Shown one piece after another: positions 1 to 64,000 of a DNA stretch of 64,000 nucleotides. Position 1 is the stretch's first letter. Every line of letters begins with the position of its first letter. The DNA comes from Aggregatilinea lenta. GTDB lineage: Bacteria; Chloroflexota; Anaerolineae; Aggregatilineales; Aggregatilineaceae. Below the pieces are notes generated by a model. That model worked only from the letters and a program-made list of their open reading frames with translations. It made no database searches and was not told where the DNA came from. Both the position numbers and the translations under genes were made by a program. The DNA is taken from assembly GCF_003569045.1 (NCBI RefSeq), contig NZ_BFCB01000001.1, positions 775,189-839,188 of the forward strand, given 5' to 3'.

Positions 1-247
1 GGTAGTGACGCCGGTCGTGATGCACATCCTTGAAGCCACGCGCCACCGCTTGCGGATCGCCCAATTCGGCCAACGCGCGCCGACGTGCTACTTCGGGGGG
101 CACGCCCTGCCGGAGGAGATCGGCTGCCGTGTCTTCGAAATGGGCGGTCAATTCCGCTCGAATAGAGGCTGCCCACCGGGATGGGACGCCGCGAGTCGCT
201 TGGTCGAGCCACCGGTCCAGGTCTGTATGGGGGAGAGAGCCAGTCAC
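1..247 (-). CDS. Permease-prefix-domain membrane protein, 5' part only
   Basis: An open frame starts at GTG 247 and runs off the window edge, giving 82 codons. The GTG overlaps the TGA of the PadR gene (GTGA, 244-247), so the two are translationally coupled. The visible residues read ...RAELTAHFEDTAADLLRQG...ARRRALAELGDPQAVARGF, the helical pattern of the 'permease prefix' domain found at the N-terminus of ABC-type permeases or related membrane proteins encoded next to PadR regulators. The membrane part lies outside the window, so the function cannot be stated. The family is inferred from the motif and the PadR neighbour. Confidence 0.6.
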   Translation of the reverse strand, partial: MTGSLPHTDLDRWLDQATRGVPSRWAASIRAELTAHFEDTAADLLRQGVPPEVARRRALAELGDPQAVARGFKDVHHDRRHY

Positions 248-558
248 GAGGCACCTCCTAACAGCAGGTTGACGGCCTGCGAATAACGCTTCCATTCGTC
301 GGTTTGGCGGGCGAGTTCATGCTGTCCAGCCTCAGTCAAACGGTAGTAGCGGCGCAGCCGCCCGCCGACCGTTTCTTCAAATGCTTCGATCAGCCCACGC
401 CGCTCCAGATCGTGCAGAATGGGATAAAGCGTGCCCTCCGCGACACCCAGCACGCCTTCCGAACGCTGTTTGATGTCCTTGAGGATCGTGTAGCCGTGCC
501 TGGGGCCGGTCGAGAGCACGTGAAGGATCAGAAGCGGGAGATTGCCCTTGATGTTCAT
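244..558 (-). CDS. PadR family transcriptional regulator
   Basis: A 104-residue winged-helix regulator of the short PadR type. It opens MNIKGNLPLLILHVLSTGP, then HGYTILKDI, with the recognition region GTLYPILHDLERRGLIEA and the wing GRLRRYYRLTEAGQ. The length is right for a PadR protein with a short C-terminal dimerisation helix. I chose ATG 558 over an upstream ATG at 630 because homology starts here. PadR proteins usually repress their own operon and respond to ligands or envelope stress. Here the operon partner is the overlapping permease-prefix gene downstream. Confidence 0.88.
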   Translation of the reverse strand: MNIKGNLPLLILHVLSTGPRHGYTILKDIKQRSEGVLGVAEGTLYPILHDLERRGLIEAFEETVGGRLRRYYRLTEAGQHELARQTDEWKRYSQAVNLLLGGAS

Positions 559-709
559 TGTCGATACCTCGGATAACAATGCATCCTGGATAAGAATATC
601 ATACATCGGTGTCCGAGGCATGTCAATCACTGAGCGTGCTTGTAGTGCTCCGGTCGCGTTCGTTCGCGTGCCTCGAACCGGCCCGGATGTAAAAAGCTCT
701 ATACGAAAC

Positions 710-740
710 TTGACAAAGACAGGTGGAATTCGGGTACAAT
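710..740 (+). promoter_or_regulatory. Sigma70-type promoter for a candidate small RNA
   Basis: TTGACA at 710-715 and TACAAT at 735-740 are separated by 19 bp. No ORF on the plus strand starts downstream before a terminator-like hairpin at 790-818, so the promoter appears to drive a short non-coding transcript. Confidence 0.55.
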
Positions 741-746
741 AGAAAT

Positions 747-829
747 GTCGGCAGCCGGGAGGCTGTTTATGACGCGCATCATCCCATAACCCCGTCTGTT
801 CATCATTTGCAGGCGGGGATTTATGTTTT
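747..829 (+). ncRNA. Candidate small RNA (two hairpins, ends in terminator)
   Basis: About 80 nt follow a consensus-like promoter. The first hairpin is GCAGCC/GGCTGT with a GGGA (GNRA) tetraloop at 751-766. The second is a 9-bp stem, 790-798 with 810-818, followed by a U-rich run. I recognise no known RNA family. The polysaccharide gene on the other strand ends at 840, so this RNA would point towards that gene's 3' end. Alternative: a promoter remnant plus a terminator acting on antisense transcription. Confidence 0.4.
790..829 (+). terminator. Rho-independent terminator
   Basis: The arms CCCCGTCTG (790-798) and CAGGCGGGG (810-818) pair over 9 bp with one G-U pair and an 11-nt loop, followed by ATTTATGTTTTA. 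The U-rich side lies on the plus strand. Confidence 0.6.
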
Positions 830-839
830 AAAGGCCCGG

Positions 840-2729
840 TTACGGGGTCGTTTCAGTCGTCGCCAGCCGGTAGACGCGCGCGCCGTCGTTGTCGTAGACG
901 AGCTGCAAATAGGGCGCGGCGCTGACCGGCGTGGACAGGTACGAGGCCGCTTCGGGGATCGGCGCACGCCAGCGCAGCGCGTCGTCCAGGCTGCCGGGAT
1001 TGCCAAATACCTGCGGGACCAGCACGTACTGCACTCGGTAGTCGGCCAGCAGCGCGGCGTTGTCGGGGTTGGCGGGATCGTTCCAGAAGGCGCGCAGGGC
1101 CACCTGTTCCGCCTGGGCCAGCTCGTCATGCTGAAAGAACGGCTGCGGGCGGAAGTAAATCGTGTCGCGCTCGCTGATGACGGGGGCCCAGTCGCCTTCC
1201 TGTGGGCCGGGATGGTTGAGCACGCGCGCGTCTTCGGGCGTGTTGTTACGCAGCCATGCCATCGCGTCCACGTCCGCCTGCGACGAAAACGCACCGTAGA
1301 AATTCACCGTGTCTTTGCTGGCATCCAGCAGCGGATCGAAGTAGACAACCGCCGCCGCCAGCACCCCCGCGCCCAGGGCGATCACCGGAAGCGCCAGCCG
1401 CCCTACGAGGCGATCCATGCGCGCCGCGCCGATCAGCGTGCTCAGGCCCACCAGCGCCGTGCCGCCCAGGATCGTGTAGGGGATGATCGGGCCGTGCCAC
1501 GCGAGGCTGAAGGGGTAATCGTACTTCAGCAGCGGTTCGAGCAGGTCTGGGAAGGCGCGTTCGAGCAGGCCCGTCGTCGAAAACTCCGCAATGCCCACCA
1601 TCCACACCATGCCCAACCACTGCGCGGGACTGCGCTCGCGCAGGCCGATGCCTACGCCGATGGCGGCCAGCGCCACGACGATACCGCCGTGCATGAAGAC
1701 CAGCGTGCGCCAGTGATCCGCATCGACGGCGAACGGCGACTCAATGTCCGCGCCAAGCAGATCGCGGATGCTCAGCAGCCAGGGCGTCACCAGCAGCAGC
1801 GCCAGCGCCGGGATCACGATGGCAATTACACTCCAGCGCGCCAGCGTCGGGCGCGGGTGGGCCAGCACCAGGATCAGCAGCCAGGGCACATAGCCGATCA
1901 TCAGCGCGATGGTCGTGTCCGGCTGGCTGAGCGGGACCGCGGCCAGACAGGTTGCTGCTGCCACCGCACGCAGCCAGCCGCCCTCCTTGAGGAAGCCGAG
2001 CACGAAGGTCAGGAAGGCCAGCGAAAAGTCGAGTGCGAGCAGTGCGGTGTAATGCGAATCGAAGAAGGCGGTGATCATGCCGACGCCGATCACCGCGGCC
2101 AGCATGAACGCGCGCCCGGTGCGGCGGTTTTCCAGCTCGCAGCCGAGATCGTAGGCCAGCCACACGAACACGACCGCCGTCACAGCGCTGAAGGCGAGCT
2201 GCAGCGTCTGGATACCCAGGTCCAGCCGCGCGCTGAGATGGGCGATCAGGCCGGGGTAGGCGGGCGAATAGAGGTATTCGATCTCCGGATGCCAGGGGGC
2301 CAGGGTGGTGTAGTTCTGGCCGTCGCGCAGCGTCAGCGCCAGATAGCCGAAGCCCTGCGCGTCGGTGTCCAGCGGCACGGGCAGCGCCCACACCACGACC
2401 CCGAACGCGGCCACGATCAGGCCCAGGAACGCGACATCGCGCCCGGTTGGCCACAGCCACGCGGTGCGCTCCGGCGCGGCATTGTAATGCACGGCGGTCG
2501 TCAGGGCCGCCCCCGCGATCAGCAGGAACATGCCCAGCCACGCGGCGTCGCCCAGGCGTGGGAGCCATCCGCCGACCGGGGCCAGCAGCCACGTCGAATC
2601 GACCACCAGCGCCAGGAACAGAACCGTGCCCAGCCCGACGCGCGCGCCGCGCGTGGGCAGGATCGAGGCCGCCAGGACGCCGATGCCCAACAGAATCGCG
2701 GCCAGCGCCAGATAGGCCAGGACACTCAT
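840..2729 (-). CDS. Polytopic membrane protein of polysaccharide cluster
   Basis: A 629-residue protein with about a dozen hydrophobic segments from the N-terminus to about residue 470, then a soluble C-terminal domain beginning MAWLRNNTPEDARVLNHPG. That 'W-x-R-x-N-T-P' start is common in the exported domains of large GT-C-like membrane proteins. AGGAG precedes ATG 2729 by a normal distance. It is the last gene of the glycosyltransferase cluster on this strand. It may be a lipid-linked-sugar glycosyltransferase or a polymer-handling protein. I see no clear catalytic DxD or E residue in the first loop, so the enzyme activity is unassigned. Confidence 0.7.
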   Translation of the reverse strand: MSVLAYLALAAILLGIGVLAASILPTRGARVGLGTVLFLALVVDSTWLLAPVGGWLPRLGDAAWLGMFLLIAGAALTTAVHYNAAPERTAWLWPTGRDVAFLGLIVAAFGVVVWALPVPLDTDAQGFGYLALTLRDGQNYTTLAPWHPEIEYLYSPAYPGLIAHLSARLDLGIQTLQLAFSAVTAVVFVWLAYDLGCELENRRTGRAFMLAAVIGVGMITAFFDSHYTALLALDFSLAFLTFVLGFLKEGGWLRAVAAATCLAAVPLSQPDTTIALMIGYVPWLLILVLAHPRPTLARWSVIAIVIPALALLLVTPWLLSIRDLLGADIESPFAVDADHWRTLVFMHGGIVVALAAIGVGIGLRERSPAQWLGMVWMVGIAEFSTTGLLERAFPDLLEPLLKYDYPFSLAWHGPIIPYTILGGTALVGLSTLIGAARMDRLVGRLALPVIALGAGVLAAAVVYFDPLLDASKDTVNFYGAFSSQADVDAMAWLRNNTPEDARVLNHPGPQEGDWAPVISERDTIYFRPQPFFQHDELAQAEQVALRAFWNDPANPDNAALLADYRVQYVLVPQVFGNPGSLDDALRWRAPIPEAASYLSTPVSAAPYLQLVYDNDGARVYRLATTETTP

Positions 2730-2815
2730 GCAAGCTGCTCCTGTGCTTGAGAAGTGGAACCCATTCCGTCCCCTAACCCGCCTGGGGTGGACCGTTCATT
2801 GGCAGAGCATGCCGC

Positions 2816-4003
2816 TTACAGATAGCCGCGAATCACGTCCACGAGCTGCTGCGCACGGTGGCGGTAAGTGTGTTCCTTCAATAACCGTTCGCGCGCCGCC
2901 TGTCCAATGGTACGCCGGGCCTCGTCGTGGCGCAATAACCAGTCGTAGCGCTCGGTGGCTTCTTCTGCGCTGTGCACGACGACCAGTTCTTTTTCCGGCT
3001 CGAACCACGTCTCGATGCCTTCGTACGGATTACACACCATGCAGGCGCCCATCGCCGCCAGCTCGAAGGGCCGCGCGCTGGACGAGGCAAACACCGAGGC
3101 GTGCGCCTTGCGCGTGATGACGAGGTCGAGCTTGCTGCGGCAGGCGTATTCGCGCAGCTTGCTGAACGACAGGTACGGCAGCCGCTCTACGTCGCCCAGC
3201 TCGCCCAGGTTCGTGCCCCGCACGGCGAAGCGCCGCTCCGGCAGGGCGCGTTTGGCGTCGCGCAGCATGGCGTCGATCCACTCCGCGCGGTACTCGCGCC
3301 CGTGGCCGTAGAAGAACACGTCCAGGTCCTGCGTTACGTCCAGCGGTGCGAACAGGTCGGGGTCCGCCGCGTAATAGAGCGCGTGCACGTCGCGCGCGCC
3401 GAGCGCTTTCAGCGCGTCCGATCCGCCCAGGCTGTTTGAGAAGAACGCCGTGTATTCGGACGGATCGGCGTCCTGGTAGATGCGGAAGCCGCTGGCGAAA
3501 CCACGAAAGGTCGGCAGACTGGCGGGCACGTCGCCGTCATAGAAGAACACCGGCTTGTTGTATTTTGTGGTGATGTGCTGCGCGAGGCCGGAAATGTGGT
3601 TGAGCGGCACGGTGATCACCAGCACGGCGTCCACGTCTGGCTGCTGCGCCAGCAGGCGATCCGTGGCGTGAATCCAGCGCGGCGCGACGACCGTGCGCGC
3701 AACGCGGCGCACCGCCCGGTCGGAGAGGCTTTCGTGCTCGACCTGCGTTCCGGCGGCCTGGGTTTGCCGCGTGCCCGTCACACGCCGGACCACATCCCGC
3801 GCGGCCTTGAACGCGTCGCCTTCTCGCCGGGCCGGGTTGGGGGCGGCCTGCCACCAGGGGGTCTCGATCGCCGGACCCTGGTAGGGCGCGGCGATGACCT
3901 CCACGCCGATCTCGTACAACGCCTTGAACAGCTGCCACCATGAGGGCGTAGCGCTGAACGGCTGCGTCAGGTCCAGTGACGACACGATCACGAACAACTT
4001 CAT
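2816..4003 (-). CDS. CgeB-like glycosyltransferase
   Basis: A 395-residue protein that fits the CgeB/YkvP glycosyltransferase-like family. The N-terminal Rossmann half starts MKLFVIVSSLDLTQPF. The C-terminal half contains FYGHGREYRAEWIDAML, a 'SARPFELAAMGACMV' stretch that replaces the E-x7-E region of GT4 enzymes, and the usual closing segment RLLKEHTYRHRAQQLVDVI. AAGGAG lies 6 nt before ATG 4003. It probably transfers a sugar in the cytoplasm during assembly of the surface glycan made by this cluster. Donor and acceptor cannot be read from the sequence. Confidence 0.75.
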   Translation of the reverse strand: MKLFVIVSSLDLTQPFSATPSWWQLFKALYEIGVEVIAAPYQGPAIETPWWQAAPNPARREGDAFKAARDVVRRVTGTRQTQAAGTQVEHESLSDRAVRRVARTVVAPRWIHATDRLLAQQPDVDAVLVITVPLNHISGLAQHITTKYNKPVFFYDGDVPASLPTFRGFASGFRIYQDADPSEYTAFFSNSLGGSDALKALGARDVHALYYAADPDLFAPLDVTQDLDVFFYGHGREYRAEWIDAMLRDAKRALPERRFAVRGTNLGELGDVERLPYLSFSKLREYACRSKLDLVITRKAHASVFASSSARPFELAAMGACMVCNPYEGIETWFEPEKELVVVHSAEEATERYDWLLRHDEARRTIGQAARERLLKEHTYRHRAQQLVDVIRGYL

Positions 4004-4028
4004 AGGATCTCCTTCGCGCCGTCCCGAC

Positions 4029-5282
4029 TCATTTTGCGCGCCGCGCGATGGCCCGCTTGTAGACGGCCAGCATCGATTCAGTGTAGTGCTTCAGCGTGAA
4101 CTGCTCGCGGACGCGCGCCTGTCCCGCCGCCCCCAGCCGTGCGCGCAGCGATTCGTCGGTCAGCAGGCGCGTCAGGCGGTCGGCCAGCGTCTCGACGTCG
4201 TAGGGGTTGACCACGTAGCCCGTTTCGCCATCGATCACGGCTTCCTGCGCGCCGCCGAAGCACGTTGTCACCGGCGGCGCGCCCGCCGCCATACCTTCGA
4301 GGTTGATCGTCGGGAACGAGTCGAAGCAGACCGACGGCGACGCGACCACATCCGCCAGCCCGTAGGCCGCCGCGAGGTCGGGACCTTCCAGCCAGCCGCC
4401 GAGCACGATCCGGTCCGCCAGATCGGGATTTTCCGCCAGGACCTGATCGGTATAGGCCGAGGGGCGTGCCAGCACCAGCAGCGACACCTCCGGCACGGTT
4501 TGCCGCACGCGCCGCAGGGCGTCCAGAAGCTGCGCCGTGCCTTTTTCGCGGCTGAGCCGCCCGCCGAACAGGATCACGCGCCGCCCCTCCAGCCCGTAGC
4601 GGTGGCGCAGGTGATCGATGCGCGCAGGCGTGGTGGCGAATGCTGCCGGATCGAGGCCGTTGTGCACCACCTCGAACGGCGGCAGGCGGTTGGCTTCCAG
4701 CGCGGCCTTCAGCGCGCCGCTGACCGCGATGCGCTCGTCGGTGTAATACGTCATCGTGTGCCGGATCGACAGGTTACGCGCCGGGTTCCAGCGGAAGCGC
4801 ATCTGCCGCACGTTATAGCCGAATGGCAGACGGTACTCCCAGCCGTCGCGTTGGTCGGGTTGGGCCGGGTCGATGAAGCGGGTCAGCTTGGCATAGGCGA
4901 AGGGCATCACGTCGTGCGCGGTGAACACGGTCGGCACGCCGATCACGTGCGCGATCACGAGGCTGTGATAGCTCAGGTGCATACTGATCGAGTGGGCGTG
5001 CACCACATCCGGGTGCAGCTTGCGCAGCAGTGGGTTGAGCGGCACGACGGTCAGCGGGTTGAACAGGCTCAGCCATGCCGAGAAGCGTTCGGGGTAATCG
5101 GAGCGCAGCACGTGCACAGGGGCGCTGTTGCGCGTTTCGACGCGCGCGTGGTCGCGCGCGGTGGTGATGAACGTAACCCGGTGCCCTTCCCCGATCAGTC
5201 CATGCCCAAGCTGCCACGCGATCTTGCCCGCGCCGCCGGGGCTGTCTGGGGGAAGGGTATCACTCAGAATGACGATATGCAT
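4029..5282 (-). CDS. GT4 family glycosyltransferase
   Basis: A 417-residue GT-B fold enzyme. N-terminal domain: MHIVILSDTLPPDSPGGAGK, a nucleotide-sugar transferase start with the glycine-rich acceptor loop. C-terminal donor domain: FGGRLSREKGTAQLLDAL, then SPSVCFDSFPTINLEGMAAG and EAVIDGETGYVVNPYD, the E-x7-E type donor site of GT4 retaining enzymes. ATG 5282 has no good SD. The sequence just upstream (5283-5322) is a family C repeat, so this gene may begin a new transcription unit or be poorly translated. Role inferred: one sugar addition in exopolysaccharide or O-glycan synthesis. Confidence 0.85.
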   Translation of the reverse strand: MHIVILSDTLPPDSPGGAGKIAWQLGHGLIGEGHRVTFITTARDHARVETRNSAPVHVLRSDYPERFSAWLSLFNPLTVVPLNPLLRKLHPDVVHAHSISMHLSYHSLVIAHVIGVPTVFTAHDVMPFAYAKLTRFIDPAQPDQRDGWEYRLPFGYNVRQMRFRWNPARNLSIRHTMTYYTDERIAVSGALKAALEANRLPPFEVVHNGLDPAAFATTPARIDHLRHRYGLEGRRVILFGGRLSREKGTAQLLDALRRVRQTVPEVSLLVLARPSAYTDQVLAENPDLADRIVLGGWLEGPDLAAAYGLADVVASPSVCFDSFPTINLEGMAAGAPPVTTCFGGAQEAVIDGETGYVVNPYDVETLADRLTRLLTDESLRARLGAAGQARVREQFTLKHYTESMLAVYKRAIARRAK

Positions 5283-5322
5283 GATAGTCGTTAGTAATCA
5301 GTGCTTGGTTGTTAGTTAAAGC
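5283..5322. repeat. Family C repeat (copy C1)
   Basis: TAGTCGTTAGTAATCAGT and GGTTGTTAGTTAAAG are the reverse-oriented version of the CTAACnnCTAA-rich stretches seen in many intergenic gaps of this window. It abuts the start codon of the gene at 5282. Confidence 0.5.
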
Positions 5323-5413
5323 CAGACAGAGACGGCAGCGCGATGTCGAAGGGCAGGATCGCATATTGTACCTGCTAATGGGGCCGCTGTTCACCCAATC
5401 GCCCGCGTGTGTC

Positions 5414-5449
5414 CCAACAACTAGAGACTAACGACTAAAAACTGCTTTT
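5414..5449. repeat. Family C repeat (copy C2)
   Basis: Contains GACTAACGACTAAAAACTG, close to copy C5 (23851-23888). With C1 it fills most of the 194-bp gap 5283-5476; I see no gene in that gap. Confidence 0.55.
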
Positions 5450-5476
5450 CGCAAGCGTAAAGTCCGGTGGCGGGTG

Positions 5477-6574
5477 TCAGGGGAGACAGCGGGCGTACAG
5501 CGCGCGCACGCGCTCGGCCACGGCGGACCAGTCCTGCGTCTGCGCGTAGCGGCGGCCCGCCGCGCCCATCTGCGTGCGCAGATCCGCGTCAGACAGCAGG
5601 CGGGTGATCGCATCTGCCAGGGCGGAGGCATCGTCCTGCGGCACGAGCAGCCCGGTTTCGCCCTCGATCACGGCTTCTTCCACGCCGCTGCCGCGCGTCC
5701 CGACCACCGGCAGCCCGGCGGCGGACGCTTCCAGAAATACGAGTCCGAAGCCCTCGAAGCGATCCCCGACCGACAGCGACGGCAGCGCAAACACGTCCGC
5801 GCCCTGATACCAACCGAGCAGCGCCTCTTCGGGGATCTGGCCGGGCAGATCGACGGCATCGTCCAGGCCGAGCGCCGCGATCCGCGCGCGGATCTGATCG
5901 GCATACGCGGCGTCGTGCCGTCCGGTGACGACCAGTCGCGCGTCGGGGATCACCGTGCGGACCTGGGCCAACGCCTCGACCAGCAGGCGCGTGCCCTTGC
6001 GCGGCTTGACTCCGCCGGAGGCCAGGATCGTCGGGCCACGTATGTCCGGCGCGGGCGCGGGACTCTGGAAACGCGCGAAGTGCACGCCGTTGCGGATGGC
6101 GGTCACGTCTGCGCCGGGTAGCGCCGCGCGGACCTGCCCCGCCGTGTAGTCGCTGACCGCGATCAGGTGCGCGTGACGGTACGCGCGGCGGTAGAGCGCG
6201 CCCACGCCGCGCCGCCGGACCGTCTGCGGCACATAGGTCCCGTGGGCCGTCACTACCAGGGGGCGTTTGCCCGCAATCCACGCGCCGAGCGGCGCGTACG
6301 GCTCCGCGACGACATGCACGAGGTCGCAGCCCTGAATCGCGGCGCGGGCGGCGGGGAGGCTCCCCAGCAGGCGCGGCAGAAAGAATCGCACCGGGGGCAC
6401 GAGCTGCGGCAGGGCGTCGCGGATTTCCACACCCTCGGGACCGGAGCGCGCGCCGCGCTGCGTGACCGCGACGACCTCCACGCCCTGCGCGGTTAATGCC
6501 GCCGCGAGGTCGTGCGCGTAGCGCGCCCAGCCGTAGGTCGGGTCGATTTCGGGCGTCAAGAACGCGATCCGCAT
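5477..6574 (-). CDS. GT4 family glycosyltransferase
   Basis: 365 residues from ATG 6574, preceded by GAGGCGGG. The frame extends further upstream, but that part is shadow of the neighbouring gene. N-terminus MRIAFLTPEIDPTYGWARYA; donor domain LASGGVKPRKGTRLLVEALA, VGDRFEGFGLVFLEASAAG and GVEEAVIEGETGLLVPQDD carry the GT4 hallmarks. The start lies 19 bp inside the 3' end of the upstream glycosyltransferase (6556), indicating co-translation. Cytoplasmic sugar transfer for the surface glycan; donor specificity unknown. Confidence 0.87.
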   Translation of the reverse strand: MRIAFLTPEIDPTYGWARYAHDLAAALTAQGVEVVAVTQRGARSGPEGVEIRDALPQLVPPVRFFLPRLLGSLPAARAAIQGCDLVHVVAEPYAPLGAWIAGKRPLVVTAHGTYVPQTVRRRGVGALYRRAYRHAHLIAVSDYTAGQVRAALPGADVTAIRNGVHFARFQSPAPAPDIRGPTILASGGVKPRKGTRLLVEALAQVRTVIPDARLVVTGRHDAAYADQIRARIAALGLDDAVDLPGQIPEEALLGWYQGADVFALPSLSVGDRFEGFGLVFLEASAAGLPVVGTRGSGVEEAVIEGETGLLVPQDDASALADAITRLLSDADLRTQMGAAGRRYAQTQDWSAVAERVRALYARCLP

Positions 6575-7758
6575 CCCGCCTCCACAAATGCACGAATACG
6601 CGCCGCGCGCGCGTCCCAGGTGTAATGCGCCACATCGCGCCGGGCCTGATCCGCCAACTGCTCGCGCAGATCCGCGTCCGTCGCCAGCCGGGCGATCGCG
6701 TCCGCGAAGGCCGCCGCGTTGCCCGGCGGGCACAGCAGCGCCGACTCGCCGTCGCGCACGACTTCCGCCGTGCTGGGCAGGTCGGAGGCCAGCACCGTGC
6801 AGCCCGCCGCCATGTACTCGAACAGCTTGATCGCGGAGGCGTAATAGGCGAAGTGCTCGGTCCAGGGCAGCGGCATGACCCCGACGTCCATCGCGGCCAG
6901 ATAGCGCGGCACGTCGCCAGGCGGGACCTGCCCCACGGCGCGCAGCCGCGCCGGGTCCAGGCCGAGCGCGATCCACTGCGCGCGCAGCGCGTCGATGCCC
7001 GCCTGCGGCCCGCCGACCAGCAGCAGATCGACCGCCGCGCCGTTTTCCGCCGCCAGCGCCACGGCGTCGATCAGCGTATCCAGGCCCTTGCCCATGCGCA
7101 TGGTGTGCACCTGCCCCACGTAGCCGAGCACGACCGCCTCCAGCGGCAGGCCGAGCGCGGCGCGTGCCTCTGCACGCGCGGGTAGATCCGCGAATCGTGC
7201 CAGCCGCACGCCGTCGTGCTCCACCTGGAGACGGGTCGCGCCGCGTTTACGCAGCTCGTCCGCGAGGTGCGCCGTCACCGGGATCGCGCAGGCACGCCGC
7301 AGCACCCACGCCTGCATGCGCTGGCCGGGGCCGTGGTGAAGCTGGTGCACTTCGTAGACCAGCGCCGCGCGGGGCCGCACGAGGTGCGCCAACGCCGCAA
7401 TCCACACGTCGCGCGTGAAGATCACGTCCGGGCGGCGGAACAGGAGCCAGATCGCCAGCGACAGTAGATAGGTCAGCGTTTGCAGGGCGAAGGGGATCAA
7501 CTGCCAGCGCACCGGCACGCGATCGATCAGGTCCAGCGTCGGCAGGCGGCGGAAGGCGAAGGTCCGTGCCACGCCGTAATAACTCCACAGGTCGCGCGCG
7601 CCGGGCAGATTCGGCACGCCGCGGCGGCGGGAGGTGACGAGCGTTACGTCATAGCCCGCCCCGGCCAGCGCCTCGGCCATCTGCACGATCTGCAAGCCGT
7701 GCGCTTTTTCGGTCGGCAGGCGGTTGTTGGCGAGGTAGAACAGGCGCGGCCCGCTCAC
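6556..7758 (-). CDS. GT4 family glycosyltransferase
   Basis: 400 residues. N-terminal MSGPRLFYLANNRLPTEKAH, then TYLLSLAIWLLFRRPDVIFT, a hydrophobic patch typical of membrane-associated GT-B enzymes. Donor site: KLFEYMAAGCTVLASDLPST followed by AEVVRDGESALLCPPGN. It overlaps the upstream gene by ATGA (7755-7758) and the downstream gene by 19 bp, so it sits inside a tightly coupled run of transferases. Family assignment is firm; the linkage made is unknown. Confidence 0.87.
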   Translation of the reverse strand: MSGPRLFYLANNRLPTEKAHGLQIVQMAEALAGAGYDVTLVTSRRRGVPNLPGARDLWSYYGVARTFAFRRLPTLDLIDRVPVRWQLIPFALQTLTYLLSLAIWLLFRRPDVIFTRDVWIAALAHLVRPRAALVYEVHQLHHGPGQRMQAWVLRRACAIPVTAHLADELRKRGATRLQVEHDGVRLARFADLPARAEARAALGLPLEAVVLGYVGQVHTMRMGKGLDTLIDAVALAAENGAAVDLLLVGGPQAGIDALRAQWIALGLDPARLRAVGQVPPGDVPRYLAAMDVGVMPLPWTEHFAYYASAIKLFEYMAAGCTVLASDLPSTAEVVRDGESALLCPPGNAAAFADAIARLATDADLREQLADQARRDVAHYTWDARAARIRAFVEAGCGSRS

Positions 7759-8825
7759 CGGGCCCCTTCCCGCATCAGATCGACCATGCGCGCCATCAGG
7801 CGGTCCAGGCCGTGCTCGGCGGCGGTGCGCGCGCGCAGGTCCAGGCCCATCGCCGCGCGCTGCTCCGGCGTGCGTTCTAGCAGCGCCGCGATACGATCCG
7901 CGACGCCCGTCACGTCGTCGGGCCTGTCTACCGAGAGCGCCTCGCGGTGTTCGCCCAGCAGATTGTTAAACGCCGGGTTCGAGACGATGACCGGACAGCC
8001 GGTGAGCATCGCTTCCAGCGCGGATTTATCGAACAGTCCGACCGGGCTGAGGTTGGTGACGATCGAGGTGCGGCGGTAGAGCGCGATCATCTCGTCCGGC
8101 TCGTGCGCTCCCAGGAACTTAAAGTAGTCCGCGCTGAAGCCCAACTCGTTGCGCCGCCGGATCAACTGCTGCAAATATTCCTCGTCGCCGGGCGCGGCGG
8201 TCGTGCCGACCACGGCGAAGCGCACCGGGGGATCCCCGTAGCGGTCGCGCAGCAGGGCGGCGGCGTCGAGCAGGATATGGTGGTGCTTGATCGGGCTGAC
8301 GCGGCCCACGGCGATCACCAGCGGCGGCTCGTCGGGCGGCTGGCCGCCGGGCGAATAACGCTCGGTATCGACGCCGTGGCCCATGACGCGCACCTTCGGG
8401 CTTTGAATCGGGAAACTGGTGTCGGTCGCGGTGGTGATCCAGCGCGACGCGGCCAGCGCCAGCCGCAGCTCCAGGCTGACCTGCCTGTGCGTGAACCACA
8501 ACATCTGCGGCGTGTGGAACGCGGCGGCGTAGGGTGCGGCCAGCCACGTATAACGGGGCGTCATGTGGCTGAAGATCACGTCCGCGTCGCGGCCCAGATC
8601 CATCAGCGCGCGGTGGAAGCCCGCCAGCTCGCGCAGGCGGTTGTGGCCGCGCTCTTTGCCCATCGAGGTGACGGTCACGTTGGCGGGCAGATCGGCCTTG
8701 CCCGCTTCCAGCGTCAGCACATCGAGGTGATCGACATGCGCGGCTAGCGCGCGAATCCAGCCCACGGTGAAGCCACGCAGCCATTCCCGCTCGTCAACGA
8801 GCTGGACGATCATCAATACGCGCAT
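7755..8825 (-). CDS. GT4-like glycosyltransferase
   Basis: 356 residues. MRVLMIVQLVDEREWLRGFT opens the acceptor domain. The donor domain shows AVGRVSPIKHHHILLDAAA and FDKSALEAMLTGCPVIVSNP, an E-containing donor loop more diverged than in its neighbours. It ends in ATGA overlap with the next gene (7755-7758). Upstream of ATG 8825 there is a 70-bp gap with no obvious promoter. Role inferred from family and cluster: glycan assembly in the cytoplasm. Confidence 0.82.
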   Translation of the reverse strand: MRVLMIVQLVDEREWLRGFTVGWIRALAAHVDHLDVLTLEAGKADLPANVTVTSMGKERGHNRLRELAGFHRALMDLGRDADVIFSHMTPRYTWLAAPYAAAFHTPQMLWFTHRQVSLELRLALAASRWITTATDTSFPIQSPKVRVMGHGVDTERYSPGGQPPDEPPLVIAVGRVSPIKHHHILLDAAALLRDRYGDPPVRFAVVGTTAAPGDEEYLQQLIRRRNELGFSADYFKFLGAHEPDEMIALYRRTSIVTNLSPVGLFDKSALEAMLTGCPVIVSNPAFNNLLGEHREALSVDRPDDVTGVADRIAALLERTPEQRAAMGLDLRARTAAEHGLDRLMARMVDLMREGAR

Positions 8826-8895
8826 AGAGTTATCTACTCCCAGTGTAACGCGTGGTATGCCAGGCAGACCTCACCCCCGGGGATGAGGTTTTGCA

Positions 8896-10026
8896 TCACC
8901 CGCTCCGCAAGCGCGCGATCAGGTCGTGGTAGCCGCGCGCGTAGGCTTCCACCACGCGATCCGCATCGAATTCCTGCACCGTTTCGCGGCCCGCCTCAGC
9001 CAGCCGCACGTGCAGATCGCCGTCTTCCAGCATCATACGGATCTTGGCCGCGAGGTCGCCCACGCTCCAGTTCACCAGCAGCCCGTTTTCGCCGTCCTCG
9101 ATCAGGTCGGCCATCACACCCACCGGCGTCGAGACCACAGGCACGCCGCACGCCATCGCCTCGACCGTGACGCGCGGCCCGCCCTCGGCGGTCGAGGCGC
9201 ACACCACCAGACCCGCCTGGGTATACAGCCGCGCGACGCTGGCCGCGTCCGGCTGGTGCGGGAGGAACGTTACATTGCCGCCCAGGCCCAGCGAAGCCAC
9301 ACGCTCCTTGAGCGCGCGCTCCAACGGGCCGCTGCCCAAAATACCAAGCCGCACGTTGGGATGTGTAATGCTCACCAGCTTGATCGCGCTCAGCAGCGTG
9401 AACAGGCCCTTGTTGGCCACCAGCCGCCCCACGAACAGCACGTCATAGCGGCGCGGCTGATCGGGCAGGGGGTGGAACACGTCGAAGTCGATGTAGAGCG
9501 ACGGCAGCACGAGGATCTTCTGTTCCGGCACGCCGAAGCGTCGCAGCAGGTTGGGCATTTGTCCGGCGTTGACCACGCGGAACGCAGCCGCCCAGCGCTT
9601 TGCCCAGCGGATGTAGGTGAACGCGGTGCGGCGGTAGAGGCGCTCGCGGCGCGTCACGGCGCGGGGATAGCCCTCGACGTGGTGGATCTCGCTGACGACC
9701 GGCACGCCCGTCGCGCGTTTCAGCCGCCACGCACCCGCGCCGTTCAGGAACAGGCCGTAATCGTGACTGGCGATCAGCGCGTAGGGCCGCTCCGAGAGCA
9801 GCGCCGCGCCTTCCCGCGCGATGAAGGTGGGCTGCGCGATCTTGTGCGAGGGCGACGGGTGCACGTAGACGTTGCCGTACACTGCCCGCGGCTGCGCGCC
9901 CTTGGCGGGGGGACACAGGACGTCGATGCGGTCCCAGTAAGCCGCGAAACGTCCCAGCATCTGCAAAAACGTGCTGTCGCGCCCCTGCGCCACGGACGAA
10001 TCGCCGCTGAGCATTAATAAGTTCAT
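8896..10026 (-). CDS. GT4 family glycosyltransferase
   Basis: 376 residues from ATG 10026 (MNLLMLSGDSSVAQGRDSTF). The longer frame upstream is the shadow of the next gene. Donor-domain motifs: FVGRLVANKGLFTLLSAIKL, VVCASTAEGGPRVTVEAMAC and MADLIEDGENGLLVNWSV. The start overlaps the stop of the upstream gene as ATGA (10023-10026). Likely one step in ordered assembly of a repeat unit; specificity unknown. Confidence 0.87.
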   Translation of the reverse strand: MNLLMLSGDSSVAQGRDSTFLQMLGRFAAYWDRIDVLCPPAKGAQPRAVYGNVYVHPSPSHKIAQPTFIAREGAALLSERPYALIASHDYGLFLNGAGAWRLKRATGVPVVSEIHHVEGYPRAVTRRERLYRRTAFTYIRWAKRWAAAFRVVNAGQMPNLLRRFGVPEQKILVLPSLYIDFDVFHPLPDQPRRYDVLFVGRLVANKGLFTLLSAIKLVSITHPNVRLGILGSGPLERALKERVASLGLGGNVTFLPHQPDAASVARLYTQAGLVVCASTAEGGPRVTVEAMACGVPVVSTPVGVMADLIEDGENGLLVNWSVGDLAAKIRMMLEDGDLHVRLAEAGRETVQEFDADRVVEAYARGYHDLIARLRSG

Positions 10027-11171
10027 CGCCGCTCCTTCGCACCCTGCGCCGTGACTTCCAGCGCAGCGACCGTCTGGTCGACCAGTGTTTCCCAGCGGAA
10101 GCGCTCTAATCCTTCGCCCGCGCGGGCCGCCAACCGCGCCCGCGTCTCGCCCGCCAGCGCCGCCCTGATCGTCTTCACCAGCGCGGCAGGGTCCACGTAG
10201 GGCACCAGCAGGCCGTTGACGCCGTGGCGGACCACTTCGGGATTGCCGCCCTTGTCGCTGGCGATGACCGGCGTCCCGGCCAGCAGCGATTCCAGCAGCG
10301 TGTGCGACAGGCCCTCGTAGCCGGAATAAAGCACGGTGTAATCTGCCGCGCGGAACAGCCGCGCCAGCCGCTCGCGCGGGACGCGTCCCGGCAGCGTCAC
10401 CCGGTCCGCGACGCCTTCCGCTGCTGCGAGATCGCGCAGGTGCGCTTCTTCGGGACCGTCCCCGGCGACCAGCAGCTGCACATCGGGGATCTGCGCCACG
10501 GCGCGGATCAGGTGATCGATGCCCTTCCACGCGGTCAGGCGGGCGGGAGCTAGCAGCAGCGGTCCCGGTCCCAGGCCGAGATCGGCGCGCGCTTCCTCTT
10601 GACTTAACACCGCAGCGCGGGCATCCGGTTCGAGCGCGTTGTAAATGACCTGCACGCGCTCCGGCGGCGCGCCCCAGCCGACCACCATGTGCCGCAAATA
10701 CTCGCTGGGCACGATGATGCGGTCCATGCGCCGCACCTCACGCGCGCGCATCCGCTTCACCGCTTCCACGCGCGGATCGTAGCGGCGCGTCTGGAAGACG
10801 TCGATGTCTTCCGTGGCGGGAATCCAGCCCTTATTGACCGAACGCTCCCAGGCCAGATCGCCCACCACCTTGAGCACGCGCGGTACGCGGCGATAGCCGA
10901 TCAGCGGCAGGCCGAGGCTGTTGACGAACACGAGATCGGCGGAGGCCATTTCGCGGCGGGCGGCGCGGGCGTAGTCGGCCAAACGCAGCGGCAGCGACCG
11001 GCGCGGGATGCGCGTCACGGGGTACGGATAGTCGCCGCCGGACGGATCGCCGAAGGCCAGCACGCGCACGTCGTGGCCGCGCGCCTGGACGGCGGGCAGC
11101 AGGCGATAGAGATAGGTAGCAGGACCGCCTGACTCCGGGTGGAAGATGCCAGAGGCGACAAAAATACGCAT
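10023..11171 (-). CDS. GT4 family glycosyltransferase
   Basis: 382 residues. N-terminus MRIFVASGIFHPESGGPATY with the glycine-rich acceptor loop; donor domain LAPARLTAWKGIDHLIRAVA and LSHTLLESLLAGTPVIASDK followed by NPEVVRHGVNGLLVPYVD. Its stop overlaps the next start (ATGA). Upstream lies a 99-bp gap with a perfect 9-bp inverted repeat (11223-11255) separating it from the nucleotide-sugar dehydrogenase. Confidence 0.87.
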   Translation of the reverse strand: MRIFVASGIFHPESGGPATYLYRLLPAVQARGHDVRVLAFGDPSGGDYPYPVTRIPRRSLPLRLADYARAARREMASADLVFVNSLGLPLIGYRRVPRVLKVVGDLAWERSVNKGWIPATEDIDVFQTRRYDPRVEAVKRMRAREVRRMDRIIVPSEYLRHMVVGWGAPPERVQVIYNALEPDARAAVLSQEEARADLGLGPGPLLLAPARLTAWKGIDHLIRAVAQIPDVQLLVAGDGPEEAHLRDLAAAEGVADRVTLPGRVPRERLARLFRAADYTVLYSGYEGLSHTLLESLLAGTPVIASDKGGNPEVVRHGVNGLLVPYVDPAALVKTIRAALAGETRARLAARAGEGLERFRWETLVDQTVAALEVTAQGAKERR

Positions 11172-11222
11172 ATCGAATCTTTAAATAACGCTGTAGGGAC
11201 GGCTGGAACCAAACGGGGAACC

Positions 11223-11255
11223 GGGCAGGCGCGCGATGTTCGGTTACGCCTGCCC
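11223..11255. repeat. Intercistronic inverted repeat
   Basis: GGGCAGGCG (11223-11231) and CGCCTGCCC (11247-11255) pair perfectly over 9 bp with a 15-nt loop. There is no U-run on the transcribed (minus) strand. It may be an mRNA-stabilising or attenuating hairpin between the dehydrogenase and the transferases. Confidence 0.5.
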
Positions 11256-11270
11256 TCCCCCTGAATATGA

Positions 11271-12584
11271 CTATAACCGGACGATCCGCGCCGTGCCAGT
11301 GTGTCCCTTGGTGGCGTTGCGCGTATCGACCACGACCTTCGCGTGGCTGAGGATGAAATCGACGTCGTAGGCGCTGTGGTTGGTCACGATCACCACACAG
11401 TCCTGCGCGGCCAGCCATTCGGCGGTCATCTCGACGCTGCTGGCTTTGCGCTCGCCCGACAGGCGCACGCTGGCGACGTAGGGATCGTTGAAGCTGACCG
11501 CTGCGCCCTTGTTTTCGAGCAGCTCGTAGATATCCAGCGCCGGGGATTCGCGCACGTCGTCGATGTCGCGCTTGTAGGCCATGCCCAGCACGCCGATGGT
11601 GGAGCCGTGCAGCGCCTTGCCCTCGTCGTTGAGCGCTTCCATGACCATCGTCACGACGTGATAGGGCATCTGCGTGTTGACTTCGCTCGCCAGATCGATG
11701 AAGCGGGCGGTGTAATTCAGCGCGCGCAGCTTCCAGCTCAGGTAGAGCGGATCGATCGGAATGCAGTGCCCGCCCAGGCCGGGACCGGGGTAAAACGGCA
11801 TGAAGCCGAACGGCTTGGTGCTGGCCGCGTCGATGACTTCCCACACGTTGACGCCCAGCCGGTTGCACATCAGCGCCATTTCGTTGACGAGGCCGATGTT
11901 CACCGCGCGGAACGTGTTTTCGAGCAGCTTGACCATCTCCGCTGCCGCCGTGGACGACACCGGTACGACGTGATCGACCGCCGGTTCGTACAGCGCCGTG
12001 ACCACCTCGACGCAGGCGGGCGTCACGCCGCCCACGACCTTCGGCGTATTGCGCACGCCGTAAACCGGATTGCCGGGATCGACGCGTTCCGGCGAGAAGG
12101 CCACGAACACGTCTTCGCCGACTTTCAGCCCATTGCTAAGCAGGCGCGGCAGCACAACCTCATCGGTCGTGCCGGGATAGGTCGTGCTTTCCAGCACTAC
12201 CAGCATCCCGGCGTGGCAGACCGTCGCCACATTGTTCGCCGCATCAATGACGTAGCTCATGTCCGGATCTTTGGTTTTGCGCAGCGGCGTGGGCACGCAG
12301 ATGCTGATCGTGTCCGCCTCGGCCAGGTCGGCGTACGAGGTCGTGCCGCGCAAACAGCCCGTCTCCACCAGCGGCGCGAGCGTTTCAGTGGACACGTCGG
12401 GAATGTAGCTCACCCCGGCGTTGAGCTGATCGACCTTCTGCTGGTTAAGATCCAGCCCGACGACGCGATATCCGGCCCGCGCGAACTCGACGGCGAGTGG
12501 CAGCCCCACGTAGCCCATGCCGACGATGCCGACCGTCGCAGTCCGGTTGTGCAGACGGTCCAAAAGTTGCTGCTTGTAGTCCAT
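11271..12584 (-). CDS. Nucleotide-sugar 6-dehydrogenase (UDP-Glc/UDP-GlcNAc type)
   Basis: 437 residues from ATG 12584, preceded by GGGGGATGG. Rossmann start VGIVGMGYVGLPLAVEFARA binds NAD. The catalytic Cys sits in PGLGGHCIPIDPLYLSWK, and the C-terminal UDP-binding domain follows IGVLGMAYKRDIDDVRESPA. The enzyme oxidises the C6 alcohol of a UDP-sugar to a uronic acid in two NAD-dependent steps. The GGHCIPIDPxYL form is commonest in UDP-GlcNAc/ManNAc dehydrogenases (WbpA/WecC-like), but UDP-glucose cannot be excluded. As first gene of the minus-strand cluster it would supply an acidic sugar donor to the glycosyltransferases that follow. Confidence 0.88.
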   Translation of the reverse strand: MDYKQQLLDRLHNRTATVGIVGMGYVGLPLAVEFARAGYRVVGLDLNQQKVDQLNAGVSYIPDVSTETLAPLVETGCLRGTTSYADLAEADTISICVPTPLRKTKDPDMSYVIDAANNVATVCHAGMLVVLESTTYPGTTDEVVLPRLLSNGLKVGEDVFVAFSPERVDPGNPVYGVRNTPKVVGGVTPACVEVVTALYEPAVDHVVPVSSTAAAEMVKLLENTFRAVNIGLVNEMALMCNRLGVNVWEVIDAASTKPFGFMPFYPGPGLGGHCIPIDPLYLSWKLRALNYTARFIDLASEVNTQMPYHVVTMVMEALNDEGKALHGSTIGVLGMAYKRDIDDVRESPALDIYELLENKGAAVSFNDPYVASVRLSGERKASSVEMTAEWLAAQDCVVIVTNHSAYDVDFILSHAKVVVDTRNATKGHTGTARIVRL

Positions 12585-12655
12585 GCTTCCATCCCCCAGA
12601 GTTGGATCTGTCTTAGATGGTGCTCTTACGTAATGCAGAATGGCCCAATACACGC

Positions 12656-12685
12656 ATTATAGCCCGCCGCCAGAAGCCCGCACAA
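12656..12685 (-). promoter_or_regulatory. Candidate promoter of polysaccharide cluster
   Basis: On the minus strand, TATAAT (12661-12656) lies 18 bp from TTGTGC (12685-12680). It is about 70 bp upstream of the dehydrogenase start at 12584. The -10 is perfect; the -35 is weak. Confidence 0.5.
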
Positions 12686-12795
12686 TGACCGTTCGCCAGC
12701 GCTTGGCTGACGAGTGTCACGACTCAGGCGCGCGGGCGCACCCTCGCGGGAACGGCGGCGGCACGTTATACTTGGCGCATTCACTTACCAACCTC

Positions 12796-12811
12796 ACCGG
12801 CGCAGGCCGGT
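12796..12811 (+). other. Leader hairpin upstream of ychF
   Basis: ACCGGC (12796-12801), loop GCAG, GCCGGT (12806-12811): a perfect 6-bp stem followed by TTCTTT, 28 bp before the ychF start. It could be a small leader structure or a weak terminator for upstream transcription. Confidence 0.4.
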
Positions 12812-12838
12812 TCTTTAACGTAGTCAGGATAGACCCCC

Positions 12839-13921
12839 ATGCGACTAGGAATTATCGGTCTGCCCAACAGCGGCAAGACCACGCTTTTTAACGCCCTGAC
12901 GGGCAGCAGCCTGCCGACCGAGCCGGTGTCTTCGGGGCAGCTCGAAGTGCACACCGCTGTGGTGGCCGTGCCCGACGAGCGCGTGGACCGTCTCGCGGCG
13001 ATTTATCATCCCAAGAAGACGACCTACACCACGATCACCTATACCGACATCGGCGGGCTGGATAAGGGCATCGGCGAGGGTCTCACCGGGCCGATGCGCA
13101 ACGAGCTTCAGCAGTTGGACGGCTTCCTGCACGTGGTACGCGCTTTCAATGACGAGTCTGTTCCGCACCCGCAGATCACGGTCGATCCGGTCCGCGACCT
13201 GCACATCATCGACGGCGAGTTTTTGCTGCTGGACCAGATCACCATCGAAAACCGCCTCGCGCGGCTGAACGAGGAAAAGCAGAAGGGCAAGATCGACAAC
13301 AAGCAGGCCCACGCCGACGAAACGGACCTGCTCGAACGGCTGCACGCGCAGCTTGAAGCCGAGCAGCCCCTGCGCGACCTGGACCTGACCGACGACGAGC
13401 ACAAGATGCTGCGCGGTTACGGCCTGATGTCGCTCAAGCCGGTGATGGTGATCTTCAACATGGGCGACGAGGGCAGCGATCCCGCCGAGGGCCTGGAGTA
13501 CGACCACCAGCATACGGAAGTGCTCAGCCTGCGCGGCAAGCTCGAAGCCGAGATCGCGCAGCTCGACGATCCCGATGACGTGGCGATGTTCCTGAGCGAA
13601 TACGACATCGACGAGCCAAGCCGCAACCGCGTGATCCGGCTCTCGTACGAGCTGCTGAACATTCACTCGTTCCTGACCTACGGCGAGGACGAGGTGCGCG
13701 CGTGGAGCCTGCGCAAAGGCGCGACGTCGGTCGAGGCGGCAGGCACGATCCACACTGATCTGGCGCGCGGCTTCATCCGCGCCGAGGTGGTGCCCTACGC
13801 GGAGTTCATCGTCTCGAATGGCAACCTCGCGGACGTGAAGGCGCGTGGCAAGATGCGCCTGGAAGGCAAAGAGTACATCGTGCAGGACGGCGATATGCTG
13901 GTGATCCGCTTCGCGGTGTAA
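12839..13921 (+). CDS. ychF: Ribosome-associated P-loop ATPase YchF (Obg-like)
   Basis: 360 residues, the usual length. The P-loop GLPNSGKTTLFNAL is at residues 7-20. The central insertion is helical and charged (NEEKQKGKIDNKQAHADE). The C-terminal TGS-like domain ends GKEYIVQDGDMLVIRFAV. The G4-equivalent reads NMGD where YchF proteins usually have NxxE; this altered specificity loop is why the family binds ATP better than GTP. Known members bind ribosomes and modulate translation and stress responses. It is monocistronic, with a hairpin ahead of it and a strong terminator behind it. Confidence 0.93.
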   Translation: MRLGIIGLPNSGKTTLFNALTGSSLPTEPVSSGQLEVHTAVVAVPDERVDRLAAIYHPKKTTYTTITYTDIGGLDKGIGEGLTGPMRNELQQLDGFLHVVRAFNDESVPHPQITVDPVRDLHIIDGEFLLLDQITIENRLARLNEEKQKGKIDNKQAHADETDLLERLHAQLEAEQPLRDLDLTDDEHKMLRGYGLMSLKPVMVIFNMGDEGSDPAEGLEYDHQHTEVLSLRGKLEAEIAQLDDPDDVAMFLSEYDIDEPSRNRVIRLSYELLNIHSFLTYGEDEVRAWSLRKGATSVEAAGTIHTDLARGFIRAEVVPYAEFIVSNGNLADVKARGKMRLEGKEYIVQDGDMLVIRFAV

Positions 13922-13949
13922 CGCACGACGATACGTAAGCAGTCTCAAG

Positions 13950-13976
13950 CGCCTGGTGACGAACCGGGCGTTTTTT
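13950..13976 (+). terminator. Rho-independent terminator of ychF
   Basis: CGCCTGGT (13950-13957), loop GACGA, ACCGGGCG (13963-13970): an 8-bp stem with one G-U, followed directly by TTTTTT (13971-13976). Confidence 0.88.
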
Positions 13977-14030
13977 GTTCCTGGGATGGTGCGAGCGCGC
14001 TGCTACCATAGTGCTGTTTGGCGGGTTTTA

Positions 14031-14039
14031 TGCTAAGAT
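14031..14039 (+). promoter_or_regulatory. Extended -10 promoter of VOC gene
   Basis: TGCTAAGAT at 14031-14039 is an extended -10 element 37 bp upstream of ATG 14076. I see no convincing -35 hexamer. Confidence 0.35.
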
Positions 14040-14075
14040 AAATAGAACATGCGTGCGATTAAACTGGAGGCAGTC

Positions 14076-14447
14076 ATGCTCAAAGACAGCAAAGCATTTT
14101 CGGGCTTTTCGGCAGACGACATCCCCGCAGCCAAACGGTTTTATGGTGAGACGCTCGGACTGGACGTATCCGAGGAGCATGGCATGCTGTTCCTGCACAT
14201 CGCGGGCGGGCGCGACATCCTGGTATACCCGAAGGACAACCACGTCCCGGCGACCTATACCGTGCTGAACTTCCCGGTCGAGGACGTCGAGTCGGCGGTG
14301 GACGAGCTGACGCGGCGCGGTGTGCAGTTCGAGCACTACGAGGAGATGCCAATGGACGCGAAGGGCATCATGCGCGGCAACGGCCCGACGATCGCGTGGT
14401 TCACCGACCCTGCCGGGAATATCCTTTCCGTGCTTGAGGCGGACTAA
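14076..14447 (+). CDS. VOC (glyoxalase/bleomycin-resistance) superfamily protein
   Basis: 123 residues. ATG 14076 is chosen over the in-frame ATG 14049 because GGAGG lies just upstream. The fold pattern is a single VOC module: [20 protein letters not shown], then [15 protein letters not shown], then [20 protein letters not shown] and the closing [18 protein letters not shown]. Members bind a divalent metal and act as glyoxalases, dioxygenases or ligand-binding proteins. The metal ligands are not clearly assignable, so the substrate is unknown. It converges on, and overlaps by 4 bp, the next gene on the other strand. Confidence 0.8.
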
Positions 14448-15940
14448 TCCAGGTCGGGATCGATCGCCCAGCGCCCAAGCGTAGCGGTCGCTGCGGGATC
14501 GCGGTCCTTCGCTTCGACCAGCAGCAGCCCGTCCTCGCCATACCATTCAACTGTAAGGTAGAACGTGTCTGTCGCCAGAATCTTGGTGACGGGCACTTGT
14601 TTTTGTGCGGCGACATCCAGCACAACCGCCTGCTGCTCGCCCTCCATGAGCAGTGCAGACCCGTCCGGCGACCACGACAACATCCCCGATACGGAAAATG
14701 GCTCATCCGGCACGGCGACCGTATAGGCTGCGGCGTTGGCCCGAAGATCGAAGACAACCAGCGTCGGATTTTTCAGTGGATCCCAAAAGTAAATGGATCG
14801 CTCGGCGCTGGATGTGTCCGTGACAACGGGGAGATAGCGTCCGTCCGGCGAGAAGGGTCCGATCTCGACCGGGTTTTCGACAGGCAGCGCGGACACCGTG
14901 TGATCCTCAAGTCCAACGACGTGGACTTCAGGCACACCAGAAGTTTCAGGATCGATGACCCGGTACAGGTATGCGAGGCGGCGCGATTTATCGTCGTAGG
15001 TAAGTTCAGACGGCTGCTGGCAGAAGGTCAGCTCGACGTCCTGTGAGAGCAGCGTTGTGAGGTCGGCCATGTTGAGCGCGCAACGCACCGGATCTTGCCC
15101 CAGTGTGAGCCGGCGAATGCGGACTAGCGCTGCCGCCTGTTCGACGTAGAGACTTTCAGACTCGATGCTCTCGCCGAGCTTGGTGAAGGTCGCAGGGCGC
15201 AGCGCGAACAGATAGCGCGCCTCATGTTTGGACCCCGTGTTGTACGGCGTGTAGCCAACGACGATCACCCGCTTCTCGTCAAGCCACCGTTCGATGCGAA
15301 CCGCCTCCCAGCCCAGACACAGCAGCATGCCGGTGTCGCCGGTCGCCGGATCGACTGTCACGAGCGCGATCCGCGCCAAGTTGTCCGGCGCGTCGTAGAC
15401 TTTGCAGCGGCTGAGCACTGACGGGTCCCCATAAACTGCCACGATCCGGTGGGTCCACTCCGGTGACCATTCCGGCAACCAGGAGTCTGTGTGCGCGGCG
15501 ATGTCTTCCAGGTTCACCAATGCGTCGTTTTCGACATCGTAGAAGTAAGTGTCGCTAACGAACGATGCTTCATCAGCAGCGACGCTGATCGCGACGTATT
15601 TGCCATCCGAGGAAAATTCGACCGGTTCCGTGTACCGCCCGGTCATGCTGTCACAGGCCGCTGGATCGAGCACGTGCGTTGAGCCGGTCGCGGCGTTCGT
15701 GACGGCCAGCCCATCCGGCCCACACGCGACGCTGACCACGTTCTCCACGGATATCAAGGTACGCGGCGGGAGTTCCTCGACGAGTTGATCCGCGAAGATC
15801 ACGTCGTTGGCGTCGAGGGCCGGGGCGGTTGCCTGCGGATCGGGCGATCCGTGTGCGGACGGGGAATCGAGCGCGAACAGCAGCGCGAGTGCGGCGCACA
15901 CCAGCAGGGGAACCGCGCGAAGGGCAACGGATCGGATCAT
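14444..15940 (-). CDS. Secreted TolB/WD40-like beta-propeller protein
   Basis: 498 residues from ATG 15940, which overlaps the upstream hydrolase stop as ATGA (15937-15940). An N-terminal signal or anchor (about residues 1-30, [20 protein letters not shown]) is followed by repeated blades such as [40 protein letters not shown] and [20 protein letters not shown]. The SPDG turns are typical of PD40/TolB propellers. It probably folds outside the cytoplasmic membrane and binds a partner or ligand. No catalytic residues are evident and no function can be named. Confidence 0.72.
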
Positions 15941-16815
15941 GTCAGGTGCGCCTCGAACCACGCGACGACGCGGCGGTTGTACTCATCGGGATGCAGCGGG
16001 TGCGCCTCGCGGTGACCCGCGTCTGGCACGGCCCACACCTCGACCGGGCCGCTGACGGCCTCCGCCAGCGCGCGCAGCTCGTCCGTGGAGACGAACGGAT
16101 CGCGCTCGCCGTGGATGAACAGCACTGGGACGCTGATGTGCCGGGCGGTGGCGATCGGGTTCGCGTCGTAGATCGTGTGCCGTGCGCGCAGCGCCCCGAC
16201 CCGCAGCGTCAACCACGCCAGGGGATTCGCCACCAGTCCCGGCAGGCCGTGCTGCCGCAGCCAGCCCGCCAGCAGCCCCGCCACACGCGGATACGCCCCG
16301 TCCACGACCAGCGCCGCGATGCGCTCATCATAGGCCGCCACTTGCAGCGTCGTTCCCGCCCCCATACTCAGGCTGAGTATGCCCACGCGCTCCGCGCCGC
16401 GCGCCGCCAGAAAATCGAGCGCGCCGAGCAGGTCGTACTGCTCCAGCGCGCCGAGCGTGACCAGCCGCCCCTCGGAGCGGCCATGCGCGCGCCAGTCGAT
16501 CATCAGCACGTCGAACCCGGCATGATGCAGCGGCACGGCCTGGGGGATGTCTTTGTCCAGGCTGCCGTCCTGACCGGGACACATGACTACTGTGCCGCGC
16601 GCGTCCCGTTCTGCCGCGATCCACAGCCCGCCGATTGGCGTCCCGTCGCGGCTGGGAAACTGTATTTCTTCGCCCGCCATGCCATACGCGGCGGGATCGT
16701 CCGGCGGATCGGGCATGCGGCGGCGCATAAGGGGCAGCGTCCCCGCATACCCGATGCCAACGACGACTAATGCCACGATCCCCACCAGCCAGATCAGGCC
16801 GCTCACCAGTTCCAT
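15937..16815 (-). CDS. Membrane-anchored alpha/beta hydrolase
   Basis: 292 residues. One N-terminal hydrophobic helix (residues 5-30, GLIWLVGIVALVVVGIGYAG) anchors a Serine-aminopeptidase/DUF1749-like alpha/beta hydrolase. The nucleophile elbow is LSLSMGAGTT, the acid lies in FIHGERDPFVSTDEL, and the His in DAGHREAHPLHPDEY. Substrate probably a small ester or acyl compound; unknown. GGGTGG precedes ATG 16815. It forms a two-gene unit with the beta-propeller protein downstream (ATGA overlap). Confidence 0.82.
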   Translation of the reverse strand: MELVSGLIWLVGIVALVVVGIGYAGTLPLMRRRMPDPPDDPAAYGMAGEEIQFPSRDGTPIGGLWIAAERDARGTVVMCPGQDGSLDKDIPQAVPLHHAGFDVLMIDWRAHGRSEGRLVTLGALEQYDLLGALDFLAARGAERVGILSLSMGAGTTLQVAAYDERIAALVVDGAYPRVAGLLAGWLRQHGLPGLVANPLAWLTLRVGALRARHTIYDANPIATARHISVPVLFIHGERDPFVSTDELRALAEAVSGPVEVWAVPDAGHREAHPLHPDEYNRRVVAWFEAHLT

Positions 16816-16838
16816 GCCACCCGGTCGCTTTCTCCGCG

Positions 16839-17969
16839 TCAGTCGCCTAGATTCGTGCCCAGATGCCGCGCGCTCTCGATCCAGGGGTGATCGAGCGGCA
16901 CGACCTTGCGGTGCCCTGCGACTTGCTCCAGCGGGACTGGCTCGTGGCCTTCACCGCGCGCCGCGACCATCACACCGAACACGCCCTGGTCGATCAAGTC
17001 GGCGCAGGCCGTCCCCAGCCGCGTCGCCAGCAGGCGATCCGCCGCCGAGGGCGTGCCGCCGCGCTGAACGTGGCCCAGGATCGTCACGCGCGATTCGAGC
17101 CGGGTCAGTTGTTCGAGCTGGCGCGTCAGCCTGACCGTACTGCTGGCCTGCTCGCTTTCCAGCTCCGCGATGGTTTCCGCCGCCGCCTCGGCCTTTTTGC
17201 CGTTCTTCGACTTCTTCGCGGCGGCTTTTGCTTCTTGCGCGGCGCGCAGGCTTTCGGCTTCTTCCTTCGGCATCGCGCCCTCGGATACACACACGATGCT
17301 GAAGCCCTTACCGCCCCGGCTGCGCTGCAAGATCGCGTCCGCGACTTTGTTCACGTCGTAGGGAATTTCGGGGATCAGCACCACGTCCGCACCGCCCGCA
17401 ATGCCCGCCGCCAACGCCAGCCAGCCCGCGTTGTGCCCCATCACTTCCAGCACAATGATGCGGTGATGGCTGTGCGCGGTGCTGTGCAGCCGGTCGATCG
17501 CTTCAGTCGCGATGATCAGCGCCGTGTCGAAGCCGAACGTGGTATCGGTGCAGGCCACATCATTGTCGATGGTCTTGGGCAGGGTGATGACGTTCAGGCC
17601 GTGCTGCATCAAACGGTAGGCGTTTTTGGCCGTGCCGCCCCCACCCAGACACACCAGCGCATCGAGGTTGTGCTTCTGGTAGTTTGCCACCAGCACATCC
17701 GTCATGTCCAGCGTTTTGTCGCCAACCGGCATGCGATGCGGCTTGTCGCGGCTGGTGCCCAGGATCGTGCCGCCGATGGTCAGGATACCGGACAGCACGG
17801 AGCTGTCCAGCCGTACGGTGCGGTTTTCCATGAGACCCCGGAAGCCGTCGCGGAAGCCGATGACGTTCATGCCATAGTAGCCGGTGGACGCTTTGCCCAC
17901 CCCCCGGATTGCGGCGTTCAGGCCGGGACTGTCGCCGCCCGCCGTCAGAATCCCGATATGCTTTGCCAT
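16839..17969 (-). CDS. 6-phosphofructokinase family protein, unusual phosphoryl-donor site
   Basis: 376 residues. N-terminal [18 protein letters not shown] is the PFK signature; PKTIDND (131-137) carries the catalytic Asp, and [19 protein letters not shown] closes the fold. Two features are atypical. The donor loop reads GGGGT (109-113) instead of GGDGS (ATP type) or GGDD(T/S) (PPi type). An Ala/Lys/Glu-rich segment (about 234-276) is inserted before the C-terminal helix. Lys in PKTIDND is typical of the PPi-dependent and mixed clades. It phosphorylates fructose-6-phosphate in glycolysis; whether ATP or PPi is donor cannot be settled from sequence. Confidence 0.88.
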
Positions 17970-18003
17970 GTGTCCCTCCTGGTATCGGTTTGGCGGATAG
18001 AAG

Positions 18004-18034
18004 CATTTAGCGATCCGCAGTTAGCGGTTAGCAC
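18004..18034. repeat. Family C repeat (copy C3)
   Basis: TTTAGCGATCCGCAGTTAGC then GGTTAGCAC: a reverse-type member of the CTAAC-rich intergenic repeats, just upstream of the PFK gene. Confidence 0.5.
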
Positions 18035-18104
18035 AGGTCAAAACAAGACTCGTTCGACGCTGCGTTGCACGTTCCTCTCAAGAAGTTTTTGAGCTTTTTG
18101 GTTT

Positions 18105-18141
18105 TTGCTAATCGCTAACAGCTAAGGGCTACGCTTACTGC
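18105..18141. repeat. Family C repeat (copy C4)
   Basis: TTGCTAATCGCTAACAGCTA followed by AGGGCTACGC, in direct-type orientation, facing copy C3. Together they occupy most of the gap 17970-18143. Confidence 0.55.
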
Positions 18142-18143
18142 TT

Positions 18144-18656
18144 TTATTGTACGCCGTTGTCCGCTTCGTTGCTGGCTGGCCACGCGGTCAGCAGTGCGCT
18201 CGCTTCATTGAGGGAATCGGTTGCAGCCAGCGCCGCCGCGCGACCACTGCGCGCCATTTCGAGCGTGACGATTTCGCCAGATGTGCCACACTCCAGATCC
18301 CACAGCGCCGCCGCGTCGCGCACGTGCCCGATCGCGGCGTTGAGCGCGATCAGGATTGGGGTTGCCTCCGGGTAAGAATCCACGTCGCGGACAGGCAGGG
18401 CGGCGGAGTCCGGCGCGGGGATCGCGTCCTGGCAGCTCACTATTTCGCCGAAGATCACGCGGTCCCACAAGTCGAGTGCCGCCTGCTGGTTCGCCCGTGT
18501 GGTGTCCAGACGCGCGGCGAGATCGGCACGCACGGCGTCACTTGTGCGCGGGCCGTTGGCGCTGCCGCCCAACGTGCATGCCGCCAGCAGCACACCGAGT
18601 GCCATCGTCAGCAGCCAGAAAAACAGCGTTCGTGTCGTCCCGTGTCGCTCATTCAT
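18144..18656 (-). CDS. Small lipoprotein of unknown function
   Basis: 170 residues from ATG 18656. The N-terminal signal TLFFWLLTMALGVLLAAC gives a lipobox LLAAC with the lipidated Cys at residue 27. The mature part is Ala-rich and probably helical (ARLDTTRANQQAALDLWDRV), with two Cys beyond the lipobox that could form a disulphide. I recognise no domain. It lies alone between family C repeats and a divergent acetyltransferase gene, so context gives no function. Confidence 0.65.
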   Translation of the reverse strand: MNERHGTTRTLFFWLLTMALGVLLAACTLGGSANGPRTSDAVRADLAARLDTTRANQQAALDLWDRVIFGEIVSCQDAIPAPDSAALPVRDVDSYPEATPILIALNAAIGHVRDAAALWDLECGTSGEIVTLEMARSGRAAALAATDSLNEASALLTAWPASNEADNGVQ

Positions 18657-18760
18657 CGTGCCGTTATTGTAGCGGCTTTTTGCGCCCGCACGGTACAATG
18701 CGCCCTGACGCGCGGCACGAGGCCGCGCCGGGATTCGCTCGTCGCTTAGGCTTGACGGCT

Positions 18761-19435
18761 ATGCATCCAACGGAACGCCCCCCTTCGTCCAGCGGCCTCT
18801 CGCCCGCACAGGCCGTGCGCGCGGTGATGCAGTCGCCGTGGATCGCGCTCTACATGCTGGAGGCCGCGCTGTGGTATCCCGCGATCCGGCTGACCTTCGC
18901 CGGAGCCGGAGTGCGCTGGGGCCGCCGCTGGCAGATCTTCGGTAGGCCGGTGATTCAGCGCCACCGCCAGAGCACGATGATCCTGGGCGACGGGCTGATC
19001 CTGCGCTCGACGGTGCGCTCGAACCCGCTGGGCGCGGCGCACGCGGTCGTGCTCTCGACGCGGCGTCCCGGCGCGGTACTGCGCATCGGGGACAACTTCG
19101 GCATGACGGGCGGCGTGATCGTGGCCGAGGAACGCGTCGAGATCGGGCACAACGTCATGCTCGGCGCGAACTGCATGATCATCGATTCGGACTTTCACCC
19201 GCTCGATCCCGTTCAGCGCCGGACGAATCCGATGGCAGGTGCGACGGCTCCCATCGTGATCGAGGACGACGTGTTCGTCGGGACCAATACACTGGTGCTC
19301 AAAGGCGTCACGATTGGAGCCGGGAGCGTGATCGGGGCGGGCAGCGTGGTCACGCGCGACGTGCCGCCCGGTGTGATCGCGGCGGGCAACCCTGCGCGCG
19401 TGATCCGGCCCCTTACCCTCACGGACAAAGCTTGA
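18761..19435 (+). CDS. Hexapeptide-repeat (LbetaH) acyltransferase
   Basis: 224 residues from ATG 18761; the frame is open upstream but homology begins after this Met. The C-terminal half is a left-handed beta-helix: VEIGHNVMLGANCMIIDSDF, then PIVIEDDVFVGTNTLVLKGV, TIGAGSVIGAGSVVTRDVPP and the closing AAGNPARVIR. The His in DSDFHP matches the catalytic His of maltose/galactoside-type O-acetyltransferases. It probably acetylates a sugar of a surface glycan. The stop overlaps the next start by one base (TGATG), so it is coupled to the GT39-like transferase. Confidence 0.83.
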   Translation: MHPTERPPSSSGLSPAQAVRAVMQSPWIALYMLEAALWYPAIRLTFAGAGVRWGRRWQIFGRPVIQRHRQSTMILGDGLILRSTVRSNPLGAAHAVVLSTRRPGAVLRIGDNFGMTGGVIVAEERVEIGHNVMLGANCMIIDSDFHPLDPVQRRTNPMAGATAPIVIEDDVFVGTNTLVLKGVTIGAGSVIGAGSVVTRDVPPGVIAAGNPARVIRPLTLTDKA

Positions 19436-20718
19436 TGCTCAAACGACTGACCCCGCGCCATTGGCTGGCGCTGATTCTGCTCGTGACTCTGTTGGGACGC
19501 GTGGCGTTCCTGGTGCTGTTCGGTGATTCGCTGGCGCTCAACGCCTCCGGGTACGATGTCTACGCCGTCAACGTGATGGACGGGCGCGGCTATACGCGCT
19601 TCGATGACCGGAACGGTGATTCGGACCTGCCGCCGCTGTACCCCTATTTCCTGGTGACGGTGTATTCCACGCTGGGCCGCGACCCGATCGCCGTGGCCGC
19701 CGTGCAGATTGTTTTCGACCTGATCACCGTTACACTGCTGTACCTGATCGGGCGGCGCATCGCCGGGGAAGCGGTGGGACTGATCACTGCCGCGTTCTAC
19801 GGCCTCTATCCCTACCTGCTGTTCCAAAATCTGTCGGTGAACGACACCGGGATCTTCATCCTGCTGCTGACGGCGGGAATCTGGCTGGCGTATCGCATGC
19901 GCGACACAGAACGCTGGCCGTATGCCATTGCGCTGGGGGTGGCGTTCGGTCTGGCCGCGCTGACCAAAACGTTCGTGCTGCTGATCCTGCCGCTGCTGGC
20001 GCTGTGGTGGTGGCGCTCGGTGGGCTTCCGCGCGGCGCTGCGCACCGCGATCCTGGCCGGGATCGCGGCGGTGCTGGTGATCGCGCCGTGGACGATCCGC
20101 AACATCCGCTTGCAGCACGCCTTCGTGCTGATCAGCACCAACGACGGCAGCAACCTGCACCAGGGGAATAACCCGTGCGTGGCGGACTATCTGGCGCGCG
20201 GCTGGGACGCACAGTGGGTCAACTGCCTGGGCGAGCAGCCGGAAGACCTGAACGAGGTCGAGGCGAGCGCGTGGCACCGCGATCAGGCCATCGACTACCT
20301 GCGCGACCATTCCGGTGACTGGCCGCACCTGTTTTTCACGAAATTCTGGGTGCTGTGGAGTCCCGTCCTGATGCCGTATGAGATCCCGCCCGACGCCGAC
20401 ATGGACGACGACGCGGTGTTGGAATATCACACGGCTTCGTTCGAGGCGGCGCGCGTGCTGCATGTGCTGACCTTCGCGCCGCTGCTGCTGCTCGGTCTGA
20501 TCGGGTGGGTGCTGGCGGCGCGCGCGCATCTGCCCATCGCGCCGCTGCTGGCGGTGATGGCCGCTGTCACGGTCGCCTACCTCATCTTCCACCCCTCGAC
20601 GCGCTACCGTGCCCCCGCCGATCCGTTCCTGTTTGTGCTCTCCGCGTATGCCGTTGTGCGGATCTGGATGCAGGCCAGTAAGCGTAGAACTGGTATCTCA
20701 AGTATGATTAAAGGCTAG
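19435..20718 (+). CDS. GT39/ArnT-like membrane glycosyltransferase
   Basis: 427 residues with about ten transmembrane helices. After the first helix (LALILLVTLLGRVAFLVLFG) the first external loop carries GYDVYAVNVMDGRGYTRFDD and SDLPPLYPYFLVTVYSTLG, the acidic-residue and PP-x-YP layout of GT-C enzymes that use polyprenyl-phosphate sugars. It would transfer a sugar on the outer face of the membrane. ATG 19435 overlaps the acetyltransferase stop, suggesting the two modify the same glycan. Confidence 0.75.
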   Translation: MLKRLTPRHWLALILLVTLLGRVAFLVLFGDSLALNASGYDVYAVNVMDGRGYTRFDDRNGDSDLPPLYPYFLVTVYSTLGRDPIAVAAVQIVFDLITVTLLYLIGRRIAGEAVGLITAAFYGLYPYLLFQNLSVNDTGIFILLLTAGIWLAYRMRDTERWPYAIALGVAFGLAALTKTFVLLILPLLALWWWRSVGFRAALRTAILAGIAAVLVIAPWTIRNIRLQHAFVLISTNDGSNLHQGNNPCVADYLARGWDAQWVNCLGEQPEDLNEVEASAWHRDQAIDYLRDHSGDWPHLFFTKFWVLWSPVLMPYEIPPDADMDDDAVLEYHTASFEAARVLHVLTFAPLLLLGLIGWVLAARAHLPIAPLLAVMAAVTVAYLIFHPSTRYRAPADPFLFVLSAYAVVRIWMQASKRRTGISSMIKG

Positions 20719-20740
20719 ATATGAGGTACAACGTCTAGCC
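20713..20740 (+). repeat. Intercistronic inverted repeat
   Basis: GGCTAGA (20713-20719) and TCTAGCC (20734-20740) form a perfect 7-bp stem overlapping the TAG stop of the GT39-like gene. No U-run follows, so it is unlikely to be a terminator. Confidence 0.45.
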
Positions 20741-20756
20741 ATTAAGAGGTGCAGTT

Positions 20757-21749
20757 ATGTTGCAGCGCGTTCTGACGATCCTGGGCGCGATTTTGATTAT
20801 TGTGGGCCTATTTGTCCCCGCCATCAATAACGCCGCATTGAGCGATCTCACGCCGGATAATGACGTCCCTTTTGAAGGGATTGGCCTGACTCTGTTGATT
20901 CTGATGCTCGTCGTTATCGTGTTGGCGCTCTTCGATAACATCGAACAGGTCAGGATCATGATGGTGATCGTGATCTGGCCCCTGCTGGTGCTTTTCTATA
21001 ATTATTTCCGCCTGTCGTATAACAACGATAACTACCGGCTGCGGTGGGCGTGGCCTCTGCTGCTGGCAGGGAGCGTCATTGTCCTGCTGTCGTCGCAGAT
21101 GCAGCACTATCTACGCCGTCCCATCGATGAGGAGCCAGACGAAATACTCGATCCCGGCCTGGAGGTGGATAGCGCCGAGTCACCTCACGTAGCCCTGCCA
21201 GGCGGGAACCCCGAAGTAGACGAGCCTGCGAGCGGCACGCCTGACCTCGCCACCCCGGGTGCCTTACCAGCTTCTGCATGGCCTGTTTGGGCTGGCGTGC
21301 TGGGTATTCTCGTGCTGCTGGCGAGCATGATCGCGCCTGCGATGCGCGTCGATGACACTACGTACCTGTACATCGACCTGGCACCGGGCATGCTTGTCTA
21401 TGTGCTTTTGATAGGCTTTCTCCTCGTCCTACTGGGATATACCGAGGCGTTGTGGCTGGTTGGGACGGCGGCCCTGGTGGTGATCGGCAGCGATTTGCGT
21501 CTCACCTTCTACATCGGTGATGAAAGCGATTTGACACTGCTTTGGGGATGGATACCACTGTTTGTAGGAGGGCTGCTGCTGCTATCCACCAGCTGGGATA
21601 CGACTTTCCTTCATAGGATGCGCCATGCCTGGGCCGGAGTTAACCCGTTTGCTCCCGCCTATGAGTATGACGACGAAGATGAGGAAGCCCCGGACGAGAT
21701 AGAGGGTACAGAGGATGCGGGTATCGACGGCGAGGACAATACCCCATAG
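20757..21749 (+). CDS. Multi-pass membrane protein of unknown function
   Basis: 330 residues, AAGAGGTG upstream of ATG 20757. The first half has about four hydrophobic helices (VLTILGAILIIVGLFVPAIN, IGLTLLILMLVVIVLALFDN and others), then an acidic linker (about 125-165, PDEILDPGLEVDSAESPH), four more helices, and an acidic tail rich in D/E. The two halves look similarly built, possibly an internal duplication. I recognise no family. The coding sequence is noticeably less GC-rich than its neighbours. Confidence 0.6.
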   Translation: MLQRVLTILGAILIIVGLFVPAINNAALSDLTPDNDVPFEGIGLTLLILMLVVIVLALFDNIEQVRIMMVIVIWPLLVLFYNYFRLSYNNDNYRLRWAWPLLLAGSVIVLLSSQMQHYLRRPIDEEPDEILDPGLEVDSAESPHVALPGGNPEVDEPASGTPDLATPGALPASAWPVWAGVLGILVLLASMIAPAMRVDDTTYLYIDLAPGMLVYVLLIGFLLVLLGYTEALWLVGTAALVVIGSDLRLTFYIGDESDLTLLWGWIPLFVGGLLLLSTSWDTTFLHRMRHAWAGVNPFAPAYEYDDEDEEAPDEIEGTEDAGIDGEDNTP

Positions 21750-21798
21750 CAGCATCGCAATGCAGGCTGTGTAAAGGGTCTGCACCGGAGGAGTAAAC

Positions 21799-22689
21799 AT
21801 GGAGGCTACTTACCAGCAGCAGTTGGACGGCGAAAGCGCGCTGTGGGGTGCGGTTGCCGCGCAGCAGGCGGCGGAGTGCCCGCCGGAGTGGCGCTATCAC
21901 CGCCAGCAGCGCCAGAACGTGATCATGCATACGACCGACATCGACGGCCTGTTGGCGTGCATTCAACCGGGCATGACCGCGCTGGAACTGGGTTGTAACG
22001 CGGGCTGGCTGACGCTGGCAATGGCGCAGCAGGGCGCGGACGCGCTCGGCCTGGACATCAGCGCCCCGGCGATTGACATCGCGCGCGCCTATTACGACAC
22101 GATCCGCGCGTGCGTACCCGGCACGGCCCGATACGAGGTCGCGGACCTGAATACGCTCCAATTGCTGCCGGAGACATACGACGTGATCGCCGCCAAAGGC
22201 GTGCTGCACCACCTGCCCGACCTCGACCGCGTGATTGCGCAGGTACAGTGCGCGCTGAAGCCGGGCGGCCTGCTGTGGGTATCCGACACGAACGGCGACG
22301 AGTCCACGACCACCGCGCTGGTGGCCGGGGCGCTCACGCTGCTGCTGCCGACGCACGTCCCCTACCGCGACAAGCTCTCCGGCCTGCTGCGCTTCCGGGG
22401 GCAGGCGGCCAACCGCGTGAAGGCCAGCATCCAGGCGGACGGGTTATCGCCGTTCGAGGGCGCGGGCCGCGAGCACAACTGGCTGTCGATGATCGAGCAG
22501 TACTTCACCCTCGAGCAGCGCTTCGATCACCCGGCGGTGACGGGCTACGTCACGGCCCAGCTTGCCCTGCCGGACCGCGTCGCGATTCCGTTCCTGCGCG
22601 TGCTTTACAAGGCGGATCGCGCGCTGGTCAAACGCGGGCTGCTGCACAACACTGGTGTGGTGCTGTGGGCGCGCAAGCCCGCATCCTGA
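21799..22689 (+). CDS. Class I SAM-dependent methyltransferase
   Basis: 296 residues, strong SD GGAGGAG before ATG 21799. Motif I is ALELGCNAGWLTLAMAQQGA, followed by the acidic ribose-binding ALGLDISAPAIDIARAYY, motif II in TYDVIAAKGVLHHLPDLDRV, and KPGGLLWVSD. The HHLPD-type post-motif suits methylation of a small molecule or glycolipid. The acceptor is unknown. It lies between a membrane protein and a secreted propeller with short gaps. Confidence 0.82.
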   Translation: MEATYQQQLDGESALWGAVAAQQAAECPPEWRYHRQQRQNVIMHTTDIDGLLACIQPGMTALELGCNAGWLTLAMAQQGADALGLDISAPAIDIARAYYDTIRACVPGTARYEVADLNTLQLLPETYDVIAAKGVLHHLPDLDRVIAQVQCALKPGGLLWVSDTNGDESTTTALVAGALTLLLPTHVPYRDKLSGLLRFRGQAANRVKASIQADGLSPFEGAGREHNWLSMIEQYFTLEQRFDHPAVTGYVTAQLALPDRVAIPFLRVLYKADRALVKRGLLHNTGVVLWARKPAS

Positions 22690-22729
22690 CACCTGCGCAC
22701 GCCGCAAAAACAATCCTCAGGAGGCTGTT

Positions 22730-23764
22730 ATGTCTCGTTTTCTCCGCTGGCTGCTCGTGATCCTGTTCGTGCTGACTGCTGCCGCGCTAGTCGCACCCGG
22801 CGCATTCGCGCAGGGCGATCCCGCCGAAGTCCCCGTGCAGCTTATTCCCCTGTCCGGCCCCGCCAGCGACTCCGACGCGGAGATCTCCGGGCTGGCGTGG
22901 TGGGGCGATACGCTGTTCCTGCTGGTCGAAAACCCGAATCTGTATGCTTCCGGTGACACTGCGGGCAGCTTCTTCGCGCTCGACAAGGCGGACATCCTGA
23001 GCTACCTGGATGGCGACAGCGCCGGTCCGCTGGAACCCAGGGAGATCCCGGTCATTTCAGACGACATCCCCTCCATGATTCCCGGCTACGACGGCTTCGA
23101 GTCGGTGACGTTTGTGGGCGACACGGCGTACCTGACGATCGAGGCGTGGCGGTTGGATGGCGAAATGCGCGGCTATCTCGTCTCTGGCACGATGGACCCC
23201 GACGCGGGCACGCTGGCGCTGGACCTGAACACGCGGGCCGAACTGCTGCCGCAGACGACCGTGCTCAACATCTCGTACGAGTCGATCCTGGCGGTGGATG
23301 ATGGGCTGGTGACGTTCTACGAGTTGTACGGCCCGACCCTGAACGAGACGCCGTTCGCGTACCGTGTCAGCGCCGACTTGCAGACGCTGGCCGAGATCCC
23401 GATGGTCCCGCTCGACTATCGCCTGACTGACATCACGGCGCTCGACGAAAACGATCAGTTCTGGGGCATCAATTACTTCTATCCCGGCGACACCTTCGCC
23501 GCGACGGACGACGATCCGATCGCGGAGCGGTACGGCGAAGGGCCGGCGCACGCCGCGCATAATCAGGTCGAGCGGCTGGTGGCGTTCCAGTACACGGCGG
23601 ACGGCATCACGCTGGCGGACGTACCGCCGGTCCAGTTGGAATTAACGGACGACGACGCGCGCAACTGGGAGGGCCTCGTGCGGCTGGACGAGCGCGGCTT
23701 TCTGCTGGTGACGGACGAGCACCCCGACACGCTGCTGGGCTTCGTGCCACTGCCGGAGCAATAG
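22730..23764 (+). CDS. Secreted esterase-like-phytase/propeller protein
   Basis: 344 residues from ATG 22730 behind a perfect AGGAGG. Signal peptide residues 1-27 (MSRFLRWLLVILFVLTAAAL, cleavage after AFA). The mature domain shows EISGLAWWGDTLFLLVENPN, DGFESVTFVGDTAYLTIEA and the closing NWEGLVRLDERGFLLVTDEH, the pattern of the 'esterase-like activity of phytase' beta-propeller group. It acts outside the cytoplasm. Whether it is a phosphatase is not shown; propeller structure is more certain than catalysis. Confidence 0.7.
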   Translation: MSRFLRWLLVILFVLTAAALVAPGAFAQGDPAEVPVQLIPLSGPASDSDAEISGLAWWGDTLFLLVENPNLYASGDTAGSFFALDKADILSYLDGDSAGPLEPREIPVISDDIPSMIPGYDGFESVTFVGDTAYLTIEAWRLDGEMRGYLVSGTMDPDAGTLALDLNTRAELLPQTTVLNISYESILAVDDGLVTFYELYGPTLNETPFAYRVSADLQTLAEIPMVPLDYRLTDITALDENDQFWGINYFYPGDTFAATDDDPIAERYGEGPAHAAHNQVERLVAFQYTADGITLADVPPVQLELTDDDARNWEGLVRLDERGFLLVTDEHPDTLLGFVPLPEQ

Positions 23765-23787
23765 GGCCGGTACGCCGGAAAAAAGCT

Positions 23788-23814
23788 CTGGGGCGTATCG
23801 CAATACGCCCCTAC
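23788..23814. repeat. Family A palindrome (core CGTAT)
   Basis: GGGGCGTAT (23790-23798) and ATACGCCCC (23803-23811) with trailing TAC. It lies 3' of the secreted propeller gene and could also terminate transcription from either side. Confidence 0.75.
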
Positions 23815-23850
23815 GAAATACCTGTCTCGAATGTTCCCTGCGCTGCTGCC

Positions 23851-23888
23851 TTGACTAACCACTGAAAACTGACGACTAAGAACTGCCT
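23851..23888. repeat. Family C repeat (copy C5)
   Basis: GACTAACCACTGAAAACTG then ACGACTAAGAACTGC, two tandem variants of the CTAAC-ACTGAAAACTG word. It lies next to the family A palindrome in the gap 23765-23889. Confidence 0.6.
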
Positions 23889-23889
23889 C

Positions 23890-25320
23890 TCACGGCACCC
23901 AGTCCGGTAGGAACGCATTGTCTGCCAGCTTGCGGATCGCGTTAGTGTTCAGGTCGAGCATCCAGATTTCCGGCTGCGCGTCGGGATCTTGCAGCGCGAA
24001 CCGCTGGAACACGATCCGCGTGCCGGACGCGTCAAAGTGCATCGCCGCGTGGTTGTACGTACTGTCGATGACCAGCGGCGTCGCGTCGCCCGTGGCCGGA
24101 TCGAGCAGGTAAAGCTGCTTGCCCGGCGTATAGCGCCCGTCCAGGTAGCGCCGCGCGACCAGGAGCTGCGTGCCGTCTGGTGACCAGATCGCGCTGCCGT
24201 CCTCGACGGGTGCCGCCGCGTCGCCGCTGATGGGCGAGGTCGTGCCCGCGTCGAAATCGGCCAGTTCCAGGTGCGTGTAAAACTGCTGCCCGATCGCCCC
24301 GGCAACCAGCACCGGGTACACCAACAGGTCCTCACCGGGCGAAAACGCGCCCACGACGCCCTGCATCGACTCGATCACCGTGTCGCTGCCGCGCGCGTAG
24401 TCGTGCACGCGGATGCCGGGCAGCGTTGAATCGAACACGGCGATACGCTCGCCGCTGGCGTCCCAGGTGGGGTCATAGCCCAGGATCTGCGAGTCGTCGA
24501 ACAGAAGCTGCGTTTGCAGCGAGTTCAGATCCACCAGCCACACCCGCGCCGGGCTGACTCCGGTCCCCAGGCCGGTGTTCAGTTCCTCGCGCTGGTAGGC
24601 CAGCACCGCGCCGTCCGGCTTCCAGGCCGGGTCGCGGCAGACGGCGTCCACGCAGTTGGTTACCTGGCGCGGGGCGTTGGTTAGCACGTTCAGCACCCAC
24701 AGATCGGCAGTCCCATCTTCATTATTCTGCGCATACGCGATCTCGCTCCCGTTGGGGCTGACGGCGAAGTCCTCAATGCCGTAGTCCGCCGTGGTGAGCT
24801 GGAAGACGTCGCCCGTATCGAGATCGGTCATGTACAGGTTGCGCGTGAAGGCATCCGAGGGCGCGATGTACACGGCGCGCGGCAGCCGCACGGTGAAGCT
24901 CCACGTCAGCGGATCGTGCAGCACGGCGCCGCGCCGCGCGGACTGCGCCCCGGCGTCGAGGGTGACGGTATACGTTTCACCCGCCTGCCACGGCTGGCGC
25001 GGGGTGAAGATCATCAGGCTGGGGCTAACCCACGTCAGGTCGCCGGGCACGTCCGGCGTGATGTGGAAGTGTTCCGCGACGGACTCGGCGTTCATGTCGT
25101 CGGAGAAGCGCACGCGCACGGGCAGCGATCCGCCTGCTGCGCCCATCGGCTCGTAGCCGTTTTCGGCCACGTAGACGCCCACGCGATCCCCGCCCAGCGC
25201 CACCGCGCCGATTGCCAGGATCAGCCCGATGATGGTGATCCACACCAGCCGGTCGAAGCGGTCGAGGTCGAGGCGCGCCAGCCAGCCCGCGCGCGGAGAA
25301 GAAGCCTGCGATTCGGTCAT
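23890..25320 (-). CDS. Membrane-anchored Ig-like plus beta-propeller protein
   Basis: 476 residues. One transmembrane helix near residues 27-45 (LVWITIIGLILAIGAVALGG), then a Big_5-type Ig domain (about 60-150: VRVRFSDDMNAESVAEHFHI, MIFTPRQPWQAGETYTVTLD), then TolB/PD40 blades (FAVSPNGSEIAYAQNNEDG, AIWSPDGTQLLVARRYLDG). It would face outwards and bind rather than catalyse. Its start is 12 bp from the stop of the DUF1980 gene, so it is probably the third gene of the permease operon; a role in sensing or scaffolding the transporter is only a guess. Confidence 0.72.
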   Translation of the reverse strand: MTESQASSPRAGWLARLDLDRFDRLVWITIIGLILAIGAVALGGDRVGVYVAENGYEPMGAAGGSLPVRVRFSDDMNAESVAEHFHITPDVPGDLTWVSPSLMIFTPRQPWQAGETYTVTLDAGAQSARRGAVLHDPLTWSFTVRLPRAVYIAPSDAFTRNLYMTDLDTGDVFQLTTADYGIEDFAVSPNGSEIAYAQNNEDGTADLWVLNVLTNAPRQVTNCVDAVCRDPAWKPDGAVLAYQREELNTGLGTGVSPARVWLVDLNSLQTQLLFDDSQILGYDPTWDASGERIAVFDSTLPGIRVHDYARGSDTVIESMQGVVGAFSPGEDLLVYPVLVAGAIGQQFYTHLELADFDAGTTSPISGDAAAPVEDGSAIWSPDGTQLLVARRYLDGRYTPGKQLYLLDPATGDATPLVIDSTYNHAAMHFDASGTRIVFQRFALQDPDAQPEIWMLDLNTNAIRKLADNAFLPDWVP

Positions 25321-25332
25321 CGCGTCACTCGC

Positions 25333-26130
25333 TTACGGGTACAGGTAGGGATGTTCGGGCTGCGCGATGGGCGTCACGCCGTCGCTGCCGTCGTAGGCGA
25401 TCAAGACTGGGCGTGTCGTGCCGTCTGTTGTTTGGACCTGGAACGTGCCGCGCACCTGGACCCAACTGTCCTCAGCCAGATCCGCGCCGCCCGGCCATTC
25501 GACCGTCAGCCCGATGGCCTGCGCGTCCGCGACACAGCAGCTCATCACGAAGCGCGCGACCATAAATTGATCCGTGCCGTCCATCGCGGGATTGCGGTAG
25601 ATGAAGCCGGCGATGTTCGCTTCCTGACCGTTGAAGCTGTCCAGGGCGGGGGTGGTGTTGAAGGCGCGGATCCATTCCAGCACGTTGCGCTGTAAGGGGG
25701 CCGTACCGATCACTTGAGCGTCGCCGGTGGTAATGCTGCCCAGATCGCTGCTGACGTCGCCCTCGATGGCGCGGCTATCGAGCGGGCTGGACGGCACGGC
25801 GAAGCCCAGCAGCACGGGCAGCGCGACGATGCCCAACGCGACCCACGCGCCGATCCCAGTGCCGTGCGCGTGATCGTGGTGGTGGGCATGTTCGTTCTCC
25901 TCATGATCGCCGTGATCATGGTCGTGATCGTGGTCGTGCGCGTCTTCGCGCAGCGCACTCTGAGCGGCCAGCGCCGCCAGCACGAACAGCAGCCCCGCCG
26001 CGATCCACGTCAGCCAGACGAATTTCTGCGCGATGTAGTTGGTGATGTTGCCGGTCAGCAGGCTGTAGGTGAAGTAGACGCCCATCGCGGCGAGGATGAT
26101 CACCTGCGCCCACCGCTGTGCTTTTGGCAT
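25333..26130 (-). CDS. TIGR03943/DUF1980 (YcgQ-like) putative permease subunit
   Basis: 265 residues. Two N-terminal helices (WAQVIILAAMGVYFTYSLLT; FVWLTWIAAGLLFVLAALAA), a His/Asp-rich loop at 65-89 (HDHDHDHDHG then HAHHHDHAHG), a third helix, and a C-terminal DUF1980 domain with MVARFVMSCCVADAQAIGL, whose CC pair is a family hallmark. YcgQ-like proteins are encoded with YcgR/DUF318 permeases, as here. The His-rich loop suggests metal handling. It starts 12 bp after the permease stop. Confidence 0.85.
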   Translation of the reverse strand: MPKAQRWAQVIILAAMGVYFTYSLLTGNITNYIAQKFVWLTWIAAGLLFVLAALAAQSALREDAHDHDHDHDHGDHEENEHAHHHDHAHGTGIGAWVALGIVALPVLLGFAVPSSPLDSRAIEGDVSSDLGSITTGDAQVIGTAPLQRNVLEWIRAFNTTPALDSFNGQEANIAGFIYRNPAMDGTDQFMVARFVMSCCVADAQAIGLTVEWPGGADLAEDSWVQVRGTFQVQTTDGTTRPVLIAYDGSDGVTPIAQPEHPYLYP

Positions 26131-26142
26131 GCTCCGGCCTCC

Positions 26143-27183
26143 TCAAAACCTCACGTTCAGATTGATCCAGATCGCGATCAGCGCGTTGAGCAAAAATGGC
26201 AGCAGGATCAGGTAGAGCACGACGCGCCGCTTGAAGACGCCCAAGAACATCATCGTACTTTTGATGTCCACCATCGGGCCGAAGGTCAAAAAGCCCAGCA
26301 CCGAGCCGAGCGTGAACGTGTTCGACAGGTCCAGCGCGACGAACGCATCCGCCGTGCTGCAAATGGAGAGGATGAACGCCAGCGCCTGCATCACCAGCAC
26401 GGAACTCACCGGGCCGGTCGCCAGCGCTTCGAGCTGGTCCTGGCTGATGGCGATGCGCAGGCTGGCGGCCACCAGCGAGCCGAGGATCAGGTAGCGGCCC
26501 ATCTCGAAGAACTCTTCGCCCGCCAGCGTCAGCGCGTAGCGGATGCCGGGCACCAGCTTCATACGCTCGCCGGACGCGTGGTGGCCGTGGGCGTGCTCGT
26601 GCTCGTAGGGAGGCTCGTGCTCGCCGTCAAGCTCAAGCGATCCGGCAGTTCCGGCGGCGGCTCCGGCTATCGCCAGAGACGGCGCGAGCACCAATCCGCC
26701 CGGCACGGCGGCGGGAGCCAGCGCGGGGATCGCGTCGCGCAGCAGGCGATCGGGGCGCTTCTGGAACGCAAACAGCAGGCCGATCAGCACCGCCACGACC
26801 AGCGCCACGATCACGCGCAGATAGACGATCTGGATCGCGCGCTCGTGGAAGGCGGCATAGGTGCTGGCGATCACGATCGGGTTTACGACAGGGGACGCTA
26901 ACAGAAACGCGATGCCGACCGGCGCAGGCAGCCCCTTACGGTACAGCCGCCGCGTCACGGGCACGACGCCGCACTCGCACACCGGGAAGGCGAAGCCCAT
27001 CAGCCCGCCGACCATCGACGCGGCGACCACGTTGCGCGGGATGATTCGGATCAGATCGTCCTGGCTGATAAACGCCTCGATCAGACCGGAGGTCAGCGTG
27101 CCGATCAGCAGAAACGGCGCGGCTTCGATGAATATGCCCAGAAATCGCGTGCTGAAGACGATGAGGGTATCCGCAAAATCCAC
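26143..27183 (-). CDS. DUF318/ArsP_1-type permease (YcgR-like)
   Basis: 346 residues, about eight helices. The signature PVCECGVVPVTRRLYRKGLP followed by LLASPVVNPIVIAST defines the family, which includes Cu/Zn and organoarsenical exporters. A central cytoplasmic loop is His-rich (HEPPYEHEHAHGHHASGE). I choose GTG 27183, 8 nt after AAGGAGG, instead of the in-frame ATG 27219: that ATG overlaps the -10 box TATAAT and would lie upstream of the likely transcription start. Exported substrate is probably a divalent metal; this is inference from His-rich loops and family. Confidence 0.82.
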   Translation of the reverse strand: MDFADTLIVFSTRFLGIFIEAAPFLLIGTLTSGLIEAFISQDDLIRIIPRNVVAASMVGGLMGFAFPVCECGVVPVTRRLYRKGLPAPVGIAFLLASPVVNPIVIASTYAAFHERAIQIVYLRVIVALVVAVLIGLLFAFQKRPDRLLRDAIPALAPAAVPGGLVLAPSLAIAGAAAGTAGSLELDGEHEPPYEHEHAHGHHASGERMKLVPGIRYALTLAGEEFFEMGRYLILGSLVAASLRIAISQDQLEALATGPVSSVLVMQALAFILSICSTADAFVALDLSNTFTLGSVLGFLTFGPMVDIKSTMMFLGVFKRRVVLYLILLPFLLNALIAIWINLNVRF

Positions 27184-27217
27184 GCGTGTCGCCTCCTTGT
27201 TCGCGAACGAGACGGCC

Positions 27218-27246
27218 ATTATACCGCCCCGATCCGGGCAGGTCAG
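27218..27246 (-). promoter_or_regulatory. Promoter of permease operon
   Basis: On the minus strand, CTGACC (27246-27241), a 17-bp spacer, then TATAAT (27223-27218). Transcription would start near 27210, downstream of the in-frame ATG at 27219. Confidence 0.7.
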
Positions 27247-27265
27247 ATGAACGTCTGATGAACGT
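27244..27265. promoter_or_regulatory. Tandem 11-bp direct repeat at the -35 of the permease promoter
   Basis: CAGATGAACGT (27244-27254) is followed without gap by CTGATGAACGT (27255-27265), 10 of 11 bases identical. One-turn phasing overlapping the -35 box suggests a binding site for a regulator on one DNA face, perhaps metal-responsive. Confidence 0.5.
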
Positions 27266-27280
27266 TGCGCGACGCGCGGA

Positions 27281-29254
27281 TCAGTCGAGCATCACGGTCC
27301 CCACCACGACCGGATCCTGGCACGTCTCCGTCTCGCAGGGGGTGACGGGCTGCACCGCGCCATCCCACCACGTATAAACGCGCACGGCGATCTGGTACTC
27401 GCCGGGTGGTATGGCGCCCACGTCGAGCGTGTGCCGGTCGAAAACGAGGTGCCCCGCCTGCCAGCCGGAGGTCGGCGCGCGCCCGTCGAGCGGGTAGCTG
27501 TCGTGCTGGGCGGCCACGAAGCCGTCGGCGGCCATCAGGTACACCGCGACGGTGTAATCCTGCGCGGGCTGCGCCGCTGCAAACCACGTCAGGTCCACGT
27601 GCAGCGCGTCCCCGTCGCGGATCGTGTCCGCCTGCGCGAGCTGCATACTGTCCGCGAAGGTCCACGGCAGCATGGGATCGGGTTGGCGGGCGTAACGCGC
27701 CACGGTGATCGGGTGGTTGATGAACGGGCCGAAGTCGAGATCGGGCGTCGTCTGCGCGAAGCCGAGGGCGGATAGATCGGGGCGCGGATCGTAGGTTTCG
27801 TTGAGGTACGTCACCAGCCACAGGCTGTTTACCTGCGCCAGCCGTTCCGCGACCGTCTGATCCGTTTCGCCCGCCCAGTCCTCGCGGATTTGCAGGCCCC
27901 GGATCACGGCGCTGTGCGGCACATCCGCGAGGCGCGCGTGCTCCTCGATGGCGTAGGCGTGCAGGTCGGACTCGATGTACAGCGCGTCTTGGGGGGCGAT
28001 CTCCGCGCGCAGCGTGTTCGCGACAGCCCACCACGGGCCGTGGAACGGGTGCGTCGATCCGGTCGTGGTCAGGCACACGGCCAGCAGCAGCCCGGCGATC
28101 AGCGTATAGGTCCAGGCGCGCATCTGGCCGAGCACGTGCCCGATCAGGATCACGAGCGCGGGCACGAGGCCGATCATGGGGCGGTAGGTCAGCAGGTTGT
28201 AGCCCGCCAGCGAAGACCCGACCGGCAGCAGGATGGGCAGCGCCAGCCACAGCCCGGCCAGCGCGGTTGCCTCGCTGGGCAAAACCTCGCGCCAGCGCCG
28301 CGCGGCGAATGTGCCAACCAGCCCGGCGGCGGCTAACCCGGCGAACAGCACCTCCGGCACGCCGAACAACTGGAAGGCGATGATCGCCAGCCCGTCGCGG
28401 TTGAGCGGCTCCGCGTAGAGGAAGCCGCCCGAATCCCCGATGCCGAGCGATCCGCCCGTCGCCTGCGCGATCATCTGCGGCAGCCAGGGCAGGAAGCCAA
28501 GCGTGACGGCGGCGGCGACCGGGATCAGGCGCTTGAGCGCGGCGCGGTGATAGATCAGCGCGTGCAGCCCATGCGCGATCAGGATGAAGCCGCCCCAATA
28601 GATCGTGTAGATCAGGAGCAGCGCGCTCACGACGTAACCCGCGCCCCAACTCGCTGCATAGCGCCGCGTGAAGCGCCAGTACGTCCATGTGCTGAGCGCG
28701 GCCAGCATCAGGTAGAAATTATAGGGCCGGGCGAAGGGCACGAAGGCCAGCACGATGTCACTGGCAGCCAGCAGCAGCGCGGCGGCGGCAGCCGCGCGCA
28801 CGCCGAAGCAGTCCAGCGCCAGCCGGTAGGTGAGCGCCACCGCCAGCAGCATGGCCCACACGCCGGGAATGCGGAAGTTAATGAGGTTTGGGCCGAGCAG
28901 CGCCTGCCAGCCGTGCAGCACGTAGAAATCCAGCGGCGGGAAGCTGTCCTGCTCGACAAACGCCATCACGCTGGAGACGTCCGGCTGCTGCGCGGCGTGG
29001 ATCGTCCAGCCTTCGTCGAGCCAGATCGACAGGTGCGCGAAGCCGGGAAAAATGAGCAAAGCGGCGAAGAGCAGCGCGGCCACACCGGGAAGCCAGCGGC
29101 GGATGCGTTGGGAGGCGGGGGTGGGCAGCAGGTCATTGGGGCGGAGAGCAGTGTGTGGCGCGGCGCGCCGGAGAACCAGATCGTTCAAGCGATCTCCCTG
29201 AAATCCCCCTGCCAGTTGCACGGTCGAACCATCAAGCGCGGCGGAGTGTAACAA
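27281..29254 (-). CDS. GT39/PMT-like membrane glycosyltransferase
   Basis: 657 residues, about a dozen helices. After the first helix (about 55-75) comes HLSIWLDEGWTIHAAQQPDV with the catalytic-type DE of GT-C enzymes, then DSFPPLDFYVLHGWQALLG. The C-terminal third is soluble and beta-rich (LHVDLTWFAAAQPAQDYTVA), unlike short ArnT proteins. The first 50 residues contain no hydrophobic segment and the true start could be a later TTG/GTG. It would transfer a lipid-linked sugar on the outer membrane face. No partner gene is adjacent on this strand. Confidence 0.75.
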   Translation of the reverse strand: MLHSAALDGSTVQLAGGFQGDRLNDLVLRRAAPHTALRPNDLLPTPASQRIRRWLPGVAALLFAALLIFPGFAHLSIWLDEGWTIHAAQQPDVSSVMAFVEQDSFPPLDFYVLHGWQALLGPNLINFRIPGVWAMLLAVALTYRLALDCFGVRAAAAAALLLAASDIVLAFVPFARPYNFYLMLAALSTWTYWRFTRRYAASWGAGYVVSALLLIYTIYWGGFILIAHGLHALIYHRAALKRLIPVAAAVTLGFLPWLPQMIAQATGGSLGIGDSGGFLYAEPLNRDGLAIIAFQLFGVPEVLFAGLAAAGLVGTFAARRWREVLPSEATALAGLWLALPILLPVGSSLAGYNLLTYRPMIGLVPALVILIGHVLGQMRAWTYTLIAGLLLAVCLTTTGSTHPFHGPWWAVANTLRAEIAPQDALYIESDLHAYAIEEHARLADVPHSAVIRGLQIREDWAGETDQTVAERLAQVNSLWLVTYLNETYDPRPDLSALGFAQTTPDLDFGPFINHPITVARYARQPDPMLPWTFADSMQLAQADTIRDGDALHVDLTWFAAAQPAQDYTVAVYLMAADGFVAAQHDSYPLDGRAPTSGWQAGHLVFDRHTLDVGAIPPGEYQIAVRVYTWWDGAVQPVTPCETETCQDPVVVGTVMLD

Positions 29255-29333
29255 GGTCCCTCCGACCGCGCCAACTTGCAGCGCAACGGTTATAGCGTAA
29301 TGCAGGTTGGGCGCGTCTATCGAAACTCAGCCT

Positions 29334-29342
29334 TGCTATAAT
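29334..29342 (+). promoter_or_regulatory. Extended -10 promoter of sucA
   Basis: TTGC followed by a perfect TATAAT (29337-29342), no good -35. It gives a leader of about 140 nt before sucA. In the gap 29255-29485 I otherwise see only a short GGAAC/GTTCC inverted repeat near 29438-29456. Confidence 0.55.
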
Positions 29343-29485
29343 CCTATTTGAGAGAAATCAATCGATAAAATCAAGCAGAACAAGGGTGAGCTTTTCCCAG
29401 AACTTTATCCAAACAATGGGGCACCCTCGCTTCCGGGGAACGCTATGAGCCGGGTTCCTCAAGCCGCAGCAGAGTGAAGGATTGT

Positions 29486-32299
29486 ATGGATTTCTGGCGT
29501 GACTTTCCAGGGCCGAACGCAGGCTACGTTTTAGAGCTGTACGAGCGCTACCGGGACGATCCCGCGTCGGTGGACGCGCAAACGCGCGCGTTTTTCGAGC
29601 ACTGGACGCCGCCCTCGAACGGGCACAGCGCGGTCCCGGCGGTCGAAAAACAGGCGGCAGTCCAGGCCGTCGACGTGGACAAGATCATGGGTGTGGTCAA
29701 CCTCGCCCAGGCGATTCGCGGCCTCGGCTATCTGGCCGGGCGGCTCGATCCGCTCGGCAGCCCGCCGCCCGGCGATCCGGCGCTGGAACTGGAGGCGCAC
29801 GGCCTCACCGAGCGCGACCTGGAAGATCTGCCCGCCAGCCTCGTAGGCGGTCCGGTGGGGCAGTCGTCGAGCAACGCCGGCGAGGCGATTCGCACGCTGC
29901 GCAGTATCTACTCGTCCACCACCGGCTACGACACCGACCACATCACCGTGCCGGAGGAGCGCGACTGGCTGCGCGACGCCGCCGAACGCGGCACGTACCG
30001 CCCGCCGCAGATGCCCATCGACGAGCACGCGCTGCTCGAACGCCTGACGCAGGTTGAAGGCTTCGAGCAGTTTTTGCACCGCACCTTCCCCGGCAAGCAC
30101 CGCTTCTCGGTCGAGGGGCTGGACGTGATGATCCCCATGCTGGACGAGGTGGTGTGCGGCGCGGCGGGACGCGGCGTGCGCAGCGTGCTGATCGGCATGG
30201 CGCATCGCGGGCGGCTGAACGTGCTGGCGCACATCCTGCACAAGCCTTACCGCCAGATGCTGGCCGAGTTCAAGGACCCGGTCGCCCACCGCATCTTCCG
30301 CGAGGACCTGGGCTGGACCGGCGACGTGAAGTATCACAAGGGTGCGTTCCTCAGCGCGGATCAGGCCGAGCTGTGCGACGTGGCGATCACGCTTTTGCCC
30401 AATCCCAGCCATCTGGAGCTGGTGAATCCGCTGGTGGAGGGTATGACGCGCGCGGCAGGCAGCGACGTGAATCGCGGCGGTGCGCCGCAGTTCGATCCGC
30501 TGGTGACGCTGCCGGTGCTCATTCACGGCGACGCGGCGTTCCCCGGCCAGGGCATCGTGGCCGAGACGCTCAATCTCTCCGGCCTGCCCGGTTACTGGAC
30601 CGGCGGCACGGTGCACCTCATCGCCAACAACCAGCTTGGCTACACGGCGGAGCCGGAAGATTCACGCAGCACGCGCTACGCGAGCACCCTCGCCAAAGGC
30701 TTCCGCATCCCGATCGTACACGTCAACGCCGACGATCCGGTGGCGTGCATCGAGGCGGCGCGTTTGGCGTTCGCCTACCGCGAGCGCTTCCAGCGCGACT
30801 TCGTGATCGACCTGATCGGTTACCGGCGCTACGGGCACAACGAGGGTGACGAACCGGCTTTCACGCAGCCGCTCATGTACGCGACCATCGAGCAGCACCC
30901 GACCGTGCGCGCGCTGTGGGCGCAGACGCTGGTCGACCGGGGCGCGCTTGACGACACAGAGGCGGACGCGCTGTTGGCCGCTAACCGCAATACGCTCCAG
31001 GTGGTATGGGAGACGCTCGATCCGGTCGAGGATCTGGCCGAGCCGGAGCCGGAACCGCCGCCGCGCGGCACGGCCAGTCGCGTGAAGACGACCGTGGCCG
31101 TGGACCTGCTGCAGCAGTTGAACGAAACGTTGCTCACCCTGCCGGATGACTTCACGATGCACCGCAAGCTGGCGCGCGCGCTGGATCGCCGCCGGGAGGC
31201 GCTCAAAGACGTGGACGCGCCGGTCGTGGATTGGGCCACCGCCGAAGAACTGGCCCTGGCGACAATCCTGGCGGATGGCGTGGCGATCCGTATGACGGGC
31301 GAAGACACGGAGCGCGGCACGTTCAGCCAGCGGCACGCCGTCTTTCACGACGTGAAGACGGGCGCGACGTTCACGCCGCTGCAAGCGCTGCCCCAGGCCA
31401 ACGCCGCTTTCGAGATCCACGACAGTCCCCTGTCGGAGAACGCGGCGCTCGGATTCGAGTACGGCTACAACATCCAGGCCCCGCACCGGCTGGTGGTGTG
31501 GGAGGCGCAGTACGGCGACTTCATCAATGGCGCACAGCCGATCATCGACGAGTACATCAGCGCGGCGCGCGCCAAGTGGGGGCAGACGCCGTCGCTGGTG
31601 CTGCTGCTGCCGCACGGTTACGAGGGGGCAGGGCCGGATCATTCCAGCGCGCGGCTGGAACGTTTCCTGGCGCTGGCCGCCGAAAAGAACATGCGCATCG
31701 TGAACTGCACCACGGCGGCGCAGTACTTCCATGTGCTGCGGCGGCAGGCCGCGCTGCTGGAAGCCGATCCCCTGCCGCTGATCGTCATGACGCCCAAAAG
31801 CCTGCTGCGTCACCCGCTCGTGTCATCGTCGCTGCGCGCGCTGGCCGAAGGCGGCTGGCAGCCTGTGATTGACGATCCGCTGGCGCAGGGTCGCGTGGGC
31901 GAGGTGCAGCGCCTGTTCCTGTGCAGCGGCAAGATTTACGTCGATCTCATCTCCGGCGAGCAACGCGAACAGCACCCAGAAGTGGCGATTGCCCGCGTGG
32001 AGCAGCTCTATCCGTTCCCCGCCGACGATGTGACGCGCGTGCTGGACTGCTACCCCAAGCTGGAAGAAGTGGTGTGGGTCCAGGAGGAACCGGCCAATAT
32101 GGGCGCGTGGCCCTTCATGGGCTACCGGTTGCGCAAGCTGATCGGCGGGCGCTGGCCGCTGCGCTACGTGGGCCGCACCGCCAGCTCCAGCCCAGCGGAA
32201 GGCTCGTCGGCATGGCACACGCGCAACCAGGAGACGCTGGTCAAGCAGGCATACGATCGCGGCCCGGACGAGATCGCGCACGACTTTATCATTAGCTGA
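29486..32299 (+). CDS. sucA: 2-oxoglutarate dehydrogenase E1 component
   Basis: 937 residues from ATG 29486 (GAAGGA upstream); an in-frame GTG at 29474 is less likely. Family landmarks: the N-terminal subunit-binding start MDFWRDFPGPNAGYVLELYE, GMAHRGRLNVLAHILHKPYR, the TPP/Mg region with YRRYGHNEGDEPAFTQPLMY, and the C-terminal GFEYGYNIQAPHRLVVWEAQ. It decarboxylates 2-oxoglutarate and reductively succinylates the lipoyl group of E2 in the TCA cycle. Length fits a plain SucA rather than the actinobacterial E1-E2 fusion. sucB follows after a repeat-filled gap; E3 is not in the window. Confidence 0.94.
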   Translation: MDFWRDFPGPNAGYVLELYERYRDDPASVDAQTRAFFEHWTPPSNGHSAVPAVEKQAAVQAVDVDKIMGVVNLAQAIRGLGYLAGRLDPLGSPPPGDPALELEAHGLTERDLEDLPASLVGGPVGQSSSNAGEAIRTLRSIYSSTTGYDTDHITVPEERDWLRDAAERGTYRPPQMPIDEHALLERLTQVEGFEQFLHRTFPGKHRFSVEGLDVMIPMLDEVVCGAAGRGVRSVLIGMAHRGRLNVLAHILHKPYRQMLAEFKDPVAHRIFREDLGWTGDVKYHKGAFLSADQAELCDVAITLLPNPSHLELVNPLVEGMTRAAGSDVNRGGAPQFDPLVTLPVLIHGDAAFPGQGIVAETLNLSGLPGYWTGGTVHLIANNQLGYTAEPEDSRSTRYASTLAKGFRIPIVHVNADDPVACIEAARLAFAYRERFQRDFVIDLIGYRRYGHNEGDEPAFTQPLMYATIEQHPTVRALWAQTLVDRGALDDTEADALLAANRNTLQVVWETLDPVEDLAEPEPEPPPRGTASRVKTTVAVDLLQQLNETLLTLPDDFTMHRKLARALDRRREALKDVDAPVVDWATAEELALATILADGVAIRMTGEDTERGTFSQRHAVFHDVKTGATFTPLQALPQANAAFEIHDSPLSENAALGFEYGYNIQAPHRLVVWEAQYGDFINGAQPIIDEYISAARAKWGQTPSLVLLLPHGYEGAGPDHSSARLERFLALAAEKNMRIVNCTTAAQYFHVLRRQAALLEADPLPLIVMTPKSLLRHPLVSSSLRALAEGGWQPVIDDPLAQGRVGEVQRLFLCSGKIYVDLISGEQREQHPEVAIARVEQLYPFPADDVTRVLDCYPKLEEVVWVQEEPANMGAWPFMGYRLRKLIGGRWPLRYVGRTASSSPAEGSSAWHTRNQETLVKQAYDRGPDEIAHDFIIS

Positions 32300-32300
32300 T

Positions 32301-32336
32301 GAAAAGCAGCAGTTGGCTGCTAGCTGAAAGGCAAAA
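32301..32336. repeat. Family C-like repeat (copy C6)
   Basis: AAAAGCAGCAGTTGGCTGCT then AGCTGAAAGGC: a diverged, partly palindromic member directly after the sucA stop. Confidence 0.4.
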
Positions 32337-32339
32337 GCC

Positions 32340-32364
32340 GGGTGGGCTGCAAACCCGCCCCTAC
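32340..32364. repeat. Family A palindrome (degenerate, CTGCAAACCC core)
   Basis: GGGTGGGCTGCAA followed by ACCCGCCCCTAC. The outer arm GCCCCTAC matches the family; the left arm is diverged. Confidence 0.6.
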
Positions 32365-32388
32365 AGACCACCGGAAATTTGCTTATTT

Positions 32389-32415
32389 CCCCTCTCCAAC
32401 TTGATTGGAGAGGGG
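32389..32415. repeat. Family B hairpin (CCCCTCTCCAA)
   Basis: CCCCTCTCCAA, loop CTTGA, TTGGAGAGGGG, then CCGGGGTGAGGT. The copy at 49451-49477 is the same unit in opposite orientation, including the loop. Confidence 0.8.
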
Positions 32416-32429
32416 CCGGGGTGAGGTGC

Positions 32430-32476
32430 TTTTGACTAACGGCTAACCGCTAAAAGCTGCGAGCGAAGCGAGCAAA
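32430..32476. repeat. Family C repeat (copy C7)
   Basis: TTGACTAACGGCTAACCGCT then AAAAGCTGCGAGCGAAGCGA. With C6, A and B elements it fills the whole sucA-sucB gap (32300-32490). Confidence 0.6.
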
Positions 32477-32490
32477 GGACTGATCACGCG

Positions 32491-33837
32491 ATGGCGAACG
32501 AAATTGTAGTGCCCGATTTAGGCGAATCGATTGTCGAGGCGACGGTTGCGGACTGGTTGAAGCAGGAAGGCGATGCCGTCAAGGCGGGCGAGGCGATCGT
32601 CGTGCTGGAAACGGACAAGGTCGATCTGGACGTCGCGGCGACGCACGACGGCGTGCTGTCGCGCATCGACCGGAAGGCGGGCGAGGACGTGAAGATCGGG
32701 GAGGTGCTCGGCCTGATCGACGAGGCGGAGAACGGCCAATCCGCGCCGGAGGCGGCGTCCAAGCCCGATGCGAAAGCCGCAGCGCCGTCCGATGGCAAAG
32801 CCCAGCCGGAGAAAGCAGCCGATCAGCGCGACGAGTCGGAGGCGCAGGAGCGTCACGACGTTGCCGCGTCCAGCACCCCGGACGAGGACGGCGGCGCGGA
32901 GCACGCGACGCCTGTCGCACGGCGGCTGGCCGAAGAACACGGCGTCAAGGTGACGGATGTACCGGCTTCCGGTCCGCGCGGACGCGTCACCAAGGAAGAC
33001 GTGCAGCGCTACCTCGATCAGGGCACCCGGGGCGCACAGGGGACGCGCGAGGCTCCTGCCAAAGCACCCGCGCCTGCTCCAACGCCGAAATCTGCTCCGG
33101 CCCCGACCGCGCCACCGCAGCAGCAGCCGGAGCGCGTCGCGCGTGAAGAACGGGTGCGCATGACGCGCCGCCGCCGCACCATCGCCGAGCGGCTGGTCGA
33201 GGCACAGCACACCGCTGCGATGCTGACCACCTTCAACGAGATCGACATGAGCGCCGTGATGGACATCCGCTCGCGGCGCAAAGAGTCGTTCCAGAAGCAG
33301 CATGACATCAAGCTGGGCTTCATGTCGTTTTTCGTCAAGGCCAGCATCGGCGCGCTGAAGGCGTTCCCACCGCTCAACGCCGAGCTTGACGGCGATGAGA
33401 TCGTGCTGAAGTATTACTATGACATCGGCATGGCGATTGGCGCGCCGGAAGGGCTGGTTGTGCCGGTCCTGCGCGACGCGGATCGCATGTCCTTCGCGGA
33501 AATCGAGCACGAGATCGACGCGTTCGTGGGCAAGGCGAAAGACGGCGCGCTGTCGCTGGACGATCTGCGCGGCGGCACGTTTACCATCACCAACGGCGGC
33601 GTGTTCGGCTCGATGATGAGCACGCCGATCCTCAACCCGCCGCAGGTCGCTATCCTGGGACTGCACAAGATCGAGCAGCGCCCGGTGGTGGTGGACGGCG
33701 AGATCGTGATCCGCCCAATGATGTACGTTGCGGTCAGCTACGATCACCGCATCGTGGACGGGCGTGAGGCGGTGCAGTTCTTGGTGCGCATCAAGGAACT
33801 GATCGAGGACTCAGAGACGCTGCTGCTGGAAGGGTGA
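32491..33837 (+). CDS. sucB: Dihydrolipoyl succinyltransferase (E2)
   Basis: 448 residues. Lipoyl domain 1-77 with the lipoylated Lys43 in [11 protein letters not shown]. An Ala/Pro/Glu linker is followed by the E3-binding domain (about 147-181, [20 protein letters not shown] then [15 protein letters not shown]), a second Pro/Ala linker, and the catalytic domain from about 220, ending in [17 protein letters not shown] with the catalytic His and Asp. It forms the core of the 2-oxoglutarate dehydrogenase complex and takes the succinyl group from SucA. The HRIVDG form and gene order favour succinyl- over acetyl-transfer. Confidence 0.93.
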
Positions 33838-33866
33838 GGATTGCCCGCGCAAGCGTATGAAAAGGC

Positions 33867-33893
33867 GTAGGGGCGTATTACGATACGCCCTAC
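33867..33893. repeat. Family A palindrome (core CGTAT)
   Basis: GTAGGGGCGTAT (33867-33878) and ATACGCCCTAC (33883-33893), one C short of a perfect palindrome. It lies 30 bp after sucB and may terminate it. Confidence 0.75.
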
Positions 33894-33920
33894 CACGATC
33901 GGGGCCTGGAACGAAAAACC

Positions 33921-33943
33921 GGGCGGAGCTTGCTCCGCCCCTG
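33921..33943. repeat. Family A palindrome (core GGAGCTTGCTCC)
   Basis: GGGCGGAGC, TT, GCTCCGCCC, then CTGC: a 9-bp perfect stem sharing the GGGC/GCCCC edges of the family. Confidence 0.65.
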
Positions 33944-33996
33944 CGGATCCCGGTTCCGTATGCGGGCCGGGATGGAGTTTCCCCGAATCGAGCACC

Positions 33997-34038
33997 CACG
34001 ACTGAACTAAGAACGAAGCACTACCAACTATAAACTCC
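33997..34038. repeat. Family C repeat (copy C8)
   Basis: CGACTGAACTAAGAACGAAG then CACTACCAACTATAAACTCC. The 300-bp gap 33838-34137 holds two family A palindromes, this element and a -10 box (34074-34079); I see no gene in it. Confidence 0.5.
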
Positions 34039-34073
34039 TTTATACCACATGGCAGCGCGGGGCTGGGGTGCTT

Positions 34074-34079
34074 TATAAT
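34074..34079 (+). promoter_or_regulatory. -10 box upstream of the B12-sensor operon
   Basis: A perfect TATAAT lies 58 bp upstream of ATG 34138 with no recognisable -35. An activator-dependent or alternative-sigma promoter is possible. Confidence 0.4.
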
Positions 34080-34137
34080 TCGACGTAAGTCCATTTAAAC
34101 CCGTTCCGTCCGCGCGAGACAGACACACATCCAGCCT

Positions 34138-35214
34138 ATGCTTCCAGATTCGTCCGGCGCGCTGCACGCTCGGCTCGCTCAGGCCCTTGACCGGCTTGAA
34201 GCGTCGAGTGCGCTTGTCGTGCAGACTGCCATCACCGACTTCTATGCGATCCACCCCGATCTTCACCGCATGCACGGGTATGAAGGCGTTCGCCGCTGGC
34301 GCGAAGACGCACAGCGCCATCTTCAGGCATTGGTCACGGCGTTGCGCACGCAAACCCCGGTGTTGTTTGGGGGATATGCACGGATCTATATCGCTGAATT
34401 GAACGGGCGCGGCCAGGACCTGGTCGCTTTCGCGCACCTGCTGGAGATCATGGGCCAGGCGATACGCAGCACGCTCGGCGACGAAACATGGAGCATGGTG
34501 CGCGTGCCGTTGGACGCGGCGCTGCGGGAAATTCCGTTACAGGATGGAGATCGCACAGTGCTTTTGCAGGCAGACGATCGTTTAATGCCAACTTATCTCA
34601 GCGCGGTGCTGGCTGGCAACCGGATCGCCGCGCAGGACGCGGTGTTCGATGCGCTGGATCGAGGGGCGACGGTCCGCCAGGTGTATCTCGACGTCTTCCA
34701 GCCCGCGTTGTATACGGTCGGCCAGATGTGGGAAACCGGCCAGTTGTCCGTCGCGCAAGAGCATCTGGCGACCGCGATTACGCAGGCGATCCTCTCCGGC
34801 ATTTACGCGCGCGTACCGCTGGCGACGTCCGGCCTGCGGCGTGCTATCGTCGCCTGCCTCGCCGGGAACTATCACGAGATCGGGCCGCGCATGCTGGCCG
34901 ACTTCTTGCAGATGGCCGGGTACGACACCCGGTTCCTGGGCGCAAACACGCCCACCGACAGCCTGCTGGCGATGATCGACGAGGTGAAACCGGACGTGGT
35001 CGGGCTGGCCTCCACGACGCAGGAACAGGTCGATCAGGTGAAGGACGCCATCGAGCGCATACGGGGCGATTTCACCGCCTACCGCCCCACGATCATGGTT
35101 GGCGGGCTGGCCTTTAACCTTGTGGACGGCCTGTGGCAGCGCGTGGGTGGCGACGTGTGGGGCCAGGACGCCGGGCAGGCGATTGACCACCTCACCGGCT
35201 CGGCGGATTGGTAG
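34138..35214 (+). CDS. Cobalamin-binding sensor with CarH-type W-x9-EH signature
   Basis: 358 residues. Residues 1-140 are helical and unrecognised; there is no MerR-type DNA-binding domain. Residues 145-225 form a B12-binding four-helix cap with MWETGQLSVAQEH: W198, E208 and H209 have the exact W-x9-E-H spacing of the adenosylcobalamin photoreceptor CarH. Residues 233-355 are the Rossmann B12 domain with GNYHEIG (H246 as lower cobalt ligand) and FLGANTPTDSLL. The CarH residue that takes over cobalt binding after illumination (His next to the Trp) is Glu199 here. The kinase gene starts 5 bp after the stop, so it most likely feeds a B12 or light signal into phosphorelay. Domain assignment is firm, photochemistry inferred. 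Confidence 0.82.
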   Translation: MLPDSSGALHARLAQALDRLEASSALVVQTAITDFYAIHPDLHRMHGYEGVRRWREDAQRHLQALVTALRTQTPVLFGGYARIYIAELNGRGQDLVAFAHLLEIMGQAIRSTLGDETWSMVRVPLDAALREIPLQDGDRTVLLQADDRLMPTYLSAVLAGNRIAAQDAVFDALDRGATVRQVYLDVFQPALYTVGQMWETGQLSVAQEHLATAITQAILSGIYARVPLATSGLRRAIVACLAGNYHEIGPRMLADFLQMAGYDTRFLGANTPTDSLLAMIDEVKPDVVGLASTTQEQVDQVKDAIERIRGDFTAYRPTIMVGGLAFNLVDGLWQRVGGDVWGQDAGQAIDHLTGSADW

Positions 35215-35219
35215 CCGTG

Positions 35220-36497
35220 ATGGTGCCTGCATCTCCTCCTTTGCAGAACTGGTATCCCTCTGTGGCGGCGTTCGCCAAAGACGGCATGGCGCTGGTGGTG
35301 GGCGTGTTCGACCTGCCATCGGGCCGCCTGGTGTATAGCAACGCCGGATTGCGTTTTCTGCTGGGCATGGACGAAGGTGACGATCCGCCGCTGGATCGCT
35401 TCGCCGTGCCCGCGTTTGCGCAGTTGCAGGCGTCCGACGTCGAGATGGGCAGGATCTTCGAGGGCTGGCTGACCTTTGGCGGGCCGGGCGTGCCGCACCG
35501 CTCGGTGCGCGGCTTCGTCGAGCGGCGCGGCGACCAGATCCTGGTGCTGGGCGAGCACGACGTCGAGGAATTGGAGCGCATCAACCGCGAGATCACCGCC
35601 CTCAATGGCGAGATCACCAACCTCCAGCGCGAGCTGGCCCTGCGCAAGTCCGCGCTGGAAGCGACCCTGGACGAGCTGCGTGAAACGCAGATGATGCTGG
35701 TTCATGCCTCCAAGATGAACGCCCTGGGCCAGGTGGTCGCGGGGGTGGCGCACGAGATCAACAACCCGGTGTCCTTCGTCAACAGCAACCTCTACAGCCT
35801 GCGCACCGCCGCCAACGACGTCCGCAGCGCTTACACAGAACTCGAAGCCCTGATCGACGCGGAAGGCACGGACGCGCAGCGCGCGCGTATGGTCGAGATC
35901 CGCCAGCAGGCCGATCTCGACTTCCTGTTCCCCGATCTGGACGACTTGCTGGGTGGGTCGATTCAGGGGCTGGCGCGCGTGAAGCGCATCGTCGAGGATC
36001 TGCGCGCCTTTTCGCGTCTGGACGAGGCCGAATTTAAGGAAGTGGATCTGGCCGACAACATCCACAGCACTCTCGCGATTGCCCAGCCGGAGCTGCGCGA
36101 TCGCGTCGCCGTCGAGCTGGACCTGGATGCGCTGCCGCGTATAAAGTGTTATCCTGCGGAACTCAATCAGGTGTTCATGAACCTGATCGTCAACGCGGCC
36201 CAGGCCATCGAGAGGGCCGGCACGCTGCGTATTCGCGGCTGGGATGAAGGCCGCCGGATCGTGCTTCAGTTTGTGGATACGGGCGGCGGCATGACGCCCG
36301 ACGTGATGGAAAAACTGTTTGTCCCGTTCTTTACAACCAAGCCGGTTGGTTCCGGCACAGGGCTGGGGCTGGCGTTAGCCTATAAAATTATTGTGGATCA
36401 TCACCACGGCACGATTACCGCCGATTCAACGCCCGGCCAGGGCAGCACATTTACGATTACCCTCCCGAAGGATCTGAACCATGACCGAGACGCCTGA
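35220..36497 (+). CDS. Sensor histidine kinase
   Basis: 425 residues from ATG 35220. No transmembrane segment. A PAS-like N-terminal domain (about 10-110: [20 protein letters not shown]) is followed by a coiled coil (115-160) and a dimerisation/phosphotransfer box with His178 in [18 protein letters not shown]. The ATPase domain shows N box [16 protein letters not shown]1 [11 protein letters not shown] box FVPFFTTK and G2 [12 protein letters not shown]. It is cytoplasmic, as expected if its input is the B12 sensor just upstream. The end overlaps the next gene by 17 bp. Confidence 0.9.
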
Positions 36498-37710
36498 CCA
36501 AACGCCGCGCGGCCACCTGCTGATCATCGACGACGAGGAGGAGATCCTTAAGGCGCTGAATCGCCAGTTCCGCCGCCAATATACCGTCCACGTGGCGCAC
36601 AGCGCCGACGAGGGTTACCGTCTCATGGCGGAACTGCCCGTGGACGTGATCATCTCCGACCAGCGTATGCCGGGCATGACCGGCGCGGAGTTCTTCAAGA
36701 AGGTCAAAGGTGAGTTTCCCGACGCGATCCGGCTGCTGCTGACCGGCTACGCTGACATCGAGGCCGTGATCGCGGCCATTAACGACGGCAACGTATTCCG
36801 TTACATCACCAAGCCGTGGGACCCCGTGGAGCTGGAGACGATTGTCGCGCAGGCATTCGAGCGCTACGACCTGATCGTGCAGAACCGCGCGTTGATGAGG
36901 GAGTTGCAAGAGGCCAATACCCGCCTGGAACGGCGCGTCACCGAGCGTACGGCGGAGCTTGAAGACGCTAACGAGCGGCTGGTCCAGCTCAACGAGCTAA
37001 AAAATGAATTCATGGGCATCGCCGCGCACGACATGCGCACGCCGCTGACGGTGATCAAGGGCATCGCCAGCATGCTCCTGGTGCGCCAGAACATCCCGCC
37101 GGAGATGCGTGAGGAGTACATGCAGATGATCCTCGACTCCGTGCAGGACATGCTGAATCTGCTCAACGACCTGCTGAGCATCTCGGAGATCGAGTCTGGC
37201 AAGCTGACGCTGCGCCCGCAGGAAGTCGAGCCGGACGCGTACGTCAAGCGCGTCGCGCAGCTTAACCGTCCGCTGGCCGAAAACAAGGATATCCAGATCG
37301 TCACCGATCTCGCGCCCGATCTGCCGCACATGCGCTTCGACCCGGAGCGCGTCCAGCAGGTGTTTAACAACTTGCTCAGCAACGCATTCAAGTTCTCGAA
37401 CCCCCGTACTACGGTGACTATCCGCGCCGTGCAGGGTGATGACGACACAGTGGTGTTTTCCGTGATCGACCAGGGCCAGGGCATCCCGGCGAGCGAGGTC
37501 GACCAGATCTTCGAGGCGTTCCAGCGGTCCAGCACCCGCGCCACCGCCGGGGAATCGAGCACGGGCCTGGGGCTGGCGATCTGCAGACGCATTGTCGAGC
37601 TGGCGGGCGGCAAGATCGCAGTCGAGAGTGAGCTGGGCAAAGGCAGCCGCTTCTACTTCACGCTGCCTTATGCGCCGGAGCAGGTCGGGGAAGCCGCCCC
37701 CGGCGAGTGA
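36481..37710 (+). CDS. Receiver-histidine kinase hybrid
   Basis: 409 residues. A receiver domain comes first (about 11-125): acidic pair D17/D18 in [10 protein letters not shown], phospho-acceptor Asp60 in [17 protein letters not shown], and the Lys of YITKPW. A coiled coil (130-172) leads to a kinase core with His183 in [17 protein letters not shown] box [16 protein letters not shown]1 VIDQGQGIP and G2 STGLGLAI. No DNA-binding output is present. It probably receives phosphate from the upstream kinase and passes it to an unlinked regulator. Starts inside the previous gene. Confidence 0.9.
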
Positions 37711-37836
37711 GTCGCGCCGGTGGGCAGGATGCACAAAGTTCACTGGCGCGCCCGGATCATGCCTGGAAGGATCGCACGAGTTGTCTGCGGGCTTTGTGGA
37801 ATACACCCAAACTTTGACCAATATCCGCCTCATGAC

Positions 37837-37866
37837 TTGACACACCCTGGTCTTGTGCGTTAGAGT
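37837..37866 (+). promoter_or_regulatory. Promoter of the ilv-leu operon
   Basis: Perfect TTGACA (37837-37842), 18-bp spacer, TAGAGT (37861-37866). Transcription should start near 37873, giving a leader of about 460 nt before ilvD that contains two attenuators. Confidence 0.7.
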
Positions 37867-37931
37867 GAACAGCAATCAACCGCAAGTTTGAACGTGATTG
37901 AAACCATTCACCAGAGATTGAACGCAAACCC

Positions 37932-38015
37932 ATGAACCTGCGCAGCCTGGTCGTCCTCCTTATTAGCATTAGCCTCGTCCTTATTGGCGGGGTTTTCGTG
38001 GTTGGGAGGGCCTGA
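37932..38015 (+). CDS. BCAA-rich leader peptide 1
   Basis: 27 residues starting MNLRSLVVLLISISLVLIGG; 15 of 27 are Leu, Val or Ile (6 Leu, 6 Val, 3 Ile). The stop TGA is at 38013-38015, 26 nt before the terminator arm. Segment 1 (37953-37960, Val-Leu-Leu codons) can pair with segment 2 (38004-38011), so a ribosome stalled here for charged Leu/Val/Ile tRNA frees segment 2. The SD is weak. Role: sensing branched-chain amino acid supply, as in the enterobacterial ilv and leu leaders. Confidence 0.82.
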   Translation: MNLRSLVVLLISISLVLIGGVFVVGRA

Positions 38016-38069
38016 GCGCAGGCCGGTCAAGGTAACTTAGGAGCCTCCCAACACACGGGAGGCTCTTTT
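38001..38069 (+). promoter_or_regulatory. Attenuator 1 (antiterminator and terminator)
   Basis: Antiterminator: GTTGGGAGG (38001-38009) with CCTCCCAAC (38044-38052), 9 bp perfect. Terminator: GAGCCTCCC (38041-38049) with GGGAGGCTC (38057-38065), 9 bp perfect, then TTTT. The two are mutually exclusive. Alternative 1:2 pairing: 37953-37960 with 38004-38011, 8 bp including two G-U. An extra hairpin GGCCTG/CAGGCC with an AGCG loop (38009-38024) spans the leader stop codon. Confidence 0.85.
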
Positions 38070-38089
38070 CGTTTAAGGGCAAAACGATC

Positions 38090-38236
38090 ATGGCATTCGG
38101 AGCACCGTTACTCACTCTGTCCCTATTTAACGTCATCGTTATTGGCCTCCTTCTCGCGCTTGGGAAGGAGGAGCAACGGGTTGGAACGGTGCTAGCCCCG
38201 GCGCTGAGCAGGATTTCAGAGCGGCGTCAGGGGTAA
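38090..38236 (+). CDS. BCAA-rich leader peptide 2
   Basis: 48 residues starting MAFGAPLLTLSLFNVIVIGL, then LLAL; 12 of the first 24 residues are Leu, Ile or Val, including the rare codons TTA and CTA. The C-terminal half is ordinary and charged. Segment 1 (38101-38109) covers codons 4-7 up to the first Leu; segment 2 (38176-38193) lies further down the same ORF. AAGGGC upstream is a possible SD. It is a second, independent stalling site behind terminator 1. Confidence 0.75.
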   Translation: MAFGAPLLTLSLFNVIVIGLLLALGKEEQRVGTVLAPALSRISERRQG

Positions 38237-38280
38237 GAGAAACACAGAGGCCGCTCCAACCCGTAGGAGCGGCCTTTTTT
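38176..38280 (+). promoter_or_regulatory. Attenuator 2 (antiterminator and terminator)
   Basis: 1:2 pairing: AGCACCGTT (38101-38109) with AACGGTGCT (38185-38193), 9 bp perfect. 2:3 antiterminator: ACGGGTTGGAACGG (38176-38189) with CCGCTCCAACCCGT (38251-38264), 13 of 14. 3:4 terminator: GGCCGCTCC (38249-38257) with GGAGCGGCC (38266-38274), 9 bp perfect, then TTTTTT (38275-38280). Every arm is complementary to the next, the full classical attenuator logic. Confidence 0.85.
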
Positions 38281-38335
38281 GTTCGACAGCTATTCAGCTA
38301 GTAAGCGCAGAAAACTTCTAAGGACAGGCAGCATT

Positions 38336-40003
38336 ATGCGTTCAGACCGGATCAAAAAAGGCTTTGAGAGAGCGCCCCATCGCAGTCTGCTCAAGGCGAC
38401 CGGCGTCACCGACGCCGACATGCGCAAACCATTTATCGCCATCGTGAACTCGTACGTGGACATCATCCCCGGCCACGTGCACCTGCAGGAGTTCGGGCGC
38501 GTCGTCAAGGAAGCTGTACGCGAGGCGGGCGGTGTGCCGTTCGAGTTCAACACGATCGGCGTGGATGACGGCATCGCGATGGGCCACATCGGCATGAACT
38601 TCTCCTTGCCCAGCCGCGAGCTGATCGCAGACAGCGTCGAGACGATGATCGCGGCGCACGCCTTCGACGGCATGATTTGCATCCCCAACTGCGACAAGAT
38701 TGTGCCCGGTATGCTGATGGGCGCGATGCGCGTGGACATCCCGACCATTTTCGTCAGCGGCGGCCCGATGGCCGCAGGCAAGACGCCCGATGGCCGCACC
38801 ATCGACCTGATCAGCGTGTTCGAGGGCGTGGGAGCCTTCAGCGCGGGCAAGATCGACGAGGCTGAGCTGAAGATGCTGGAAGACTTCGGCTGTCCCTCGT
38901 GCGGCTCCTGTTCGGGCATGTTCACCGCGAACTCGATGAACTGCCTGATGGAGGCGCTGGGGCTGGCGCTGCCTTACAACGGAAGTGCGCTGGCCCAGTC
39001 CCCCGAACGCATCGCTCTGGCACAAGAAGCGGCGCGCCGGATCATGGTCCTGGTTGACGAGGACGTGACGGCGCGCCGTATCGTTACAGCGGAAGCCATC
39101 GACGATGCCTTCGCGCTCGACATGGCGATGGGGGGCAGCACCAACACCGTGCTGCATACCCTGGCGCTGGCCTACGAGGCGGGGGTCGAGTATCCGCTGG
39201 AACGCATCAACTCGGTTGCGGCGAAGGTTCCGCACATCTGCAAGGTCAGCCCGGCGTCCCACTGGCACATGGAAGACGTGCATCGCGCAGGTGGCGTCCC
39301 GGCCATCCTCAACGAAGTCGCCACACACTCGGACGTGCTGCACCTCGACCGCCCCACCGTCACCGGTAAGACCCTGGGCGAAAACATCAAAGATGCCGAG
39401 GTGACCGATTACGAAGTCATTCGCCACGCCGAAGATCCCTACAGCGAGCGCGGTGGCCTGGCGGTCCTGTTCGGCAGTCTGGCCCCCGAAGGCGCGGTGA
39501 TCAAGATCGGCGCGATCAGCGAAGCGATGCGCCACCACTGCGGCCCGGCGCACGTGTACGAGAGCGAAGAAGACGCCTCGCGCGGCATTCTGAACGGCGA
39601 AGTCCAGCCGGGCGAAGTGGTCGTCATCCGTTACGAGGGTCCGCGCGGCGGTCCGGGGATGCAGGAAATGCTCGGCCCGACGGCGCAGATTCAGGGGCGC
39701 GGCCTGGGCGACAGCGTCGCGCTGATCACCGACGGGCGTTTCTCCGGCGGCAGTCGCGGCGTCTCGATTGGGCACGTCAGCCCCGAAGCGGCGGCGCGCG
39801 GCCCGCTGGCCGCCGTGCAGGGCGGCGACCTGATCGACATCGACCTCGACGCGCGGCGGCTCGACCTGCTGGTGGAGCCGGACGAAGTCGAGCGGCGTCT
39901 GGCGGCGCTGCCGCCCTTTGAAACCGACATTCCCAGCCGCTGGCTGCGCCGTTACGCACGGCTGGTCAGCAGCGCCAGCACCGGGGCCGTGTTCCTGGAC
40001 TAG
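38336..40003 (+). CDS. ilvD: Dihydroxy-acid dehydratase
   Basis: 555 residues from ATG 38336; the frame is open upstream into terminator 2 but homology starts at [20 protein letters not shown]. Fe-S ligands lie in [18 protein letters not shown] and [18 protein letters not shown], and the C-terminal [15 protein letters not shown] is conserved. It dehydrates 2,3-dihydroxy-isovalerate and dihydroxy-methylvalerate to the 2-oxo acids, the last step before transamination in Val/Ile synthesis. First gene of the operon, directly under the two attenuators. Confidence 0.95.
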
Positions 40004-40055
40004 CGGAATCACTTGCACACAGAAAACCTGTCATTGAGCGAGGAGGAACAGTAAA

Positions 40056-41762
40056 GTGAAACTTACCGGTGCAGAAATTGTCCTTGAGTGCCTCATCCGT
40101 GAGGGGGTCGAGGTCATGTTCGGCTATCCGGGCGGCGCGATCCTGCCGTTCTACGATGCCATGACCAAGTACCCGCAGATTCACCATGTTTTGACGCGGC
40201 ACGAGCAGGGCGCCTCGCACATGGCGGATGGCTATGCCCGCGCGACGGGTAAGGTCGGCGTGGCGGTCGCGACGTCCGGCCCCGGCGCGACGAACCTCGT
40301 CACCGGCATTGCCACCGCGATGATGGATTCTTCGCCTATCGTGTGCATCACGGGGCAGGTCGCCAGTCCGGCCATCGGCTCGGACGCCTTCCAGGAAGTC
40401 GACGTGACCGGCGTCACGCTGCCGATCACCAAGCACAGCTATCTGGTCTACGATGTGGAAGACCTGGCCTACATCGTGCGCGAGGCGTTCCACATCGCAC
40501 GCACCGGGCGGCCCGGCCCCGTCCTGATCGACATCCCGAAGGACGTGCAGAACGCCGTCACCGAGTTCGAATATCCCGAAGGCGAAATCTACCTGCCCGG
40601 CTACAAGCCGCCTCAGAAAGCCAGCGCCGAGGGCATTCAGGCCGCGTTGGATCTGATCCAGAAGGCCGAGCGTCCCGTCATCCTGGCCGGGCACGGTGTG
40701 CTGATGTCGGGCGCGACGAAGGAAGTCATTGAATTCGCCGAGCGCACTCAGACACCCATCGCGCTGACGCTGCTGGGCAAGGGCGGCGTGCCCGAAAGCC
40801 ACCCGATGTCGCTGGGCATGATGGGCATGCACGGCACGGGCTACGCCAATCTGGCAATCCAGAACGCCGACCTGCTGCTGGCCTTCGGCATGCGTTTCGA
40901 CGACCGCGTGACCGGCAACCTGAAGACGTACGCGCCCGACGCGAAGAAGATCCACATCGACATCGACGCGTCCGAAATCCACAAGAACGTGCGCGCCGAT
41001 GTGCCGATCGTGGGCGACTTGAAAACGGTCCTTAACCAGATCCTGCCCGCGCTGTCCGCTGTCGAGCACCGCGAATGGCTGGCGCAGATCCGCGACTGGA
41101 TGGAAGACGCCGACGAGCGCGACATCGTGCACCAGCACGTGACCAACAAGCTGCTGGCGGCGCACGTCATCCGCGACATGTGGGCGGCGACCCAGGGCAA
41201 TGCCATTGTCGTGACCGACGTGGGCCAGCACCAGATGTGGGAAGCGCAGTACTACCCGCACGAGCGCCCGCACACGCTGATCACGTCCGGCGGCCTGGGT
41301 ACGATGGGCTTCGGCCTGCCCGCCGCGATCGGTGCGGCGATGGGCCTGAAGACCAACAACGTGTGGTGCATCGCCGGGGACGGCGGCTTCCAGATGACCA
41401 TGAGCGAGCTGGCGACCGCCGTGCAAGAGCGCGTGCCGGTCAAGATCGCCATCGTGAACAACGGCTACCTGGGCATGGTACGCCAGTGGCAGGAGTTCTT
41501 CTACGAGGAGCGTTACAACGCCACGCCGATGATCACGCCGGACTTCGTCAAGCTGGCCGACGCCTACGGCATCCCCGCGCGACGCATCACCCAGCGTGAG
41601 GACGTGATCCCTGCTATGGAATGGGCCGACTCGGTCACCGACGGCCCGGTCCTGCTGGAATTTGTGGTCGAGAAACACGATATTGTTTACCCGATGGTCC
41701 CGGCGGGCGCCGACCTGCACAACATGATCCGCCGCCCGGTGCCTTCACCCGATGGGCTGTAG
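40056..41762 (+). CDS. ilvB: Acetolactate synthase large subunit
   Basis: 568 residues. N-terminal TPP-activating Glu in HEQGASHMADGYARATGK, the central FAD domain, and the C-terminal TPP/Mg motif GDGGFQMTMSELATAVQERV followed by NNGYLGMVRQW. The Trp/Met pattern is that of the biosynthetic, FAD-containing AHAS rather than catabolic AlsS. It condenses two pyruvates, or pyruvate and 2-oxobutyrate, in the first common step. The regulatory subunit gene starts 6 bp after its stop. GAGGAGGAA lies ahead of GTG 40056. Confidence 0.95.
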   Translation: MKLTGAEIVLECLIREGVEVMFGYPGGAILPFYDAMTKYPQIHHVLTRHEQGASHMADGYARATGKVGVAVATSGPGATNLVTGIATAMMDSSPIVCITGQVASPAIGSDAFQEVDVTGVTLPITKHSYLVYDVEDLAYIVREAFHIARTGRPGPVLIDIPKDVQNAVTEFEYPEGEIYLPGYKPPQKASAEGIQAALDLIQKAERPVILAGHGVLMSGATKEVIEFAERTQTPIALTLLGKGGVPESHPMSLGMMGMHGTGYANLAIQNADLLLAFGMRFDDRVTGNLKTYAPDAKKIHIDIDASEIHKNVRADVPIVGDLKTVLNQILPALSAVEHREWLAQIRDWMEDADERDIVHQHVTNKLLAAHVIRDMWAATQGNAIVVTDVGQHQMWEAQYYPHERPHTLITSGGLGTMGFGLPAAIGAAMGLKTNNVWCIAGDGGFQMTMSELATAVQERVPVKIAIVNNGYLGMVRQWQEFFYEERYNATPMITPDFVKLADAYGIPARRITQREDVIPAMEWADSVTDGPVLLEFVVEKHDIVYPMVPAGADLHNMIRRPVPSPDGL

Positions 41763-41768
41763 AGGTGC

Positions 41769-42335
41769 ATGATGACGAACGGAAACGCGAATGATAAGCA
41801 AACCCTGGTGGCCCTGGTCGAGAACCGGCCCGGTGTCCTGAACCGGGTGGCGAGCCTGTTCCGGCGGCGCAATTTCAACATCGACAGCCTCACGGTTGGG
41901 CGCACGGAAAACCCCGAAATCTCACGCATGACGATCGTGGTCGATCACGACGCGGAGAAAGTCGGCAACCAGCTCTCGAAGCTGGTGAACGTCATCGAAG
42001 TGCAGGAAGTGACCGACGTGCCGAACGTCAGCCGCGACCTCGCGCTGATCAAAGTGGCGGTTGAAAGCAGCCAGGCGCGCGGCGAGATCGTGCAGTTGTG
42101 CGACATCTTCCGCGCCCACATCGTGGATGCCGGGCCGGACGCCATGATCATCGAGATCACCGGCGACGAGCAGAAGATCAGCAGCATGGTAGAGCTGCTG
42201 CGCCCGCTCGGCATCAAGGAATTGGTCCGCACGGGCGTCGTCACCATGACGCGCGGCGATCACGTTCTGGCTCCGGACGAGTTCCAGATGCGATCTGTCA
42301 AACGTACCAACGGCCATCGCGCCAGCGTGGTGTAA
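41769..42335 (+). CDS. ilvN: Acetolactate synthase small (regulatory) subunit
   Basis: 188 residues; ATG 41769 or 41772. The N-terminal ACT domain reads TLVALVENRPGVLNRVASLF then RRRNFNIDSLTVG, and the second ferredoxin-like domain ends LLRPLGIKELVRTGVVTM. It activates IlvB and confers valine feedback inhibition. Two-domain length is the long (IlvH-like) type. Confidence 0.93.
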   Translation: MMTNGNANDKQTLVALVENRPGVLNRVASLFRRRNFNIDSLTVGRTENPEISRMTIVVDHDAEKVGNQLSKLVNVIEVQEVTDVPNVSRDLALIKVAVESSQARGEIVQLCDIFRAHIVDAGPDAMIIEITGDEQKISSMVELLRPLGIKELVRTGVVTMTRGDHVLAPDEFQMRSVKRTNGHRASVV

Positions 42336-42367
42336 GGTAGTGTAGGGTCATTATCCCCACCCCCAAA

Positions 42368-42438
42368 CCCCTCCTCTGTGAACGGGGAGGGGCTTCGAAA
42401 ACTGATTTTTCTCCCTTCCCTCCTTGTAGGGAAAGGGT
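42368..42438. repeat. Family B double hairpin between ilvN and ilvC
   Basis: CCCCTCC/GGGAGGGG (42368-42392) followed by CCCTTCCC/GGGAAAGGG (42415-42437) and GTCGGGGATGGGG. The same two-hairpin layout with the same flanks recurs at 45570-45640. It may uncouple expression of ilvC from the upstream genes. Confidence 0.7.
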
Positions 42439-42514
42439 CGGGGATGGGGCTGGAAACACTCTTTCGCGGAAACGACGGCGAAACGCCGCCCTTGACGACA
42501 CACAGGAGATCTCT

Positions 42515-43531
42515 GTGGCAAAGCTTTACTACGATCAGGACGCAGATCTGAAGTACCTTGATGGCAAGACGGTCGCCATCATCGGCTACGGCAGCCAGGG
42601 CCATGCCCACGCGCTGAACTTGCACGACAGCGGCGTGAAGGTCGTCGTCGGGCTGTACGAAGGCAGCAAGTCGTGGGCCGCCGCCGAGGCCGCCGGGCTG
42701 ACGGTGATGTCCGTGGACGCCGCCGCCGAGGCCGCCGACGTCATCATGATTCTGGTGCCTGACACGACGCAGGCGAAGGTCTATCACGAGAGCATCGAGC
42801 CGCACCTGAAGGCGGGCGATACGCTGATGTTCGCGCACGGCTTCAACATCCGCTTCGGCCAGATTCAGCCGCCCGCGTCGGTGGACGTGAGTATGGTCGC
42901 GCCGAAGGCCCCCGGTCACCGCGTGCGCGAGGTCTACCAGGAAGGCGGTGGCACGCCCGCCCTGGTCGCCGTTGAGCAGGACGCGTCCGGCCACGCGCTG
43001 GATCAGGCGCTGGCCTATGCGCGCGCCCTTGGCGCGACCCGCGCGGGCGTCATCGAAACGACGTTTACCGAAGAAACCGAAACAGACCTGTTCGGCGAGC
43101 AGGCGGTGCTGTGCGGCGGCGTGACCGGGCTGGTCAAGGCCGGGTTCGAGACGCTGGTCAAAGCCGGTTATCAGCCGGAGATCGCGTACTTCGAGGTGTT
43201 GCACGAGCTGAAGCTGATCGTGGACCTGATGTATCAGGGCGGCATGAACTACATGTGGTACTCCGTCTCCGACACCGCCGAGCAGGGCGGTTATCTGGGC
43301 GGCGACCGCCTGATCGACGAGGACGTGAAGGGCGAGATGCGCAAGATGCTGGACGAGATCCAGGATGGATCGTTCGCCCAGCGCTGGATCGCCGAGAACG
43401 AAAGCGGGCGCGGGAACTTCGTCCAGCGCCGCAAGCAGGAACAAACCCAGATGATCGAAAAGGTGGGCGAGGAACTGCGCGACATGATGCCGTTCCTGCA
43501 CGCCAAGCGTGCGCCCAACTTGAACGAGTAA
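42515..43531 (+). CDS. ilvC: Ketol-acid reductoisomerase (class I)
   Basis: 338 residues, GTG start at 42515 behind AGGAGA. Rossmann [13 protein letters not shown]; the Mg-binding C-terminal knot includes [20 protein letters not shown] and [20 protein letters not shown]. The loop that usually contacts the NADPH 2'-phosphate reads [11 protein letters not shown] (45-54), with Tyr48-Glu49 where NADPH enzymes tend to have Arg. This hints at NADH use. It isomerises and reduces acetolactate or acetohydroxybutyrate before IlvD. Confidence 0.94.
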
Positions 43532-43543
43532 ACGTGGGTGTTG

Positions 43544-43571
43544 GTAGGGGCAATTCATGAATTGCCCCTAC
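43544..43571. repeat. Family A palindrome (perfect 28 bp, core AATTCATGAATT)
   Basis: Left half GTAGGGGCAATTCA, right half its exact reverse complement. It lies 12 bp after ilvC. Copy 57921-57948 differs in one base. Confidence 0.85.
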
Positions 43572-43616
43572 ATGCCAGGACAGGCGATCTGAGTTCTATG
43601 GAAGGGAGGTGATCGA

Positions 43617-43811
43617 ATGTCCGAGGATGGCCTTAGCGGCCTGCTGGAAGATGACCTTACCGATCTTACGCACACAGCACGACTTGACCGCACTGCACAA
43701 TACGAGAGGACACAATCAGCATGGACGAGCCTGGGGTTGATCCCAAAAACGTTGTACGGATTTTCGACACCACCCTGCGCGACGGCGAACAGTCGCCCGG
43801 CGCGAGCCTGA
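43617..43811 (+). CDS. Possible small ORF with consensus SD, overlapping leuA start
   Basis: 64 codons starting [30 protein letters not shown], a 10-base match to the 16S rRNA 3' end, sits just before ATG 43617. The ORF ends 91 bp inside leuA in another frame, so only about 35 codons are free of overlap. It may be a translated leader that couples or tunes leuA translation, or a strong ribosome standby site. No family recognised; codon use is not clearly coding. Confidence 0.4.
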
Positions 43812-45343
43812 CCAGCGCGGAGAAGATCGATATCGCCCGCCAACTGGCACGGCTGGGCGTGGACGTCATCGAGGCCGGTTTCCCCGCCGCCTCGCCTGAC
43901 GACCTGGAAGGCGTGCGCCGCATCGCGCAGGAAGTCGGCACCGCCGACGGCCCGATCATCTGCGGGCTGGCGCGCGCCAACAAGAACGACATCGACAAAG
44001 CCTGGGAAGCGATCAAGGATGCCGCCAAGCCCCGCATCCACACGTTTCTCGCCACCTCCGACATTCACCTGGAACACAAGCTGCGCATGACGCGCGAGCA
44101 GGTGGTCCAGCGCACGCGCGAGATGGTCAGCTATGCGCGCGCGCTGTGTGAGGACGTCGAGTTTTCGCCGGAAGACGCGGGCCGCTCCGATCCCGGCTAT
44201 CTGGTCGAGGTGCTCACCGTTGCCATCGAATCGGGCGCGACGACGCTCAACATCCCCGACACGGTTGGCTACCTGTCGCCGGACGAATATGGCGCGCTGA
44301 TGGAACAGCTCATCGCGGAGACGCCCGGCGGCGACCGCGTGATCTGGTCGGTGCACTGCCACGACGACCTGGGCATGGCGACGGCCAACACCCTCGCCGG
44401 GCTGGCGGCGGGCGCGCGGCAGGCCGAAGTCACAATCAACGGCATCGGCGAGCGCGCGGGCAATACGTCGCTGGAAGAAGTGGTGATGGCGATCCACACG
44501 CGCCCCACCTTCTATCACCTGTCCACCAACATCGACACCACACAGCTGGCCCGCACCAGCCGCATGGTCAGTAACTTCACCGGCATCGTGGTGCAGCCCA
44601 ACAAGGCCATCGTGGGCGCGAACGCCTTCAGTCACGAGGCGGGCATTCACCAGGATGGTATGCTCAAGCACCACATGACGTACGAGATCATGACGCCGGA
44701 GACGGTCGGCCTGTCGCAGAGCAACCTTGTGCTGGGCAAGCACAGCGGACGGCATGCCTTCCGCGTGCGCCTGAAAGACCTGGGCGTCGAGTTGGGCGAG
44801 GACGAGCTGAACCAGGCGTTTGATCGCTTCAAGGAACTCGCCGACAAGAAGAAGCTGGTCACTGACGCGGATATCGAAGCGCTGATCGCGGACGAATTTT
44901 ACGGCCCTGAAGAGGTCTTTAGCCTCGCCGGACTCCAGGTCGCGTGCGGCCAGCCCGGTATGCCTACTGCGACGATCAAGCTCACCGGCCCGGACGGCCA
45001 GGATCATCTCGCCGCCGCAATCGGAACCGGGCCGGTTGATGCGGCCTATCAGGCCATCGACCAGATCATCGCCACACCCGCGACGCTCGTCGAGTACCGC
45101 GTCAATGCCATCACCGAGGGTATCGACGCGCTGGGCGAAGTGACGGTGCGCATCCGCCGCAACGACGACGACAGCCCGCGCACCTTCGGCGGGCACGGTG
45201 CAGACACGGATATCATCGTCGCCAGCGCCAAAGCGTATCTGTCCGCGCTGAACAAGCTGCTGGCCTACACCGGCTACCAGGACCGCAAGCCCGAAGGCGA
45301 AGCCTCGACCGTCCGTGTGAACGCAGCAGTCCCGGCCAACTAG
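43721..45343 (+). CDS. leuA: 2-isopropylmalate synthase
   Basis: 540 residues. Catalytic start [20 protein letters not shown], metal ligands in [20 protein letters not shown], and [19 protein letters not shown]; the C-terminal LeuA regulatory domain (about 390-520) binds leucine for feedback control. It condenses acetyl-CoA with 2-oxoisovalerate in the first leucine-specific step. The long form with the regulatory domain and the [11 protein letters not shown] motif separate it from the CimA encoded further down. GAGAGG lies upstream of ATG 43721. Confidence 0.94.
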
Positions 45344-45362
45344 AACACGAGGAGCGACGACG

Positions 45363-45545
45363 ATGGCTTCTACCGACTCATCCAACGGCAGACCGCGCAC
45401 CGCCGCGCCGGAATTATCCGGTCTGTTCGACGCCTTCCCGGAGCCGCGCGCCTGGGCGCTCAACTGGGACGGGCCCGCGTTGGGCCAGCCCCCGCGAGTG
45501 CCAACTCCCCCTGGCGTGAAGGTCCGGTTCGTGCGGCGGGGGTAG
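45363..45545 (+). CDS. Small conserved-looking protein between leuA and leuC
   Basis: 60 residues (MASTDSSNGRPRTAAPELSG, then LFDAFPEPRAWALNWDGPAL). GAGGAG precedes ATG 45363 by about 10 nt, it starts 20 bp after leuA, and third codon positions are strongly G/C, all of which suggest a real gene. Rich in Pro, Arg and Trp, no domain recognised. Function unknown; co-transcription with leu genes is likely. Confidence 0.6.
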   Translation: MASTDSSNGRPRTAAPELSGLFDAFPEPRAWALNWDGPALGQPPRVPTPPGVKVRFVRRG

Positions 45546-45569
45546 TAAAGGGTTAGCCCCCACCCCAAA

Positions 45570-45640
45570 CCCCTCCCCCGTGAAGAGGGAGGGGCCTTAC
45601 AACCAGGGTCGCTCCTTTCCCTCCTTGCGGGGGAAGGGTC
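45570..45640. repeat. Family B double hairpin between the 60-aa ORF and leuC
   Basis: CCCCTCCCCC/GAGGGAGGGG (45570-45594) and CCTTTCCCTCC/GGGGGAAGGG (45613-45638), with flanks CCCCACCCCAAA and GTCGGG matching the copy between ilvN and ilvC. A CTAACCGCTTATTGG stretch related to family C follows at 45739. Confidence 0.65.
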
Positions 45641-45764
45641 GGGAATCGGGGAAGATCGTACACAACGAGGCGCAGTCAGTGCGCAAGACAGGGCGGCCCA
45701 TTTTCACAGAAACGGGGCAGCCCATCACCACCAGCACATCGCTAACCGCTTATTGGAGAGACAC

Positions 45765-47033
45765 ATGGGAAAAACACTGGCCGAGAAGATCATCGCTGCA
45801 CACGCGGAAGACGCCGCCGAAGTTTCGGCAGGCGATCTCGTCACAGTCCACACCGACGTGGTGATGGCCAACGACGTGACGGCGGCCATCGCTATCGAGT
45901 CGTTCAACGCGATGGGCGTGGGCGAAGTCTATAACAAGGACCGCATCATGCTGGTCCCCAGCCATTTCGCGCCCAACAAAGACATCAAGAGCGCCGAGCA
46001 AACGCGCACGCTGACGATGTTTGCCCAGGACCAAACGCTGACTAACCGCTTCCAGGTGGGTCGTGCGGGCATCGAGCACGTTGTGCTGCCGGAACGCGGC
46101 CTCGTGCTGCCCGGCGATCTCGTGGTCGGCGGCGACAGCCACACCTGCACCTACGGCGCGGTCGGCGCGTTTTCGACCGGCATGGGGTCCACCGACATCG
46201 CCTTCGCCATGGCGACCGGCAAGACGTGGCTGAAAGTGCCGGAGACGATGAAGTTCGTCTACAGTGGCACGCCCAAACAGTGGGTTTACGGCAAGGACCT
46301 GATCCTGCGCACGATTGGTGAGATCGGCGTGGACGGCGCGCTGTACCGCTCGATGGAGTTCACCGGCCCGGCGATCAATGCGCTGCCGATGTCCGAGCGC
46401 CTGACCATGACCAACATGATCATTGAGGCGGGCGGCAAGTGCGGCTTTATGCCGTTCGACGACGTGACCCGCGAGTACGTCGAGGCGCGCGCGACGCGGT
46501 CTTACACGCCGTACTTTGCCGACGACGACGCGACGTACACTTCCGTGCACGAGTTCGAAGTGTCGGACATGGAACCGCAGGTCGCGTGCCCCTACTCGCC
46601 CGACAACGTACATCCCATCAGTGAAGTCAAGCCGGAGAAAGCCGATCAGGTCTTCATCGGGAGCTGCACCAACGGGCGCTACGAAGACCTCGCCATCGTG
46701 GCGGACATTCTGCAAAAGACCGGGCGCGAGTTTCACCCGGACGTGCGCGTGATGATCATCCCCGGCTCGCAGGCCGTGTACCTCGCGGCGCTGCGCGCGG
46801 GCTGGATCGAGTTGTTCACGATGGCGGGCGCGGCGGTCAGCGTCAGCACCTGCGGGCCGTGCCTGGGCGGGCACATGGGCGTGCTGGCCAGCAACGAAGT
46901 GTGCGTGAGCACCAGCAACCGTAACTTCCGGGGCCGCATGGGTCACCGCGACGCGCGCGTCTTCCTGGCAAACCCCGCCATCGCTACTGCCAGCGCCATC
47001 ATAGGCCGCCTGGCGCACCCTGACGAACTGTAG
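45765..47033 (+). CDS. leuC: 3-isopropylmalate dehydratase large subunit
   Basis: 422 residues from ATG 45765 (GGAGAG 4 nt upstream); the frame is open 4 codons further. Start [20 protein letters not shown]; aconitase-type [4Fe-4S] ligands in [11 protein letters not shown] and [14 protein letters not shown]; substrate-binding [20 protein letters not shown]. Length matches the short archaeal/LeuC2 type. With LeuD it isomerises 2-isopropylmalate to 3-isopropylmalate, and can act on citramalate derivatives made by CimA. Confidence 0.94.
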
Positions 47034-47099
47034 CGCGCGTAGCGGCGACACAATTTCGATCATTGACCCTTCCCCGGTACGGAATGTTCGGGTCTTGCT

Positions 47100-47124
47100 C
47101 CCCTTCTCCCTGGGGGAGAAGGGG
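47100..47124. repeat. Family B hairpin between leuC and leuD
   Basis: CCCCTTCTCCC followed by TGGGGGAGAAGGGG and CCGGGGGATG: one-hairpin form of the family. Confidence 0.65.
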
Positions 47125-47163
47125 CCGGGGGATGTGGGTTTGCGAACACAATACGAGGGCACT

Positions 47164-47676
47164 ATGGACTTCAAATTCGACGGCACGGTATGGAAGTACG
47201 GCGATAACGTCGATACGGACGTGATCATCCCGGCACGCTACCTGAACACCACCGACGCGGCGACGCTGGCGCAGCACTGCATGGAAGACATCGATCAGGT
47301 GTTTGCCCAGCAGGTCAGCCCCGGCGACATCATCGTCGGCGGGCGCAACTTCGGCTGCGGCTCCAGCCGCGAGCATGCCCCGATCAGCATCAAGGGCGCC
47401 GGTGTCTCGTGCATCATCGCGGAATCGTTCGCGCGGATCTTCTTCCGCAACGCGATCAACATCGGCCTGCCGATTCTGGAATGCCCCGAAGCCGCGCTTG
47501 CCGCGCAAAAGGGCGACCGCCTGAGCGTGGACCTGATCGCGGGCAAGATCACCAACCACCGCACCGGTGAGACGTATCAGGCCAGCCCCTACAACGGCAT
47601 GGTGCTGAAGATCATCGAAGTGGGCGGTCTGGTGCCGTACACGCGCAACGTGCTGGGCATTAACATTACCAACTAG
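47164..47676 (+). CDS. leuD: 3-isopropylmalate dehydratase small subunit
   Basis: 170 residues from ATG 47164; the longer frame upstream runs through a family B repeat and is rejected. [16 protein letters not shown] binds the substrate, [20 protein letters not shown] is the small-subunit signature, and [17 protein letters not shown] closes the fold. Short LeuD2 type, matching the short LeuC. Swivelling-domain partner of LeuC. Confidence 0.94.
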
Positions 47677-47689
47677 CGGAGCGGGCCGT

Positions 47690-47715
47690 GCGCCTGCTCC
47701 GCAAGGGGCAGGCGC
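47690..47715 (+). repeat. Hairpin after leuD
   Basis: GCGCCTGC (47690-47697) and GCAGGCGC (47708-47715), perfect 8 bp, no U-run. It shares the GCCTGC/GCAGGC edges with 11223-11255. Confidence 0.4.
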
Positions 47716-47765
47716 GCGCCGCACGTGTGTGTTCACCTGCCCCTTACGTGGAGCGTTCGAATCCC

Positions 47766-47795
47766 GTGGGGGGCACTTCATGAACTGCCCCACCC
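47766..47795. repeat. Family A palindrome (core ACTTCATGAACT)
   Basis: GTGGGGGGCACTTCA then TGAACTGCCCCACCC: an imperfect member with TTCATGAA centre as in copies 43544 and 57921. Confidence 0.65.
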
Positions 47796-47844
47796 GACAA
47801 TAAATTCGCATTCACCCATTTACATTCAGTGAGAGAGGCAGATC

Positions 47845-49422
47845 ATGAACACGGTAGAAGTCTACGACACGACGCTCCGCGACGGCACGCAGGGCGAAAA
47901 CATCTCCCTTTCGGTGGACGATAAGCTCAGGATCACGCAGCTTCTGGACGACTTCGGCGTGACCTACATCGAAGGCGGCTGGCCCGGCTCCAACCCCAAG
48001 GACGCGGCCTACTTCCAGCGCGCGAAGGATCTCACTCTGACGCACGCCAAAATCACCGCGTTCGGCATGACCTGCCGCGTGGGCGGTTCGCCCCACGACG
48101 ACGCGAACATCCTCGCGCTGCTCGACGCCGAGACCCCCGTCTGCACCGTGGTCGGCAAAACGTCGCTGCTGCATGTGACCGAGGTGATCCGTACCACACC
48201 GGAAGAAAACCTGCGCATCATCCGCGAGAGTCTTGCCTTTTTGACCGCGAACGGGCGTGAAGTGATCTACGACGCCGAGCACTTCTTCGACGGCTACAAG
48301 CTCAGCGCCGAGTACGCGTTCCAGACGCTGCAAGCGGCGCTCGACGGCGGCGCGACGATGCTGGTGCTGTGCGAGACTAACGGCGGCTCGATGCCGTGGG
48401 AAGTCGAGGAAATCACGCGCACCGTTGCGGAGGCGTTCCCCGGCGCGCGGCTGGGCATCCATACGCACAACGACAGCGAGGTGGCGGTTGCCAATACGCT
48501 CGCGGGCGTGCGCGGCGGTGCGGTTCAGGTCCAGGGCACGATCAACGGTTACGGCGAGCGCACCGGCAACGCCAACCTGTGCTCGATCATCCCCAACCTT
48601 GAGTTGAAAATGGGTTATCAGTGCCTGCCGGACGGCAAGCTCGCCAGCCTGACGCGCGTCTCGCGCGCGGTGTCCGAGATCGCCAACATGGCCCCCAACT
48701 TCGGGGCGGCCTACGTGGGTCGCAGCGCCTTCGCGCACAAGGGCGGTATGCACGTCGCCGCCATCCGCCGCAACGTGGACAGCTACCAGCACATCGACCC
48801 GGCGCTGGTGGGCAACGAGCTGCGCGTGCTGGTATCCGACCTCAGCGGGCGCGGCAACATGCTCAGCAAGGCCGAGGAATACGGCCTGGACCTGTCGTCG
48901 AAGGACGCGCAGGAAGTCGTGCAGCAGATCAAGGAGTTGGAGAGCCGGGGCTTCGTGTTCGAAGGCGCGGAAGCGTCCATCGCCATGCTGATGCGCCGTC
49001 GCCAGCCGGACTACGTGCCGCCGTTCGAGCTGTTGGACTTCATGGTCGTGGTCGAAAACCGGCGCGGGCGCGGTCTGTTTGCCGAGGCGACGGTCAAGAT
49101 CCGCGTCGCGGGCCAGGAGATCCACACCGTGTCCGAGGGCAACGGCCCCGTGGACGCGCTCGACCGCGCGCTGCGTAAGGCGCTCGTCCCGGTCTTCCCG
49201 CAGCTCGGCGCGTTCCAGTTGGCCGACTACAAGGTGCGTATCCTCGACGGGCAGAACGGGGCCGCCGCCACGACGCGCGTGCTGATCGACACACAGAACG
49301 GCCACCAGCGCTGGAGCACGGTCGGCGCGAGCGCGAACATCATCGAGGCGAGCTGGCAGGCCCTGGCCGACAGCGTCGAGTACGGGCTGGTCGTCGTCGA
49401 GCCGGAGCCGGTGAGCTTGTAG
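47845..49422 (+). CDS. cimA: (R)-citramalate synthase
   Basis: 525 residues, AGAGAGG before ATG 47845. Of the LeuA/homocitrate family but of the CimA type: YDTTLRDGTQGENISLSVDD, THNDSEVAVANTLAGVRGGA, GYGERTGNANLCSIIPNLEL and HKGGMHVAAIRRN are its landmarks, with a C-terminal regulatory domain from about 400. It condenses pyruvate with acetyl-CoA to citramalate, which LeuCD and LeuB turn into 2-oxobutyrate for isoleucine. Its place beside leuCD and leuB fits this use. No threonine deaminase gene is present in the locus. Confidence 0.92.
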   Translation: MNTVEVYDTTLRDGTQGENISLSVDDKLRITQLLDDFGVTYIEGGWPGSNPKDAAYFQRAKDLTLTHAKITAFGMTCRVGGSPHDDANILALLDAETPVCTVVGKTSLLHVTEVIRTTPEENLRIIRESLAFLTANGREVIYDAEHFFDGYKLSAEYAFQTLQAALDGGATMLVLCETNGGSMPWEVEEITRTVAEAFPGARLGIHTHNDSEVAVANTLAGVRGGAVQVQGTINGYGERTGNANLCSIIPNLELKMGYQCLPDGKLASLTRVSRAVSEIANMAPNFGAAYVGRSAFAHKGGMHVAAIRRNVDSYQHIDPALVGNELRVLVSDLSGRGNMLSKAEEYGLDLSSKDAQEVVQQIKELESRGFVFEGAEASIAMLMRRRQPDYVPPFELLDFMVVVENRRGRGLFAEATVKIRVAGQEIHTVSEGNGPVDALDRALRKALVPVFPQLGAFQLADYKVRILDGQNGAAATTRVLIDTQNGHQRWSTVGASANIIEASWQALADSVEYGLVVVEPEPVSL

Positions 49423-49450
49423 CGTCCGGCGCAATTCACCTCACCCCCGG

Positions 49451-49477
49451 CCCCTCTCCAATCAAGTTGGAGAGGGG
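49451..49477. repeat. Family B hairpin (inverse of 32389 copy)
   Basis: CCCCTCTCCAA, loop TCAAG, TTGGAGAGGGG, preceded by ACCTCACCCCCGG. Reverse orientation of the unit at 32389-32430 including flank. Confidence 0.8.
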
Positions 49478-49496
49478 AGCAAAGCAGGTTGATCCT

Positions 49497-49524
49497 GTAG
49501 GGGCGGGTAAGGAACCCGCCCTGC
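49497..49524. repeat. Family A palindrome (core GGGTAAGGAACCC)
   Basis: GTAGGGGCGGGT, AAGG, AACCCGCCCTGC. Stacked 20 bp after the family B hairpin in the cimA-leuB gap. Confidence 0.7.
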
Positions 49525-49561
49525 ATTTGGCTCTGTTTCGTACCATCAGGAGTTTTCCGCC

Positions 49562-50626
49562 ATGCAGGCAAAGATCGTAACCCTTCCCGGCGACGGCATC
49601 GGCCCCGAAGTCGTCGCCGAGGCGCTGCGTGTGCTCAATCGCGTGGCCGAGCGCTACGGGCACAACTTCACGTTCGACGAGCAGATGATGGGCGGCTGCG
49701 CCATCGACGCGGTGGGCAATCCGCTGCCCGACGACACGCTGGCCGCCGCCGAACAGGCCGACGCCGTGCTGCTGGGCGCGGTCGGTGGGCCGAAGTGGTC
49801 CGACCCCACCGCCCCGGTCCGCCCGGAGCAGGGACTGCTCAAGCTGCGCAAGCACTTCGACCTGTTCGCCAACCTGCGTCCGGTCAAGGTCTACCCCGAA
49901 CTGGCGCAGCATGCCCCGCTGCGTCCAGATCTGCTGGAAGGCGTGGACATTCTGTTCGTGCGCGAGCTGACCAGCGGCGCGTATTTCGGCGAGCGGCACG
50001 AGCAGGGCGACGGCAGCAATGCCTGGGACACCATGTTCTATACGGTGGACGAGGTGGATCGCGTGGCGCGCGTGGCGTTCGAGGCGGCGCGCAAGCGCAG
50101 CGGGCGGTTGGCCTCGATCGATAAGGCTAACGTGCTGGCTTCGATGCGGCTGTGGCGGCGGACCGTTAACGATGTGGCGCGCGATTATCCTGACGTGCAG
50201 GTTGAGCACGTCCTGGTCGATGCGTGCGCGATGTACCTGATGCGCAATCCCGCGCAGTTCGACGTGCTGCTGGCCGAGAATATGTTTGGCGACATCCTCA
50301 GCGATGAAGCCTCGGTGCTGGCCGGATCGCTGGGCATGCTGCCGTCCGCGTCGCTGGGCAGCGGCACGTTCGGCGTCTACGAGCCGATCCACGGTTCCGC
50401 GCCGGACATCGCGGGCAAGGGCATCGCCAACCCGATCGCCACGATCATGAGCGCGGCCATGCTGCTGCGTTACAGCCTGAACCTGGAGGCGGAAGCGAAC
50501 GCGGTCGAGGCGGCGGTCGAAGCGGCCATCGCCAGCGGCGCGCGTACGGCGGACATCGTGGAAAAGGGCGGATCGCCGGTCAGCACGTCCGCGTTCACGG
50601 ATCTGGTGCTGGACGGGCTGAAGTAG
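49562..50626 (+). CDS. leuB: 3-isopropylmalate dehydrogenase
   Basis: 354 residues, AGGAG before ATG 49562. Start [23 protein letters not shown]/Mg region [20 protein letters not shown] and [20 protein letters not shown]. It oxidatively decarboxylates 3-isopropylmalate (leucine route) and the methylmalate made from citramalate (isoleucine route). Last gene of the operon; its final 32 bp overlap the 3' end of the convergent gene. Confidence 0.95.
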
Positions 50627-51410
50627 ATGGCGGCTGGTATTCGAACAGCACTCGCTCATCCCTCGTGGTGGTGAGTGTCTCAACATCGAGGTGCGCATCG
50701 ATTGTTGTGAAAAGGACTGTGTTTGTCTCGGGATCGGTGCGCAAATTCATATCTTCCAGCCTGCCAAGATGACCTTGGCCTAAGTACCCTTGATAGATTA
50801 CGTGACAATTACCACCTGTATCAGCGCATTCGTAAAGGAGGACTTCCATCGTGTCCCCATCGCCTGCGATGTGATGAGTCAGGTGGTACGCGTATCCATT
50901 CAACGTCACTGTTTTCATGTGTGATGGAACGGCAAAAGCGGCGATAATCGCAGACAGACACGCGAGGGCGCTTGCGAACAGCGCCAGCCCGGCGATAAGC
51001 ACATGAGTGGCTGTGTGCCCACGTTTAGACGTGGGCACTTCTGTCCAGCCCGGTGTGATCGGTGTGAAATAGCCGGAGTTGCCCCTAAACAGTTCGGGAT
51101 GGGCGGCAGAAAATGCTGTGGGTGCGTGACTGTACTCATCGAGCCACCGCCTTATGAGAGGCGGACCGATGAGCATCGTGATGAAGAAGGCAAAGCTAAT
51201 TAACGACGTCAGGGATGTCGCATCCGCTAAATGGCTGACAGCCGCATAATCTTGGATCACGTCGGCATTCCGCGGAACATCCGCAATTATTGCTCCCTCG
51301 ATGAAGGCTGCTGTCAGCAAGCCAAGTGCGATACCACCGGCGAGGCACAGCGGCCAGTTCCGTTTTGCTGTAGAAATAAGTCTTACGAGGAATTCCACGG
51401 CCCTATTCAC
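50595..51410 (-). CDS. Membrane protein of unknown function
   Basis: 271 residues. Three hydrophobic segments: about 20-42 ([20 protein letters not shown]), 65-85 ([20 protein letters not shown]) and 135-160 ([20 protein letters not shown]), then a soluble C-terminal domain of about 110 residues with two Cys near [15 protein letters not shown]. Lower GC than its surroundings, suggesting later arrival. It converges on leuB with a 32-bp overlap. No family recognised. Confidence 0.6.
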
Positions 51411-51566
51411 GCGTTGTTGTCTGACGCCACCGCCCAGCAGTTTTGTTATTCAGTATAGGCGATTTCACGATGCCCGCTGTCCCCTAGGCCGGGAACCCTG
51501 CCGCCCCCGCCGGTGTACTGTTGTTAAACGAGGCCCGTTTCCACCCCGATCCGGAAGGGAGTCCGC

Positions 51567-52127
51567 TTGGAGGCCGACCTGATCCGCCGCGCGGCGCAGG
51601 GCGACGCAGAAGCATTTGAGGCGCTGGTGCGCCAGCATGAGCAGATCGTGTTCCGGCTGGCGTACCTGATCGTGGGCGACGCCGACGACGCGCAAGACAT
51701 CGCGCAGGAGGCGTTCATCCGCGCCTACCACGCGCTGCCGCGCTTCGACGTGGAACGTCCGCTGCGGCCCTGGCTGCTGCAAATCACGCGCAACCTCGCC
51801 CGCAACCGCCGCCGCGCGCTTGGACGCTACGCCGCCGCGCTGACGCGGGCGTTTCGAGCCGCGCCGCAAACCACACACAGCGCCGAGGCCGAGCACGCCC
51901 AACGCGGCGAGGTGCAGGCGCTGTGGGATGCCATCCGCACGTTGGACGCCCGCGACCAGGAGATCATTTATTTGCGTTACATGCTGGAACTGCCGGTTGC
52001 AGAGACGGCGGATATATTGAACGTCGAGCCGGGCACGGTGAAGTCGCGGCTCAGCCGGGCGCTGACACGGTTGCGCGGCGTGGTCGAAGCGGACTTCCCG
52101 CTGCTGGCCGAAGGACGGCGACCATGA
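51567..52127 (+). CDS. ECF-type RNA polymerase sigma factor
   Basis: 186 residues, TTG start 51567 behind GGAAGGGAG. Region 2: EADLIRRAAQGDAEAFEALV, then GDADDAQDIAQEAFIRAYHA and RPWLLQITRNLARNRRR. Region 4: LDARDQEIIYLRYMLELPVA, ETADILNVEPGTVKSRLSRA. There is no region 1 or 3. It should direct transcription in response to an envelope or extracellular signal relayed by the overlapping downstream gene (ATGA, 52124-52127). Confidence 0.9.
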   Translation: MEADLIRRAAQGDAEAFEALVRQHEQIVFRLAYLIVGDADDAQDIAQEAFIRAYHALPRFDVERPLRPWLLQITRNLARNRRRALGRYAAALTRAFRAAPQTTHSAEAEHAQRGEVQALWDAIRTLDARDQEIIYLRYMLELPVAETADILNVEPGTVKSRLSRALTRLRGVVEADFPLLAEGRRP

Positions 52128-52885
52128 GCGAGCGATTCCCAGTTCAGACGCCGGACGAGAACGAGGCGTGGGAGATGCGCGTGCAGACGCTGAGCCGCCA
52201 GTTCGACTATCCCCCGACGCCGGACATCGCCGCCGGGGTTCGGGCGCGACTGCAACGGCGGAAGCGCGCGCCGCTACGCAGCGTGTGGGTCCGCGCGGCA
52301 GTGGCGCTGCTGCTGATCGCGCTGGTGGCGGTGCTGGCTATCCCCGATCTGCGCGCGAAGGCGTTCGAGATTTTGCAGCTCGGCGCGCTGCGCGTCGAGC
52401 ACGAAGGCCCGACGCTGACACCCCAGCCGGAAGGCACGCCCGCCTTCGATCCCGCGCTGGAAACCACGCTCGACGACGCGCGGTCACAGGTCGATTACCC
52501 GGTGCTGCTGCCCGCTTACCCGCCGGATCTGGGTACGCCCGATCACGTGTATTTCTACGGCGACCTGTATCACCCGACGGTGATCCTCACCTGGGAGGGC
52601 TTCAACACGCCGGGCAAACCGCCGCTCAGCCTGTCGCTGTATCCGTCGGACAGCCTGATCGTCAAGTACGCGGCCAGTCCTGCGGCCCGCCCGCTGATTC
52701 ACGGCAAGGAAGCGTTCTGGTTCGTGCAGCCGCACGTTTTCGAGCAGCCCTCGCCGGGCGCGGACCCGGTGCAGCGGCTGATCGAGGCCAACGTGCTGGT
52801 GTGGACGTCAGGCGACCTGACCCTGCGCCTCGAGACGGATTGGCCGCTGGAGGAGGCGGTGCGGCTGGCGGAATCGGTGGAGTGA
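52124..52885 (+). CDS. Putative anti-sigma factor, single-pass membrane protein
   Basis: 253 residues. A cytoplasmic N-terminus (1-52) is followed by one helix (about 53-73, SVWVRAAVALLLIALVAVLA) and an outer domain with VDYPVLLPAYPPDLGTPDHV, resembling the DUF4367-type domain of sigma-linked membrane proteins. The zinc anti-sigma motif HxxxCxxC is absent, so inhibition would use another contact. Assignment rests on the ATGA overlap with the sigma gene and the topology. Confidence 0.65.
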   Translation: MSERFPVQTPDENEAWEMRVQTLSRQFDYPPTPDIAAGVRARLQRRKRAPLRSVWVRAAVALLLIALVAVLAIPDLRAKAFEILQLGALRVEHEGPTLTPQPEGTPAFDPALETTLDDARSQVDYPVLLPAYPPDLGTPDHVYFYGDLYHPTVILTWEGFNTPGKPPLSLSLYPSDSLIVKYAASPAARPLIHGKEAFWFVQPHVFEQPSPGADPVQRLIEANVLVWTSGDLTLRLETDWPLEEAVRLAESVE

Positions 52886-52896
52886 GGAAAATCGCC

Positions 52897-52922
52897 AGGG
52901 CGTATCGAGTCAGGATACGCCC
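52897..52922. repeat. Family A-related palindrome between convergent genes
   Basis: GGGCGTATC (52898-52906) and GATACGCCC (52914-52922), 9-bp stem, 7-nt loop. It lies between the convergent anti-sigma and argH genes and may terminate both. Confidence 0.6.
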
Positions 52923-52932
52923 CGGTCTGTGT

Positions 52933-54309
52933 TTATGCCTTTTGCGTCGCCAGCCACGCCTCGGCGCGGCGCATCTGCCCGTCGTAGTCGCCTGTGCCGC
53001 CCGGCGCTTTGCGCCGCGCCGCCGCCGCGCGGAAGTCGAACACGGCGCTGACGTCCTCGGTGAAGTGTTCCGAGATCTCGCGCAGGGCGTCCAGCGGCAC
53101 GCCGGAGAGCGGTACGCCGCGCTCCTCGGCGGCGCGCACCACGCGCCCAGCCATAACGTGCGCCTGCCGGAACGGCACACCGCGCTCCACGAGGTAATCC
53201 GCCAGATCCGTCGCCAGCATACTTTCGTCCAGCGCGGCCTCCATACGGTCCGGGTTGATCCGGATCGTCTCGATCAGCCCGACCAGCGGCGGCAGCAGCG
53301 CCATGATCGTGTCGTAGGCGTCGAACAGCGGTTCCTTGTCCTCTTGCAGATCCTTGTTATAGGCGGTCGGCAGGCCCTTGAGCGTCGCCAGGAAGCCCGT
53401 CAGGTTGCCGATGGCGCGTCCCGCTTTGCCGCGCGCCAGCTCCAACGGATCGGGGTTGCGCTTCTGCGGCATCAGACTGCTGCCCGTGCTGTAACGCTCG
53501 TCCAGGCGCACGAAGCCCAGCGCGGGATTGGCGTAGACGATCAGGTCTTCCGCCAGACGGCTGAGGTGCACGCCCAGCAGCGTCAGTGCGAACAGAAATT
53601 CCGCGACGTGATCGCGGTCCGCGACCCCATCGAGGCTGTTGGCCGTCGCGCGGCGGAAGCCGAGCCGTTCCGCGAGGCGCTGGCGGTTGATGGCGTAGGG
53701 TGTTCCGGCCAGCGCGCCGGACCCCAGCGGGCACTTGTCGCGCCAGCGGTCGGCCTGCTCCGCCAGCCGTTCGATGTCACGCGTGAGCGGCCAGAAGTGG
53801 CTCAGCCACCAGTGCGCAGCGGTGATCGGCTGCGCGGGCTGGAAGTGCGTATAACCCGGCATCACCGCGTCGCGTCCGCGCTGTGCCTGACCGCGCAGCG
53901 CCGTCGCCAGCGGCAGGATCGCGGCCCGCACGTCCTTCTGCGCGCGGATCAGCCACAGCAGCACGTCCGTCGCCACCTGATCGTTGCGGCTGCGGCCCGT
54001 GTGCAGCTTGCCTGCTACGTCCCCGACCAGCGCACCCAGGCGGCGCTCGACGGCGGTGTGGATGTCCTCATCGCCGGAGGCCGCTTCGAACGTCCCGCCC
54101 GCGAACTCCGCGCGGACCCGTTCCAGCCCGTCGGCCAGCGCCGCGTACTCGTCTTCGGTGATCACGCCCGCTCCGGCGAGCGCGTGCGCCCACGCGATGC
54201 TGCCGCTGATGTCCACGTCATACAGCCGCCAGTCGAAGCGCAGGCTGTCGTTCAGGCGGCGAACCGCGTCATCGGTCGGCTGGGAAAAGGCTCCGCCCCA
54301 AAGGGTCAT
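52933..54309 (-). CDS. argH: Argininosuccinate lyase
   Basis: 458 residues. MTLWGGAFSQPTDDAVRRLN start, TGRSRNDQVATDVLLWLIRA, the flexible catalytic loop YSTGSSLMPQKRNPDPLELA, and KGLPTAYNKDLQEDKEPLFD. It cleaves argininosuccinate to arginine and fumarate. Downstream of argG on the same strand, separated by 139 bp that contain a family A palindrome. Confidence 0.95.
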   Translation of the reverse strand: MTLWGGAFSQPTDDAVRRLNDSLRFDWRLYDVDISGSIAWAHALAGAGVITEDEYAALADGLERVRAEFAGGTFEAASGDEDIHTAVERRLGALVGDVAGKLHTGRSRNDQVATDVLLWLIRAQKDVRAAILPLATALRGQAQRGRDAVMPGYTHFQPAQPITAAHWWLSHFWPLTRDIERLAEQADRWRDKCPLGSGALAGTPYAINRQRLAERLGFRRATANSLDGVADRDHVAEFLFALTLLGVHLSRLAEDLIVYANPALGFVRLDERYSTGSSLMPQKRNPDPLELARGKAGRAIGNLTGFLATLKGLPTAYNKDLQEDKEPLFDAYDTIMALLPPLVGLIETIRINPDRMEAALDESMLATDLADYLVERGVPFRQAHVMAGRVVRAAEERGVPLSGVPLDALREISEHFTEDVSAVFDFRAAAARRKAPGGTGDYDGQMRRAEAWLATQKA

Positions 54310-54398
54310 CGGTCGCGCTCCTTGTGCTCGTTGCTGAAGGTCATCGGGTGAAAATTATAACGGGGATCCCGGTGTCTGCGGGAGAGCGGTTCTGTGAA

Positions 54399-54426
54399 GT
54401 AGGGGCGTATTGCAATACGCCCCTAC
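54399..54426. repeat. Family A palindrome (perfect 28 bp, core CGTATTGCAATACG)
   Basis: Left half GTAGGGGCGTATTG, right half its exact reverse complement. It lies between argG and argH and may act as an mRNA hairpin in that operon. Confidence 0.85.
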
Positions 54427-54448
54427 GACGAATGTCAATCTGGCGTGC

Positions 54449-55711
54449 TTAGTCGCGCTTGAAGCGAGTGTAGTCGGGCTGGCGGTAGCGGCTCTTGCCT
54501 GTGCCGTCGATGCTCAGCAGCGCGTCCACCTTCATCGGCAGGCCCAACATATGGATGAAGCCTTCCGCGTCGGTCTGGTTGTAGATGTCCATATGGCCGA
54601 AGGACGCGTAGTCCTCGCGGTAGAGGCTGTACGGGCTGCGGCGTCCGGCCAGGATGAGGTTGCCCTTGTACAGCTTCAGGCGCACGTCGCCGGTGACGGT
54701 CTGCTGCGTCTCCTGCACGAAGGCGTCGAGCGCTTCACGCAGGCGGGTGTACCACTGGCCGTTGTAGACCAGCTCGGCGTACTTGACCGCGACGAAATCC
54801 TTGTAGTGCATGACGGCCTTGTCCAGGCACAGCGATTCGAGCGCCTGATGCGCGGCGCGCACGATCGTGCCGCCGGGCGTCTCATAGACGCCGTGACTCT
54901 TCATGCCGACCAGCCGGTTCTCGACCATGTCCACGCGGCCAATGCCGTGCTTGGAGCCGAGCGCGTTCAGGCGGTCGAACAGCGTCACCGGGTCGAGCGC
55001 CTCGCCGTTGAGCGCTACGGGGATGCCCTTCTCGAAGCTCAGCGTGATCTCTTCCGTCTCGTCCGGCGCGGACTGCGGGCTGTTGCTGAGCTGATACATG
55101 TCTTCCGGCGGCTCGTTCCACGGATCTTCCAGCGGGCCACCCTCGTGGCTGATGTGGAAGATGTTGCGGTCGCGGCTGTAGATGCTCTTCAGCGTCGAGG
55201 TGATCGGGATGTTGAATTCCTGCGCGTAGGCGATGGCGTCCTCACGGCTGCGGATGTCCCACTCGCGCCACGGAGCGATCACGCGCAGCTTGGGATTCAG
55301 CGCCATCGCGGTCAGCTCGAAGCGGACCTGATCGTTCCCCTTGCCGGTGCAGCCGTGTGCGATCGCGTCCGCGCCTTCAGCTTCCGCGATCTCCACGAGG
55401 TGCTTGGCGATCAGCGGGCGGGCGAACGACGTGCCGAGCAGGTACACGCGCTCGTAGACGGCCCCGGCCTGCAGCGTGGGAAACACGAAATCGCGCAGGA
55501 ATTCTTCGCGCAGGTCGCGGATGTACAGCTTGCTTGCGCCGGTCTTGATCGCCTTCTCTTCCAGACCGTCCAGTTCGTCTTCCTGGCCGAGGTCGGCGGT
55601 AAAGCAAATTACTTCGCAGTTATAGGTGTTTCGCAGCCAGGTAACGATGACTGAGGTATCCAGGCCGCCACTATAGGCCAGGACAACTTTTTTAACGGGG
55701 CCTTGCTCCAT
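54449..55711 (-). CDS. argG: Argininosuccinate synthase
   Basis: 420 residues from ATG 55711 (AGGAAGGA upstream); the open frame further upstream is not homologous. PP-loop [18 protein letters not shown] (11-28) binds [17 protein letters not shown] the aspartate/citrulline, and the C-terminal helix is complete. It ligates citrulline and aspartate. Together with argH it forms the end of the arginine pathway. Confidence 0.95.
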
Positions 55712-55873
55712 CGCGTTCAGTCCTTCCTCAACTTCCGGTGTTGATACAACCAAGGGGCAAGCCGCCCCAGCATAACGTAAGAGATGGTTAAAAGTGGATG
55801 ATAACGCCAACGTGGGGCCGCCTCTTTGGTGGATTTCGCCAAAAGATCGGCACTGAACCGGACGTTAGCTGCT

Positions 55874-55902
55874 AGCTTACGCGCCGCACGGGGCGTTGTC
55901 AA
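55874..55902 (-). promoter_or_regulatory. Promoter of argG
   Basis: Minus strand: perfect TTGACA (55902-55897), 17-bp spacer, TAAGCT (55879-55874). It gives a leader of about 160 nt with a GGGGC-GGCTT-GCCCC hairpin (55754-55768). Confidence 0.5.
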
Positions 55903-55962
55903 CCGTCGAGCCTTCACCGACAATCAAGCGTAGGGATTGCACGGTAAACTGGAGCGTATTGG

Positions 55963-56991
55963 ATGGCGGCAGACTCTATCGAGCACATGGATCATTCGCG
56001 CAGCAAGCAGAGTTACAACCGGTTCACCAAACTCGCGCCGCACGGCGCATTGGTCGCGCTGGCGGCCCTCATCGTGCTGAGCGCGGTCCTGGTCATGGGC
56101 TTGCACGCGGCAGACGCGGCCCAGGGCGGCCCGACTCCAACGCCTGCCGCGACGACCACGCCAGAAGATGACGGACCGCTCACCCAGGCCGATCTGGTGT
56201 GGTTCACGGGTAATGTGGCGCGCCCGAATGGGATGGTGTGGCTGGACGACCTGATCTATGTGATCTGCGAGGGCGACAAGACGATCTACAAACTGTACGG
56301 GACGTCCGGGGCAACCGACACGTACATCTACGGCATACTGGACGCGCATACGCTCTACGCGGAGGAAGATGGCGACGGCAACGTGCTGCTCTGGGTTCCG
56401 GATTACCGGGCAGGGAAGCTGCTGCTCATTACCGTGGGCGGCGTGGAAACCGTGGCGTCAGCGCTGGCGGGGCCGTGGGGGATCGTGCCGCTCGGATCAA
56501 CTAACTTCCTTATATCGGATCATCTGGCCGGGACGGTAGAGTTCATCTCGCGGACGGGGGAGCGCCAGACGTTCGTGGAAGGGTTGGCGCGGCCAACGGG
56601 TCTGGAGTATGACGGCAGCCTGCTGTACGTCGCCAATTCCGGTGCATCCGAGCGGGCGATTGAATGGTACGAGCTTGTCGCGACTCGCGGCGACGAGCCG
56701 CATGTCGGGGACGTCCTGGTACGTGGGCTGGAGGATGTGATGGCGCTGCGGATCGGGCCGGACGACAAGCTGTACTTCGCGTACGATGAGGAGGGGCTGG
56801 GCGTCATTGGGCGGGTGGACCCGGCGGTCTGCCGGGAGAATGACGGCTGCGGGCCGGACGAGATCGAGCGCGTGGTGATGACCGACATGGACGCGCCGCT
56901 GGCCGGATTGACCTTTGCGCCCGACGGACGGCTGTTCTTCCACGAGCGGTACGGCGAGCGATTGTACTGGGCGCAGGCGATCGAAGAATGA
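55963..56991 (+). CDS. Membrane-anchored NHL/SMP-30-like beta-propeller protein
   Basis: 342 residues. Single N-terminal helix (about 29-53, HGALVALAALIVLSAVLVMG), a Thr/Pro linker (GGPTPTPAATTTPEDDG), then blades such as NVARPNGMVWLDDLIYVICE, GLARPTGLEYDGSLLYVANS and PLAGLTFAPDGRLFFHERYG. RP-x-G-x-x-x-x-D turns are typical of NHL/gluconolactonase-like propellers. It faces outwards. Two Cys in CRENDGCG may form a disulphide loop. The stop overlaps the next start (ATGA). Confidence 0.7.
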   Translation: MAADSIEHMDHSRSKQSYNRFTKLAPHGALVALAALIVLSAVLVMGLHAADAAQGGPTPTPAATTTPEDDGPLTQADLVWFTGNVARPNGMVWLDDLIYVICEGDKTIYKLYGTSGATDTYIYGILDAHTLYAEEDGDGNVLLWVPDYRAGKLLLITVGGVETVASALAGPWGIVPLGSTNFLISDHLAGTVEFISRTGERQTFVEGLARPTGLEYDGSLLYVANSGASERAIEWYELVATRGDEPHVGDVLVRGLEDVMALRIGPDDKLYFAYDEEGLGVIGRVDPAVCRENDGCGPDEIERVVMTDMDAPLAGLTFAPDGRLFFHERYGERLYWAQAIEE

Positions 56992-57860
56992 GCGATGCGC
57001 ACGGCGTCGGGGCGGACTACTCAGACCGTGAATTGAGCTATAACCGCTTCATGGAACCCGCGCTGCGCGACGCCCTCACTGTGCTGGCCCTGCCGCCGGG
57101 ATCGCGCGGGCTGGACCTGGGCTGCGGGCCGGGCGGGCTGTTCACGCTGCTCGATGAATTGACCGGGCATTCGGCGCAGATCACCGGGCTGGATATCTCG
57201 GCGGGCCACCTGGAGACGGCTCAACGCCAGATCGTGCGGCACGGTCTCGGCGCGCGCTTCGACGTGGTCCAGGCCGATCTGCGCGATCCGCTGCCGTTCC
57301 CCGACGATACATTCGACTGGGCCTGGACCGCCGATACGCTCAATTCCGCCACGGACGAAGGCCCGTTTCCCGATCCGGTCGAGGTGCTGCGCGAGGTGCG
57401 GCGCGTCGTGCGTCCCGGCGGGATCGTCGCGTGCTTCCTGACCAACCGCCTGGGCGCGATCTACCTGCCCGGGTATGCGGCCATTGAGCACCACCTCGCG
57501 ACAGCGGTCAGCGTGCGCTACAACAAGAAGGACCGCGTGCACCCCTCGTTCCGCAACGAGAATCCGCTGGCGTGGTTCCAGGCGGCGGGCCTGCGCGACG
57601 CAATCCTGTCGCCGCACGTCGTGCTTTATGAGCAGCCGCTGCCTCCGTCCGTGCGCGCCTACATTCATCGTTACATCTTCGAGGCGGAATACGGCCCGGC
57701 GGACGACCTCAAACCCTATGCACTTGGTGTAGGCTTGACCGAAGACGACTGGCAGACCTGGCTCGACATCTCCGATCCCGGCTCGCCGAATTACCTGCTG
57801 GCGGAGCCTGCCTACTACTGCCTGCGGTACGCCGTGATGGCCGTGGGGCGTGTGCCGTAA
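56988..57860 (+). CDS. Class I SAM-dependent methyltransferase (UbiE-like)
   Basis: 290 residues, coupled to the upstream gene by ATGA. Motif I GLDLGCGPGGLFTLLDELTG, acidic loop GLDISAGHLETAQRQIV, motif II in TFDWAWTADTLNSATDEGPF, and RRVVRPGGIVACFLTNRLG. The acceptor is unknown. The long C-terminal part (190-290) is not a standard lid, so a specialised substrate is likely. Confidence 0.82.
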   Translation: MSDAHGVGADYSDRELSYNRFMEPALRDALTVLALPPGSRGLDLGCGPGGLFTLLDELTGHSAQITGLDISAGHLETAQRQIVRHGLGARFDVVQADLRDPLPFPDDTFDWAWTADTLNSATDEGPFPDPVEVLREVRRVVRPGGIVACFLTNRLGAIYLPGYAAIEHHLATAVSVRYNKKDRVHPSFRNENPLAWFQAAGLRDAILSPHVVLYEQPLPPSVRAYIHRYIFEAEYGPADDLKPYALGVGLTEDDWQTWLDISDPGSPNYLLAEPAYYCLRYAVMAVGRVP

Positions 57861-57920
57861 AAAGCATGAGGGGTGCATTGCGATGCGCTCCTAGAAACAC
57901 CCGGTTTTAGCCCGCGTTCC

Positions 57921-57948
57921 GTAGGGGCAATTCATGAATTGCCCCTGC
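57921..57948. repeat. Family A palindrome (core AATTCATGAATT)
   Basis: GTAGGGGCAATTCA then TGAATTGCCCCTGC, one mismatch at the edge. Same core as the ilvC copy. Confidence 0.8.
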
Positions 57949-57966
57949 ACAGGCATTCCCGTATTC

Positions 57967-57990
57967 GTAGGGGCGGGGCTTGCTGCGCCC
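57967..57990. repeat. Family A palindrome (GGGCGGGGCTTGCTGCGCCC)
   Basis: GTAGGGGCGGGGCT then TGCTGCGCCC, degenerate. Two family A units stand in tandem here, followed by a family C element. Confidence 0.55.
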
Positions 57991-58002
57991 GGTTTGTGGA
58001 CT

Positions 58003-58034
58003 TTGCTTTTGAGCTAACGGCTATCCGCTGCGTC
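58003..58034. repeat. Family C repeat (copy C10)
   Basis: TTGCTTTTGAGCTAACGGCT then ATCCGCTGCG, like copy C7. The gap 57861-58032 holds only repeats. Confidence 0.5.
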
Positions 58035-58437
58035 ACAACCCCAGCGCAGCGTCGGTCGGCCAACCAGCGAGGCCGAGCGCGAGCAGGATCGCCAGATCGA
58101 GGATCACGGCCCACAGCCTGCTCGACCGCGAATAGAACGACTCCCAGTACAGCCCCATCGTCACCAACGAGATCGCCGCGGACGACGTCGCCAGCGAGCG
58201 CCACTGGTCGATGGGCGCGATCAGCCCGGCCCCGGCCATGACGAAACCCGCCAGGCACGACATCCACAACCACGTGCCGATGGTACGGTTTAGCCCGTCG
58301 TTCACGAAACGCGCCAGCAGGCGCGACTGTGGCGAGGTTCCGGCCTGCCAGCGCAAGCCGAGTCCGGCCAAAATACCCATGATGTGCCCGGCGCCGTGGG
58401 CGAGCAGCGCCAGCGCGAGGATCAGGCGGAGCAGCAT
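58033..58437 (-). CDS. Small four-helix membrane protein
   Basis: 134 residues from ATG 58437 (GGAG 8 nt upstream; the GTG at 58446 is too close to the SD). Four helices: LILALALLAHGAGHIMGILA, MSCLAGFVMAGAGLIAPI, SSAAISLVTMGLYWESFY and LWAVILDLAILLALGLAG. His residues in helix 1 (H15, H19) could bind haem or metal, but this is weak evidence. A perfect-looking operator lies 50-75 bp upstream. Function unknown. Confidence 0.65.
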   Translation of the reverse strand: MLLRLILALALLAHGAGHIMGILAGLGLRWQAGTSPQSRLLARFVNDGLNRTIGTWLWMSCLAGFVMAGAGLIAPIDQWRSLATSSAAISLVTMGLYWESFYSRSSRLWAVILDLAILLALGLAGWPTDAALGL

Positions 58438-58485
58438 GGTGCACACTCCTTGAGCGCATGGACCGCGACACGCGGCCCGCAGCGA

Positions 58486-58510
58486 GTATAACTCTCTACC
58501 GAGAGTATAC
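58486..58510. promoter_or_regulatory. Imperfect inverted repeat, probable operator
   Basis: GTATAACTCTC (58486-58496), TACC, GAGAGTATAC (58501-58510): 10-bp arms with one extra base. The minus-strand arms read TATACT, usable as -10 boxes for the 4-TM gene, so a bound repressor would block its promoter. The layout suits TetR/PadR/MarR-type regulators. Confidence 0.5.
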
Positions 58511-58629
58511 AGGCGGATGGGAGCAAATACTGGGCGCGCTGCCTATTTTCGGGGGTCAATCGCGCGCGCCTGTTGAACGGCAGCCAAACGGCGGAACAAG
58601 TGCGATTGATCAAGGTAAAACAGTCGGGA

Positions 58630-58635
58630 TATAAT
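58630..58635 (+). promoter_or_regulatory. -10 box of the fucose-isomerase-like gene
   Basis: Perfect TATAAT (58630-58635) with a distant TTGATC (58604-58609; 20-bp spacer). The LacI-type operator begins 10 bp downstream. Confidence 0.5.
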
Positions 58636-58644
58636 AAGTTGAGA

Positions 58645-58658
58645 TGTTATCGATAACA
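58645..58658. promoter_or_regulatory. LacI-family-type operator
   Basis: TGTTATCGATAACA is a perfect 14-bp palindrome with the central CG typical of LacI/GalR-family sites. It covers the expected transcription start. Flanking GTTGAG (58638-58643) and CTCAAC (58664-58669) form a second, outer inverted repeat. Confidence 0.65.
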
Positions 58659-58713
58659 GGTTTCTCAACTGTATCCTTAGAGGTACTTTTAGCCACCGAA
58701 AGGTCCCTTGATC

Positions 58714-60363
58714 ATGCCTGAATATACGTTTCCAGACCTGCAAGATACGCCGCCCGCCGCGCAGGGTGTCGTTTACCTTGTCGCCAGCGGCGACCTGCGC
58801 CTGTCCGCCAATCAGGTATGCTGGCCGACGCAAGCGGCGATGGAGCAGGCGGTCATCGCCGCCTTCGAGCGCGAAGGTGTGACGGTCAAGCGCGCGCATG
58901 CCTATAACGCCCAGGAGAAGCACGGCTTCATCTCCTCGCAGCGTATGGGCATGGACGTCTTCGAGACGATTCCGCTCGACGCGCCGCTGGTAGTAGCCGA
59001 GGCAGTGTGGCAGTACAGCCATCACGTGCTGGCCGGGCTGCGCAGCCATCGCGGGCCGATCCTCACCGTCGCCAACTGGAGCGGCGAATGGCCGGGACTG
59101 GTGGGCATGCTTAACCTCAACGGCAGCCTGACCAAAGCGGGCATCCCCTACAGCACGCTGTGGAGCACGGACTTCACCGACGACTTCTTCCTGAACGGCA
59201 TTCGCAGCTGGATCAAAGATGGCAAAGTCGAGCACGACATCCGCCACGTGCGAGATCTGAGTGCCGCCGCGCTGCCGGAAACCGAGGCCGCGTTGGGCCG
59301 TGCCCTGGCCACGCAGCTTCAGCGCGAAAAGGCCATCATGGGCGTGTTCGACGAAGGCTGCATGGGCATGTACAACGCCATCGTCGAAGACGAGCTGATG
59401 AACCCGATGGGCGTCTACAAGGAGCGCCTGAGCCAGTCCGCACTGGTGGCCGGGATGCGCCTCGTCACCGACGAAGAGGCGCAGGCCGTGCGCCGCTGGC
59501 TGGATGAGCGCGGCATGAAGTTCCGTATTGGCACGGATGAAGCCACCGAGCTGACCGACGCGCAGATCCATTCACAGTGCAAGATGTACATCGCCGCCGT
59601 CCGCATTGCGCACGACTTCGGCTGCGACGCGATCGGCATCCAGTACCAGCAGGGGTTGAAGGATATGGTCCCGGCCTCGGATCTGGTCGAAGGGCTGCTG
59701 AACAACGTCGAGCGCCCGCCGGTTTACGATCCCAAGACGCACGAAGTGCTGTATGCGGGCGGCGCGCTGCCGGTCTTCAACGAGGTGGATGAGGACGCAG
59801 GCATCGACGCGCTGGTGACCAACCGCGTCTGGTCCGCGATGGGCATGGATCCCGCGACCACGCTGCACGACGTGCGCTGGGGCGAACACTACAGCGGCGA
59901 CGGGATCGACGATTTCGTGTGGGTCTTCCAGATCTCCGGCGCGGCTCCGGCCTCGCATTATGGCGGTTACCAGAACGCCTGGGGTGACCGCCAGCCGCCG
60001 ATGTACTTCCCGCTGGGCGGCAGCACGCTGACCGGTGTCAGCAAGCCGGGCGAGATTGTGTGGAGCCGCGTGTTCGTCATGGACGGCGCGCTGCACGCCG
60101 ATATGGGGCGCGGTACGGCGATTGCGCTGCCGGACGAGGAAACGCAGCGCCGCTGGCAGGCGACCTCGCCGCAGTGGCCGATGATGCACGCCGTGCTGCA
60201 CGGCATCACGCGCGATCAGTTCATGGCGCGCCACAAGGCGAACCATGTCCAGGTCGCCTACGCCGATTCCGCCGAGATGGCCGACAAGGCGCTGGCCGCC
60301 AAAGCCGCCATGTTCGACGCGATGGGCATCAAAGTGCACGTGGCCGGGGACGTGGCGCTCTAG
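58714..60363 (+). CDS. L-fucose isomerase-like ketol isomerase
   Basis: 549 residues from ATG 58714. N-terminal and central domains match fucose/arabinose isomerase-like proteins: VVAEAVWQYSHHVLAGLRSH, PILTVANWSGEWPGLVGMLN and FDEGCMGMYNAIVEDELMNP; the C-terminal part holds SGAAPASHYGGYQNAW and PMMHAVLHGITRDQFMARHK. Mn-dependent aldose-ketose isomerisation of a deoxy- or pentose sugar is inferred. The LacI-type operator upstream fits sugar-inducible control. Shorter than E. coli FucI (about 590), so the substrate may differ. Confidence 0.68.
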   Translation: MPEYTFPDLQDTPPAAQGVVYLVASGDLRLSANQVCWPTQAAMEQAVIAAFEREGVTVKRAHAYNAQEKHGFISSQRMGMDVFETIPLDAPLVVAEAVWQYSHHVLAGLRSHRGPILTVANWSGEWPGLVGMLNLNGSLTKAGIPYSTLWSTDFTDDFFLNGIRSWIKDGKVEHDIRHVRDLSAAALPETEAALGRALATQLQREKAIMGVFDEGCMGMYNAIVEDELMNPMGVYKERLSQSALVAGMRLVTDEEAQAVRRWLDERGMKFRIGTDEATELTDAQIHSQCKMYIAAVRIAHDFGCDAIGIQYQQGLKDMVPASDLVEGLLNNVERPPVYDPKTHEVLYAGGALPVFNEVDEDAGIDALVTNRVWSAMGMDPATTLHDVRWGEHYSGDGIDDFVWVFQISGAAPASHYGGYQNAWGDRQPPMYFPLGGSTLTGVSKPGEIVWSRVFVMDGALHADMGRGTAIALPDEETQRRWQATSPQWPMMHAVLHGITRDQFMARHKANHVQVAYADSAEMADKALAAKAAMFDAMGIKVHVAGDVAL

Positions 60364-60440
60364 AGTGGCTGTTACGAACTTTTTGACCGAACCGGAGCGT
60401 GGAAAGAGAAACCTTACCCCCACTCGCTAACGCTCGTTTT

Positions 60441-60475
60441 CCCCTCTCCAACGTGATGTATAGATTGGAGAGGGG
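60441..60475. repeat. Family B hairpin with long loop
   Basis: CCCCTCTCCAA (60441-60451) and TTGGAGAGGGG (60465-60475) with a 13-nt loop. A degenerate family A element (GTAGGGCCAGCGCA..., 60492-60518) follows. The gap 60364-60638 holds no gene that I can see. Confidence 0.75.
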
Positions 60476-60638
60476 AAAAAACCGCGATTCCGTAGGGCCA
60501 GCGCACGGATTGCCGCTACGCCGCCTTTAGGCACTTGTGCCTTCTCGCCAATAAACCCGGTTGCATATGCCTCCCCCCGTTTCTACAATCACCGGGCAGT
60601 GTCAGCCATGCCACACCCCGGCGGGAGCGCCTAGCGTG

Positions 60639-61787
60639 ATGTCCGCATTCCCTTCATTTCCCACATTTGCCGAAATAGACCTGGGCGCGATCGCGCACAA
60701 CGTGCGCGCCATCAAAGGGCGGCTGGCTCCGGCGACGGAGTTCGTTGCTGTGGTGAAGGCCAACGCCTATGGCCACGGCGCGGTCCCGGTGGCGCAGGCG
60801 GCGCTGGAGGCGGGCGCAAACCGTCTGGCTGTGGCGCGCGTCGCGGAAGGCGTTGATCTGCGGCGGGCAGGTATCGATGCGCCGGTGTTCACGCTCGGCC
60901 ATTCGTCGCCGGGCGAGGCCGAGGTCGCGGCGGAACATGGGCTGGCGCTGGCGGTCATGGATGTGGAGACGGCGCAGGCGTTCGCCGGGCGCTGCGCCGC
61001 GCTGGGGCGGCTCGCCCCGGTGCACGTCAAGATCGATACGGGCATGGGACGTTACGGGCTGCTGCCGGACGAGGTCGTGCCGTTTTTTGCGCGGCTGGCA
61101 CAGATCCCCAACCTGCGCGTGGAAGGCGTTTTTAGCCACTTCGCCGTGTCCGACAGCGCCGATCCCGCGTTCACGCAGCAGCAGATCCGCACCTTCCGCG
61201 AGGTGCTGGCCGCTTTGGATGCGGCAGGATTCGCGCCGCCGCTGCGGCACATCGCCAACAGCGCCGCCGCGCTGACCCTGCGCGAGGCGGAGTTCGACGC
61301 GGTGCGTGTGGGTATCGCGCTCTACGGGCTGCGGCCTTCGGACGAGGTCGAGCCGAGCGTGCCACTGCGCGCGGCCCTGACGTTCAAGAGCCGCGTGGCC
61401 CGCGTGCGGACGCTGCCGCCCGGCGCCAGCGTGAGTTATGGGCGCACGTTCATCGCCGCGCGCGAGACGGTCGCCGCCGTGGTTCCGGTCGGCTATGGCG
61501 ACGGCTATCACCGCCTCCTGTCCAATCGCGGCGCGGTGCTCATCCAGGGGCAGCGCGCGCCGATCATCGGGCGCGTGTGCATGGATCAGTTCGTCGTGGA
61601 CGTGACGGACTTCGGCCCCGTGGCGTTGGGCGACGAGGTCGTGCTGGTGGGCCGCCAGGGAGAGGGCTGCATCCCGGCAGAAGAAGTCGCGCGCTGGGCG
61701 GAGACGATCAACTACGAGGTGACCACCTCGCTGCTGCCGCGCGTGCCGCGCGTGTACCTGCGCGGTGGGCAGCCGGCCACGCCCTGA
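60639..61787 (+). CDS. alr: Alanine racemase
   Basis: 382 residues from ATG 60639 (MSAFPSFPTFAEIDLGAIAH); the frame is open further upstream without homology. PLP Lys40 in AVVKANAYGHGAVPVAQAAL, IDTGMGRYGLLPDE, catalytic Tyr in PGASVSYGRTFIA, and GRVCMDQFVVDVTDF. It interconverts L- and D-alanine for peptidoglycan. Monocistronic. Confidence 0.94.
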   Translation: MSAFPSFPTFAEIDLGAIAHNVRAIKGRLAPATEFVAVVKANAYGHGAVPVAQAALEAGANRLAVARVAEGVDLRRAGIDAPVFTLGHSSPGEAEVAAEHGLALAVMDVETAQAFAGRCAALGRLAPVHVKIDTGMGRYGLLPDEVVPFFARLAQIPNLRVEGVFSHFAVSDSADPAFTQQQIRTFREVLAALDAAGFAPPLRHIANSAAALTLREAEFDAVRVGIALYGLRPSDEVEPSVPLRAALTFKSRVARVRTLPPGASVSYGRTFIAARETVAAVVPVGYGDGYHRLLSNRGAVLIQGQRAPIIGRVCMDQFVVDVTDFGPVALGDEVVLVGRQGEGCIPAEEVARWAETINYEVTTSLLPRVPRVYLRGGQPATP

Positions 61788-61949
61788 TCCCCGTTCGCTT
61801 CGCTTCAAATTTCCCCTCAATTGCAGATCCATCCAATACTGTTGTCTGCTGCCGCCAATGGGCAGGGTCGATCGTTTTTATGATAATCGTCTTATCTACG
61901 CGGCCACCGTGGTCGCGCTGGCAGCATAATTCACGGCGGAATTCAAGTG

Positions 61950-62711
61950 ATGATGACTGGCGGGACGGAGGATCGGACGGCGCGCCTTGCGCCTGTGTTG
62001 CCCGGCGGCGGACGCCCCTGGGAGCTGCCGCGCGTCGAGGACGAGGAGCTGCTCGACCAGGGGCGGGGCACGCCTGCCGACGTGCGCGCGAACCTGGCCG
62101 AGATGTGGCGCATCAACCGCGTGCTGGGCGGCATGCACGCCGTGACGGCGCACCTCTATCCCCGGCTGATCGCGTCCGGCGGCGGGACCGTAGCCGACCT
62201 CGGCGCGGGGTCCGCGCACCTGACGGCGGCGGTGGCGCAGTGGGCGCGGTCGCGCGGCGTTGGTGCGCAGGTGATCGGCGTCGATTGGGCGAGCCGGAAC
62301 CTGACCGTTGCCCGCGAGCGCAACGTGCCCGCGCCGCAGATCGCGCTGCTGCAAGCGGACGCGGCACGGCTGCCGTTTCGCGCCGGAAGCGTCGATTTCG
62401 TGATGTCCGCGCTGTTCATGCACCATTTCACGCCCGATCAATTGGTCGCCCTGCTGCGCGATGCCTACGCCTGCACGCGCCGCACGCTGATCATGAGCGA
62501 TCTCGTGCGCGGCTGGCTGCCCCTCATGGCGTTCCGGCTGGTGCAGCCGGTCTTCGCACGCCACTACCTGACGCGCCACGACGGCGCGCTGTCGGTCCGG
62601 CGCGCGTACACGCCCGCCGAGCTGCGTGAGATCGCGGCCCGCGCCGGGCTGGTGAACGCCCGCGTCTACACCCATTGGCCGTGGCGCATGACGCTGGTGG
62701 TGGACCGGTGA
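61950..62711 (+). CDS. SAM-dependent methyltransferase of type III PKS locus
   Basis: 253 residues; starts at one of several ATG codons (61950, 61953) or GTG 61947. Motif I is TVADLGAGSAHLTAAVAQWA, acidic loop VIGVDWASRNLTVARERN, then VDFVMSALFMHHFTPDQLVA. Methyltransferases of this kind stand next to type III PKS and FAD oxidoreductase genes and probably O-methylate the alkylresorcinol/pyrone product. It overlaps the next gene by GTGA (62708-62711). Confidence 0.78.
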   Translation: MMTGGTEDRTARLAPVLPGGGRPWELPRVEDEELLDQGRGTPADVRANLAEMWRINRVLGGMHAVTAHLYPRLIASGGGTVADLGAGSAHLTAAVAQWARSRGVGAQVIGVDWASRNLTVARERNVPAPQIALLQADAARLPFRAGSVDFVMSALFMHHFTPDQLVALLRDAYACTRRTLIMSDLVRGWLPLMAFRLVQPVFARHYLTRHDGALSVRRAYTPAELREIAARAGLVNARVYTHWPWRMTLVVDR

Positions 62712-63880
62712 GTCTGGCGCAGTACGACGCGGCGATTGTGGGCGGCGGTCCGGCGGGAACCTGCGCGGCGATCACGCTGGCGCAAGCCGGGCTGCGCGTG
62801 GGGCTGTTCGAGGCCAAAACGTACCCGCACCACAAGGTCTGCGGCGAGTTCCTGTCGCCCGAATGCATGAACGTCCTGGGCGATCTGGGTGTCGCGGATG
62901 CGCTAATTGCGCTGCGTCCGCCGCCGCTCGACCGGGTGTCGATCGATGCGCCATCGGGCGCGGTGTGGTCGCTGCGGCTGCCCGTCCCGGCGTGGGGTGT
63001 CAGCCGCTATGCGCTGGACGCGGCCCTGGCCGATCGGGCGCGGGCGCTCGGCGTGACCGTGTGTGAAGGCGCGACGGTGCGCGACGTGCAGGGGAACCTG
63101 GACGCGGGCTTCCGTCTCGACGTGCGGATGGCTTCCGGCGCAACTGCCGCCGCCGCACGGGTGGTGATCGCGGCGCACGGCAAGCGCAGCGTCCTGGATC
63201 GCGCCCTGGACCGCGCCTTCTTGACACAGCCGCAGCCTTTCGTGGCGCTCAAGGCGCACTTCCACGGGCCACCGCTGCCGGAGCAGCTTCATCTGCATAC
63301 CTTCCCCGGCGGCTACTGCGGCATGTCGGAAGTCGAAAACGGCGCGGCGAACGTCTGCCTGCTGGTGCGCGAGCCAGTCTTCCGGCGCGAAAGCGGCGCG
63401 TCCGGGGATATCGAGGCGTTCGTGCGCTGGATGGGCGTGCAGAACCGCCGCCTGGGCGAGTGGCTGGCGGAAGCGGTACGGATCAGCCCGCAGTGGCTCA
63501 GCATCGCGCAGGTACCATTCGTAGACAAGCGCGCCGTGGTGCGCGACGTGCTGATGGCAGGCGACGCGGCGGGCCTGATCACGCCGCTGGCCGGGGACGG
63601 CATCGCGATGGCGCTGGACGGCGGCCTGCTCGCCGCGCAGCACGTGACGGCCTACCTCGCGGGCGATCTCTCGGCGGACGATCTGCGCACGGACTATGCG
63701 CGGGCGTGGCGCGGGCAGTTCGGCGCGCGGCTGAAGCTGGGCCGCCTGCTGCAAGCGATCATGCTGCGCCCGGCGGCGCTGTCGCCCGTGCTGCGTCTGC
63801 TGAACACCTTCCCCGCGCTGGGTGAGGCGCTGTTCGCCCGCACGCGCGATCCCCGCGCGCTGACGCACGCCGCCAGTTGA
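62708..63880 (+). CDS. FAD-dependent oxidoreductase (geranylgeranyl-reductase-like)
   Basis: 390 residues from GTG 62708, overlapping the methyltransferase stop. FAD-binding DAAIVGGGPAGTCAAITLAQ, substrate-side YPHHKVCGEFLSPECMNVLG, and the second FAD motif VLMAGDAAGLITPLAGDGIA. It belongs to the group 3 flavin oxidoreductases that hydroxylate or reduce polyketide and isoprenoid products. Context places it after the synthase in product tailoring. Confidence 0.82.
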   Translation: MSLAQYDAAIVGGGPAGTCAAITLAQAGLRVGLFEAKTYPHHKVCGEFLSPECMNVLGDLGVADALIALRPPPLDRVSIDAPSGAVWSLRLPVPAWGVSRYALDAALADRARALGVTVCEGATVRDVQGNLDAGFRLDVRMASGATAAAARVVIAAHGKRSVLDRALDRAFLTQPQPFVALKAHFHGPPLPEQLHLHTFPGGYCGMSEVENGAANVCLLVREPVFRRESGASGDIEAFVRWMGVQNRRLGEWLAEAVRISPQWLSIAQVPFVDKRAVVRDVLMAGDAAGLITPLAGDGIAMALDGGLLAAQHVTAYLAGDLSADDLRTDYARAWRGQFGARLKLGRLLQAIMLRPAALSPVLRLLNTFPALGEALFARTRDPRALTHAAS

Positions 63881-63913
63881 CGAGACTGTACAGGTAGCCG
63901 AACAGGAGTTGAG

Positions 63914-64000
63914 ATGGGCGTACCGGAAATTGTGTCGATTGCGACCGGCGTGCCGGACGCGCGCTACAGCCAGCAGGAGTTATTCGATCAGCTACAGGCG
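63914..64000 (+). CDS. Type III polyketide synthase, N-terminus only
   Basis: 29 residues before the window ends: MGVPEIVSIATGVPDARYSQ, then QELFDQLQA. The I-x-x-I-A-T-G-x-P...Q-x-E pattern is the usual start of chalcone/stilbene-synthase-like type III PKS proteins, and a methyltransferase plus FAD oxidoreductase precede it. GGAG lies ahead of ATG 63914. The catalytic Cys-His-Asn lie outside the window; a KAS III protein is the alternative. Confidence 0.6.
   Translation, partial: MGVPEIVSIATGVPDARYSQQELFDQLQA

Follow-up and report, generated by a model that had tools for sequence, protein, structure and literature searches.

We propose, with moderate confidence, that the three genes described here form a B12 photosensory two-component system of the photocobilin type, acting in trans. 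They lie in the window, which is the whole 64,000-nucleotide stretch of Aggregatilinea lenta DNA that we analysed. The sensor is most likely a B12-only photosensor that would act in trans on a kinase relay. The locus comprises the following features:

34138-35214, + strand: sensor gene (gene 1), open reading frame of 358 amino acids
34138..34536, + strand: sensor residues 1-133, predicted phycobiliprotein-like globin of the photoglobin type (AF2 model, VIA-align, family profile)
34594..35172, + strand: sensor residues 153-345, B12 domain of the adenosylcobalamin-photoreceptor type, helical bundle plus Rossmann fold, with W198, E208/H209 and lower-ligand H246 (Pfam; photocobilin 8j2w, Z 26.4; signature conservation)
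35220..35597, + strand: gene 2 N-terminus, PAS-like sensor domain (AF2 topology, moderate confidence)
35598..35700, + strand: gene 2 coiled coil with an 11-residue motif (sequence, AF2)
35701..36497, + strand: gene 2 kinase core, HATPase_c, phospho-acceptor His in AHEINNP (Pfam, NCBIfam, motif position)
36481..36870, + strand: gene 3 receiver domain, phospho-acceptor Asp60 in SDQRMP (Pfam Response_reg, 1.6e-20)
36961..37710, + strand: gene 3 kinase core, His183 in AAHDMRTP (Pfam, maximum-likelihood tree)

The open reading frame check bore out the layout given in the first-pass annotation, including its coordinates, the 5-bp gap and the overlap of the two kinase genes. Gene 1 ends with TAG at 35214 and gene 2 begins with ATG at 35220 (alternative starts GTG 35217 and TTG 35208), and the first 17 bp of gene 3, from 36481, are shared with gene 2, which ends at 36497. 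Rfam gave no match over 33800-38400 at E up to 1.

The sensor has only two Pfam matches at E up to 1, B12-binding_2 at 153-220 (3.6e-16) and B12-binding at 235-345 (1.2e-16), and thus no HTH, in agreement with the earlier claim that it lacks a DNA-binding domain. The W198-x9-E208-H209 spacing, H246 and E199 were found where they had been placed, and G195, G243, G268 and P272 are present as well, which completes the GxxW, EH, GxxH and GxxxP pattern in the alignment. This is the published signature of light-responsive B12 domains (PMC11796333, section 8), and exemplar proteins carrying it in full were confirmed as light-responsive (PMC11796333, abstract and section 8). Among the 24 sensors aligned, out of 27 with fetched flanks (L084, L088 and L105 were omitted), G195, W198, E208, H209, H246 and G268 are identical in all 24, P272 in 23 and G243 in 21, so the W/EH/H pattern exceeds chance. 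Judging from these residues, we infer that the sensor binds AdoCbl.

At position 199, 10 of these sensors have Q, nine have E, three have A and only two have H. The replacement of the CarH His by E199 supports the differing photocycle suggested before, and a photocycle ending in the bis-His state of CarH seems unlikely from the sequence. Published light-responsive relatives also lack this His, with Gln in SasPcob, Tyr in AbDPcob and Arg in CtMerR (PMC11796333, section 11).

By sequence, the solved structures nearest to the sensor are photocobilins (E 2.1e-24, vs. 5.6e-9 to 1.1e-8 for CarH). The suggested structural comparison to CarH did match its fold (VIA-align Z 20.1 for the B12 half), but photocobilin 8j2w scored higher (Z 26.4, 1.9 A over 206). 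Fold similarity by itself does not single out photoreceptors, because the chains listed above CarH also include 3ezx, a corrinoid protein (Z 22.8), and 1bmt, a methionine synthase (21.9), and Foldseek ranks CtMerR 8jbs first and 8j2w 18th; as these searches listed the best chains, other folds remain compatible. The description of the sensor as CarH-like stands for an AdoCbl-photoreceptor-type B12 domain without HTH, but a CarH that has simply lost its HTH is ruled out as the full answer, because a globin makes up the first third of the protein and the sequence is closer to photocobilins.

A corrinoid methyltransferase protein is ruled out as well, despite the high fold scores of corrinoid proteins. 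Of the seven PF02310 matches in the genome, only the sensor has both the Trp and E-H. The enzyme-kind domains L002, L003 and L004 have a His equivalent to H246 but Phe instead of the Trp, and they lack E-H. L001, L006 and L007 align to the sensor weakly or partially.

An alternative is that the protein senses B12 status rather than light, with occupancy by AdoCbl or other cobalamins setting kinase activity. The genome encodes a cobalamin adenosyltransferase (PF01923, E 2.9e-60), and we found in it no canonical heme oxygenase (PF01126), no phytochrome PHY domain or bacteriophytochrome and no type-II reaction centre. Moreover, the residues that bind AdoCbl would be the same even if the natural signal were something other than light. 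However, it is for light-responsive domains that the complete signature has been proposed, and the activity of a photocobilin-cyclase was raised by light and not by replacing AdoCbl with methyl-, hydroxo- or cyanocobalamin (PMC10979010, section 8). We regard this alternative as unlikely, though far from negligible.

Residues 1-133 had gone unnoticed as a globin in the first-pass annotation. In the AF2 model, built from an 8-row alignment, they superpose on allophycocyanin 7sc7 (VIA-align Z 17.4, 3.0 A over 133), and residues 9-136 on biliverdin-bound smURFP 6fzn (Z 17.0, 1.9 A over 128). Pfam Phycobilisome matched four of eight family members and not the window's sensor alone, so the assignment rests on this predicted fold together with a family profile that, made without the sensor, retrieves it at E 9.4e-10. 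With a predicted phycobiliprotein-like globin in first position and the B12 domain behind it, the sensor would therefore be of the photocobilin/photoglobin type, beyond a CarH minus its DNA-binding part.

Whether this globin also binds biliverdin, which would make the protein a true dual-chromophore photocobilin with sensing extended to red light, bears on the same residues. Besides the fold, D57 speaks for it: HMMER aligns it with the Asp of the phycobiliprotein R-D pair and index mapping with SasPcob Asp270, and it is retained in 11 of 18 globin-bearing relatives, the sensor included. Conversely, the position of the bilin-contacting SasPcob Trp296 is Ile83 here by index mapping; the two relatives aligned from the window's own family have Gly and Ala there, and the other 15 of 18 have Trp. 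PF01126 was not found in 21 of the 25 genomes searched, including that of the window; this is no proof of a missing bilin, because G621 carries a PHY domain without a PF01126 match, and an external source or a different enzyme family could supply the bilin. In addition, no globin is fused to the B12 domain in G662 and G711. Five small standalone proteins lie beside B12-only sensors: that of L018 approached the Phycobilisome cut-off (E 2.3e-4, 21.6 vs. 22.2 bits), that of L017 matched weakly (0.055) and the other three gave no Phycobilisome match. Overall, a bilin-binding globin appears improbable in this sensor, and in the window's lineage the globin is probably bilin-free and serves as a scaffold.

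Gene 2 has the HisKA with acceptor His (residue 179, numbered from GTG 35217) and the HATPase_c of a two-component histidine kinase. It aligns over its full length, with large rmsd, to PAS/LOV-coil-kinase structures (e.g., 4gcz, 8a6x, 4i5s). Its N-terminus has no Pfam domain, and hhalign against the partner N-termini of other families gave a probability of 7.5%, so that homology between them went undetected and is unsupported. The coil motif, a pattern defined after the partners had been seen, occurs in 12 of 17 kinase rows and in none of the 34 kinases taken from the window's genome. Together, the predicted PAS-like domain and coil are probably the interface with the sensor.

Gene 3 combines REC with its acceptor Asp, HisKA and HATPase_c, as in REC-histidine kinase hybrids. 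In the maximum-likelihood tree, its core falls in a 13-row clade (support 97/96) made up of the two gene-3 kinases (window and G670), one paralogue and 10 kinases that are partners at other loci. The kinase of G566 lies outside it, and four of the 17 kinase rows (G239, G285, gene 2 and the G670 counterpart of gene 2) missed the threshold for entering the tree.

The pairing of sensor and partner is conserved. Flanks were taken for 7 full-length relatives, for all six non-own matches of a same-family search at E 1e-25 and for 13 of the 33 matches listed (own included), besides the own locus; 22 partial matches (L017-L038) were used for architecture only. In 24 of the 27 cases, the gene that directly follows the sensor is presumed to be its partner, which at the level of gene order upholds the wiring to a kinase suggested earlier. 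The output is usually a kinase and at times GGDEF, as in G595, or no catalytic domain (the partner in G534 was seen in part and left out of this assignment). B12-only sensors L017 and L018, outside the 27, have a globin-like gene directly downstream instead. The search at E 1e-25 recovered the sensor in just five of the 18 same-family genomes listed; outside the phylum, coverage consisted of one scan of genome contigs, which gave a single distant match (25%).

The search for the three-gene order in other genomes found it in one of the same family, G670, with identities of 57% (sensor), 62% (kinase), 82% (REC) and 63% (core of gene 3, which is cut by the contig end). G659, G660 and G662 each have one kinase whose N-terminus resembles that of gene 2 (44-48%) and whose core resembles that of gene 3 (57-60%).

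It is very improbable that the genes merely lie side by side and that the sensor has a different target: three of 27 sensors have no adjoining partner and kinases abound in the genome (83 matches to gene 3, counting its own), but the 24 pairings, with start codons overlapping or at most 51 bp away, span several families of the phylum, and G670 keeps the three-gene order amid other surroundings.

Returning to the photosensory reading, we infer the light response, the sensor-kinase contact, the phosphate flow and the direction of each effect as follows. In the dark, the sensor would be a head-to-tail dimer holding AdoCbl through H246, W198 and E208/H209. Green light would cleave the Co-C bond and release adenosine, the E208/H209 helix would shift and the dimer interface would change, leaving a water- or hydroxide-ligated cobalamin rather than a bis-His one. 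An altered contact with the PAS-like and coil part of gene 2 could then change its kinase activity, placing that kinase under light control. Gene 2 and the gene 3 receiver may exchange phosphate, and the phosphorylation state of this REC would set the activity of the gene 3 core toward a response regulator whose gene lies elsewhere. The phycobiliprotein-type globin, probably without bilin, would act as a scaffold throughout.

Among known systems, photocobilins SasPcob and AbDPcob (PMC10979010; PDB 8J2W, 8J2X, 8J2Y) share with the sensor the AdoCbl domain with its W/EH/His signature, the phycobiliprotein-like globin and the lack of a CarH His132 equivalent. Photocobilins alter diguanylate cyclase activity in trans (PMC10979010, section 8), and standalone SasPcob is able to affect an enzyme in this way, as proposed here. 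Unlike those described, our sensor has the globin first and the B12 domain second, its bilin-contacting Trp is replaced, the conserved downstream partner varies in output and the genome has no detected canonical heme oxygenase. The globin-first order by itself is not new, since an AdoCbl domain at either end is known (PMC10979010, section 9).

CarH/LitR (PDB 5C8D) share the B12 fold and the AdoCbl contact residues, that is, the Trp/Glu/His pocket and lower-ligand His, whereas the sensor lacks the N-terminal MerR HTH, has Glu199 for His132 of TtCarH and adjoins kinases instead of an operator. Its score against the NCBIfam CarH model NF052513 is 61.1 bits, below the cut-off of 400.

The SCHIC proteins AerR and AppA are regulators without a DNA-binding domain. 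Their SCHIC domains (PDB 7TE2, 4HH3) resemble the B12 half in fold (VIA-align Z 19.8 and 19.4, 14-15% identity). They bind a transcription factor, which is PpsR for AppA (title of the complex, PDB 4HH3) and CrtJ for AerR (PMC9144470, abstract), whereas our sensor would pair with a kinase.

The photoglobin family has the globin and B12 pairing in common with our sensor, and the variation in partner output and the relation of gene 2 to gene 3 are described here. Schneider et al. (2022) reportedly proposed such pairs as light-sensing modules for signal transduction. Their photoglobin paper is cited in PMC10979010 and PMC10151467.

More broadly, and tentatively, the family may practise a modular light signalling in trans: a globin-B12 or B12-only sensor would work with a separate PAS-like/coiled-coil adaptor whose output varies by lineage (kinase, GGDEF cyclase or no catalytic domain), and in the window's lineage a domain swap would have split it into a two-kinase relay, with the bilin dispensed with. 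The sensor-kinase locus might also serve as a kinase tool for green light. What standalone photocobilins do is described as less clear (PMC10979010, section 8), and a conserved downstream partner with varying output is a likely natural target for them; the modular reading, if true, would supply that target. Here, of the two chromophore arms of such a sensor, the one for B12 may have persisted longer than the one for bilin.

The locus consists of three consecutive genes:
34138-35214, + strand: gene 1, the sensor (P0001), with Pfam B12-binding_2 and B12-binding
35208, 35217 or 35220 (alternative starts) to 36497, + strand: gene 2, with Pfam HisKA and HATPase_c
36481-37710, + strand: gene 3, with Pfam REC, HisKA and HATPase_c

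These coordinates and domains confirm the three genes described in the first-pass annotation, and the sensor residues that it named (W198, E199, E208, H209, and H246) are all in place. It read the sensor as CarH-like and wired to kinases. A B12 domain of the cobalamin-photoreceptor type linked to kinases was retained, but the sensor is photocobilin-type, with a globin N-terminal to the B12 domain, rather than CarH-like. This assignment rests on the sequence ranking, the globin evidence, the fold, and the signature residues together.

By sequence, the best PDB matches of the sensor were the photocobilins 8j2w and 8j2x (E about 2e-24) and 8j2y (1.7e-19), followed by CtMerR 8jbs (7e-18), with CarH entries ranking lower (5.6e-9 to 1.1e-8). 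For the globin, we aligned P0001 with seven full-length relatives, among the matches listed from 298 same-class genomes. Pfam Phycobilisome matched four of these eight proteins (best E 3.1e-7), and P0001 searched alone gave no match to it. The N-terminal profile of the family matched allophycocyanin (3.7e-5) and photocobilin (2.2e-4) sequences. When built without P0001, it still detected the N-terminus of the sensor at E 9.4e-10 (with a search space of 1000; best of 200 shuffles, E 6.5).

In the AlphaFold2 model of the sensor (pLDDT 81.8, pTM 0.64), residues 1-133 aligned with allophycocyanin (Z 17.4), residues 9-136 with smURFP-biliverdin (Z 17.0, 1.9 A), and residues 145-356 with photocobilin 8j2w (Z 26.4, 1.9 A over 206 residues). 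CarH, the structural comparison first suggested, scored Z 20.1, below the photocobilin and also below corrinoid protein 3ezx (Z 22.8) and methionine synthase 1bmt (Z 21.9); Foldseek ranked CtMerR first and 8j2w 18th. Thus, the fold alone is insufficient to argue for a photoreceptor, and it is the signature residues that set the sensor apart from the corrinoid protein and methionine synthase. Both domain orders occur among photocobilins, according to PMC10979010.

The light-responsive B12 signature proposed in PMC11796333 is GxxW, EH, GxxH, and GxxxP. Across 24 aligned family sensors, W198, E208, H209, H246, G195, and G268 were invariant; 23 sensors keep P272 and 21 keep G243. Position 199 held Q (10), E (9), A (3), or H (2), and its equivalent also varies in published light-responsive exemplars (PMC11796333). 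The W/EH/His pocket is also seen among MerR/CarH-like proteins of the class. Three other B12 domains of this genome with the His (L002, L003, L004) have Phe at the Trp position and no E-H.

Related globins bind bilins, as shown in PMC10151467. After mapping SasPcob numbering (the published number is the chain index + 6, as His108 and Trp61 confirm), Asp270 corresponded to D57 and Trp296 to I83, where the alignment is weak. Of 18 globin-bearing sensors, 15 have the mapped Trp; those without it are P0001 and the two others aligned from its own family, again by weak alignment. A search for heme oxygenase (PF01126) gave no match in 21 of the 25 sensor-carrying genomes, ours included (several of the 25 are incomplete, down to 80%); the four positives (G640, G352, G514, G308) all come from a single other family, f71. 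PHY (2/16 genomes searched; G621, G640) and the type-II reaction centre PF00124 (3/22; G621, G640, G352) were likewise found in f71 only. A missing PF01126 match is not proof of absence, since G621 has PHY without one. The G662 sensor, 63% identical in the B12 half, lacks a fused globin, and the 15 kb retrieved around it showed no globin gene. Taken together, the missing Trp, the genome pattern, and G662 favour a B12-only sensor here.

Separately, both mapped pocket residues are kept in sensors of ten genomes where canonical heme oxygenase was not found (G274, G285, G219, G031, G239, G176, G117, G595, G356, G566).

The sensor occurs patchily within the family: with a cut-off of E 1e-25, 5 of the 18 listed same-family genomes gave a match. 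Among 27 family sensors with fetched flanks, from 25 genomes, the next gene encoded a presumed partner in 24, starting from 47 bp before to 51 bp after the sensor stop. The exceptions were G789, with a kinase 505 bp on and a small ORF between, and, in both G352 and G640, the second sensor, which has no adjoining partner. Fourteen of the 24 partners were HisKA-type kinases (by BLAST similarity to our kinases, or by eye) and one was HisKA_2-like by eye (G356). Four carried GGDEF (G595 by Pfam; G308, G352, and G514 by eye), two a coil and short Cys-rich tail (G363, G607), and two a PAS-like domain and coil alone (G621, G640); G534, seen only in part, was counted without output class. Partner genes L078 (6733-7104) and L080 (7794-8123) comprise only a coil followed by a short tail containing CxxC motifs.

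Three loci lie outside this census. In L017 (2169-2585) and L018 (2177-2599), a separate globin-like protein follows a B12-only sensor and precedes a receiver-containing gene; its Phycobilisome score was just under cut-off in L018 (E 2.3e-4) and 0.055 in L017. This arrangement amounts to the sensor divided over two genes. PMC10151467 mentions gene clusters that hold a globin together with a B12-domain protein. L019 (1-3534) has, by eye, a B12-only sensor, an upstream receiver gene resembling the gene 3 REC, and, after a 183-bp gap, a downstream kinase resembling the gene 2 core: the same modules in changed order.

The three-gene order, which the first-pass annotation proposed to seek elsewhere, recurs in G670 (identities: sensor 57%, kinase 62%, REC 82%, core 63%) among different neighbours, with gene 3 extending to the contig end. 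G659, G660, and G662 encode a single kinase with a gene-2-like N-terminus (44-48%) and a gene-3-like core (57-60%). In the gene 2 model (pLDDT 74, pTM 0.41), strands and helices follow a PAS-like order ahead of a long coil, and full-length matches include the LOV/PAS-kinase structures 4gcz, 8a6x, and 4i5s at large rmsd; sequence searches gave no confirmation of PAS, and comparison with partner N-termini of other families found no demonstrable homology. The kinase tree covered 50 cores, among them paralogues from this genome; gene 2, the matching G670 kinase, G239, and G285 did not qualify for it. In this tree, the gene 3 core formed a five-row clade with G670, G659, G660, and G662 (100/98). 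It nests in a 13-row clade (97/96) of two gene-3 kinases, ten partner kinases, and paralogue L110; the G566 kinase falls outside. On the simplest reading, the partner N-terminus and coil were retained in gene 2, which acquired a different core, and gene 3 represents the original core preceded by a REC.

Beyond gene 3, a short Leu/Val/Ile-rich ORF (37932-38015, MNLRSLVVLLISISLVLIGGVFVVGRA) precedes a terminator-like hairpin (38039-38067), and a second one from 38090 (MAFGAPLLTLSLFNVIVIGLLLALG...) precedes another (38246-38277). The ORF at 38279 is presumably ilvD. Judged by sequence, the region 37837-38278 resembles tandem leader-peptide attenuation ahead of branched-chain amino acid genes; Rfam gave no match for it.

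In PMC10979010, a photocobilin light-switches cyclase activity in cis, with an effect in trans too, and the role of standalone photocobilins is called less clear. There, SasPcob carrying AdoCbl alone stimulated the cyclase in darkness and seemingly inhibited it under illumination, the reverse of AbPcob; full-length AbDPcob remained dimeric. By analogy, our sensor would contact the adjacent kinase; we assign no direction to its effect because the sign differs between published photocobilins. We found no description of a photocobilin/photoglobin operon with a kinase in the literature searched by titles and abstract openings. Schneider et al. 2022 reportedly discusses such gene neighbourhoods.
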